This document shows, one piece after another, positions 1 through 34,846 of a stretch of DNA of 34,846 bases (position 1 is the first letter of the stretch; each line of letters begins with the position of its first letter). The DNA is from a virus. The notes beneath the pieces were generated by a model. That model was given only the letters and a program-made list of their open reading frames with translations, was not told the origin of the DNA and ran no database searches. The stretch lies in IMG/VR virus record IMGVR_UViG_3300042471_000014, positions 1-34,846 of that record. The stretch is one strand, 5' to 3'. Made by a program: the position numbers and the translations under genes.

Positions 1-239
1 GGAACGTAAGCAGTTGGCCAAAGATTTTGAAAATGTTAAAAGAGTTGATGATTTGTTAAGCACAAAAGCTGGAAAAACAGATCGTAAAGTGGCTCTTGAT
101 AATGTTTATGACCATATTGTGGTTGATGGTTCATTGGAAGAAATGAGAACCGTAACTCAATTGCTTAAAAAAGGTGGCGAAGAAGGCCGACAGGCTTACA
201 AAGAATTGACAGGCTATACCTTGCAACGAATGAAAGATT
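1..239. repeat. Left copy of 239-bp terminal direct repeat
   Basis: Bases 1-239 match 34608-34846 at 238 of 239 positions. The one difference is C at 112 against T at 34719, the third base of an Asp codon (GAC/GAT), so it is silent. The repeat lies inside a coding gene. This fits the overlap of a circular assembly better than a functional terminal repeat. The silent change suggests two strain variants in the source population. Confidence 0.97.
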
Positions 240-655
240 TGTTGCTCAAAAAATCTGATGATGAAAATGACAGAATTGTTTTAAACAAGTTTAATAATTT
301 TGTTACTCAACTTGATCGAGAAGACAAACTTGAATACATGTTTGGCAAGACTGGCAGAGACACGCTTGTTGATTTAAAGAAAAGCATAAATGATGTAATG
401 GTAAAAGAGCCAGGCGCGGTTAATTACCCAAACACAGCTGGCGCTGTATTGCGTGGTCTTGAAGCCTTGCAAAATTTGCCGTTTAAGATTCCTGGCACTC
501 AAACGGCTGCCGAGTTTGCGCGTGGATTGCAATACAAAAAACAACTTGAAGAATCTTTAAAACAACCAAACCAGTTGGCGCCAAAGCAAACCAACAAAAA
601 TGCTTTGAACAATAAGCCAGTCAAAATTGATTTAACCGGCATGGCGAATAAATAA
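1..655 (+). CDS. C-terminal part of large DNA-ejection protein (gp16-like position), continued from 33322
   Basis: This is the 3' end of the gene that begins at 33322 and runs off the right end. The reading frame (codons at 2, 5, 8...) is the same in both copies of the terminal repeat. Joining 33322-34607 to 1-655 gives one protein of 646 aa. The TTG at 14 looks like a start only because the window cuts the gene. This part is charged, mostly helical in appearance, and ends in a Gln/Asn/Lys-rich tail. It is the last of three large proteins between the neck genes and the lysis genes, the place of P22 gp16, an ejection protein. The family assignment rests on position and composition. The TAA stop overlaps the next ATG (TAATG). 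Confidence 0.85.
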   Translation, partial: ERKQLAKDFENVKRVDDLLSTKAGKTDRKVALDNVYDHIVVDGSLEEMRTVTQLLKKGGEEGRQAYKELTGYTLQRMKDLLLKKSDDENDRIVLNKFNNFVTQLDREDKLEYMFGKTGRDTLVDLKKSINDVMVKEPGAVNYPNTAGAVLRGLEALQNLPFKIPGTQTAAEFARGLQYKKQLEESLKQPNQLAPKQTNKNALNNKPVKIDLTGMANK

Positions 656-876
656 TGGACTACCAAGTTTTATTCAACATTGCCGTGGCCATTGCTGGCT
701 TCTTTGGCGGCTGGACACTGAACCGCATCTATCAGGCTATTGACCGGCTTGATGGTGATGTGCGCAACATGCCCCTGAACTATGTCACCCGCGATGACTA
801 TCGCAACGACATTAAAGACGTTCGGGAAATGCTTGGCAAGATTTTTGACAAACTGGATGGTAAAGTTGATAAATGA
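655..876 (+). CDS. Small membrane protein, holin-like candidate
   Basis: This 73-aa protein has one hydrophobic segment at about residues 5-24, rich in Ala, Gly and Phe. A charged, helical, probably coiled-coil tail follows (about 27-73). That architecture (N-terminal membrane anchor and charged cytoplasmic helix) occurs in small phage lysis proteins such as XhlA-type haemolysins or accessory holins. No family-defining motif is visible, so function is inferred from the lysis cassette around it. Its ATG shares a base with the preceding TAA and its TGA overlaps the next gene by four bases, so translation is probably coupled. Confidence 0.7.
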   Translation: MDYQVLFNIAVAIAGFFGGWTLNRIYQAIDRLDGDVRNMPLNYVTRDDYRNDIKDVREMLGKIFDKLDGKVDK

Positions 877-1364
877 TCGATCCCATCACAGCTTTAGCAG
901 GAATACAAAGCGCCGTTAAACTCATCAAGCAGGCGTCCAAGACTGTGGATGATGTGGCCTCGCTTGGGCCAATGCTGGGTAAGTATTTTGATGCCAAGTC
1001 AACTGCGGCGAAGGCTGTTGTAGAGTCCAAGAAAAAAGGCGGCTCCTCCATGGGGACTGCGCTTCAAATTGAGATGGCGCTTGACCAAGCGGCTGTTTTT
1101 GAAAAAGAGCTTCAACTTTTGTTCATGCAAGCTGGCAAGGTGGATGTGTGGCAAAAAATCAAAGCCAGAGCGCAGGCTATGGATGTGGAAGATGCCCACA
1201 ATGCCAGACGCGAGAGGGAAGAAGAAAAGAAGCGTAAACAGAAAGAGCAGGAGCAACTGGAGTTTGGCTTGATGCTAGGCGGTCTAGCGCTCTTGTTGTT
1301 TATGTTGTACGTTGGAGTTTATGAGGTTATGGATCACTGCGCTAAAGTTAGGTGCGGGCGGTGA
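873..1364 (+). CDS. Unknown protein with C-terminal membrane anchor (lysis region)
   Basis: This 163-aa protein has a soluble helical N-terminal part. It is followed by a very charged helix (about residues 110-130, Arg/Glu/Lys/Gln-rich) and a hydrophobic segment at about 131-150, with a short Cys-containing tail after it. I have an impression of similar proteins in other aquatic podoviruses but know no function. A C-terminal anchor preceded by a charged helix could suit a spanin-like or membrane-adaptor role; that is speculation. It overlaps its neighbours by four bases on each side (ATGA and GTGA). Confidence 0.75.
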   Translation: MIDPITALAGIQSAVKLIKQASKTVDDVASLGPMLGKYFDAKSTAAKAVVESKKKGGSSMGTALQIEMALDQAAVFEKELQLLFMQAGKVDVWQKIKARAQAMDVEDAHNARREREEEKKRKQKEQEQLEFGLMLGGLALLLFMLYVGVYEVMDHCAKVRCGR

Positions 1365-1510
1365 ACGAGTACCAGAAAGCCGCTGACATGACCTTCAAGA
1401 TTGTTGGTGCTTGGTGGGGCGCGAATCTGTTTTTGGACTTTATCAAGATACTTCCCAACTTTATTTCGGACAAGATTGTGAATAAAGTTCTTGGAATGGT
1501 TGGACTATGA
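1361..1510 (+). CDS. Short 49-aa hydrophobic protein with GTG start
   Basis: A GTG at 1361 overlaps the TGA of the preceding gene (GTGA), and the ORF ends in a TGA that overlaps the next ATG (ATGA). Leaving it out would create a 142-base hole in an otherwise gapless overlapping cassette, which is the main reason to accept it. The product is amphipathic to hydrophobic, with Trp-Trp-Gly near the middle and several Phe/Ile/Leu residues, so it probably associates with the membrane. It may be a small holin/antiholin component. No family is recognised. Confidence 0.65.
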   Translation: MNEYQKAADMTFKIVGAWWGANLFLDFIKILPNFISDKIVNKVLGMVGL

Positions 1511-2118
1511 GTGAAGAAAAGCCAGCAGACGTATTGAGTAAGGTGCTGTCCTACGTAGACAGCCCGTTTAAACTGTTTGCACTGATACTGATGGCGGTGT
1601 TTGCTTTTTCTGGTTACTTTGTTTGGCAAAACCAAGAACTGCTGATGGGCGCGTACAAAGAATCTAAGAAAATGCCAAGTATTGTTGAGGACAGAGTGGA
1701 AGACGCAGCTGCCCACTTATTCAAAACCACCAACGCCACCATTGTGGCCGTGTTCAAAGTAAACCCCATGTTTGGAACCAGAGTGCTGTACCGCGCTTAC
1801 ACCAAAGAAGGCCGAGACAAAACCAATGATGGGCTTGATGTTGGACTGTTTACCCAGAACGCAGCCAACAATGCTGATGTGGTCAAACTGATGGCCAGCG
1901 AGATTCCTTGTGGCGAATACAAGTCAGCGCAATCTGAAATGGGCTTGTGGTATATCGCCAAAGGAGTTGCCTACACTTGCCGGATTAGCATCCCACCTGA
2001 TCCAAGCCGGTTTGTTGGCCAAATTACTGTGGGCTGGGATAATGAACCCACCGACATTCAGGTGACAAGAACCATGATGGAAATTGCAGCAACCATGCTT
2101 TCAAGGAGCAAACAATGA
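1507..2118 (+). CDS. Membrane-anchored protein with possible GAF-like outer domain
   Basis: This 203-aa protein has a short charged N-terminus and one transmembrane segment at about residues 20-40. A soluble domain of about 150 residues follows. The soluble part contains alternating hydrophobic strands and two cysteines (135 and 158) that could pair if exported. The C-terminal part, with a Gly-rich strand pattern (GQITVGW at about 171-177), resembles a GAF-type fold by eye, but this is weak. It lies between a small hydrophobic gene and the holin, with four-base overlaps on both sides, so a lysis or envelope role is likely. The exact function is unknown. Confidence 0.75.
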   Translation: MSEEKPADVLSKVLSYVDSPFKLFALILMAVFAFSGYFVWQNQELLMGAYKESKKMPSIVEDRVEDAAAHLFKTTNATIVAVFKVNPMFGTRVLYRAYTKEGRDKTNDGLDVGLFTQNAANNADVVKLMASEIPCGEYKSAQSEMGLWYIAKGVAYTCRISIPPDPSRFVGQITVGWDNEPTDIQVTRTMMEIAATMLSRSKQ

Positions 2119-2525
2119 TTGGACTAGATGCACTTTTAAACGTGGGCGGTAAGCTCATTGACAAGCTGATTCCAGACCCAGAGGCTAAAGCCAAGGCGCA
2201 ACTGGAACTTTCTAAAATGGCGCAAGATGGTGAACTGGCCAAGATGGCCAACGACACCAAGCTGTTTGAGGTAGAGCAAGAAAACATCTCAGACCGCTGG
2301 AAAGCAGACATGGGGTCAGACTCTTGGCTGTCTAAAAACATTCGTCCTATGGCCCTTATAGCCATTTTTGTGGCCTATTTTGTGTTCACCATGATGTCAG
2401 CCTTTGGCTACAACGCGCAAGAAAGTTATGTCAATCTTTTAGGCCAGTGGGGACAGATTATTTTTTTGGCTTATTTTGGTGGCCGTACAGTTGAAAAACT
2501 TGCAGACATGAGGGCTAAAAAATGA
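2115..2525 (+). CDS. Holin, three-TM gene-transfer-release type
   Basis: This 136-aa protein matches the GTA_holin_3TM pattern: a helical charged N-terminus, then RWKADMGSDSW followed by LSKNIRP at about residues 61-78. Hydrophobic segments follow at about 78-98 and 108-125, and the tail is basic. Family holins permeabilise the inner membrane at the end of infection so that the endolysin reaches the cell wall. The gene is directly ahead of the peptidase and overlaps it by four bases, the usual holin-endolysin order. The third hydrophobic segment is not obvious; the N-terminal helix around residues 3-19 may serve. Confidence 0.85.
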   Translation: MIGLDALLNVGGKLIDKLIPDPEAKAKAQLELSKMAQDGELAKMANDTKLFEVEQENISDRWKADMGSDSWLSKNIRPMALIAIFVAYFVFTMMSAFGYNAQESYVNLLGQWGQIIFLAYFGGRTVEKLADMRAKK

Positions 2526-2950
2526 ATCTAACACCGCATTTCACCCTTGAAGAACTTACGCACACAGACCACCGTGCGCTAGATAACACACCAAACGATG
2601 CTGAACTTGAGAACATTAAACGCCTGGCTGAATTCCTTGAAGAACTTAAAACCGTCTTGGGCGGCAAGCCCATCATGGTTAATTCAGCTTTCCGATCAAA
2701 AGCTGTCAATGACGCTGTGGGCAGTAAAGATACTTCTCAGCATCGGATCGGCTGCGCTGCTGACATTCGTGTACCCGCTATGACGCCAGACCAAGTGGTC
2801 AGGGCAATCATTGCGTCAGACCTTGGGTTTGACCAGGTGATCCGCGAGTTTGACCGCTGGACGCATGTGAGCATACCCAACACGCCAGAGGCCAAACCAC
2901 GCAAGCAAAAGCTAATCATTGACAAGGCTGGCACTAGGGCGTTTGCTTAG
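2522..2950 (+). CDS. Endolysin, peptidase M15 family (D-Ala-D-Ala carboxypeptidase-like)
   Basis: This 142-aa protein has the Peptidase_M15_3 signature. SAFRS lies at 55-59, SQH...D gives zinc ligands His74 and Asp81, an acidic catalytic candidate is Glu109 (or Asp104), and WTH places the third ligand at His115. These enzymes cut peptide cross-links in peptidoglycan and are single-domain endolysins in many Gram-negative phages. There is no signal peptide, so it should need the adjacent holin. It is the last gene of the rightward arm, and its 3' end overlaps a convergent minus-strand gene by 17 bases. Confidence 0.9.
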   Translation: MNLTPHFTLEELTHTDHRALDNTPNDAELENIKRLAEFLEELKTVLGGKPIMVNSAFRSKAVNDAVGSKDTSQHRIGCAADIRVPAMTPDQVVRAIIASDLGFDQVIREFDRWTHVSIPNTPEAKPRKQKLIIDKAGTRAFA

Positions 2951-3101
2951 TCACAGCGCGGTACGCCTCAATAGCCGTCTTCAAGTCGCACTGTAGGTGC
3001 TGAATGCGGTCATCTTGCTCACACAATTTGGCGTAGGCTTCTTCGGCAAACTTGGCCAAGTTAGCCTGGCTCCATGTAGAAAAGTCTGGTTTGTTACTCA
3101 C
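2934..3101 (-). CDS. Short unknown protein, last gene of leftward operon
   Basis: A GTG start at 3101 overlaps the TGA of the gene upstream (GTGA). A strong ribosome site, AAGGAG, lies about five to seven bases before it. The 55-aa product is helical and charged with two cysteines and resembles no family I know. Its TAG at 2934-2936 lies inside the 3' end of the convergent endolysin gene. The good ribosome site and coupled start make it a credible gene. Confidence 0.65.
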   Translation of the reverse strand: MSNKPDFSTWSQANLAKFAEEAYAKLCEQDDRIQHLQCDLKTAIEAYRAVTKQTP

Positions 3102-3727
3102 GCTCTCTCCTTAATGTCGTAGAACCAGTCGTCACCGGCAGACCACTTGCGCGTGCCGTCTACTGTCCACAAGCGCTGCGCTGCTTGGAAGTCAGGGAAC
3201 TTTGTCTCGCTTGGTATCAGGCTCTGGTCATACCACAGGCATCGATTGTTTGGCTGGCAGGCAAACTGGCCGTTGTCTAAAGCAATCCAATTAAACGACT
3301 TGTGTTCTTCGGCCTGCTCGGTAAAGCCCGTGTCCAAGTCCATGCCCTCGGCGCAGAAGTCCACCGTGAACAAGTAGCGCCCGAAGTGCCATTCTTTGTC
3401 TTTGCCAAGGAACTTAACGCCAAGGTTACGCAAGCCGATCTTCTCAATGATTGTGAAACGGTAGCCCATGCAATCCCACAGCTGTAGCGTGTCAATCGGT
3501 AGATTGCCAGCATCTTTGTGCCAGACGTAGGCGTGGATCGGCAGCTTGTCGTACAGGGCGCCGTAGTTGGGCAACAGCGACTCGATGCGGAACACTTGGC
3601 CACGCAAGGCTTTGAGGCTGACCCAGATGGCAGGCTCCAGTTCGCCATGGCCTTTGTGATCGTTGTACAAGAACTCGCGCTTGACAAAGCATTTCATGGG
3701 CGGCAGTGATGCCACGATATAACTCAT
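3098..3727 (-). CDS. Conserved-looking phage protein of unknown function
   Basis: This 209-aa soluble protein is rich in aromatic residues (many Trp, Phe and Tyr), with no transmembrane segment and no catalytic motif that I recognise. A ribosome site AAGGA sits about seven bases before the ATG at 3727 and overlaps the stop of the gene upstream. I have seen similar proteins beginning with a Tyr-Ile-Val-Ala strand and a Pro-Pro-Met motif in aquatic phages, without a known role. It lies at the distal end of the early operon. Confidence 0.75.
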   Translation of the reverse strand: MSYIVASLPPMKCFVKREFLYNDHKGHGELEPAIWVSLKALRGQVFRIESLLPNYGALYDKLPIHAYVWHKDAGNLPIDTLQLWDCMGYRFTIIEKIGLRNLGVKFLGKDKEWHFGRYLFTVDFCAEGMDLDTGFTEQAEEHKSFNWIALDNGQFACQPNNRCLWYDQSLIPSETKFPDFQAAQRLWTVDGTRKWSAGDDWFYDIKERA

Positions 3728-3736
3728 GTGTTTTCC

Positions 3737-3928
3737 TTAGTCATTGATTTCTTTCTTTGATGGTGCGTCTAATTCAAGGCGGTAATACTTGGCGGGCATC
3801 TTGGCGCTCTTGTCCAAGTGCTTACGCAGCCAGTCAATGCCGCCAAGTTCTTGAAAGATCATCATGTGACGATCTGTGAGCCTGATCTGGCGGCCTTTAA
3901 GGGGTTCCGGTGGTTTTGGGCGTGGCAT
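3737..3928 (-). CDS. Small 63-aa basic protein, unknown
   Basis: The open frame extends upstream to 4069, but that part is antisense-like shadow over the glutaredoxin gene. The Met at 3928 begins a typical small phage protein: a Pro-rich start (MPRPKPPEP), then a region reading IRLTDRHMMIFQELGG and a WLRKHL helix. Similar Arg-Leu-Thr ... Leu-Gly-Gly ... Trp-Leu-Arg proteins are common in phages and may be small helical DNA-binding or regulatory proteins, but the role is unknown. A Met at 3952 is the alternative start. It overlaps the glutaredoxin 3' end by 32 bases. Confidence 0.6.
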   Translation of the reverse strand: MPRPKPPEPLKGRQIRLTDRHMMIFQELGGIDWLRKHLDKSAKMPAKYYRLELDAPSKKEIND

Positions 3929-4151
3929 GTTTTGTCTTTGTAAGTGCTTCATGTAAGCCGGCCAAGCCACCAACGTGCTGGCCATCAATAAAGATTTGCG
4001 GCATCTGGCGTGAGCTTTCTGGCAAATCACTAAGCAATGCAGGGTTTGACTCAATGTCAATTTCAACATACCTAATGTTCTCAGCCCTCAAAATCATTTT
4101 GGCTGTCACGCAGTTAGGACATTTTTTCTTGGTGTAAATTAAGATTTCCAT
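3897..4151 (-). CDS. Glutaredoxin
   Basis: This 84-aa thioredoxin-fold protein has a CPNC active site at residues 11-14 after a first strand ILIYTKK. A cis-Pro motif (QMPQIFI) and a GG pair follow in the usual glutaredoxin positions. Such phage enzymes supply electrons to ribonucleotide reductase or keep thiols reduced; no reductase gene is present here, so it may serve the host enzyme. I chose the Met at 4151, which overlaps the upstream TAA (TAATG), instead of the longer in-frame start at 4199. A good family match at normal length. Confidence 0.9.
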   Translation of the reverse strand: MEILIYTKKKCPNCVTAKMILRAENIRYVEIDIESNPALLSDLPESSRQMPQIFIDGQHVGGLAGLHEALTKTKHATPKTTGTP

Positions 4152-4372
4152 TATGTTTTCATTTCTCTGATAGCTTGGGCAAACACCGGCAAATCCCATT
4201 GATCAGCCAGCTTGGCGCATTCGTCTAACACTTGGTTGCGCTGCGAGGGCGATACATACACATCCCAATGGTATGGTTGCCCCTCAATGTCACGCAGTAT
4301 CTGCTTACCAAGGTTGCTGTTCTTTTCAACATCATTGAACGCTTCGTCTTCTTCTTTCGTCCAGTCAGTCAT
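4151..4372 (-). CDS. Small acidic protein, unknown
   Basis: This 73-aa acidic, probably helical protein begins with MTDWTKEEDEAF. It has no cysteine cluster or membrane segment beyond a single Cys. A ribosome site AGGAGA lies about six bases before the ATG. It is coupled to the glutaredoxin downstream through TAATG. I do not recognise a family. It is one of several small early-operon proteins that may act on host functions. Confidence 0.65.
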   Translation of the reverse strand: MTDWTKEEDEAFNDVEKNSNLGKQILRDIEGQPYHWDVYVSPSQRNQVLDECAKLADQWDLPVFAQAIREMKT

Positions 4373-4381
4373 GCTTGTCTC

Positions 4382-4582
4382 CTAAAAAGGTATTTGATCC
4401 CATTCCCAATGCTCGCACTCAACCGTGCCGGTAATCCACTCTAGCGGTGGTTTGGCTCCAAACTGCTTACACATTCCAACTGCAAAGTTGTTGCACTGTT
4501 GGCAATTTACTTGTATCGAATTTACTTGCTTTACCTGGCTGTCCAGATGTCTCTTGATTGCGTTCAGTTCTATCAAATTCAT
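4382..4582 (-). CDS. Small four-cysteine protein, putative zinc binder
   Basis: This 66-aa protein has Cys27-x2-Cys30, Cys38 and Cys56, the last in CEHWEWDQIPF. The spacing suggests a small zinc-binding fold, as in many short phage proteins. Its first 38-39 codons overlap the 3' end of the helicase gene in another frame (116 shared bases). A ribosome-like AGAGG lies about ten bases before the ATG. The cysteine pattern ending in an acidic aromatic tail argues that this is a real gene and not a shadow. Function unknown. Confidence 0.6.
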   Translation of the reverse strand: MNLIELNAIKRHLDSQVKQVNSIQVNCQQCNNFAVGMCKQFGAKPPLEWITGTVECEHWEWDQIPF

Positions 4583-6182
4583 AATCTTTTACCTCTGTAT
4601 ATTTACCATTTTTGCGGGTTGCAATTCTGACTGGCTCATTGATTTTTCGTCCTTGCAAGTAATCAAGCGCCATTTGAGTGCCAGACGGCATGACCAGCTT
4701 GTCGCGCTTTAACCACCAATCCTGTGCCTTTTGCTTGGGGTAGCCAACGTGGTTAAAGCACACCCACTCACTGGCCACGCGCAGTAGACCGCTGTAGTAG
4801 TCAACCCTCATGCTGTCAGGCTTGCCCTCTTTCCTGTGCATGGCGTAACCTACCTTGGTGATGTCGTGCCACACCAGCTCGGCCATAGCGGTCTGGCTTG
4901 ACAAGAGCGCAGCATAAGACACCTTGGCATCCATGGGCTTGGCTTCTTCTTCCCTGATCGTGCCACCGCAATGCACACACACCATGGCTGCTGGCAAGTT
5001 GCGCTCACCGCAGTCTGGGCAGATGCTGTAGGGCGCCTCTTGTGTGCCTGACTTCTTTTTGGCTTTGCCTTGAATGGTGTCCACCGGCCCCAAGCGCTCC
5101 ACGGTGTCAGTAAAATCAAGCACCAAGCAATCGGTCTTGCCGTCTGCAATGCGAGTGCCTCGGCCCATGCCCTGCACATAAAGCACTGGCGACTTCGTTG
5201 GCCTGCACCAGACAATGCAGTCCACATCTGGCACATCAAAGCCAACTGACAACGCCAGCACGGTGACCAGGCAATGAATCTGATGGCTCTTAAACTGAGC
5301 AATCAAGTATTCGCGCTCTTGCTTTGGTGTCTCACCGCACACAACAGCACTCACAATGCCAAGTTCATTTAGCTTGTCTGCAAGGCTTTCAGCGTTATCG
5401 ACACTCGGTGTGAAGGCGATCCATTTCTTGCGCTCTGAGGCGATTCTGGTGGCTTCTGTGGCCACTTTGGCAAGGTATTTCTCAACCTCGCGGGATAGTT
5501 CACCAACCTTGTAGTCACCGTTTGAGATGCCAACATGGCTGGCGTCAATGCGGGTGCTAATTTTCTCAGTTGGTGGAACCAATGGCGCAATGAACTTCTG
5601 CTCAAGCAGCTCACCCATGGACACTCGGCTTGCGATGCCAGTAAACAAGGGATCGTCACCGTCAGTCAGCCAAACCTGATTGCCCCTGAATGGCGTGGCC
5701 GTCATGCCAACTATGCGAAATTTGCATAACTCTCCGAGTTTAGACAGAAAGGTGCGATACATGCCTGCATCGCCTGCCTTCTGGCTCACTAGGTGAGCCT
5801 CATCAATGATCACGGCCTTGATGTTGCCAAGCAAGTGCGCGGCCTTGTGGATGCTGCCAATGGTGGCCACAATCACATCGGCGTTGTACTTCTTTGTGCC
5901 CAGGCTGGCGCTGACAAAGCCCACGCTGATGGTGTGGGGCAGTAAGGCTCTGAGCTTGGCCGCATTCTGCTCGGCCAGTTCCTTGGAAGGAACCAGCACC
6001 ACAGTGCGCGGGTGATAGTCTGGCCACTGATCCCACATCTGGCGCACAATCTCAGCGCAGATCACCGACTTGCCGGCAGCGGTAGGCAACACCAAAAGAG
6101 GGATGTCGGCCTCCTCGGTGTGCTTTGTCCACCAAGCAAACAAGTCAGACACTGCGCGGGATTGGTACTCACGCAGTTTCAC
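4467..6182 (-). CDS. SF2 DEAH-type helicase with internal zinc ribbon
   Basis: A GTG at 6182 with GAGGAG eight bases upstream gives 571 aa starting MKLREYQ, the usual beginning for such phage helicases; a longer frame to 6251 is open. Motifs (from this start) are Walker A PTAAGKS at 33-39, Ia VLVPSKELAEQN, DEAH at 127-130, TAT at 161-163, and motif VI QGMGRGTR with Gln347/Arg351/Arg354. A CxxC...CxxC ribbon follows at 398/401/412/415. It should unwind or remodel DNA in replication or recombination, using ATP. It sits just downstream of the Cas4-like nuclease and Sak4-like genes, a known phage recombination neighbourhood. Its start overlaps the small gene upstream by 14 bases. Confidence 0.9.
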   Translation of the reverse strand: MKLREYQSRAVSDLFAWWTKHTEEADIPLLVLPTAAGKSVICAEIVRQMWDQWPDYHPRTVVLVPSKELAEQNAAKLRALLPHTISVGFVSASLGTKKYNADVIVATIGSIHKAAHLLGNIKAVIIDEAHLVSQKAGDAGMYRTFLSKLGELCKFRIVGMTATPFRGNQVWLTDGDDPLFTGIASRVSMGELLEQKFIAPLVPPTEKISTRIDASHVGISNGDYKVGELSREVEKYLAKVATEATRIASERKKWIAFTPSVDNAESLADKLNELGIVSAVVCGETPKQEREYLIAQFKSHQIHCLVTVLALSVGFDVPDVDCIVWCRPTKSPVLYVQGMGRGTRIADGKTDCLVLDFTDTVERLGPVDTIQGKAKKKSGTQEAPYSICPDCGERNLPAAMVCVHCGGTIREEEAKPMDAKVSYAALLSSQTAMAELVWHDITKVGYAMHRKEGKPDSMRVDYYSGLLRVASEWVCFNHVGYPKQKAQDWWLKRDKLVMPSGTQMALDYLQGRKINEPVRIATRKNGKYTEVKDYEFDRTERNQETSGQPGKASKFDTSKLPTVQQLCSWNV

Positions 6183-6327
6183 GGTTGCGCTCCTCAAGCA
6201 TCTTGTCTGCAATGGCGTAGGCATTTTCCACAGCTGTCTTTCTGTCGCCATTGGCCAACAAGCCAGTCAGGGCTGCAGCGGCCAGATAGTCTCTGAGGGT
6301 AATGTCTTGGATCGGTGGGGTGTTCAT
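6169..6327 (-). CDS. 52-aa conserved-type small phage protein
   Basis: An ATG at 6327 overlaps the TGA of the nuclease gene (ATGA), and the ORF stops at 6169 inside the start region of the helicase. The product contains TLRDYLAAAAL near the N-terminus and AYAIADKML near the C-terminus. This helical pair recurs in short phage proteins placed beside replication genes. Function is unknown. The recognisable motif and the coupling at both ends support it although it is short. Confidence 0.75.
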   Translation of the reverse strand: MNTPPIQDITLRDYLAAAALTGLLANGDRKTAVENAYAIADKMLEERNRETA

Positions 6328-7412
6328 ACGAACCTTCCGTTGTGTTGTTTGCGCAGTTCAAGCGCCTGGTTATCTGTCAGCATGATCTTGTCCTTGCAGG
6401 CATGAATCTCTTGGCTGCTGATGTAGTCAGGGTTCAGTTCAGGATCGCCATTGACAAACTGCTTACCGTCAGCCATTTGGTAGACAACGCCATGGTCAGC
6501 GGTGCTGTCAACTGGCGTGGCCGTCTTGGCCAGTAAGATGGGAATGTAACGGTGGCGGCTGCAACCCTTGCGCTGTTCTTCTGTAACCAGATCAATGCCG
6601 TGCGATGCGCATGACCAGCGGCCTTGGCCATCTATTTCGGGTGTAATGTAAATACATGACCGGCATGTTGGTGCTGGCACGTCTGTGCCGTGGCAAATCG
6701 CCTGGTAATCACAGAACTTGCACTCAAACCATGTGGGGTCAGTCGATATGCCAACTGGTGGCTCCACGCTGGTGATCACCGCCATGGCCTTGTCAATCAG
6801 CTTCTGGGCTTCGTCAGCATCAAACTCCAAGCGCTCGGTGTAGATGTCGTCATTGTCTTTGTTGACCACCAGATACAAGGCCCTGCGGCAACCGTCCTCA
6901 CCAAACTGATCAATGCTCCACTTCATGTATATTTGCATCTGCGCGTAGTGTTCGGGCTTGGCCTTCTTTACGCCAGATTTTTGCATTTCCTTGTACATCT
7001 TGTCAGATGCTGTCTTTATCTCCAGTATGTGCGGCGACTTAGGCGCCTGCGGCAAACCCGTAATGATGCCGTCAGCGTTGCCTTGGAAGTGGTGGCCAGT
7101 CGTGCTTTCGCTGAATGACCATTGCTTGCCGGTGGTTGGGTTGATCTGGTAGACAGTGCAGCCAATGCTTGCCAAGTCTTGGTAAACCCTTGGTTCTTGT
7201 AAGTGGCCAGACTGAAACACTCGGTACAAGCGGCCAGAAAACTCGGCAGGCTTGGCCCATCTAAATGAGTACCAGTGCTGGCGCAGGCAGGGCTTACCAA
7301 TGGCAGAAGCGCCAAGGTAAGGGCGCTGCGCTTCCGCGCCATACTTTGCCTTGTAGTAGGCAAAGATGGCATCGGCCACAGGATCAGTAACTGATTGTGG
7401 TAGCAAGGCCAT
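6324..7412 (-). CDS. Cas4/RecB-like PD-(D/E)XK nuclease with two Cys clusters
   Basis: This 362-aa protein has a PD-(D/E)XK core: ASAIGKPCLR with Cys42, His70, Asp114 (NADGII), Glu131-Ile-Lys133 (LEIKTAS) and a Gln158 motif. Cys42 with Cys231, Cys234 and Cys240 fits the Cas4/AddB-type 4Fe-4S cluster. A second set follows, Cys250-x2-Cys253, Cys268 and Cys284 with His271/His287 nearby, suggesting an added zinc module. Family members trim DNA ends for recombination. The gene is one base from the DUF669-type gene and overlaps the next by four, so it belongs to the recombination block. Confidence 0.88.
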   Translation of the reverse strand: MALLPQSVTDPVADAIFAYYKAKYGAEAQRPYLGASAIGKPCLRQHWYSFRWAKPAEFSGRLYRVFQSGHLQEPRVYQDLASIGCTVYQINPTTGKQWSFSESTTGHHFQGNADGIITGLPQAPKSPHILEIKTASDKMYKEMQKSGVKKAKPEHYAQMQIYMKWSIDQFGEDGCRRALYLVVNKDNDDIYTERLEFDADEAQKLIDKAMAVITSVEPPVGISTDPTWFECKFCDYQAICHGTDVPAPTCRSCIYITPEIDGQGRWSCASHGIDLVTEEQRKGCSRHRYIPILLAKTATPVDSTADHGVVYQMADGKQFVNGDPELNPDYISSQEIHACKDKIMLTDNQALELRKQHNGRFV

Positions 7413-7413
7413 G

Positions 7414-7920
7414 TCAGCCTTTCCGTGCCCATGCGGGTGCTTTAGACTTGGCGGCCTCTTGCTCGGCTGTTGGCCATGCAGGCGTGTCGGCTACTGGTGC
7501 TGGTGCAGCAGCTGGTGCGCTAAAGCCACCAGCAGACTCATAGCCCTTGATGTTGTTACTGGCCTTGTACTGACCTTGTGCCTCGCGCACAGTCACATTG
7601 ATGCGAACTGGCTTAAAGTGCAGGGCGGCAGTGTCCATCAACTTAATCACATTCACAGCGTGGCAAAGCGCAGACAACTGGCTCTGTGCAATGCGCTGGG
7701 TGTCTTCGTTACTGTGGCGAATGTTGAGGTTCTCCCAAACCTTACGGCCTTTGAACTGGCCATCCATGATTTCAAAAGTTAGCTTCAAACCCTCACCGTT
7801 GCCAGACTTCAATGGCTGCACATCGGACTCGGTGATGTGTGCCAGGTATGTGCCGGCAGGCAGTGGGCCTGTAGATGCTTGTGGGGCGACTTGGGATGCG
7901 TCAAAATTAAACTGAGCCAT
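7414..7920 (-). CDS. DUF669-type single-stranded-DNA-binding candidate
   Basis: This 168-aa protein begins MAQFNFDAS and has the pattern LPAGTYLAHITES, then GLKLTFEIMDGQFKGRKVWENLNI. This is typical of the DUF669 family, predicted to have an OB-like fold and to be found beside phage recombinases. The C-terminal 40 residues are Ala/Pro-rich and disordered, ending in a basic tail instead of the acidic tail of classical SSB. AGGAAA lies about eight bases before the ATG. A role in coating single strands for the Sak4-like annealer and the nuclease is inferred from family context. Confidence 0.85.
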   Translation of the reverse strand: MAQFNFDASQVAPQASTGPLPAGTYLAHITESDVQPLKSGNGEGLKLTFEIMDGQFKGRKVWENLNIRHSNEDTQRIAQSQLSALCHAVNVIKLMDTAALHFKPVRINVTVREAQGQYKASNNIKGYESAGGFSAPAAAPAPVADTPAWPTAEQEAAKSKAPAWARKG

Positions 7921-7959
7921 GATAAATTTCCTAAAAAGTTAAGTTACGAACTGGGGTGA

Positions 7960-8706
7960 TCAAGACTGCGCTTGGGTAAGCGCTGCTTGGAATGCCGTCC
8001 AGTCAAGCGGCATATTCTGAAGGCCAAAGCGGTTACCACCGCAATGAGCCGGATGTGGTTCAACGTGCAAGATGCGCTCACCAGTTGTGGTGGCCTTGGT
8101 TTCTTTCTTAGAGAACCCTGCGTCTGTCTTGCTTGTAAAGATGCGGTAGCCTGCGTAGCCAATAACATCTGCCCATTCTTGCACCAAGCCAGCGGCCTTG
8201 TCGTGCAGTTTAAGGACATGGCTGTCATAACCCTCGGTCAGCGGGTCTTCAATGCGCTTGATCTTGTCGTGCGCAATCAAGATGATGCCCATGCCCTTGG
8301 CAGAGCGCAACACCTCAAGGCCAGAGAGCAAGTTGCGCCATTCTTCAGCTGCGGCCACATAACCCTTACCAAAGCCTGGCTGCTCAATGTTCTTCCAGTT
8401 GTTCTGCTTACACACATACTCTTGGATCATGGGTTCGAGCCAGTCAAGCGAGTCAATGAACAGGGTTTGGAAGTCATGCTGTTGGTTGATCAACGTGTCG
8501 ATGGCCGCATAGACTTCGGGCAGACTGGACGCCAGCGGGAAAGCGTTTGCGTCTACAGCGTCAGCGCCGTCTTCGGTCAGGATGCCAATGGCGTTGGGCG
8601 CCATGGCCGCGAAGGTTGTCTTGCCAATCTTGCCTTGGCCAACCACAACAATCTTGGGTGAGCGTACACGTTTGGTCTTGGAGATGGAGGATAAATCGAA
8701 TGCCAT
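7960..8706 (-). CDS. Sak4-like RecA-fold ATPase (AAA_24 family)
   Basis: This 248-aa protein has Walker A GQGKIGKT at 23-30 and a Walker B strand TLFID with Asp85. It also has a sensor-like ILIAHDKIK strand. This matches the Sak4/AAA_24 group, phage single-strand annealing proteins that act with an SSB partner. The length is normal. It lies between the DUF669-type gene and a small coiled-coil gene, the usual cluster. The alternative is another P-loop NTPase of the same fold, such as a clamp-loader-like factor, but the neighbourhood favours recombination. Confidence 0.88.
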   Translation of the reverse strand: MAFDLSSISKTKRVRSPKIVVVGQGKIGKTTFAAMAPNAIGILTEDGADAVDANAFPLASSLPEVYAAIDTLINQQHDFQTLFIDSLDWLEPMIQEYVCKQNNWKNIEQPGFGKGYVAAAEEWRNLLSGLEVLRSAKGMGIILIAHDKIKRIEDPLTEGYDSHVLKLHDKAAGLVQEWADVIGYAGYRIFTSKTDAGFSKKETKATTTGERILHVEPHPAHCGGNRFGLQNMPLDWTAFQAALTQAQS

Positions 8707-8707
8707 G

Positions 8708-9076
8708 TTAGTCTTTCAGTTCAATGGATGGTTTTGCGGGTTTGCTAGTGATGAACACGGCAGCCTTGTTATAGGCAGCAGGATCCATTTCGGAGAGAGT
8801 GCGAAGGTATGCCAAGTTGACTTCGGCCTTCCATCTGAATGCACGCTGGGCGTTGTCAGGCAGATCGTCATAGTCGGCTGCCAAGTGATCGGTGTTGACC
8901 GTGCGGTTGAGCTTCCAAGTGATGGTGAAGTCTTCGTCATTGTGTGAGCCTTCGTTGCTCTCAGGCTTGGCAAACTGCTCGGTAATCAAGCCCTCGATGC
9001 GCAGGCGCTCGGCCTTGGCTTCGTTCTCGGCCAATTTAGCCTGGCGCAGCTGTTCTACCAAATTAGAGATCGTCAT
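8708..9076 (-). CDS. Coiled-coil protein next to Sak4-like gene
   Basis: I place the start at Met 9076, which has AAAGGAAAC seven or so bases upstream, not at 9100. The 122-aa product has an N-terminal charged helix (about residues 5-35). A mixed domain follows, ending in ITSKPAKPSIELK. Proteins with this helix-plus-KPAKPS ending commonly precede Sak4-type genes in phages. The role is unknown, perhaps a recombination accessory. It overlaps the acetyltransferase gene by 14 bases. Confidence 0.78.
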   Translation of the reverse strand: MTISNLVEQLRQAKLAENEAKAERLRIEGLITEQFAKPESNEGSHNDEDFTITWKLNRTVNTDHLAADYDDLPDNAQRAFRWKAEVNLAYLRTLSEMDPAAYNKAAVFITSKPAKPSIELKD

Positions 9077-9677
9077 TTTTTGTTTCCTTTTCTTTGTCAA
9101 CTAAAATTGCTCGGTATTGCTGCATTTGTTTACCTCGATGAAATCCAGTCACAATGCCTGTTGTTTTATTTTTACGCCAGACAGTTGCATTTGTTTTTCC
9201 AACTGCTGGTTCAAGTGCAATATTTTCAAAAAGTTCAGGGGTTAATTGTTTTCGCCAAATGTTGATTGTTCTCATACGCCTTACACCACCTTGCTGGTGC
9301 ATGATCACTTCGTAACCCATGTCTTTCCAAAACTTATTTGCATCAAGATCAAATCCACAACGCAAAGTAATACTCGATGATCTACCTTCAAGAGCATAAT
9401 TTTCCATAACAGAAACAATTTGTGCCCCATAAAGCCTGCGTCTGGCATCGTATTCAATGCACACTTGATGGCATTTAACATCTTTGCCTATTGCACCAAC
9501 ATACAAGTAGCCACAAGGTTCACCATTAAGCAATCCTAAAAACAATCGTCCATTTTCAGCTTCACGTTCAAAAACTTGTTTTGGATAAAAAGACAATGCC
9601 TCTGCATTTTTCTTTTGCAACATGTCAATGTACAAAAGCATGTTTGGATGTGTTTTAACAACGACAAAATCATTCAT
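9063..9677 (-). CDS. GNAT-family N-acetyltransferase (early operon)
   Basis: This 204-aa protein has a GNAT-like layout: N-terminal strand-helix, a GEPCGYLYVG strand, the acetyl-CoA region around residues 70-90 (YDARRRLYGAQIV), and a later strand KFWKDMGYEV typical of motif B. A basic C-terminal extension of about 60 residues follows. The substrate is unknown. Its base composition is visibly more AT-rich than the genes on both sides, with different codon choice, which suggests later acquisition. It overlaps both neighbours. It may modify a host or phage protein early in infection; that is inference. Confidence 0.8.
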   Translation of the reverse strand: MNDFVVVKTHPNMLLYIDMLQKKNAEALSFYPKQVFEREAENGRLFLGLLNGEPCGYLYVGAIGKDVKCHQVCIEYDARRRLYGAQIVSVMENYALEGRSSSITLRCGFDLDANKFWKDMGYEVIMHQQGGVRRMRTINIWRKQLTPELFENIALEPAVGKTNATVWRKNKTTGIVTGFHRGKQMQQYRAILVDKEKETKNDDL

Positions 9678-9949
9678 AAACTGTCGTCCTTAAAGTCCTC
9701 AAGTGCTGTGGTTGTGATGTGGTCTACAAGGTACTGCAAAAGCAAGTGGCCAATGTCAACGTCAGTGCCCTTAACGTATGCGTTGACCAGTTCCAAATTC
9801 TCGGATGTGCCAGGCTCGCTAGGTAAGCCATAGCTGTCACGGCCAACGTCTTCACTTGGCGTGTATTCCAAGAAGCAGACCAGATCAACACCTTCGACTT
9901 CGCATTCGTACTGGGTGAGGCCATTGGGGCAGGCGGGTGTGGGTTTCAT
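9674..9949 (-). CDS. Small acidic protein, unknown
   Basis: This 91-aa, strongly acidic protein begins with MKPTPACPNGLTQYECEVEG. It has three Cys near the N-terminus and a C-terminal helix. Similar short proteins with a CPNGLT...YEC start occur in other phages, function unknown. It overlaps neighbours by four bases on both sides (ATGA), so it belongs to the coupled early operon. An anti-host or DNA-mimic role would fit the acidity but is not supported by any motif. Confidence 0.7.
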   Translation of the reverse strand: MKPTPACPNGLTQYECEVEGVDLVCFLEYTPSEDVGRDSYGLPSEPGTSENLELVNAYVKGTDVDIGHLLLQYLVDHITTTALEDFKDDSL

Positions 9950-10170
9950 GTGTTCTTCTCCTTCTTCGTCATCTCATGCAACGCTTCCTCAATGTGTCCC
10001 ATGTGATTGCCTGACCACATGTCCCATGTAGCTGTGCGCTTTTGGTTGATAGTCAGATCACCATTGGGACTGTGCCGTAACAATTCCCCCATGTCTTTAC
10101 AGCTTGCTGTGAAATTCTTCGGCGCCTCTTGGTCGGGGCAGATCGTGTATGTGTATGGTAATTTAGCCAT
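9946..10170 (-). CDS. Small protein, unknown
   Basis: This 74-aa soluble protein begins MAKLPYTYTICPDQ and ends in a charged helix with KKEKNT. It has no membrane segment and no known motif. It overlaps the downstream gene by four bases and the upstream gene by eight. The tight packing supports it as a real gene; nothing in the sequence indicates function. Confidence 0.65.
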   Translation of the reverse strand: MAKLPYTYTICPDQEAPKNFTASCKDMGELLRHSPNGDLTINQKRTATWDMWSGNHMGHIEEALHEMTKKEKNT

Positions 10171-10402
10171 GGTTAATCTTTTTAAGTTTGGCTTCGGTTA
10201 AATCAAAGATACTGCCCTCTGATCTCAAAATCGTATCTCGGTCATCTTCTGTCAACCCTTGCCATTCACGTTTTGGTTGAATAAGTTCTTCTTTTGCAAA
10301 CGTCATGGCTTGCCCCAACTTCTTGACAAGAACCTGCTCGATCAATGGCGTTATGACTTCTTGCAGATATTCACGCAACGCTTCTTCTTGTTTTGGTGTC
10401 AT
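10163..10402 (-). CDS. Small helical protein, unknown
   Basis: The frame is open to 10414, but the Met at 10402 (start MTPKQEEALREYLQ) overlaps the stop of the newly placed upstream gene as ATGA. I therefore choose it; the product is 79 aa. It is charged and almost entirely helical in appearance. No family is recognised. It lies among the first genes read from the leftward promoter, a place where phages often put host-takeover proteins. Confidence 0.68.
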   Translation of the reverse strand: MTPKQEEALREYLQEVITPLIEQVLVKKLGQAMTFAKEELIQPKREWQGLTEDDRDTILRSEGSIFDLTEAKLKKINHG

Positions 10403-10542
10403 GCTGACCACCATGCAACCAGTAGGGCTGCCAAACTAATGCCAATGGCAAGGGCTGTGAGAAGGTCAAGACCTGCTTGTGCGCGGGCGGTGAGCCTTGC
10501 GTTCTTGACTTCGGGGTAGTAGAAATGTTTGCTGTGTTTCAT
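10399..10542 (-). CDS. 47-aa single-pass membrane protein
   Basis: An ATG at 10542 opens a 47-codon frame that stops at 10399 with an ATGA overlap onto the next gene. The product has a polar N-terminus (MKHSKHFYYPEVKNARLTAR). A strongly hydrophobic segment follows at about residues 25-45, ending Trp-Trp-Ser-Ala. Clean transmembrane composition plus coupling make this a likely gene. Topology would be N-in with almost no outer part. It may act on the host membrane early, but no homolog is recognised. Confidence 0.65.
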   Translation of the reverse strand: MKHSKHFYYPEVKNARLTARAQAGLDLLTALAIGISLAALLVAWWSA

Positions 10543-10557
10543 GTTGTGCTTTCTATG

Positions 10558-10571
10558 GGGGCCGAAGCCCC
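10558..10571 (-). terminator. UUCG-capped hairpin in leftward leader
   Basis: In the leftward transcript the bases read GGGGC-TTCG-GCCCC, a five-pair G/C stem with an exceptionally stable UUCG loop. It lies between the first and second genes of the early operon. No U-run follows, so it is more likely an attenuator or RNA-end stabiliser than a full terminator. The same sequence recurs after the coat gene at 25643-25656. Confidence 0.55.
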
Positions 10572-10578
10572 GTTTGGT

Positions 10579-10842
10579 TTATTTGCGTGAACGTGAACCA
10601 GTCAAGTTGCCGTCCATGATTTTGAACAGGACTGCCTTGGCACGATTGAGAGTGTGGCGAGCGCCCTCGGTGTCACCATGGGCCATTTGCTCTTGTGCAT
10701 CTGACATCAGGCCGGCTACGATCATGTCAGCACCGCAACCGCGGTAAGTGAATGAGTCTGTGATGCTGTCAATAAACTCATCAATGTTGTTCAAACCGTA
10801 CATTGCTTGAGCGCGTTCTGTTGAAGTTGTAGTGATGTTCAT
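10579..10842 (-). CDS. First gene of leftward early operon, unknown
   Basis: I start at Met 10842 (MNITTTSTERAQAM), which has AAAGGA seven bases upstream, and reject the longer frame through the promoter region. The product is 87 aa. It contains MIVAGLMSDAQEQMAHGDTE and an ARHTLNRAKAVL helix, a pattern seen in small phage proteins near early promoters, function unknown. It is about 50 bases downstream of the proposed leftward transcription start. Confidence 0.78.
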   Translation of the reverse strand: MNITTTSTERAQAMYGLNNIDEFIDSITDSFTYRGCGADMIVAGLMSDAQEQMAHGDTEGARHTLNRAKAVLFKIMDGNLTGSRSRK

Positions 10843-10899
10843 TTCGTTTCCTTTGGCCTTTCGGCGTGATGCCAAGAACAATTTCGTTGGCATGGATTG

Positions 10900-10929
10900 A
10901 TTATCTAGCATATCGCTAGATGTCGTCAA
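10900..10929 (-). promoter_or_regulatory. Leftward early promoter (PL-like)
   Basis: On the minus strand TTGACG (10929-10924) is followed after 18 bases by GATAAT (10905-10900), a good sigma-70 match. A start near 10893 would leave a leader of about 50 bases before the ATG at 10842. The proposed operators O1 and O2 cover the spacer and the -35 box, so repressor binding should block this promoter directly. Confidence 0.7.
10904..10920. promoter_or_regulatory. Operator O1
   Basis: The 17-bp site TCTAGCATATCGCTAGA is nearly a perfect palindrome of half-site TCTAGCA. It fills most of the spacer of the leftward promoter and touches its -10. It shares half-sites and spacing with O2 and O3. The adjacent YdaS/Cro-like gene is the obvious binding partner, by inference. 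Confidence 0.75.
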
Positions 10930-10942
10930 GCACTTTGCTAGA
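10926..10942. promoter_or_regulatory. Operator O2
   Basis: The site TCAAGCACTTTGCTAGA has the same two half-sites as O1 and O3 with a three-base centre. It overlaps the -35 box of the leftward promoter. Centre-to-centre distance from O1 is 22 bp, about two helical turns, so proteins on O1 and O2 could contact each other on one face of DNA. Confidence 0.75.
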
Positions 10943-10988
10943 AATATTTGAATTATTTGTGTAGGTGCTTTCCCTAATACTGAATTGC

Positions 10989-11005
10989 TCAAGCAATCTG
11001 CTAGA
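10989..11005. promoter_or_regulatory. Operator O3
   Basis: The site TCAAGCAATCTGCTAGA differs from O2 only in the three central bases. It overlaps the candidate extended -10 of the rightward promoter just before the regulator gene. Its centre is 63 bp from that of O2, close to six helical turns. This would let the regulator control its own transcription. Confidence 0.75.
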
Positions 11006-11007
11006 CT
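10999..11007 (+). promoter_or_regulatory. Rightward promoter, extended -10 candidate
   Basis: TGCTAGACT reads as an extended -10 (TG-n-TAGACT, four of six to TATAAT). The -35 region around 10979-10984 is poor. A start about seven bases downstream of the -10 would fall at 11014-11017, practically at the ATG of the regulator, giving a leaderless or nearly leaderless message. Moderate support only. Confidence 0.45.
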
Positions 11008-11016
11008 TTGCGTCCT

Positions 11017-11235
11017 ATGAACACACAAATACCCCCAGATGAGCGCCGACAACTGGCAGAAAAAGTTGGCATAAACGAGCAATATCTTTACCAGTGCCTT
11101 ACTGGCAGGCGTGAGATGTCAGCATGGGAGGCCGTCAGAGTGGAGCAGCAAAGCGAAGGGCGGCTCACTCGCAAGATGGTGTGCCAGGGCAGCTGGCAGT
11201 CTATTTGGCCAGAGCTGGTGGAGGCAAAAGCATGA
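11017..11235 (+). CDS. YdaS/Cro-like DNA-binding regulator
   Basis: This 72-aa protein has a helix-turn-helix in about residues 8-36 (RRQLAEKVGINEQYLYQCL). The YdaS/P22-Cro family pattern follows: an AVRVEQ helix, a TRK strand and WQSIWPEL near the C-terminus. Such proteins bind short palindromes and regulate early phage promoters. I use ATG 11017, not the TTG at 11008. There is no Shine-Dalgarno sequence before it, which suggests leaderless translation. Three matching operators lie directly upstream. No partner repressor gene is visible. Its stop overlaps the primase-helicase ATG (ATGA). Confidence 0.85.
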   Translation: MNTQIPPDERRQLAEKVGINEQYLYQCLTGRREMSAWEAVRVEQQSEGRLTRKMVCQGSWQSIWPELVEAKA

Positions 11236-13292
11236 GCAATTTAACTTCTATTTTCCCCAATGGTTTTGCGGCTGCCACAGAGAGCCAAGACCTGATCAAC
11301 CCAGAGGAATCGTTTCGCCGTCATTGTGAGGCTGCTGGCCTCTTGATCAAAGACCAGATTATTGCTGATGGTGAGATTCACCGTGTGGCGCATGTGTCAT
11401 CTAAGAAGGGTGCGCTAGATGGTTGGTACATCTTGCACACCAGTGGCAAAGTGCCAGTGGGCATTGCTGGTTGCTGGAAAGAGCCAGTGTTTGAAGCCAA
11501 GTGGGTAGCAGATACTGGCCGTGCAATGTCGTTTACTGAGCGCTTTGAGCATGACAAGTGGGTGGCAGAGGTTAAGGCCAAAAAGGATGCTGATCGGTTG
11601 GCCAGTCAGGCGGTGGCTGCCGAGAGGGCAGAGGATGAGGTGGGAACGTATGCCGATGCAAGCAATGATCACCCTTATTTGGTTCGCAAGCACGTCAGCG
11701 CCAACGGGATCAAGATTGATAGGGCAGGCAGACTGGTTGTGCCGGTAATTAACCAGGCTGGGGAAATCCTCAGTTACCAGACCATTGATGCAGATGGCAA
11801 CAAGCGGTTCTTGAAAGGCGGCAAGATCGAGGGCGGCTTCTACGAACTGCGTGGTAACCGCAAGATCGTATTCATTGGTGAGGGCTTTGCCACATGTGCG
11901 TCCATCCATGAGGCGACTGGTTACACCGTGTTGGTGGCGTTTGACTGCGGCAATCTGGCCAAGGTGGCCAAGAGCGCCAAAGAGATGTTCCCAGGCTCAA
12001 AGATTGTGATCGGCGCAGACAATGACCAGTTTACGGAAGGAAACCCTGGCGTGACTAAGGGCCGTGCAGCTGCGGCATTGGTGTTTGGTGAAATTGTTTA
12101 CCCATCGTTTTCTGACTCGGACATGGTGGACAACAAGCCTACAGACTTCAATGATTTGCATTGCCTGCAAGGCTTGGATGCCGTCAAAGAGCAGATCGAG
12201 CGCGTGGCTGGGCCAATGAAAGACAAACTGGCGTTTGAGTTCAGTCGGGCTGACAGCCTGCAACTCACGCAAATCAAGTGGATCGTTGATGACTACATTG
12301 AGGCAGACTCGCTGGCGCAAGTGTTCGGTGACCCAGGTGGTGGTAAGTCCTTTGTTAGCATCGACATTGCCTGCTGCGTGGCCACAGGACGTGCTTGGCA
12401 TGGCCATGAGGTTAAGCAAGGCTCAGTGTTCTACATTGCCGGCGAAGGTCATAACGGCTTGGCACGGCGGTTTAAGGCATGGCAGATCGGCAACGGCCAG
12501 ACCTTAGACGGTGCGCCACTGTACAAAAGCCACCGTGCGGCGCAGTTGTATGACGCGACTGAGGCTGCGGTGGTGGCTGAAAGCATTAAAGAGTTGTCAG
12601 CACAGGCGGGCACGGTTCCGTCATTGATCATTATTGATACTTTGGCCAGAAACCATGGCGGGGATGAGAACAGCACGCAAGACATGAATGCGTTCATTCA
12701 GCACCTTGACACCTACTTGCGCCAACCATGGAACTGCTGCGTTCTGGTGGTGCATCACTCTGGCGTGGCTGACAAGGATAGGTCAAGGGGTAGCACAGCC
12801 CTAAAGGGTGCATTGGATGCGGAATACCGATGCCAGCTGGATTCGGGAACCAAGACCATAGCGTTTGAATCCAAGAAAATGAAGGATGCAGAGATGCCTG
12901 CACCTAAGAACTTCCAGATCACGCAAGTGGACTTGCCAATCCAAGACAAGCACGGGCTAGCGGTCAAGGGCGCATACCTTACGGCTGTGGACATTAGCGG
13001 CCTGATGGGCAACATCCAAAAGCGGGTGATCCTGTCAGGCAACCAGCGCATTGCATTGAACTGCCTAGTGGCCATAGAAGCCAAACGTGCAGCAGACGGC
13101 ATTGAAGGGTTTGCGGCCATGGTGGACTATGATGAGTGGCGTGATTCGGCCAAAGAGCATGGTCTGAATGCTCGCCGGTTCAAAGAATGCGTGGAAGCAC
13201 TGGTTAAGAAAAACATGGCTTTGGAGAATTCTGACATGTACCGAACTGTACCGAAATGTACCGAAATCGGTACAGAACGTACAGAGGCTTGA
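11232..13292 (+). CDS. Bifunctional TOPRIM primase-RepA-type helicase
   Basis: Starting at ATG 11232 (ATGA overlap with the regulator), the protein has 686 aa. A TOPRIM domain is shown by GEG at 216-218, Asp238 and GADND with Asp263/Asp265. A RecA-fold RepA-like helicase follows, with Walker A GDPGGGKS at 366-373, Walker B LIIIDT ending at Asp469-Thr470, and a VVHHSG sensor strand at about 506-511. It should synthesise primers and unwind DNA at the fork. No N-terminal zinc ribbon is visible. The last 18 or so codons are built from the GTACCGAA iteron array, so the C-terminal sequence (MYRTVPKCTE...) follows the DNA repeat. Confidence 0.9.
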   Translation: MSNLTSIFPNGFAAATESQDLINPEESFRRHCEAAGLLIKDQIIADGEIHRVAHVSSKKGALDGWYILHTSGKVPVGIAGCWKEPVFEAKWVADTGRAMSFTERFEHDKWVAEVKAKKDADRLASQAVAAERAEDEVGTYADASNDHPYLVRKHVSANGIKIDRAGRLVVPVINQAGEILSYQTIDADGNKRFLKGGKIEGGFYELRGNRKIVFIGEGFATCASIHEATGYTVLVAFDCGNLAKVAKSAKEMFPGSKIVIGADNDQFTEGNPGVTKGRAAAALVFGEIVYPSFSDSDMVDNKPTDFNDLHCLQGLDAVKEQIERVAGPMKDKLAFEFSRADSLQLTQIKWIVDDYIEADSLAQVFGDPGGGKSFVSIDIACCVATGRAWHGHEVKQGSVFYIAGEGHNGLARRFKAWQIGNGQTLDGAPLYKSHRAAQLYDATEAAVVAESIKELSAQAGTVPSLIIIDTLARNHGGDENSTQDMNAFIQHLDTYLRQPWNCCVLVVHHSGVADKDRSRGSTALKGALDAEYRCQLDSGTKTIAFESKKMKDAEMPAPKNFQITQVDLPIQDKHGLAVKGAYLTAVDISGLMGNIQKRVILSGNQRIALNCLVAIEAKRAADGIEGFAAMVDYDEWRDSAKEHGLNARRFKECVEALVKKNMALENSDMYRTVPKCTEIGTERTEA

Positions 13293-13424
13293 TGTACCGA
13301 AGCGTGTACCGAAATGTACCGAAACGTACCGAAATGTACCGAAGCAAACCCCCCTTGGTGTACCGAAACGTACCGAAAGGGTATATAAACCCTTCGGGTT
13401 TCGGTACAAAAAAGGTTTCGGTAC
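13238..13424. repeat. Iteron array, GTACCGAA repeats (candidate replication or control site)
   Basis: Ten exact direct copies of GTACCGAA begin at 13238, 13248, 13258, 13294, 13306, 13316, 13326, 13336, 13360 and 13370. Degenerate copies start at 13270 and 13279. Two exact inverted copies lie at 13400-13407 and 13417-13424. Many spacings are 10 bp, one helical turn. The array begins inside the primase-helicase gene and ends 40 bases before the next ATG. An AT-rich TATATAAA lies between the last direct and first inverted copies. This resembles iterons bound by a replication initiator or repressor. Confidence 0.85.
13370..13407. repeat. Palindromic end of iteron array
   Basis: GTACCGAAA at 13370-13378 pairs with TTTCGGTAC at 13399-13407. 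Inside, GGGT/ACCC or the alternative AAACCC-TTC-GGGTTT (13387-13401) can form. The two folds are mutually exclusive. In RNA it would form a strong hairpin after the primase-helicase gene; in DNA it could extrude a cruciform. There is no U-run directly after it. Confidence 0.6.
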
Positions 13425-13463
13425 ATACCGGCGGGTTTTTGAGTGTTTTTAAGGAGAATTGAG

Positions 13464-13769
13464 ATGAGATCAAAAAAGGTAAAAATGTGGTGCGGAAATC
13501 CACCAGATGATCAGATGTGGAGCAAGGTTTGTGATCTTGGAAAGTTTGATGGGATCGGTTGGATGATGTATTCCAAAGTGCCTGATGCTGACAGTCCGTG
13601 GCAAAGTTTAAAGTTGGTAGCTGATGGGGTAGTGCCAGGCAAGGCAAACTACAGACTTGCATGGAACGGGGAAAGGTTTGCCCTGCATCCAGACTTTGTG
13701 TCGCTTCAAGAGTTTAGGCCGGCATTGGCCAGAGCAGTCAACAGAGCGCTTGATAAGGCCGTTGCATGA
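13464..13769 (+). CDS. Conserved-type hypothetical phage protein
   Basis: ATG 13464 has a clear AAGGAG seven bases upstream. The 101-aa product begins MRSKKVKMWCGNPPDD and contains GKFDGIGWMMY and LALHPD-like segments. It is aromatic-rich and soluble, with one Cys. Similar proteins occur downstream of phage replication genes with unknown role. It follows the iteron array and overlaps the RusA-like gene by four bases, so it probably belongs to replication or its control. Confidence 0.72.
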   Translation: MRSKKVKMWCGNPPDDQMWSKVCDLGKFDGIGWMMYSKVPDADSPWQSLKLVADGVVPGKANYRLAWNGERFALHPDFVSLQEFRPALARAVNRALDKAVA

Positions 13770-14113
13770 TCGAAGTCGAGATGGACATGAAGATCGTGTC
13801 CGTGGCCAACATGCGGTTGCATTGGGCGGCCAAAGCAAGGCTGGTGAAGTCGCAAAGGCAGAAGACCAGAATGGCACTAGCAGCTGTTGCACAGTCCTAT
13901 GGCGTTGAGATACTGCCAGTCACCGTGGTGTTGACCAGAGTCGCTCCAAGGAAGCTGGACGGCGACAACTTGCAGTCTGGGTTCAAAGCGGTCAGGGACG
14001 GTGTGGCTGATTGGCTTGGCGTGGATGATGGCAGCGACATGATTGAGTGGCAGTACAACCAAAGGTCTGGTGGGCCGAATGTGTACAAGGTTGAGATTGA
14101 GGTGATAACATGA
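13766..14113 (+). CDS. RusA-like Holliday-junction resolvase
   Basis: This 115-aa protein has the RusA pattern: a strand VTVVLTRV, then KLDGDN with Asp65 and Asp67, a helix KAVRDGVADWL with Asp78, and VDDGSDM with Asp87/Asp88. A final strand with paired basic residues follows. RusA enzymes resolve four-way junctions before packaging. The length agrees with the family. It is coupled to the gene before it (ATGA) and lies just upstream of the terminases. Confidence 0.83.
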   Translation: MIEVEMDMKIVSVANMRLHWAAKARLVKSQRQKTRMALAAVAQSYGVEILPVTVVLTRVAPRKLDGDNLQSGFKAVRDGVADWLGVDDGSDMIEWQYNQRSGGPNVYKVEIEVIT

Positions 14114-14184
14114 CGGTGTGCGCAGTTGCCATTGCCGCACCTTCGGGGAAAGCGCCAGTTGGTGTGAGTACCTTCTTTTTTTAA
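14110..14184 (+). CDS. Possible 24-aa coupled leader peptide
   Basis: An ATG at 14110 overlaps the TGA of the RusA-like gene. The frame runs 24 codons to a TAA at 14182-14184, which overlaps the AAGGAG of the small-terminase gene. The product would be small and hydrophobic, ending Phe-Phe-Phe. Position suggests it could keep ribosomes moving to the next gene. It may equally be chance; there is no independent evidence. Confidence 0.25.
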   Translation: MTVCAVAIAAPSGKAPVGVSTFFF

Positions 14185-14195
14185 GGAGTTTACAA

Positions 14196-14708
14196 GTGAC
14201 TGATAACTTGGCGTCAGAAATGACAGTGCAAAGAGAAGGCCCAGGCCGTCCAGCTTTGTTTCCGGCAGAACATGAGGCTTGGCAAAATATCCTGCGTGGC
14301 ATCTCAGAAGGCAAAAGCCTGACCAGCACCCTTAGAACCGAGGGAATGCCCAGTTACTCGCTGGCGCGTCAAATGATCAAGAACAACCCAGAGTTCAGGG
14401 CGGCTTACGAAAAGGCCGTAGAAGACCGCGCAGACCGTTTGGCAGAGGAAATCATTGAGTTGTCAGACAAAGAGCTTCCAGACGGTTTAGAAGGCTCTAT
14501 GGCCAGTGCTTGGGTTCAGCAGAAACGTCTGCAAGTTGAAGCACGCAAATGGGTGGCTGCCAAACTTAAACCAAAAACCTACGGTGACCGCATTGATGTT
14601 GCCGTAACCGATCACAGGATTAGCGTCATGGATGCGCTGACCCAAGCCAAACAGCGCGTGTTGATGGATAACAGTAACGTGGTAGATGTGGAAGCAAAGC
14701 AGGCGTAA
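14196..14708 (+). CDS. terS: Terminase small subunit (Sf6-like)
   Basis: A GTG at 14196 with AAGGAG seven bases upstream gives 170 aa; the open frame to 14118 lacks such a site. A helix-turn-helix region (SLTSTLRTEGMPSYSLARQM, about residues 43-63) is followed by NPEFRAAYEKAVEDRADRL. The KLKPKTYGD segment then matches Sf6-type small terminases. TerS rings recognise the packaging site and stimulate TerL. The large subunit follows after a 355-base non-coding gap, unusual because terS and terL normally touch. Confidence 0.87.
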   Translation: MTDNLASEMTVQREGPGRPALFPAEHEAWQNILRGISEGKSLTSTLRTEGMPSYSLARQMIKNNPEFRAAYEKAVEDRADRLAEEIIELSDKELPDGLEGSMASAWVQQKRLQVEARKWVAAKLKPKTYGDRIDVAVTDHRISVMDALTQAKQRVLMDNSNVVDVEAKQA

Positions 14709-14717
14709 TCGGAAAGG

Positions 14718-14781
14718 TTATGCGCTTTTTGCATAAAAATTGTACGGTTACGCGCACGCGCACGAGTTGCGTAAACGCAAC
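14718..14781. other. Two hairpins after terS
   Basis: TTATGC...GCATAA (14718-14736, seven-base loop) and GTTGCG-TAAA-CGCAAC (14766-14781) are both perfect six-pair stems. Between them is a CGCGCACG-type repeat. Neither is followed by a U-run on the plus strand, although A-rich tracts follow. They may end or process the terS message or be part of the origin-like region. Confidence 0.45.
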
Positions 14782-14854
14782 AAAAAGAAAGCCAAACAAC
14801 AAGAAAAGCATCGTCCACTTTATACAATGACCATTATGTTAAGTTGACCTTGAG

Positions 14855-14943
14855 TTATCCACAGAAAAAATACTACTCAGGCATTACAGTTTGAGTTATC
14901 CACAAGCAATTGTGGACAATTGTGGAAAAGTACCTGTGGACAA
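14855..14943. promoter_or_regulatory. Cluster of DnaA-box-like sites
   Basis: Exact TTATCCACA occurs at 14855-14863 and 14896-14904. The inverted near-match TGTGGACAA occurs at 14911-14919 and 14935-14943, and TGTGGAAAA at 14921-14929. Five sites within 89 bases, two of them perfect consensus, is the layout of a bacterial DnaA-dependent origin. CCACAA-GCAA-TTGTGG (14900-14915) also makes a hairpin. An AT-rich tract follows at 15013. The gap 14709-15063 contains no convincing gene. Confidence 0.75.
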
Positions 14944-14960
14944 CCGCCCAGCCGGCCATG

Positions 14961-14989
14961 GGGGAGGGGGTAGGGCCGGCGCGAAAGGG
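14961..14989 (+). other. G-rich block with quadruplex potential
   Basis: Between the DnaA-box cluster and the AT tract the plus strand has G5-A-G5-TA-G3 followed by another GGG after about eleven bases. Four runs of three or more G's can form a quadruplex with loops GGA, GGTA and a long third loop. The surrounding 50 bases are strongly G/C-rich, unlike the rest of the genome. Confidence 0.45.
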
Positions 14990-15012
14990 CCGCAGGAACG
15001 GTAGCCCCGCGA

Positions 15013-15054
15013 ACATTTTTTAAAATATTTTTATTTTTATTTTTTTCGTTTAAC
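15013..15054. other. AT-rich tract, possible unwinding element
   Basis: About 40 bases made almost wholly of A and T, in runs of T5-T7 and A4, lie between the G/C-rich block and the terL start. Beside DnaA boxes such a tract commonly serves as the DNA unwinding element. It also leaves terL without any ribosome site. It could alternatively be an UP-element-like promoter region or terminator tail. Confidence 0.5.
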
Positions 15055-15063
15055 ATCGCGCAA

Positions 15064-16590
15064 ATGCAAACCACGATCTACAAGCCCGAAGACGAACAAG
15101 AGTTGATGGCCACTCTGTGGACACCGGCGATTGCCGATGACCCAGAGGCGTTTGTGCTGTTTGCCTTCCCTTGGGGTCAGGAAAATACACCCCTTCAAAA
15201 CTTCAAAGGCCCACGCAAGTGGCAGCGCGAAGTTCTGCGTGAGATTACTCAGCACATCAAAAACAACCAGGGCAAAGTAGACTTCAACACCTTGCGCAGT
15301 GCGGTGTCTTCTGGCCGTGGTATTGGCAAATCTGCCCTCGTGTCCTGGCTCACCATCTGGATGTTGTCTACCCGCATAGGCTCAACAACGATCATTTCGG
15401 CCAACAGCGAAGCACAGCTGCGTGCGGTGACATGGGCCGAGATCACAAAGTGGTTGGCCATGAGCATCAACAGCCATTGGTTTGAGGTTGCGGCCACCAA
15501 GATCACCCCTGCTGCCTGGCTAACTGAACTGGTTGAAAAAGACCTTAAAAAAGGCACACGTTATTGGGCTGTTGAGGGCCGTCTGTGGTCTGCGGAAAAC
15601 CCAGATGCCTATGCTGGTGTTCACAACTTTGATGGTGTGATGGTGATTTTTGACGAGGCAAGCGGTATTGACGACTCGATCTGGGCTGTGACGGCTGGCT
15701 TCTTTACCGAGAACACACCGAACCGCCTTTGGTTGGCTTTTTCCAATCCACGGCGAAACACTGGCTACTTTTATGAGTGCTTTAACTCCAAGCGCGACTT
15801 TTGGAATAACAAGGTGGTTGACGCACGCACCGTAGAAGGCACTGACAAGGCGGTATACCAGAACATCATTGACGAATACGGCCCCGACTCAAGCCAGGCA
15901 CATGTCGAGGTCTATGGCATGTTCCCATCTGAAGGTGATGACCAGTTTATACCGGCTGACATTGTTGATGAGGCCATGGCACGGCCCAAATACAAGGATC
16001 AGACGGCGCCAATCATCATTGGTGTTGACCCTGCACGCTTTGGCGCTGACGCAACGGTGATTGCTGTGCGCCAAGGGCGCGACATTGTGCGCATTGACAG
16101 GCATCGAGGTGATGACACCATGACGGTTGTTGGCCACATCATTGAGGCCATCGAGGAATTTAGCCCTGCACTGGTGGTCATTGACGAAGGTGGGCTTGGC
16201 GCTGGCATTGTTGACCGTTTGAAGGAACAAAGGTACAAAATCAAAGGTGTCAACTTTGGCAATAAGTCGGCAAATCCGATCATGTATGGCAATAAACGCG
16301 CTGAAATGTGGGGAAAAATGAAAGATTGGCTAAGAACCGCAAGTATTCCTAAAGATAGGTTCTTGAAAACTGATTTGGTTTCGCCTATGATCAAGCCAGA
16401 TTCTAGGGGCACTATATTTTTGGAGTCAAAGAAGGACATGAAGGCTAGAGGTTTGGCCAGTCCTGACGCAGCTGACGCTATTTGCGTTACATTTGCGTTT
16501 CCTGTGGCTCATAGGGAATATACTGCGAAGGAAAGAACCCGCGCATATTCTGACCGCACGGCAGTTGCAACTTCATGGATGGGAAGTTAG
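15064..16590 (+). CDS. terL: Terminase large subunit
   Basis: This 508-aa packaging motor has Walker A SGRGIGKS at 83-90 and Walker B VMVIFDE with Asp197-Glu198. The RNase-H nuclease follows, with Asp322 in GVDPARFGAD, Asp374 in VVIDEGG and Asp468/Asp471 in SPDAADA. It cuts concatemers and pumps DNA through the portal. No Shine-Dalgarno precedes ATG 15064; Met 15106 is an alternative without a better site. The last 300 bases or so use more A/T-ending codons than the first part, suggesting mosaic joining. Confidence 0.93.
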   Translation: MQTTIYKPEDEQELMATLWTPAIADDPEAFVLFAFPWGQENTPLQNFKGPRKWQREVLREITQHIKNNQGKVDFNTLRSAVSSGRGIGKSALVSWLTIWMLSTRIGSTTIISANSEAQLRAVTWAEITKWLAMSINSHWFEVAATKITPAAWLTELVEKDLKKGTRYWAVEGRLWSAENPDAYAGVHNFDGVMVIFDEASGIDDSIWAVTAGFFTENTPNRLWLAFSNPRRNTGYFYECFNSKRDFWNNKVVDARTVEGTDKAVYQNIIDEYGPDSSQAHVEVYGMFPSEGDDQFIPADIVDEAMARPKYKDQTAPIIIGVDPARFGADATVIAVRQGRDIVRIDRHRGDDTMTVVGHIIEAIEEFSPALVVIDEGGLGAGIVDRLKEQRYKIKGVNFGNKSANPIMYGNKRAEMWGKMKDWLRTASIPKDRFLKTDLVSPMIKPDSRGTIFLESKKDMKARGLASPDAADAICVTFAFPVAHREYTAKERTRAYSDRTAVATSWMGS

Positions 16591-16851
16591 ATGGCTACAA
16601 AAAAGAATGTCTCTCTCAGCGTTGGCCGTGGCGAAAAGTTGCCCGTCAGCAAAGGTGCTGGCTTGACCGCCAAAGGGCGTGAGAAGTACAATCGAGAAAC
16701 TGGCAGCAATCTCAAGGCGCCAGCGCCTAACCCCAAGACTAAGGCAGATCAGGGGCGCAAGGATTCATTTTGTGCAAGAATGGGCGCCGTAGCGGCCAAC
16801 GCCAAAGATGGCGAACGCGCTAAAGCAGCTCTTAAACGATGGAAGTGTTGA
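16591..16851 (+). CDS. Small basic protein, DUF6321-like
   Basis: This 86-aa basic protein contains VSLSVGRGEKLPVSKGAGLTAKGREKYNR in two adjoining parts and ends in FCAR...LKRWKC. I recognise the pattern from DUF6321-type proteins found between terminase and portal genes in many podo- and myoviruses; function unknown. It starts directly after the terL stop with GGAAG as ribosome site. A structural or DNA-associated role is possible from charge and position. Confidence 0.82.
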   Translation: MATKKNVSLSVGRGEKLPVSKGAGLTAKGREKYNRETGSNLKAPAPNPKTKADQGRKDSFCARMGAVAANAKDGERAKAALKRWKC

Positions 16852-16852
16852 T

Positions 16853-17005
16853 ATGGCTACCAAACCTGGACTCTACGCAAACATTCATGCCAAACGCGAA
16901 CGCATCAAAGCTGGCTCTGGCGAAAAGATGAACAAGCCTGGCTCTAAAGCAGCGCCTTCGGCCAAAGATTTTAAAGAGTCTGCCAAAACTGCGAAAAAGA
17001 AATAA
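16853..17005 (+). CDS. 50-aa basic protein between terL and portal
   Basis: I start at ATG 16853 (MATKPGLYANIHAKRERI), one base after the preceding stop, not at 16808 inside the previous gene. The 50-aa product is Lys/Ala-rich with KMNKPGSKAAPSA in the middle and a KKK end. Very similar short proteins are common near phage terminase and portal genes. Function is unknown; the charge suggests contact with DNA or other virion proteins. Confidence 0.8.
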   Translation: MATKPGLYANIHAKRERIKAGSGEKMNKPGSKAAPSAKDFKESAKTAKKK

Positions 17006-17007
17006 TC

Positions 17008-17436
17008 ATGGCAAATACCAAGCCAATTGGCGTTGCATACGAAGACCAGAACATTATCAACGCTGATATTGTTAAGGCTACCGACATTGTTACCACTGGC
17101 ACGATTGGTTATGCGGCCAGTGCTTTTGGTACGGTAACTCAAACCAACAATAAAAACACAGCGGTAACACTTAACACGCCTTCTGGCCAGATTACTACTG
17201 CGGCATCACAACTGTCTCCTAACGCCAGCGGAGTGTTTGTGGTTAATTGCAGCACAGTCAGCAACAGAGATGTGGTGGTGGTTAGCGTGGCTTCTGGCGG
17301 CACTTTGGGTGCATACAATGCTTTTATTTCAGCCATCGCTAACGGCTCGTTCACGGTAGAAATCAAGAACGTGACAAACAATGCGTACAGCGAAGCGATC
17401 AATTTGAACTACGCTATTCTTCACACGGAGAGTTAA
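17008..17436 (+). CDS. Beta-rich virion-type protein, paralog A
   Basis: This 142-aa Ser/Thr/Val-rich beta protein has a GTVTQ...NTAVTLN...GQITT core and a closing [11 protein letters not shown] strand. It is clearly related to the 137-aa product at 26161-26574: both start with TK-x-IGVA-x-EDQ-x-II and share the core. Such proteins are common in phage structural regions; a capsid decoration or fibre-associated role is likely but unproven. It lies between terL and the portal, far from its paralog behind the coat gene. Confidence 0.78.
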
Positions 17437-17437
17437 T

Positions 17438-17575
17438 ATGCCACTGGTTAAATCAAAATCACCCGAAGCCTTTCGCAAGAACGTCAAAGCTGAAGTCAAA
17501 GCTGGCAAGCCCGTCAAGCAGGCCGTGGCCATCGCGTATTCAGTCAAACGTGAAGCAGAAAAGAAGAAAAAATAA
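17438..17575 (+). CDS. 45-aa basic protein before portal
   Basis: ATG 17438 with GGAG seven bases upstream opens a 45-codon frame whose TAA overlaps the portal ATG (TAATG). The product begins [19 protein letters not shown] and contains [17 protein letters not shown], a signature of short proteins found next to phage portals. It ends in five lysines. Function is unknown. Confidence 0.82.
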
Positions 17576-19767
17576 TGGCTGATCCAACCGGAATGGTCGC
17601 GGCGGCTAATGTAGCCGCTGGCGGCAAACCACCAAAGTCTGATTCAGACATTCTGACAACCGCCCGCGCACGGTTGGACATGGCAGTTGCCGCATTGGCC
17701 GAGAGCCGTGAAGACGAGATTGACGATCTGCGCTTTTACGCTGGATCACCTGACAATCACTGGCAGTGGCCTGCTGACGTATTGGCCACTCGCGGTGCGG
17801 TGCAGGGTCAGACGATTAACGCACGCCCGACACTGACAATTAACAAACTGCCGCAGCACGTTCGTCAAGTGACGAATGACATGCGTCAGAACCGCCCAGG
17901 CGCGAAGGTCATCCCAGTCGATGACAACGCTGATGTGGAAGTGGCCGAGATTTTCAATGGCATGATTCGCCACATTGAGTACATCTCTGACGCTGATGTG
18001 GCATACGACACGGCCTGCGAGAATCAGGTGTCCTACGGCGAAGGCTACATCACTCTGATGACTGAGTACTGTGACGAAAACACATTCGATCAGGACATCA
18101 AGATTGGCCGCATCCGCAATAGCTTCTCGGTCTACATGGATCCGCTGATCCAAGACCCAACGGGTGCAGACGCCAAGTATTGCTTTATCACCGAAGACCT
18201 CACAAAAGCAGAATACGAGCGCCAGTACCCCGATGCTGCGCCTATCTCTACGCTCCAGTCCCTTGGTGTGGGCGATCAGTCAATCAGCAACTGGCTCAAT
18301 GAAGACACGGTGCGTATCGCTAGTTATTACTACATTGACTACGACAAGACTAAGCTGAATTTGTACCCTGGCAACCAGTCGGCCTTTGAAGGCACGCCAG
18401 AGGACAAGATGCTCAGAGACATGTTTGGCAAGCCTGTCAAATCACGCATGTCTGAGCGCCCACGGGTGATGTACTGCAAGATCAACGGTTACGAAATTCT
18501 TGAACAAAAAGAGTGGGCTGGCAAATGGATTCCTGTGATCCGTGTGATTGGCAACGAATTCGAGGTTGATGGCCGTATTTACATCTCTGGCTTGGTGCGA
18601 AACGCCAAGGATGCCCAAAGGATGTACAACTATTGGGTTTCACAAGAAGCCGAGATGTTGGCCTTGGCGCCAAAAGCGCCATTTATTGGTTACGGTGGCC
18701 AGTTCGAGGGCTACGAGGACAAGTGGAAAACAGCCAACACAAACAACTGGCCGTACCTTGAGGTCAATCCAGACGTTACAGACGGCCAAGGCGCGGTTCT
18801 GCCACTACCCCAGCGGGCACAGCCTCCAATGGCCTCCAGCGGGCTATTGCAGGCCAAAGCAGGCGCATCTGAGGACATTAAGTCCACAACTGGCCAATAT
18901 AACGCTTCTCTTGGCATGGGTTCCAACGAACGCTCTGGTAGAGCCATTCTGGCTCGCCAGCGTGAGGGTGATGTAGGTACTTACCACTATGGTGACAACC
19001 TGACCCGTGCCGTGCGCCATGTGGCTCGTCAGTTGGTGGATTTGATCCCCAAGATTTACGACACTCAGCGTATTGCCCGCATCATTGGTGAAGATGGCGT
19101 GACCAAAATGGTCAAGATCAACCCTGACCAACCAATGCCAGTCAACAAGATTGTCAATGAGCAGGGTATTGTGATTGAGAAAATCTACAACCCTGGCGTT
19201 GGCAAGTACGATGTGGTGGCCACAACTGGCCCAGGCTACGCAACCAAGCGCCAAGCGGCACTTGAAGCGATGGCGCAGCTGCTGCAAGGCAACCCACAAC
19301 TGTGGTCTGTGGCTGGTGACTTGTTTGTCAAGAACATGGACTGGCCTGGCGCACAAGAGATGGCCAAGCGCTTTGCCAAGACCATTGACCCCAAGTTTTT
19401 GGAAGATGGTGACGAAGACCCAGCATTGCAGGCGGCCCAGCAACAGATTCAGGCCATGGGCGCTGAGATGGAGCAGATGTACCAGATGATCCAGAATGTC
19501 GGCAAGTCAATCGAGATGCAGGACATGGAGCGCAAGGACTTTGAGGCTCAGATCAAGGCTTATGATGCCGAAACCAAGCGAATTGCCGCTGTGCAGGCTG
19601 GTATGACTGAAGAACAGATTCAAGACATTGCCATGGGTGTTGTCGCTGCGGCCATGGAGTCGCAAAGCATGATGAACCAGATGCCTGAGATGCGTGAAGA
19701 GCCGATGGCCATGGAAGAACAACAAATGATGCCTCCCCCACAACAACAAATGGGAATGCCACAATGA
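17575..19767 (+). CDS. Portal protein, P22-like
   Basis: The 730-aa length is almost that of P22 gp1 (725 aa). The N-terminal part has the P22-portal pattern FYAGSPDNHWQWP, then RPTLTINKLPQHVRQVTND and RPGAKVIPVD. A C-terminal barrel-like helical stretch rich in Gln, Met and Ala follows from about residue 610 onward. Twelve subunits should form the DNA gateway at one head vertex, binding TerL during packaging and the gp4-like protein later. It overlaps a small gene at each end (TAATG and ATGA). Confidence 0.92.
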   Translation: MADPTGMVAAANVAAGGKPPKSDSDILTTARARLDMAVAALAESREDEIDDLRFYAGSPDNHWQWPADVLATRGAVQGQTINARPTLTINKLPQHVRQVTNDMRQNRPGAKVIPVDDNADVEVAEIFNGMIRHIEYISDADVAYDTACENQVSYGEGYITLMTEYCDENTFDQDIKIGRIRNSFSVYMDPLIQDPTGADAKYCFITEDLTKAEYERQYPDAAPISTLQSLGVGDQSISNWLNEDTVRIASYYYIDYDKTKLNLYPGNQSAFEGTPEDKMLRDMFGKPVKSRMSERPRVMYCKINGYEILEQKEWAGKWIPVIRVIGNEFEVDGRIYISGLVRNAKDAQRMYNYWVSQEAEMLALAPKAPFIGYGGQFEGYEDKWKTANTNNWPYLEVNPDVTDGQGAVLPLPQRAQPPMASSGLLQAKAGASEDIKSTTGQYNASLGMGSNERSGRAILARQREGDVGTYHYGDNLTRAVRHVARQLVDLIPKIYDTQRIARIIGEDGVTKMVKINPDQPMPVNKIVNEQGIVIEKIYNPGVGKYDVVATTGPGYATKRQAALEAMAQLLQGNPQLWSVAGDLFVKNMDWPGAQEMAKRFAKTIDPKFLEDGDEDPALQAAQQQIQAMGAEMEQMYQMIQNVGKSIEMQDMERKDFEAQIKAYDAETKRIAAVQAGMTEEQIQDIAMGVVAAAMESQSMMNQMPEMREEPMAMEEQQMMPPPQQQMGMPQ

Positions 19768-20126
19768 AAGCCGCAGACTTTATCGGAATTTTATTCTTAG
19801 CCCGTGATGTAACTCACTCGGTGCATTTGAACACTCGCAGTTACAGCAAGCATGTGGCGCTCAACATTTTCTACGAGCGTATCATTGGCGCAGCTGACGA
19901 CTTTGCCGAAGCCTATCAAGGCCGTCATGGTCTAATTGGCCCAATTACCCTGCATTCGGCCAAGAAAACGGCCAATATCATTGAGTTTTTGCAAGATTCA
20001 CTTGCTGAAATTGAAGCCGCAAGATACGATGTGGCTGATAAATCTGACTCATCGCTCCAACAATTGATAGATAATATCGTTGAGATATATCTTCGCACGC
20101 TGTATAAGCTCAAATTCTTGGCATAA
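19764..20126 (+). CDS. Ferritin/Dps-like DUF5856-type protein
   Basis: This 120-aa all-helical protein begins MKAADFIGILFLARDVTHSVHL. It carries spaced His/Glu/Asp residues (AADDFAEAYQGRHG, then a late helix LQQLIDNIVEIYL) like those of four-helix ferritin/Dps-type bundles. Comparable phage proteins are grouped in DUF5856. Whether it binds metal is not shown. Being coupled to the portal by ATGA is unusual for a metabolic protein and may mean a virion or assembly role. Confidence 0.72.
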   Translation: MKAADFIGILFLARDVTHSVHLNTRSYSKHVALNIFYERIIGAADDFAEAYQGRHGLIGPITLHSAKKTANIIEFLQDSLAEIEAARYDVADKSDSSLQQLIDNIVEIYLRTLYKLKFLA

Positions 20127-20132
20127 GGAAAT

Positions 20133-20438
20133 ATGATGGAACTTTTAAAACCTCTTAGCAAAGCTGACTTTCCTGCCTATTCTGTGGCTTTTACAGGCAC
20201 GGCGGGTAGCACTTCCACATGGAACGCTGGCCCTCAAGGTGTAGTGGTTTGGTCTGACCAGCCTTGCTTTGTAGAAGTTGGCGAAGGCGCTGTGGCCACA
20301 ACTGCCAGCACCCCGATCCCTGCATTTACACCCATTCCCTTTGCAGTGCCAATCAATGTCAGCGGCGTATGGCGTGTGAGCGCTATCCAAGTGTCTACTG
20401 GCGGCACTATCTATTGCAAACCGATTAACAAGCAATGA
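20133..20438 (+). CDS. Small virion-type protein, unknown
   Basis: This 101-aa beta-rich protein contains AYSVAFTGTAGSTSTWNAGP, then VVWSDQPCFVEVGE and FTPIPFAVP. I associate this sequence type with phage structural regions, without a defined role. Two ATGs (20133 and 20136) follow AAGGA; the second has the better spacing. It begins the tail-fibre block inserted between portal and scaffold genes. Confidence 0.72.
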   Translation: MMELLKPLSKADFPAYSVAFTGTAGSTSTWNAGPQGVVVWSDQPCFVEVGEGAVATTASTPIPAFTPIPFAVPINVSGVWRVSAIQVSTGGTIYCKPINKQ

Positions 20439-20596
20439 GCTTCGGCGTAGCCCTTCGCAACAGCCTCGCCCTTGGTTTGGGCGGGATTGTGTCGTTGTTT
20501 AGTGGGCGTGGCAATGAGCAAGCCCAAAGCAACTTGTTGTGCGAAAATGGTGACAATCTCGTCCAAGAGGACGGTGGCTTGATTCTTTTGGAGTGA
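20435..20596 (+). CDS. 53-aa protein with acidic repeat tail
   Basis: An ATG at 20435 overlaps the preceding stop (ATGA). The 53-aa product begins MSFGVALRNSLALGLGGIV, which is hydrophobic. It ends in two short repeats, LCENGDNL and VQEDGGLILLE. Similar acidic 'ENGD.L..E' tails occur in small phage virion proteins, and a related stretch is found inside the gp10-like protein at 27511. Function is unknown. Confidence 0.65.
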   Translation: MSFGVALRNSLALGLGGIVSLFSGRGNEQAQSNLLCENGDNLVQEDGGLILLE

Positions 20597-20601
20597 CCTA
20601 A

Positions 20602-21081
20602 ATGGCCGTATTTCTTTCCCCAGTGGGCGGTGTTGCGGCCCAGTTCTTTACAAATACCGGCGCAGTTCTGACTGGCGGTAAGTTGTACACCTACGCGGCT
20701 GGCACAACAACTCCTTTAACCAGCTATACAACTAACTTGGGAAATGTCGCTCGTACAAATCCTGTTGTTCTAGATGCTGCGGGCCGAGTACCTGATGGCG
20801 GCGAAATTTGGATTTTGCCAGTTTCATACAAGTTTGTTTTAAAAGATTCAAACGATGTATTGATTGCAACATACGACAATATTTTTGGCGCTGGCGCTTT
20901 TGCGGTAACAAATTACACCGGAAACGGGTCAACTGTTGGATATGCGGTTTCAGGAAACGTAATTGCTGTTTATATTAACGGCGTTTACCAAAATAGAAAT
21001 ACATATTCTGTTGCAGGTGGTACTTTAACATTTACCCAAGCACCGCCCACCACTTCTTTAATTGAAATTCTGTACAACTGA
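20602..21081 (+). CDS. Tailspike/tail-fibre head-binding protein
   Basis: This 159-aa protein resembles the head-binding domain of P22-like tailspikes: LTGGKLYTYAAGTTTPLTSYT, then NPVVLDAAGRV, GEIWI and a YKFVLKDSNDVLIATYDN strand. A C-terminal beta segment (GNVIAVYINGVYQN) follows. It has no enzymatic domain and may be the virion-attached adaptor for the fibres encoded next. It follows the preceding stop after a few bases. Codon use becomes more A/T-rich through this gene, as in the rest of the tail block. Confidence 0.8.
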   Translation: MAVFLSPVGGVAAQFFTNTGAVLTGGKLYTYAAGTTTPLTSYTTNLGNVARTNPVVLDAAGRVPDGGEIWILPVSYKFVLKDSNDVLIATYDNIFGAGAFAVTNYTGNGSTVGYAVSGNVIAVYINGVYQNRNTYSVAGGTLTFTQAPPTTSLIEILYN

Positions 21082-21093
21082 TAAGGAATCATC

Positions 21094-21723
21094 ATGGCAG
21101 ACGTTAAAATTTCCGCACTTCCCGCTTCCACAACCCCATTGGCCGGAACTGAAGTTCTGCCAATTGTTCAAAGCGGCGCAACCAAACAAGTCAGCGTTGC
21201 CAATTTGACCGCAGGCCGCGCAATTAGCGCAACAGCTGTTACCGCATCAACTGGAAATTTTATAGTTGGTACATCTGGTCAAGGCGTGGACTTTTCTGCT
21301 ACATCCCATCCTGCTGGCATGACTAGCGAGCTGTTGAATGACTATGAAGAAGGTACTTTTACGCCTGTCATTAGCGGCACTTCTACCGCTGGAGTAGGTA
21401 CGTATTCTGTGCAAAATGGAGCCTATGTAAAAATTGGCAAAATGGTTCAGTATCAAATTTACTTAGTTCTTACTGCACATACTGGAACTGGCGATATAAC
21501 AATTGGTGGATTGCCTTATACAGCATCCGCAAATTATTACCCGCCAGCAGCGATATACGTCAATAATTTAGCATTAACGGCTTCAAACTATCCACAGATA
21601 GCAGTTTCAACTGCAAGCACTAACTTTCTTTTTAGACAAGTTCCAACAGGAGGCGGGGCAGCTGCGGCCATACCAATGGATACGGCGTTTGACATTTTGC
21701 TTTCTGGAACTTATCAAGTCTAA
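21094..21723 (+). CDS. Tail-fibre-like structural protein
   Basis: This 209-aa protein begins MADVKISALPASTTPLAGTE, the start typical of phage fibre proteins (with VLPIVQSGATKQV following). A beta-rich body contains YEEGTFTPVISGTS and a GTYSVQNGAYVKIGKMV strand pair seen in fibre tips. It has no catalytic motif. It sits between the head-binding protein and the beta-helix protein and likely forms part of the same receptor-binding apparatus. Confidence 0.78.
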   Translation: MADVKISALPASTTPLAGTEVLPIVQSGATKQVSVANLTAGRAISATAVTASTGNFIVGTSGQGVDFSATSHPAGMTSELLNDYEEGTFTPVISGTSTAGVGTYSVQNGAYVKIGKMVQYQIYLVLTAHTGTGDITIGGLPYTASANYYPPAAIYVNNLALTASNYPQIAVSTASTNFLFRQVPTGGGAAAAIPMDTAFDILLSGTYQV

Positions 21724-21732
21724 GGAATAAAA

Positions 21733-23238
21733 ATGGCACTCACAAAAGTTTCGTATTCAATGATTGAGGGTGCGCTTGTCAATGTGGCAGATTATGGCGC
21801 ATCCTCAAGCGCCACGGCTGCTGTAAACACTGCGGCTTTTATTGCAGCCCTTGATGCAGCAAAATCAAACTCTACTGGCGAAGACCCACAAGGAAATCCT
21901 GCGGGGACTGTATTTATCCCTCGCGGTAGATATTTGATAAACCCAGACCAGATCATTATTCCTAACTGGGTTAATCTTAAGGGCGCTGGTAGGACAGCAA
22001 CGCAGTTGGTTGCGGCTACTGCTGGAACTACATTGTTGAGAATGGGGACAGCCGTTAATCCAACATATCGCACATCTATTTCCGATCTCACTCTTTTTGG
22101 TAATGGTTTGAACTTAACTGGACTTTCAATTTTTGCGTCCTACTGGTTCATGTACAACGTAGAAGTTAATGCTTTTAATTATCACGGCATTTATTTGTAC
22201 AGTTCCTACACTGGTAAAGCGTACAACATCTACGTTTTCTATTGCGCCGCATCCGCCGGATACGCTGGCATTTACATGACTGGCGTGTCTTCCGGCTCCG
22301 GTGTAAATGATGTTAATTTCTTTGGTGGCGCATTGTCATATTGCTATGACAGCATCCGAATCCAAAACTGTAATGGTGTCGTCTTTGACGGAGTTTCTAT
22401 ACAAAGCAGTAAAAGAAACGCAATGAATTTGGATGCCAGTTCATTTGATGTTACTGGCGTGTCATTTATAAATGGTTATTTTGAAGCCAATTGCGATACA
22501 GTGCCTGGTAGTATTTTCTTTGGAACATTTACAAAATTGACCGTTGCAAATAATTACTTTGCAGGGTCTGGTGCATTTCAAACGAAAGCCATTGCCGCTA
22601 GCAGTGGGTACAACCAATGCACAATTATTAACAATATCTTTGATACTTTACCTACTCAAAACCCTGCATTTATTGGTTTGGTCGACGAAGCGGCTGTTTC
22701 AGTCGTGTTTCAGCGCAACCTAATAATTGGCAACAGTACTTCCAACGATGCTATTCCGTTATTTACGCCAGCGCTAAAAGTGTTTGCAGATGCGGCTTTG
22801 TACCCTACCAATGCGGTTACAACAAGCCGTGTTGACCATGCAACGCAATACCAAATTCAATCAAATTTTGTAAGTGTTTACACGGTTACTGCAACACCAG
22901 GCACATCGGGGACAATTACTTTAGAACCCACACAAAATACGGGTGGGTTTTCTAAAACAGGGCGTGTGGTTCACGTCCAAGGGCGCGTTACGGTTGCAAG
23001 TGTTTCGTCCCCTGTTGGCACAAATTTTAGGTTGTCGTTGCCTGCCCCGATTTCCGATTTTGATGAAGATGGCGAAAGGATTGGCGGCGTTGTGATTAAA
23101 GATTCAACCACAATTTTGCCCTTTACCGGAGCTGCTGGTAACAGCTATATCGATGTGTTTATAGACGCATCTACCATTGCCGGAACTCAAAATTTTAGCT
23201 GGACATTCTCGTACATCACAACGTCAGGAACACCTTAA
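21733..23238 (+). CDS. Beta-helix tailspike, pectate-lyase-fold
   Basis: This 501-aa protein has the Pectate_lyase_3 opening: VNVADYGASSSATAAVNTAAF, then GTVFIPRGRYLI and LKGAGRTATQL. About 250 residues of short repeated strands follow with Asn and Gly turns (YGI/YLYSS-type rungs), giving a right-handed parallel beta-helix. A C-terminal beta domain of about 130 residues may trimerise it. Such spikes bind and often cut surface polysaccharide, so this is the likely receptor-binding depolymerase. Catalytic residues cannot be fixed by eye. Confidence 0.84.
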   Translation: MALTKVSYSMIEGALVNVADYGASSSATAAVNTAAFIAALDAAKSNSTGEDPQGNPAGTVFIPRGRYLINPDQIIIPNWVNLKGAGRTATQLVAATAGTTLLRMGTAVNPTYRTSISDLTLFGNGLNLTGLSIFASYWFMYNVEVNAFNYHGIYLYSSYTGKAYNIYVFYCAASAGYAGIYMTGVSSGSGVNDVNFFGGALSYCYDSIRIQNCNGVVFDGVSIQSSKRNAMNLDASSFDVTGVSFINGYFEANCDTVPGSIFFGTFTKLTVANNYFAGSGAFQTKAIAASSGYNQCTIINNIFDTLPTQNPAFIGLVDEAAVSVVFQRNLIIGNSTSNDAIPLFTPALKVFADAALYPTNAVTTSRVDHATQYQIQSNFVSVYTVTATPGTSGTITLEPTQNTGGFSKTGRVVHVQGRVTVASVSSPVGTNFRLSLPAPISDFDEDGERIGGVVIKDSTTILPFTGAAGNSYIDVFIDASTIAGTQNFSWTFSYITTSGTP

Positions 23239-23309
23239 ACCGTACCAGTTCGGACAACTGGAAACTTTAATGTCTGACTGGACGGTCAGGCTGGAAACAA
23301 GGAAATATC
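23239..23309 (+). promoter_or_regulatory. Leader with two GGAC-loop hairpins
   Basis: Hairpin 1 is CCAGTT-CGGAC-AACTGG (23245-23261). Hairpin 2 is CTGAC-TGGACG-GTCAG (23274-23289). Both loops display GGAC, and CTGGAAAC occurs after or at the end of each. The ribosome site AAGGAAAT follows. The arrangement looks like a structured 5' leader controlling the small gene at 23310 or RNA processing. Confidence 0.55.
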
Positions 23310-23564
23310 ATGTTAGAAAAAATTGTATCTGTCGATTTAATTGAAGTAATCGAAAATGGTTGCGTTCAAGTTCGCACCAAAACCGCTATCAAAGAAGATG
23401 GCATTGAAATAAGTAGCAAGTTTCATCGCCACGTTGTCGTGCCTGGTGCTAACTACAGCGCTGAAGATGCCAAAGTTAAAGCTATTGCCGCATCTATCCA
23501 CACACCCGCAGTAATTGCTGCTTATCAAGAAAAACTTGCAGAACAACAAATTCCTGCCGCATAA
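23310..23564 (+). CDS. Small protein before scaffold, unknown
   Basis: This 84-aa protein begins MLEKIVSVDLIEVIENGCVQ and contains FHRHVVVPGANYSAED and AIAASIHTPAVIAAYQ. This pattern recurs in small phage proteins beside tail-fibre genes, with unknown role. AAGGAAAT lies about six bases upstream. It is enclosed by structured leaders on both sides, perhaps marking a separately controlled unit. Confidence 0.75.
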   Translation: MLEKIVSVDLIEVIENGCVQVRTKTAIKEDGIEISSKFHRHVVVPGANYSAEDAKVKAIAASIHTPAVIAAYQEKLAEQQIPAA

Positions 23565-23620
23565 TAGCGGCACAAACTGTATCGGCCCAGTAGACCGAGG
23601 AATCTTAGGATTCAGAAAAC
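23555..23620 (+). promoter_or_regulatory. Three-hairpin spacer before scaffold gene
   Basis: TGCCGC-ATAATA-GCGGCA (23555-23572) encloses the preceding stop. TCGG/CCGA pair at 23582-23585 and 23595-23598. GAATC-TTAG-GATTC (23600-23613) includes part of the AGGA that would serve as ribosome site ten bases before the ATG. The third hairpin could limit scaffold translation, or shorten the distance from GAGG at 23597 to the start. Confidence 0.45.
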
Positions 23621-24412
23621 ATGACTGAAGAAGTCCAAGCCCTAGCGGAAGTAGACTCCGCGCCAACCACGGATGTGACGGCCACACCTGAAGTTGCTGA
23701 AAGTACGCCGGAAGTCGCTGAGAACCAAGTTGATCAAGCCACAGAGGAAAAAAAGTACTCCCAGGCTGAAATTGATGCGATGATCGGCAAACGCCTCGCA
23801 AGAGAGCAACGTAAGTGGGAAAGAGAGCAAGCAAATCGGTCTGCGGAATCGCAAATCGTGAAAGCTGCACCAACTGCGTCCGTTGACCAGTTTGAAAGCC
23901 CTGAAGCCTATGCGGAAGCAATGGCCTATCAGAAAGCTGAAGAACTATTGGCCAAACGTGAAGCAGCCAAGCAGCAATCAGCCGTTCTCGAAAGCTATCA
24001 AGAGCGTGAAGAAGCAGCGCGGGACAAGTACGATGACTTTGAACAAGTCGCCTACAACCCCAAGCTACCGATCACAAACGTGATGGCCGAAACGATCCAG
24101 TCTTCGGACATTGGGCCTGAGTTAGCGTACTACCTTGGCTCAAATCCAAAAGAAGCAGATCGCATCTCACGCATGACGCCACTCGGTCAGGCGAAAGAGA
24201 TTGGGAAAATTGAAGCCAAATTGGCATCAGCGCCCCCGATCAAGAAAACAACATCTGCGCCCGCGCCGATTTCTCCTGTCACTGCACGCTCCGCTGGAGC
24301 AGCAACTTTGGACACTACAGACCCTCGCTCTATCAAGAGCATGACGGCCTCGCAGTGGATTGAAGCTGAACGTGCAAGGCAGATTAAGAAGCTACAAGCA
24401 CAGACCCGCTAA
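23621..24412 (+). CDS. Scaffolding protein
   Basis: This 263-aa protein has the usual scaffold layout: an acidic, low-complexity N-terminus (about residues 1-45), a charged coiled-coil middle (KRLAREQRKWEREQ and KAEELLAKREAAKQQ), a Pro/Ala linker and a basic C-terminal helix (WIEAERARQIKKLQ). The C-terminal basic helix should bind coat protein during procapsid assembly. It lies directly before the coat gene, as in P22. Length is close to the 303 aa of P22 gp8. Confidence 0.88.
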   Translation: MTEEVQALAEVDSAPTTDVTATPEVAESTPEVAENQVDQATEEKKYSQAEIDAMIGKRLAREQRKWEREQANRSAESQIVKAAPTASVDQFESPEAYAEAMAYQKAEELLAKREAAKQQSAVLESYQEREEAARDKYDDFEQVAYNPKLPITNVMAETIQSSDIGPELAYYLGSNPKEADRISRMTPLGQAKEIGKIEAKLASAPPIKKTTSAPAPISPVTARSAGAATLDTTDPRSIKSMTASQWIEAERARQIKKLQAQTR

Positions 24413-24433
24413 TTTTTTTAAAGGACTTTTGAA

Positions 24434-25636
24434 ATGTCAAACAGTATTCTGACGATTGATATGATCACAAGAAAAGCTCTCGAAATTCTTGAGAACAACC
24501 TTGTGCTTACCCGTAACGTGAACCGCCAGTATGACGACAGCTTTGCTGTTGAAGGTGCTAAGATCGGTTCAACCCTCCGTATCCGTTTACCTGACCGCGC
24601 TCTGGTAACTGACGGCGCCGCCTTGCAAGTGCAAGACGACAACGAGCAGTTCACCACTTTGACCGTTGCCAGCCAAAAGCACATCGGTGTCAACTTCACA
24701 TCTGCTGAATTGACCATGCAATTGGATGACTTCGCAGAGCGTGTGTTGAAGCCTCGTATCAGCCAGTTGGCATCTTCCATTGATGCAGACGTGGCCAATG
24801 CGTACAAAACCATCGGTAACACCGTTGGCACACCTGGCACAACTCCTTCTACTTCTTTGGTCTTGTTGCAAGCCCAGCAGAAGCTGAACGAGAACGCAGC
24901 TGTGATGTCACCCCGTTACGCTACCGTGAACCCAGCAGCCAACGCTGGCTTGGTTGAAGGCATGAAAGGTCTGTTCAATCCTACAGACACTATCAGCAAG
25001 CAATTCAAGAACGGCATGATGGGCACTGGCGTGTTGGGCTTTGACGAGATCAACATGTCTCAGTCTATCAAGCAACACACCACTGGTTCGCGCGTTGCCA
25101 CCGGCAACTCTGTGACCACCACTGTGACTTCTCAAGGTGCTTCTAGCATTGCTTTGACTATCGGCTCTGGCCTGACAGTTAAAGCCGGTGACGTGTTCAC
25201 TGTTGCTGATTGCTTCGCTGTAAACCCACAGACCCGTGAATCCACTGGTTCGTTGTTCCAGTTCGTTGCTTTGGCTGACGCCACTGCCAGCGGCACTGCG
25301 ATTGTCGTGTCTGTTGCTCCTATCTACACCGCCGCCAATGCTTTGGCTACCGTTGACAGCTTCCCTGTCTCTGGTAAGGCTGTCGTGTTCGTAGGCGCTG
25401 CTTCTAGCCAGTACGCACAGAACTTGGTCTACCACAAGGACGCCATCACCTTCGCAACTGCTGATTTGCTGTTGCCACAAGGTGTTGACATGGCTGCTCG
25501 CGCAGTCCACAACGGTATCTCTTTGCGTGTCGTGCGTCAGTACGACATCAACAATGACCGTATGCCTTGCCGTATTGACGTTTTGTACGGCTTCAACACG
25601 ATCCGCCCACAAATGGGCTGCCGTATCTGGGGCTAA
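24434..25636 (+). CDS. Major capsid protein, P22 coat family
   Basis: This 400-aa protein matches the P22 coat family by its start (ILTIDMITRKALEILENNL, then GSTLRIRLPDR), an HIGVNFTSAELTMQL strand-helix and the ending RIDVLYGFNTIRPQMG. A long beta insertion around 220-330 corresponds to the I-domain region. Codons are the most uniform of the window (CGT, AAC, TTC, GCT), as expected for very high expression. AAAGGA lies seven to ten bases upstream. A stable hairpin follows the stop. Confidence 0.93.
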   Translation: MSNSILTIDMITRKALEILENNLVLTRNVNRQYDDSFAVEGAKIGSTLRIRLPDRALVTDGAALQVQDDNEQFTTLTVASQKHIGVNFTSAELTMQLDDFAERVLKPRISQLASSIDADVANAYKTIGNTVGTPGTTPSTSLVLLQAQQKLNENAAVMSPRYATVNPAANAGLVEGMKGLFNPTDTISKQFKNGMMGTGVLGFDEINMSQSIKQHTTGSRVATGNSVTTTVTSQGASSIALTIGSGLTVKAGDVFTVADCFAVNPQTRESTGSLFQFVALADATASGTAIVVSVAPIYTAANALATVDSFPVSGKAVVFVGAASSQYAQNLVYHKDAITFATADLLLPQGVDMAARAVHNGISLRVVRQYDINNDRMPCRIDVLYGFNTIRPQMGCRIWG

Positions 25637-25642
25637 TTGATT

Positions 25643-25656
25643 GGGGCTTCGGCCCC
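25643..25656 (+). terminator. UUCG hairpin after coat gene
   Basis: GGGGC-TTCG-GCCCC is a five-pair G/C stem with UUCG loop, seven bases after the coat stop. It has no U-run behind it (TATCTCTG follows), so it may protect the 3' end or partly terminate transcription and keep coat levels above downstream genes. Same sequence as 10558-10571 on the other strand. Confidence 0.6.
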
Positions 25657-25689
25657 TATCTCTGTTATTAACATTGAAAGGAAATTATC

Positions 25690-26118
25690 ATGGCATTACC
25701 TAATGGCGCAGGCGGTTACCAAGTTGGTGACGGCAATCTTGGCGAAATCAGTTTCTCCAACACCAGCACTCCAGTTGCTTTGACTGGCGCGGCTGTCACT
25801 ATTACCGCAGCCGATTTGGCTTCCGGTGTGTGTACCATGGACTCAGGCGGCACAGACGCTGGAGCCTATGTATTCCCCACAGGCGCACTGCTTGACGCTG
25901 CATTCCCTAGCCTTAAAGTTGGCTCGACATTTGACTGCGCTTTCATCAACCTTGGTGACAATGCAGCAAATGACGTGGTTTTCACTGCTGGTACGGGCAA
26001 CACCCTTGTTGGTAACGACACGATCCAAGATTCGCTGACCAAAACCAGCAACACATCTGGCACGTTCCGTTTCCGCAAAACTGGTGACGCAGCGTACTCA
26101 ATCTATCGCGTTGCCTAA
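25690..26118 (+). CDS. Capsid decoration-type protein candidate
   Basis: This 142-aa beta-rich protein begins MALPNGAGGYQVGDGNLGE and contains ALTGAAVTITAADLASGV and FRFRKTGDAAYSIYRVA. Position right behind the coat gene, small size and all-beta composition fit a head decoration or stabilisation protein. Sequence alone does not prove it. The ribosome site AAAGGAAA is good. Codons resemble the coat gene, implying strong expression. Confidence 0.7.
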   Translation: MALPNGAGGYQVGDGNLGEISFSNTSTPVALTGAAVTITAADLASGVCTMDSGGTDAGAYVFPTGALLDAAFPSLKVGSTFDCAFINLGDNAANDVVFTAGTGNTLVGNDTIQDSLTKTSNTSGTFRFRKTGDAAYSIYRVA

Positions 26119-26124
26119 ACTTAA

Positions 26125-26148
26125 ATGGGGGCTTCGGCCCTCATTTTT
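26125..26148 (+). terminator. Terminator-like hairpin with T-run
   Basis: ATGGGGGC-TTCG-GCCCTCAT forms an eight-pair stem (one G-U) with UUCG loop, followed directly by TTTTT. This is the best intrinsic terminator candidate of the late region. The following gene has its own AAAGGAAA site, so partial readthrough is likely. Confidence 0.65.
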
Positions 26149-26160
26149 AAAGGAAAAATC

Positions 26161-26574
26161 ATGACCTCTAACACCAAATCAATTGGCGTTGCTTTTGAAG
26201 ACCAAGACATCATTGGGTCTAACTTTGTACTGTCTGGTGGTGAGTTGGGCTATACCGCAGAAGCAAGCGGCACAGTGACTCAATTGACAGACAAGTCCAC
26301 AGCGGTCACGCTGAACAAGTCTGCTGGTCAGATCACACTGAACGGCGCCTCTTTGGCAAACATCACAAACGTTTCATTTACTTTGAACAACAGCACAATC
26401 AGCGAAAAAGACGTTATTATTTTAAGCGTGTCTTCTGGCGCTACCGCTGGTGCTTACAACTGCTGGATTTCTAGCAAAACCACAGGAAGTTGCGTAATCA
26501 CAATTCGCAACCTTTCGGGCGGTTCGCTGTCTGAAGCTTTTGTAATCAACTTTGCAGTTATCCACGTTCTGTAA
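26161..26574 (+). CDS. Beta-rich virion-type protein, paralog B
   Basis: I start at Met 26161 after AAAGGAAA, not at 26125, which lies in the terminator hairpin. The 137-aa product shares TK-x-IGVA-x-EDQ-x-II, GTVTQ...STAVTLN...GQIT and the SEAFVINFAVIH ending with the protein at 17008. Both are probably the same fold, with different placement in the virion or different partners. Location behind coat and decoration genes supports a structural role. Another hairpin follows the stop. Confidence 0.8.
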   Translation: MTSNTKSIGVAFEDQDIIGSNFVLSGGELGYTAEASGTVTQLTDKSTAVTLNKSAGQITLNGASLANITNVSFTLNNSTISEKDVIILSVSSGATAGAYNCWISSKTTGSCVITIRNLSGGSLSEAFVINFAVIHVL

Positions 26575-26578
26575 ACCA

Positions 26579-26601
26579 AATGGGGGCTAATCACCCCCAT
26601 T
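26579..26601 (+). terminator. Third hairpin behind capsid genes
   Basis: AATGGGGG and CCCCCATT pair as eight base pairs around a seven-base loop (CTAATCA). The next ATG is at 26610, so the hairpin leaves no room for a ribosome site before that small gene. CTTAAATTA follows, not a long T-run. Confidence 0.55.
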
Positions 26602-26609
26602 CTTAAATT

Positions 26610-26795
26610 ATGAACATTACATTGACACACCCCATCCACGGCGCAAAGATTGCAACAATGGAGTCTGAGGTTGAAATGGATGAAAGAAATGGCTGGACTC
26701 GTTATAATCCAGACACGCCTTCTGAAACTGAAGAAGCGGCTCCCGTGAACGTGCTGGAAGTTAAACGCCGTAGAAAAACCACTGCAGAGGTTTAA
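26610..26795 (+). CDS. Small 61-aa head-region protein
   Basis: This 61-aa protein begins MNITLTHPIHGAKIATMESE and ends in a basic VKRRRKTTAEV tail. The same kind of short protein precedes gp4-like genes in other P22-like phages I recall, but no function is known. There is no Shine-Dalgarno; a strong hairpin ends only eight bases before the ATG, so translation may depend on refolding or on readthrough. Confidence 0.72.
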   Translation: MNITLTHPIHGAKIATMESEVEMDERNGWTRYNPDTPSETEEAAPVNVLEVKRRRKTTAEV

Positions 26796-26797
26796 AA

Positions 26798-27511
26798 ATG
26801 ACAACGTACACCGCTGGCCAACAAATCGAACGGGCGCTTAGACTTCTCGGTGTGCTTGCTGAAGGTGAAACGCCCTCTGCGGCTACGTCACAAGACGCCT
26901 TGATGGCGTTCAATCAAATGATTGATTCGTGGAACACAGAGCGTTTAGCCGTGTTTTGCACACAAGATCAAGTTTTCACATGGCCAGCAGGCTTAATTAG
27001 CCGCACCCTTGGCCCAACTGGTGACTTTGTTGGCCTTCGCCCTATTTTGCTTGATGATGCTACGTACTTTAAAGCAAACAACGGCGTGTCTTATGGCATC
27101 AAAATGATTAACCAACAGCAGTACAACGGTATTGCTGTTAAGACCGTAACGTCCACTTACCCACAAGTTATGTGGGTAAACATGACGTTCCCCGATATTG
27201 AGATATATCTCTATCCAAGGCCAACGCAAGACTTAGAATTTCACTTTGTATCGGTTGAAGAACTAAATCGCCCCGCCACGCTGTCCACGGTGCTGTACTA
27301 CCCACCAGGCTATCTGCGGGCGTTTACATACAACTTGGCCATGGAGTTTGCCCCTGAGTTTGGCGTTGAGCCAAGCCCACAAGTGCAGCGCATTGCGATG
27401 ACTTCTAAGCGTGACATCAAACGCATCAACAACCCTGATGATGTGATGGCGCTGCCTTACGCATTGGTGGCCAACCGCCAGCGTTTCAACATCTATGCCG
27501 GTAACTACTAA
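26798..27511 (+). CDS. P22 gp4-like head-completion (tail accessory) protein
   Basis: This 237-aa protein has the P22_Tail-4 pattern: AGQQIERALRLLGVLAEGETPS, then AFNQMIDSWNTERL, an aromatic middle (FTWPAG) and a late YYPPGYLRAFTYNLAMEFAPEFG. It should bind below the portal and start neck assembly. P22 gp4 also has muralytic activity, but I cannot verify that here. GAGG lies eight bases upstream. Its last base starts the next gene (TAATG). Confidence 0.9.
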   Translation: MTTYTAGQQIERALRLLGVLAEGETPSAATSQDALMAFNQMIDSWNTERLAVFCTQDQVFTWPAGLISRTLGPTGDFVGLRPILLDDATYFKANNGVSYGIKMINQQQYNGIAVKTVTSTYPQVMWVNMTFPDIEIYLYPRPTQDLEFHFVSVEELNRPATLSTVLYYPPGYLRAFTYNLAMEFAPEFGVEPSPQVQRIAMTSKRDIKRINNPDDVMALPYALVANRQRFNIYAGNY

Positions 27512-29049
27512 TGAAGACGCCGATTCTTGGCTCTACTTATGTAGCGCGGTCTGTCAATGCGGCAGACGCTCGGATGGTCAATCTGTTTCCAGAGATCGTC
27601 CCAGAGGCCGGTAAAGAGCCTGCATTCCTAAACCGCGCCCCTGGCCTCAAACTGCTTAACACTATTGGCAACGGCCCGATCCGTGGCTTGTGGGCGTTTT
27701 CGTCTAGCGACAGCACAGCCTTTGTTGTTTCTGGCACACAGCTGTACAAGATCACCACATCGTATGTCGCCACGCTAATTGGCACGGTGGCTGGCACTGG
27801 CCCTGTCAGTCTGGCTGACAACGGCACGCAGTTGTTCATTGCGGCCAATGGCCCCAGCTACATCTACAACAACACGACAAACGCCTTTGGCCAGATCACC
27901 GATCCGGACTTTCCAGGCGCTTTAACTGTCTGCTATCTGGACGGCTACTTCGTGTTCAACGAGCCAAACAGCCAGAAGCTGTGGATCACTGCACTGCTAG
28001 ACGGCACGTCCATTGACCCGCTTGAGTTTGCTAGCACTGAAGGCTCTCCTGACGGCTTAGTGGCCGTGGCTGCCAACTTCCGTGAGGTTTGGGCCTTTGG
28101 CACTAACTCGATTGAGGTTTGGTTTGACTCTGGCGCAACAGATTTCCCTTTGCAACGCATTCAAGGCGCGTTTAACGAGTTGGGCTGTGCTGCCCCTTAC
28201 TCGGTTGCCAAAATGGACAACGGCTTGTTTTGGCTTGGCCGTGACCGCCGTGGTGAAGGTATTGTCTACCGCGCCAACGGCTACACTGGCGTTCGCATTT
28301 CCACACACGCTGTTGAGTGGCAGATCCAACAATATGATGATATATCGGACGCTATTGCGTACACCTATCAGCAAGACGGCCACAGTTTTTATGTTTTGGT
28401 TTTCCCTAGCGCCAATACCACTTGGGTTTATGATGCCGCAACGCAAGCCTGGCATGAACGCGCGGGCTTTGCCGATGGCAGCTTTACCCGTCACCGTGGC
28501 AACTGCCAAATGGCGTTCAACAACAAAGTTGTCATTGGCGACTTTGAAAATGGCAATATCTACGCTTTTGACCTAGATGATTTTAGCGACAACGGCAGCA
28601 TCCAAAAATGGTTGCGTTCATGGCGTGCGCTGCCAACGGGCCAGAACAACTTGCGCCGCACAACCCAGCACATGATGCAACTCGATTGCGAGTCCGGCGT
28701 TGGTTTAAATGGCTATGCTGTTTCTGAAGCAATACGTCTTCAAACAGAAAACGACAACGATTTAATTACAGAAGCCAATGACTATTTAATTGCAGAGCAA
28801 GAAGCTGTTGTAACTCAAGGTGCTGACCCGCAAGTCATGCTCCGTTTCTCAGACGATGGTGGTCATACGTGGTCTAACGAACATTGGAAGTCCATGGGCA
28901 AAATTGGCCAGTATTCCAAACGTGTAATCTGGCGTAGGCTTGGCATGACAACTAAGTTGCGTGACCGTGTTTATGAAGTGTCTGGCACTGACCCTGTGAA
29001 GATTGCTATCATGGGCGCAGAACTTATTCTGAGTCCAACGAATGCCTAG
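27511..29049 (+). CDS. P22 gp10-like packaged-DNA stabilisation protein
   Basis: This 512-aa beta-propeller-like protein has the family opening: GSTYVARSVNAADARMVNLFPEI followed by GKEPAFLNRAPGL. Repeated strand motifs such as NGLFWLGRDRRG and VIWRRLGM near the end also fit. It closes the neck above the needle. An unusual stretch around residues 410-430 (LQTENDNDLITEANDYLIAEQ) is acidic and repetitive, like the tail of the 53-aa protein at 20435, and may be an inserted surface loop. It overlaps neighbours by one and eight bases. Confidence 0.88.
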   Translation: MKTPILGSTYVARSVNAADARMVNLFPEIVPEAGKEPAFLNRAPGLKLLNTIGNGPIRGLWAFSSSDSTAFVVSGTQLYKITTSYVATLIGTVAGTGPVSLADNGTQLFIAANGPSYIYNNTTNAFGQITDPDFPGALTVCYLDGYFVFNEPNSQKLWITALLDGTSIDPLEFASTEGSPDGLVAVAANFREVWAFGTNSIEVWFDSGATDFPLQRIQGAFNELGCAAPYSVAKMDNGLFWLGRDRRGEGIVYRANGYTGVRISTHAVEWQIQQYDDISDAIAYTYQQDGHSFYVLVFPSANTTWVYDAATQAWHERAGFADGSFTRHRGNCQMAFNNKVVIGDFENGNIYAFDLDDFSDNGSIQKWLRSWRALPTGQNNLRRTTQHMMQLDCESGVGLNGYAVSEAIRLQTENDNDLITEANDYLIAEQEAVVTQGADPQVMLRFSDDGGHTWSNEHWKSMGKIGQYSKRVIWRRLGMTTKLRDRVYEVSGTDPVKIAIMGAELILSPTNA

Positions 29050-30151
29050 CCCTAACGCTACGCCAACGCCGATCACGCCACCGCGAGTGCCGCTGATTGA
29101 CCCTCGCACGGGTCTAATTGACCGCGCTTGGTATTTGTTTTTCTTGTCGTTAAATAATATTGCGACTGGCGTTATTGACGATTCTGGCTTGACGTTTAGT
29201 TCTGAGTCCTTACTTGCGTCTTACGATGCGGCTTTGTTGTCAGTCAATCAAGAGTTGCAGACCCTGCCGCCAACGGTTGATCTGAGCGCTGAGTTAATTA
29301 AACAGATTCAAGAAGCTAATCTTGTTGACTGTTGCGCTGCCTTGGTGTCTCAGTTTGCCGAAATGCAAAAGCAATTAGAGGCGCTTAGTCTATTGCCCCC
29401 ACCCACACAAGGCACAGTCACCGCTGTAACTGCCACAGCGCCTGTGGTGTCTTCTGGTGGCACTGCGCCTGACATCAGTATGCCTGCGGCCAGCACATCG
29501 GTAAGCGGCTACCTGACGTCAACTGACTGGAACACTTTTAACAGCAAAGCGCCAGCCACCAGCGGTACGTCTATTTTGTACGGCAACGGCACTGGTGGTT
29601 TTAGCAATGTCACAATCGGTTCGGGCGTCAGCTTTGCCGCTGGTACGCTGTCAGCGACTGGATCGGGCGGCTCGGTCACCACAGTCTCTGTCGTGTCGGC
29701 CAATGGCTTTGCTGGTACAGTAGCAAACCCAACTACCACACCAGCAATTACACTGACCACTAGCATTACTGGTTTGCTCAAGGGCAATGGTACGGCAATT
29801 TCTGCCGCCGTGGCCAATACAGATTACATGGGCGTTGGCGCGCCAATTATCAAAACGGCTGACTTTACGGTTGCCAATGGTGAAATTTGGTATATCAACA
29901 ACAAGTCAGGTTCGACTTGCACCGTGACCTTGCCAGCGGCCTCGTCATGGACTGGCCGCACGTTGACGTTTAAAAACATGCAGGCACAGACTTTGGTGTC
30001 GGCATCAAGCAACGTTGTGCCAATTGACAGCACAGTTGCTGGCACATCAATCCTCTTGGCAGTTGTAGGAAATTGGGCGACAATGGTGTCTGACGGCACT
30101 AATTGGGTCATCATGCAACGCGCCGCTAACAATTGCCTCTTATTGGAGTAA
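29042..30151 (+). CDS. Tail needle/fibre-like protein (gp26 position)
   Basis: This 369-aa protein has a Pro-rich N-terminus and IDPRTGLIDRAWYLFFLSL, a segment common at virion-binding ends of fibres. A helical, heptad-like stretch follows (about residues 75-117, LIKQIQEANL and LVSQFAEMQKQL). Glycine/serine/threonine beta repeats come next (GTVTAVTATAPVVSSGG, then LLKGNGTAISAAVANTDY), ending in a small beta tip. It occupies the place of P22 gp26, the needle that plugs the channel. It could instead be a side fibre. Confidence 0.72.
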   Translation: MPSPNATPTPITPPRVPLIDPRTGLIDRAWYLFFLSLNNIATGVIDDSGLTFSSESLLASYDAALLSVNQELQTLPPTVDLSAELIKQIQEANLVDCCAALVSQFAEMQKQLEALSLLPPPTQGTVTAVTATAPVVSSGGTAPDISMPAASTSVSGYLTSTDWNTFNSKAPATSGTSILYGNGTGGFSNVTIGSGVSFAAGTLSATGSGGSVTTVSVVSANGFAGTVANPTTTPAITLTTSITGLLKGNGTAISAAVANTDYMGVGAPIIKTADFTVANGEIWYINNKSGSTCTVTLPAASSWTGRTLTFKNMQAQTLVSASSNVVPIDSTVAGTSILLAVVGNWATMVSDGTNWVIMQRAANNCLLLE

Positions 30152-30154
30152 ACC

Positions 30155-30490
30155 ATGACAGTCACCGTCAAAGTCCTCGTACCGGCTAAATTTGCCGAAA
30201 ACACTCAAACAACTCAGTACACCGCGACTGGCGTTACGGCCATCATCGACAAGTTCACAGCGACTAATATCAGCGGCTCTGCCGCCACGATCAGCGTGAA
30301 CTTGGTCACTGTTGCTGGTTCTGCCGGTAATACCAACTTGATTACCAAGACCAAGACCTTGCAAGCGTCTGAGGTCTATACGTTCCCTGAATTGGTTGGC
30401 CAAGTGCTTGGCGTGGGCGACTTTATCAGTACAATTGCAGGCACAGCCAGCGCAATCAACATTCGCGTTTCTGGACGTGAGGTGACCTAA
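30155..30490 (+). CDS. Small beta-rich structural protein
   Basis: This 111-aa protein has regular beta pattern: TVTVKVLVPAKFAENTQT, TATNISGSAATISVNLV, then a late SGREVT. It is of the type often found beside needle or fibre genes. It has no catalytic or membrane features. It follows the gp26-like gene by three bases and overlaps the acetyltransferase by one. A fibre tip or virion accessory role is inferred from position. Confidence 0.68.
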   Translation: MTVTVKVLVPAKFAENTQTTQYTATGVTAIIDKFTATNISGSAATISVNLVTVAGSAGNTNLITKTKTLQASEVYTFPELVGQVLGVGDFISTIAGTASAINIRVSGREVT

Positions 30491-30957
30491 TGATTGTTCG
30501 CAAGGCCACTGAAGCCGATCTGCCTGAGTACATTAAGTTAGCGCAGGCGTTTCACGCTGCGTCACCGATGCACGGGTCAATTGGCTTTGATGTGCCTGGC
30601 TACTCACAGTTTTATTTGTCATCGCTACAAAACGACAGTATTGGTATCTGGCTTGCGGAGATTGAAAAAGAAGTTGTCGGTATATGCGGCGCTCTTGTGT
30701 ACCCTCTTTACTTCAATCCTTCAGCGCTTGTTGTACAAGAGCTATGGTGGTGGCTAACCCCAGCCTCCCGTGGTAGCGGCGCTGGCGGTCAGATGTTTAA
30801 GCAGATTGAGCAATGGGCAAAAGATAAAGATGCGTCTGCATTATTTATGATTGCGTTAGAAGACAATCGAGCAAAAAAGATGGAAAATCTATACATCCGC
30901 GCTGGGTTTAGGCCAATGGAGCGCACATTTATCAAAGAGGTCACGTCATGGCAATAG
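30490..30957 (+). CDS. GNAT-family N-acetyltransferase (late region)
   Basis: This 155-aa protein has a classic GNAT layout: VRKATEADLPEYIKLAQAFH, a strand VGICGALVYPLY, QELWWWLTPASRGSGAGGQMF (the Arg-Gly-x-Gly-x-Gly acetyl-CoA loop, about residues 83-103) and a closing LYIRAGFRPMERTFIK. The substrate is unknown. It lies between needle and ejection genes, where P22 has gp14. It overlaps the gp7-like gene by ten bases. It may modify an ejection or capsid protein; that is inference. Confidence 0.88.
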   Translation: MIVRKATEADLPEYIKLAQAFHAASPMHGSIGFDVPGYSQFYLSSLQNDSIGIWLAEIEKEVVGICGALVYPLYFNPSALVVQELWWWLTPASRGSGAGGQMFKQIEQWAKDKDASALFMIALEDNRAKKMENLYIRAGFRPMERTFIKEVTSWQ

Positions 30958-31766
30958 GAACCGCAGCCGCAATTCTTGGAAGCGCAGCGTTGGGTGCAGC
31001 TGCGTCAAGAAGCGCGTCTAAAACACAATCTAGTGCAGCGGCTCAAGCCGCCGATGTGCAAAAGCAAGTTGCTGATCAACAAACTGCGCTACAGCGCGAA
31101 ATGTTTGAGCGAACCCGCGAAGACCAAGCGCCTTATCGTCAGGCTGGTTATAACGCATTAGCTGAAATGCAACGCACGGCTGGTAACGTGCCTGGCGCAT
31201 TTAGGTTTGGCGCAAGCGATTATCAAGCTGATCCAGGCTACGCATTCCGTTTGGCAGAAGGCCAAAAAGCGCTTGATCGTCAAGCAGCGGCTCGTGGTGG
31301 CTTGATCTCTGGCGGCGCTTTAAGAGCAGCGCAACGCTACGGTCAAGAGATGGGTTCACAAGAATTTGGTAACGCATACAACCGTGCTTTAACTGGCTAC
31401 AACGCCGATGTGGCGCGTGAAAACCAGTTGTATAACCGTCAAGCAGCGTTGTCTGGTATTGGTCAAACTGCCACTAATTTAGTAGGCCAAGCTGGTCAGA
31501 ACTACGCAACTGGTGCTGGTAATGTTTTAGGTTCATACGGCACAAATGTGGGCAATTTAATGACCGGCGCTGGGGCGGCTCAAGCGGCTGGCCAAGTGGG
31601 CGCGGCTAATGCTTTAACTGGCGGTTTAGGTACTTACCTAAATTACAGCCAAGGCAATGCGTTGCTTAACGCTTTGCAAAGAAATCAAGCTATGCAAATG
31701 GTAAATACTGGTGGTTATTCTAACGTGCCATCGTATATGGTTGTTCAACCACCTGGAGGAATTTGA
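30948..31766 (+). CDS. DNA-ejection protein, P22 gp7-like
   Basis: This 272-aa protein has a small-residue hydrophobic start (AIGTAAAILGSAALGAAASRSAS) and a charged helix. The typical DQAPYRQAGYNALAEMQ then precedes YQADPGYAFRLAEGQKALDRQAAARGGLISGGAL. The second half is Gly/Ala/Asn-rich. This pattern is shared by gp7-like proteins that leave the virion and help form the trans-envelope channel. It begins the ejection block and overlaps both neighbours closely. Confidence 0.86.
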   Translation: MAIGTAAAILGSAALGAAASRSASKTQSSAAAQAADVQKQVADQQTALQREMFERTREDQAPYRQAGYNALAEMQRTAGNVPGAFRFGASDYQADPGYAFRLAEGQKALDRQAAARGGLISGGALRAAQRYGQEMGSQEFGNAYNRALTGYNADVARENQLYNRQAALSGIGQTATNLVGQAGQNYATGAGNVLGSYGTNVGNLMTGAGAAQAAGQVGAANALTGGLGTYLNYSQGNALLNALQRNQAMQMVNTGGYSNVPSYMVVQPPGGI

Positions 31767-31768
31767 TT

Positions 31769-33322
31769 ATGGCGCTCAATCCAAACATTTCTCTTGGCGT
31801 TAGGGGTATTGAACTGGCCAACCCGTTGGCTCAGTATGGCCAGATTGCGGCCATTCAAAACGCACAAAACCAAAACGCATTGGCGCAGTTTCAACTTGGT
31901 TCTGCTAGAAGACAAGAAGAATCACAAAACGTATTGGCTGACGTCTATAAAAGATCAATTAATCCTGAAACTGGCGCTATTGATAATCAAACCTTGCTAA
32001 AAAATTTGGCTGCATCTAACGCTGCGTATTTGATTCCTGATGTTCAAACCAAATTATTGGCAAGCGAAAAAGAACGAGGCTTGATCAAAAAAACTAACCT
32101 TGAAACAGAAGCAAAAGAATTTAAACTTAAAAACGATAAACTTAATTTTGCATGGAGTTCTGTTGGTTCCGCGCCAACACCTCAAGACGCCATTCAGAAA
32201 ATTACTGAAGGTATGAGAAACGGCATTTTTGATATGAAGACTGCAACAGCAGATATTCAAAAAATTCAAAATATGACGCCTGAACAGTATCAACAGTACA
32301 GAATTCAAACAGTCATGGGCATTTTGGATGCCAAAGACAAACTTGGTTTTATGTTGCCAAAGACACGCGATAGGGACATTGGTGGTGCAATTCAAACTAT
32401 CCAAGACAACCCCGCATTGCCAGGCTACAGTATGCCAATTGCTGGTATGGCTGTAACTAAAACGCCAACGTTTGGTGAACAAAATGCTGCTGCAACTTTG
32501 GCGTTTAACAAATACAAGTTTGAATTTGAAAAAGCCAATCCCACACTTTCAATTCAAGAAGATCCAAACGGCTTGTTGGCTGTCAACACCCAAACTGGCG
32601 TGGCCTTTCCTGTGGTGTACGGCCCAACTGGGTTTCAGCCTGCTCCCGCAGCCAGAACAGCACCAGCACCCGCAGCCGCACCAGGCGCAAGCATAATGCG
32701 TCAGCCACCAGCTGCATTGCCTGGTCAGCGTGTGCCGGCCATTCCTGGCATGGCCAGTGTGCTTGATCAGACTGCTGCGCCTGCTGCGGCCATGCCTGTG
32801 CCTGCCGAGGCTGGTGCAAGAATGCCTGGTATGCCTGTGGGAGCCAGAAAAGAAGCGCCCGTTAAGTTTAATGACACAGACATGCAATTGGCTGGTTTGG
32901 CTGGTTCTCTTAAAGACTTTAAAGAAGAAATTAATAAAAATTTATTTACAGGCGCTAAATATCTTCCCTCTGGTGCAGATACATCTAGGATGACAGCTAA
33001 GTACACAGCACTGTTAATGGGTGTCAAAGACTTGTACACACTTGGCGCATTGACTGGCCCTGATATGTCAATCATTGAGTCACAATTGACTAACCCTGCT
33101 TCATGGTCTGGTAAATTTAAAACCAAAGAAGGTTTTAATGAGCAAGTTAAAGTTATTGAAGACATGTTGAAACGCAGCACAACAAATCTTGAAACCACCT
33201 ATGGCCGTGTGCCTAAAGCATCAAGAAAAGCGCTTGAAGGATTGCCAGGCGGCGCGGCTGGTGGCATACCAGGTGCAACAGCAAATGATCCATTGGGGTT
33301 AAATATACCTGGAGGCAAATAA
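31769..33322 (+). CDS. DNA-ejection protein, gp20-like position
   Basis: I start at ATG 31769, nine bases after GGAGGA, and not at the TTG 31763. The 517-aa protein is helical at the N-terminus with Gln/Asn-rich repeats (QNAQNQNALAQFQLGSARRQEE). It has a Pro/Ala-rich middle of about 70 residues (about 290-360) and a helical C-terminal domain. It lies between the gp7-like and gp16-like genes, as does P22 gp20. Sequence similarity to gp20 is not evident by eye, so the name rests on synteny and composition. Its TAA overlaps the next ATG. Confidence 0.78.
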   Translation: MALNPNISLGVRGIELANPLAQYGQIAAIQNAQNQNALAQFQLGSARRQEESQNVLADVYKRSINPETGAIDNQTLLKNLAASNAAYLIPDVQTKLLASEKERGLIKKTNLETEAKEFKLKNDKLNFAWSSVGSAPTPQDAIQKITEGMRNGIFDMKTATADIQKIQNMTPEQYQQYRIQTVMGILDAKDKLGFMLPKTRDRDIGGAIQTIQDNPALPGYSMPIAGMAVTKTPTFGEQNAAATLAFNKYKFEFEKANPTLSIQEDPNGLLAVNTQTGVAFPVVYGPTGFQPAPAARTAPAPAAAPGASIMRQPPAALPGQRVPAIPGMASVLDQTAAPAAAMPVPAEAGARMPGMPVGARKEAPVKFNDTDMQLAGLAGSLKDFKEEINKNLFTGAKYLPSGADTSRMTAKYTALLMGVKDLYTLGALTGPDMSIIESQLTNPASWSGKFKTKEGFNEQVKVIEDMLKRSTTNLETTYGRVPKASRKALEGLPGGAAGGIPGATANDPLGLNIPGGK

Positions 33323-34846
33323 TGGCCACACTTGCAGAGTTCCGCGCACAGTTTCCTCAATACGACTCAGTGCCAGATGTCAAGCTGGCCGATTCATTGC
33401 ATCAGAAATTTTATTCAAAGATGCCAAAGATGGAGTTTTATAAGACCATCGGGTTAGGTGCGGCTACTGCAATACCAGGCGCTGAAAATGTTGTGACTGG
33501 TGTTAAGCCACCAGAAGTGTCTATGCGTGACCGCATCATGGGCGTGATTGAAACGCCATTGGCGCTTGGCGCTACTTTGGGTGGCGGGTTAATTTCTCCA
33601 ATTGTTGGCGCTGTTGGCACATTGACCAGTGGCAAATACGGCACACAAGAAGGCATTCGCGCTGGCCAAGAAGCCATGAAGGCTGTGCAATATCAGCCAC
33701 GCACACAGACGGCCAGAGAAGCCTTGGGCGCTGTTGGTGAGTTCTTGCAGCCAATTACTGGCGCTTTGCCACCAACCCTTGGCGCAGCTGGTACAACCCT
33801 CAACGCTTTGGCGCCTGCTGCCATGATGCAAGCCGGTGCTGTTGCTCGCCCTGCCATCACTCAAGCAACCGCACCAGTGCGCAATGCCTTGGCCAACGTA
33901 ATGACACGCGAACAACAACCAGGTATGGTTGGCATGGGCGCGGCCAGTACTGCTGAAGACTTGCAACGTCAGCAACGGTTTGAAAAATTTAACATTCGCA
34001 CAACAGCTGGCGAACGTGAAAAAGATTTGGCAAAACAACAATTTGAATCAGATGTTGAAAGAGGCGCATTGCCCGGCGTTTCTAAAGATGTTAAAGCTGC
34101 ATTAGGCAGAGAATATGGCGCGTTTAAAGTTGGTCAAAGACAAGACATTTTGAATCAATTTGAAAAAATGACAAATCAAGTTGTCGGAGAAGAAGGAAAA
34201 AGTATTGATCGCAGTGCCCCTCGCGCAATTGGCAACATTATTGATAAACAATTGGTCAAACAATACCAAGACAAACTGAAAAAAGTTGATGATGCTTATC
34301 AAGCAGCCAGAGATTCTGGTGAAACAAAACAAATTGTTGACACTGCCAAACTAGAACAATGGTTGGCTGACAACGCGCCAGAAGCCATTTCTGTTCCGCA
34401 AATACAAACCATTGGCGCAAAATTAGATGCGCTTAAAAAAGTAACTGGCAATCAAGTGTCAATTGATGACTTGGAAAACATTTACAAGTCTGCTGGCAAT
34501 TTGGCGCAAGGCAATCCATCTGCTGCAACATTTATGGGTCAAGTTAAGGGCGTCATCAATGAAATGACCGAGGGCGCTGGTGGTGATTTGTATCGCAAAG
34601 CCAGAATGGAACGTAAGCAGTTGGCCAAAGATTTTGAAAATGTTAAAAGAGTTGATGATTTGTTAAGCACAAAAGCTGGAAAAACAGATCGTAAAGTGGC
34701 TCTTGATAATGTTTATGATCATATTGTGGTTGATGGTTCATTGGAAGAAATGAGAACCGTAACTCAATTGCTTAAAAAAGGTGGCGAAGAAGGCCGACAG
34801 GCTTACAAAGAATTGACAGGCTATACCTTGCAACGAATGAAAGATT
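33322..34846 (+). CDS. Large DNA-ejection protein (gp16-like position), N-terminal part; continues at base 1
   Basis: The ATG at 33322 overlaps the previous stop (TAATG). The protein begins MATLAEFRAQFPQYDSVPD, then ADSLHQKFYSKMP, a short N-terminal motif common in phage internal virion proteins. A long hydrophobic Gly/Ala stretch (about residues 69-105, IMGVIETPLALGATLGGG...) could insert in membranes, and helical charged sequence follows. The frame is open to the window end and rejoins bases 1-655, giving 646 aa in all. P22 gp16 (609 aa) has the same place and size and forms part of the DNA channel. From about residue 210 onward codons become A/T-rich. Confidence 0.85.
   Translation, partial: MATLAEFRAQFPQYDSVPDVKLADSLHQKFYSKMPKMEFYKTIGLGAATAIPGAENVVTGVKPPEVSMRDRIMGVIETPLALGATLGGGLISPIVGAVGTLTSGKYGTQEGIRAGQEAMKAVQYQPRTQTAREALGAVGEFLQPITGALPPTLGAAGTTLNALAPAAMMQAGAVARPAITQATAPVRNALANVMTREQQPGMVGMGAASTAEDLQRQQRFEKFNIRTTAGEREKDLAKQQFESDVERGALPGVSKDVKAALGREYGAFKVGQRQDILNQFEKMTNQVVGEEGKSIDRSAPRAIGNIIDKQLVKQYQDKLKKVDDAYQAARDSGETKQIVDTAKLEQWLADNAPEAISVPQIQTIGAKLDALKKVTGNQVSIDDLENIYKSAGNLAQGNPSAATFMGQVKGVINEMTEGAGGDLYRKARMERKQLAKDFENVKRVDDLLSTKAGKTDRKVALDNVYDHIVVDGSLEEMRTVTQLLKKGGEEGRQAYKELTGYTLQRMKD
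34608..34846. repeat. Right copy of 239-bp terminal direct repeat
   Basis: This copy equals bases 1-239 except T at 34719 where base 112 is C, a silent Asp-codon change. Only one copy should be counted when the genome is closed into a circle. Confidence 0.97.

Follow-up and report, generated by a model that had tools for sequence, protein, structure and literature searches.

A host-type XerCD-like site joined to a phased DnaA-box array: a candidate recombination element between the terminase genes of tailed phages

Main finding

In the DNA of a tailed phage known from IMG/VR record IMGVR_UViG_3300042471_000014 (34,846 nucleotides, the whole of which is referred to here as the window), a real cluster of DnaA-type boxes is one half of a rigid two-part element, the other half being a copy of a XerCD-type site that lies ten bases ahead of the first box. 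From sequence comparisons, we lean towards reading the 127 bp at 14817-14943 as a composite locus in which a site for the host XerCD recombinases, of the plasmid dimer-resolution type, is combined with a DnaA-box accessory array. The element is widespread among tailed phages of freshwater bacteria that lack an integrase, and it probably serves to recombine their DNA with host enzymes. A preliminary description of the window had suggested a bacterial-type replication origin at this place; tailed phages in which a XerCD site of host type is joined to a proposed accessory array of DnaA boxes are a more specific finding than that.

The box cluster and its setting

The window carries a 239-bp terminal repeat with one mismatch within its single virus record, and the phage is therefore assigned a circular map of ~34.6 kb. 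It is P22-like, with an Sf6-type TerS and a P22-type portal. As had been described, terS and terL are separated by a gene-free gap of 355 bp (14709-15063), and the two perfect copies of TTATCCACA and three inverted one-mismatch copies reported from this gap were all found, five boxes within 89 bp (14855-14943; Table 1). The inverted repeat GTTGCGTAAACGCAAC at 14766-14781, between terS and the Xer-type site, is possibly a terminator. What the preliminary description had missed was the 28-bp XerCD-type site at 14817-14844 and the fact that the G/C block and AT tract are conserved independently.

Table 1. Features of the terminase locus in the window
Feature	Position	Strand	Remarks
terS (Sf6-type small terminase)	14118..14708	+	PF20901 E 9.7e-30; phrog_1482
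Putative XerC-arm half, ACTTTATACAA	14817..14827	+	10/11 identical to best family dif
Central hexamer TGACCA	14828..14833	+	NNNCCA-like, variable among phages; host dif has TGTATA
Putative XerD-arm half, TTATGTTAAGT	14834..14844	+	Nearly invariant in relatives; equals Rhodoferax ferrireducens dif arm
Spacer, 10 bp	14845..14854	+	Length fixed, sequence free
DnaA-type box 1, perfect TTATCCACA	14855..14863	+	Sequence match
DnaA-type box 2, perfect TTATCCACA	14896..14904	+	41 bp (~four helical turns) after box 1
DnaA-type box 3, TTGTCCACA, inverted	14911..14919	-	Sequence match
DnaA-type box 4, TTTTCCACA, inverted	14921..14929	-	TTATGCACA or TTATCCACA in relatives
DnaA-type box 5, TTGTCCACA, inverted	14935..14943	-	Sequence match
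G-rich core GGGGGAGGGGGTAGGGCC..AAAGGGCC..ACGGTAGCCCCG	14960..15009	+	Separate element; cos/pac packaging-site candidate
AT-only tract	15015..15046		Directly after G-core; travels with G-core, not with boxes
terL (large terminase)	15064..16590	+	phrog_2 E 1.6e-42

Perfect TTATCCACA is absent from the rest of the window genome on both strands, and when one mismatch is allowed, 17 sites are present in the window against 7.3 expected, with no other stretch equalling the cluster at 14855-14943. More than two boxes in any 89 bp were seen in 0/300 Markov shuffles of the window, and shuffles of the gap with more than two boxes numbered 0/5000, against the five observed. Across the complete records of relatives, too, the box cluster is limited to the terminase locus, and substitutions within the boxes are essentially limited to positions 1 (T/A), 3 (A/G) and 5 (C/G), the TTATNCACA pattern expected of DnaA boxes. 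Perfect TTATCCACA also occurs just upstream of or near the dnaA start in five host-family genomes. The substitution pattern in relatives and the occurrence near host-family dnaA support the view that the boxes are real, conserved, unique to one locus per genome and of the host-DnaA type.

No DnaA-domain protein was found in the window phage, which has a primase-helicase. A phage-encoded DnaA domain was considered as the reader of the boxes and set aside: the window has none, and of the other viral records searched MW202483 alone has one. In that related phage (MW202483.1), the protein at L122 1510-1806 is a stand-alone DnaA domain IV (PF08299, E 3e-19), and a TGTTTACAT array lies at the place matching the window box array. 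TerS was likewise rejected as the reader: TerS and box type change independently. An ATTAC block occupies the same position of the spacer between boxes 1 and 2 (window 14864-14895) in both phage groups. An IHF-like site between these boxes is absent in the window; some relatives have weak matches, with IHF scores >=8 in 11/75 box 1–box 2 spacers where 3.4% were expected, most of them at a single offset, which is a weak signal.

A site of XerCD type

A TerL search yielded 80 related viral contigs, and in an alignment of 47 sites the strongest conservation upstream of the G-core falls on the Xer-type site just before the boxes, which in the window reads ACTTTATACAA-TGACCA-TTATGTTAAGT (14817-14844) and ends ten bases before box 1. 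Judged by its sequence, this segment appears to have the form of a XerCD recombination site of the host type. The dif site of Rhodoferax ferrireducens is printed as ACTTGATACGATGTATATTATGTTAAGT, i.e. ACTTGATACGA-TGTATA-TTATGTTAAGT (PMC2731167), and the window is identical to it at 11/11 positions of the XerD arm and 9/11 of the XerC arm. The XerD arm of the window is also identical in the six host-family dif sites found without mismatch. Across the family genomes around a Rhodoferax metagenome-assembled genome (MAG) that contains phage relatives, the dif-like sites are mostly ACTT[ACGT]ATACGA-TGTATA-TTATGTTAA[GA]T, against a phage XerC arm of ACTTNNNACA[AG], and the phage site differs from the nearest host dif by one XerC-arm base and the central hexamer. 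Among the 86 distinct sites listed from the scan described below, the centre is CGACCA in 21, TGACCA in 16, TGTCCA in 13 and CGTCCA in 7, with others besides. In XerCD sites the XerD arm is the best kept, the XerC arm less so, and the centre is free (PMC11724359); the phage site has the two 11-bp arms, the centre within 6-8 bp and the order of conservation that characterize the sequence of such xrs (PMC11724359).

Rigid coupling of site and boxes across phages

A scan of the viral collection for nothing but the Xer pattern recovered at least 86 distinct sites, and boxes were then called at a threshold of >=8/9 matches in the 130 bp on the XerD side. Among the matches listed, every site (86/86) has a DnaA-type box within these 130 bp, and the boxes take the same places: a forward box exactly at +10 from the XerD arm in 76/86, a forward box at +51 in 75/86, an inverted box at +66 in 67/86 and an inverted box at +89/+90 in 60/86. 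Forward boxes at +9, +11 or +12 occur in none of the 86 sites listed, and the XerC sides of these 86 hold 17 boxes in total. Ten of the 86 sites listed have no >=8/9 box at +10, some of them showing other spacings, e.g. inverted boxes at +9/+20, and the relative L107 has lost the segment from box 1 to box 2. The 10-bp spacer is free in sequence, with 47 distinct versions in 106 collected modules, for which a box at +10 was the condition of entry.

The site and boxes also move as a block. They are inverted together relative to terL in L010/L250, L314 and L332, and seven of the collected modules, L250, L314 and L332 among them, have the entire unit reversed with respect to terL; in the three named the direction of the G-core is unchanged. 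Extra CACTAAC/GTAAGT repeats lie between the inverted unit and the G-core of L250, L314 and L332, and similar repeats are found in L173 and L176, from which the unit is absent.

The unit recurs far from the window phage. About half of the collected modules belong to phages whose TerL is ~26-32% identical to that of the window or was undetected in the locus, and in four of the distant phages, read closely, the unit again stands between a TerS-like gene and terL. This shared placement may be old and common rather than several times acquired. In many relatives the unit is separated from terL by a gene whose start is constant (MPIYNALAQRPANMLAYQDSLSAT...) and whose C-terminal halves are exchangeable (L004 from 1576, L007 from 3916, L012 from 349, L028 from 3680), like a polymorphic virion-borne effector. 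Searches of plasmids and of a phage collection gave no convincing match to the Xer–box module, and the element is not described in the literature surveyed on DnaA boxes in phages, on Xer sites in tailed phages and on DnaA together with Xer, a survey that covered few subscription journals.

The G/C block and AT tract

The G/C-rich block of the preliminary description is present at 14960-15009, and the AT tract that follows it is shorter than had been stated, with 32 bp of pure AT (15015-15046) and not 40. In more than 100 relatives a conserved G-core (GGGGGAGGGGGTAGGGCC..AAGGGCC..ACGG) and AT tract lie directly 5' of terL or of terS-terL, and both are kept without the Xer site or boxes in L074-L077. 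In the collected modules the AT run follows the last box at variable distances, from 70 to 106 bp, and the tract is missing downstream in several carriers of the unit (L248, L257, L280, L307). A similar order is seen at the genome ends of HK97, where a G-run ~50 bp before the end is followed by T-rich sequence before terS. The G-core and AT tract are an element distinct from the Xer–box unit and most likely a packaging site (cos/pac). Contig ends were considered as proof of a cos site in the G-core and do not clearly cluster there; a single sample supplied two contigs that stop just short of the G-run.

The window has only two GGGNAGGG (KOPS-type) octamers, which overlap within the G-core, at 14961 and 14968. 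That they serve as KOPS for the loading of FtsK in connection with the Xer site was rejected, the motif being kept also in relatives without the Xer site. In the 84-type relatives (L037-L073, L125-L214), tandem 9/10-bp repeats lie upstream of the G-core, and their units differ despite near-identical terminases: TTGTCCACA, TGACCCAAA, TGACTCACA, TGACTTACA, TTGCCTACA and CTACCCACA.

Host link and search for integrated copies

Close relatives of TerL were found only on two phage-like contigs of one Rhodoferax MAG. No tyrosine integrase or ParA was found in 23 records, in a search whose controls were detected. The module of Xer site, 10 bp and box was present in 0/399 genomes of the host order, and the phage-type Xer pattern had four matches in 401 family genomes, none of which is followed by boxes and two of which have a TGTATA centre. 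Within the sampled genomes (~800 of the host group), integration at dif is not indicated.

Proposed mechanism

A fixed, phased distance from a recombinase site to an array of binding sites is the signature of an accessory sequence, and host XerCD with DnaA as helper is therefore proposed. Host XerCD would recombine directly repeated copies of the site on phage DNA, whether in circular dimers or, possibly, in the terminal redundancy after injection, and the products would be monomeric circles formed without a phage-encoded recombinase. The box array would serve as the accessory sequence: DnaA at the phased boxes would bring two sites together by folding the DNA, or would act as a gate for the reaction, a role that ArgR/ArcA and PepA have at cer and psi. 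There, the folding of two sites, and with it the resolution of dimers, depends on PepA and on ArgR or ArcA sites placed at defined positions (PMC11724359).

The dif-matching arms, the coupling of Xer site and boxes, the free spacer, the joint inversion, the lack of integrase and ParA in the records searched and the relative in a Rhodoferax MAG all support recombination by XerCD. Several points count against it, among them the ten listed sites without a >=8/9 box at +10 and the loss of a box segment in L107. Enterobacteriaceae replicons in the 30-100 kb range as a rule carry a resolvase of their own, a site for monomerisation would be of no evident benefit to a strictly lytic phage, and the 84-type relatives exist without the Xer site. 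Furthermore, the accessory sequences described to date flank the XerC arm (PMC11724359), and the phage boxes are on the XerD side.

A broader suggestion, which we advance tentatively and regard as possible but short of probable, is that host DnaA acts as a XerCD accessory factor in a widespread group of tailed phages, with the phased boxes on the XerD side activating or gating monomerisation or circularisation and tying it to the replication state of the host. XerCD sites on mobile elements are known on plasmids and in filamentous phages, where the helpers are ArgR, ArcA or PepA. A XerCD site that matches the host and comes with a fixed DnaA-box array, found in at least 86 distinct viral copies, would be a new type of accessory sequence, one connecting site-specific recombination with the initiator of replication. 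The element also suggests how common freshwater phages could use host enzymes to make or keep monomeric circular genomes.

Alternative explanations

The boxes, G/C block and AT tract had been taken for the layout of a chromosomal origin, and the locus does hold the cluster of DnaA boxes that a DnaA-dependent origin has. In this case DnaA at the boxes would open the AT tract 70-95 bp away, and the Xer site would be a mere neighbour, as in plasmid maintenance regions. The uniqueness of the cluster, the conserved arrangement of its five boxes, the AT tract that follows them in many loci and the presence of a primase-helicase in a phage without a DnaA-domain protein all suit an origin, yet we judge it unlikely, as it is the distance from Xer site to boxes that is constant, at 10 bp, and that from boxes to AT tract that varies. 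The unit inverts away from the AT tract, some of its carriers lack the tract, and in other relatives the tract and G-core persist without boxes and look like a packaging site, so that an unwinding element at fixed distance and orientation is not seen. Nor is there a switch from low to high GC skew at the site: skew falls from left to right in the window and in 21/24 loci of W-type relatives (those of the same type as the window), the reverse of what an origin shows, and is higher on the right in 3/24, while the distant group is mixed, with a rise in 10/14. Skew, block inversion and variable AT distance therefore leave the oriC layout unsupported, although DnaA bound at the array may also help replication. 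The same boxes might instead sequester host DnaA or regulate late genes. With five boxes in each copy of the genome, a large number of DnaA molecules could be bound late in infection, and the site stands before the late genes, but titration or transcriptional control would leave the fixed spacing to the XerCD-type site unexplained, and the unit occurs in either orientation. A gene of 1.3-2 kb precedes terL in many relatives, which makes the DnaA control of terL proposed earlier unlikely; we consider this whole class of explanation improbable.

An attP through which XerCD would integrate the phage at host dif, like those of filamentous phages (IMEX), would explain arms that match host dif in a phage with no integrase gene. 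We give it little credence, because the central hexamer is consistently unlike the TGTATA of dif and no integrated copy came to light at host dif in the 399 order and 401 family genomes; close TerL relatives in prophages are limited to the phage-like contigs of the one MAG, and to our knowledge DnaA boxes are no part of known IMEX sites. Least probable of all, and to our minds very doubtful, is that the boxes are TerS-binding sites of the packaging region that resemble DnaA boxes by chance. Their position between terS and terL and the adjoining conserved G-core, with its counterpart in the G-run ahead of the HK97 cos end, would be in keeping with such a role, but the boxes stay while TerS diverges to ~65% identity, the arrays of 84-type relatives change while TerS stays alike, the substitutions follow the DnaA pattern, and the boxes invert independently of the G-core.

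Comparison with known systems

Like the clusters of oriC type, the phage array lies close to an AT tract and keeps several TTATNCACA boxes in a fixed order; unlike them, it is phased to the XerCD-type site and not to the AT tract, and its skew and block inversion do not fit. The attP sites of the IMEX CTXphi, VGJphi and TLCphi resemble the phage element in having a dif-like site, no integrase and recourse to host XerCD, as proposed here; these phages are filamentous and integrate at dif, whereas the element described here has no integrated copy in the genomes searched and a centre that differs from dif. With the dif of Comamonadaceae, the phage site shares an identical XerD arm and 9-10/11 positions of the XerC arm, and it differs in having an NNNCCA-like centre in place of TGTATA, in its attached DnaA boxes and in not being chromosomal.

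Cre-loxP of P1 is a phage recombination site that keeps DNA monomeric, and PepA and ArgR are without action on loxP (PMC2409434). P1 encodes its own recombinase, whereas the window phage would rely on host XerCD. The pac/loxP neighbourhood of P1 may offer an analogue for circularisation, and we know of no DnaA boxes in the P1 lox unit. A pdif site of an Acinetobacter plasmid (oligo ODN3) reads ACTTCGTATAA-TCGCCA-TTATGTTAAAT (PMC7399989), with a XerC arm similar to that of the phage site and likewise an NNNCCA centre, and the sharing of this centre fits the phage site to the plasmid class. Acinetobacter pdif sites flank mobile gene modules, whereas each phage genome has one site together with a DnaA-box array.

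The centre of psi is GATCCA, and cer (ColE1) and psi (pSC101) are the systems to which the proposed element is best compared. They are plasmid sites with an accessory sequence of ~200 bp on the XerC side that binds ArgR/ArcA and works with PepA; in its place, the element of these ~35 kb tailed dsDNA phages has ~100 bp of DnaA boxes on the XerD side. Common to both are a 28-30 bp unit of XerC arm, short centre and XerD arm, the use of host recombinases, which is predicted for the phages, the lack of an element-encoded recombinase, and an adjoining accessory sequence whose protein-binding motifs stand at defined positions, the boxes at +10, +51, +66 and +89/90 being present in most of the 86 phage sites listed.
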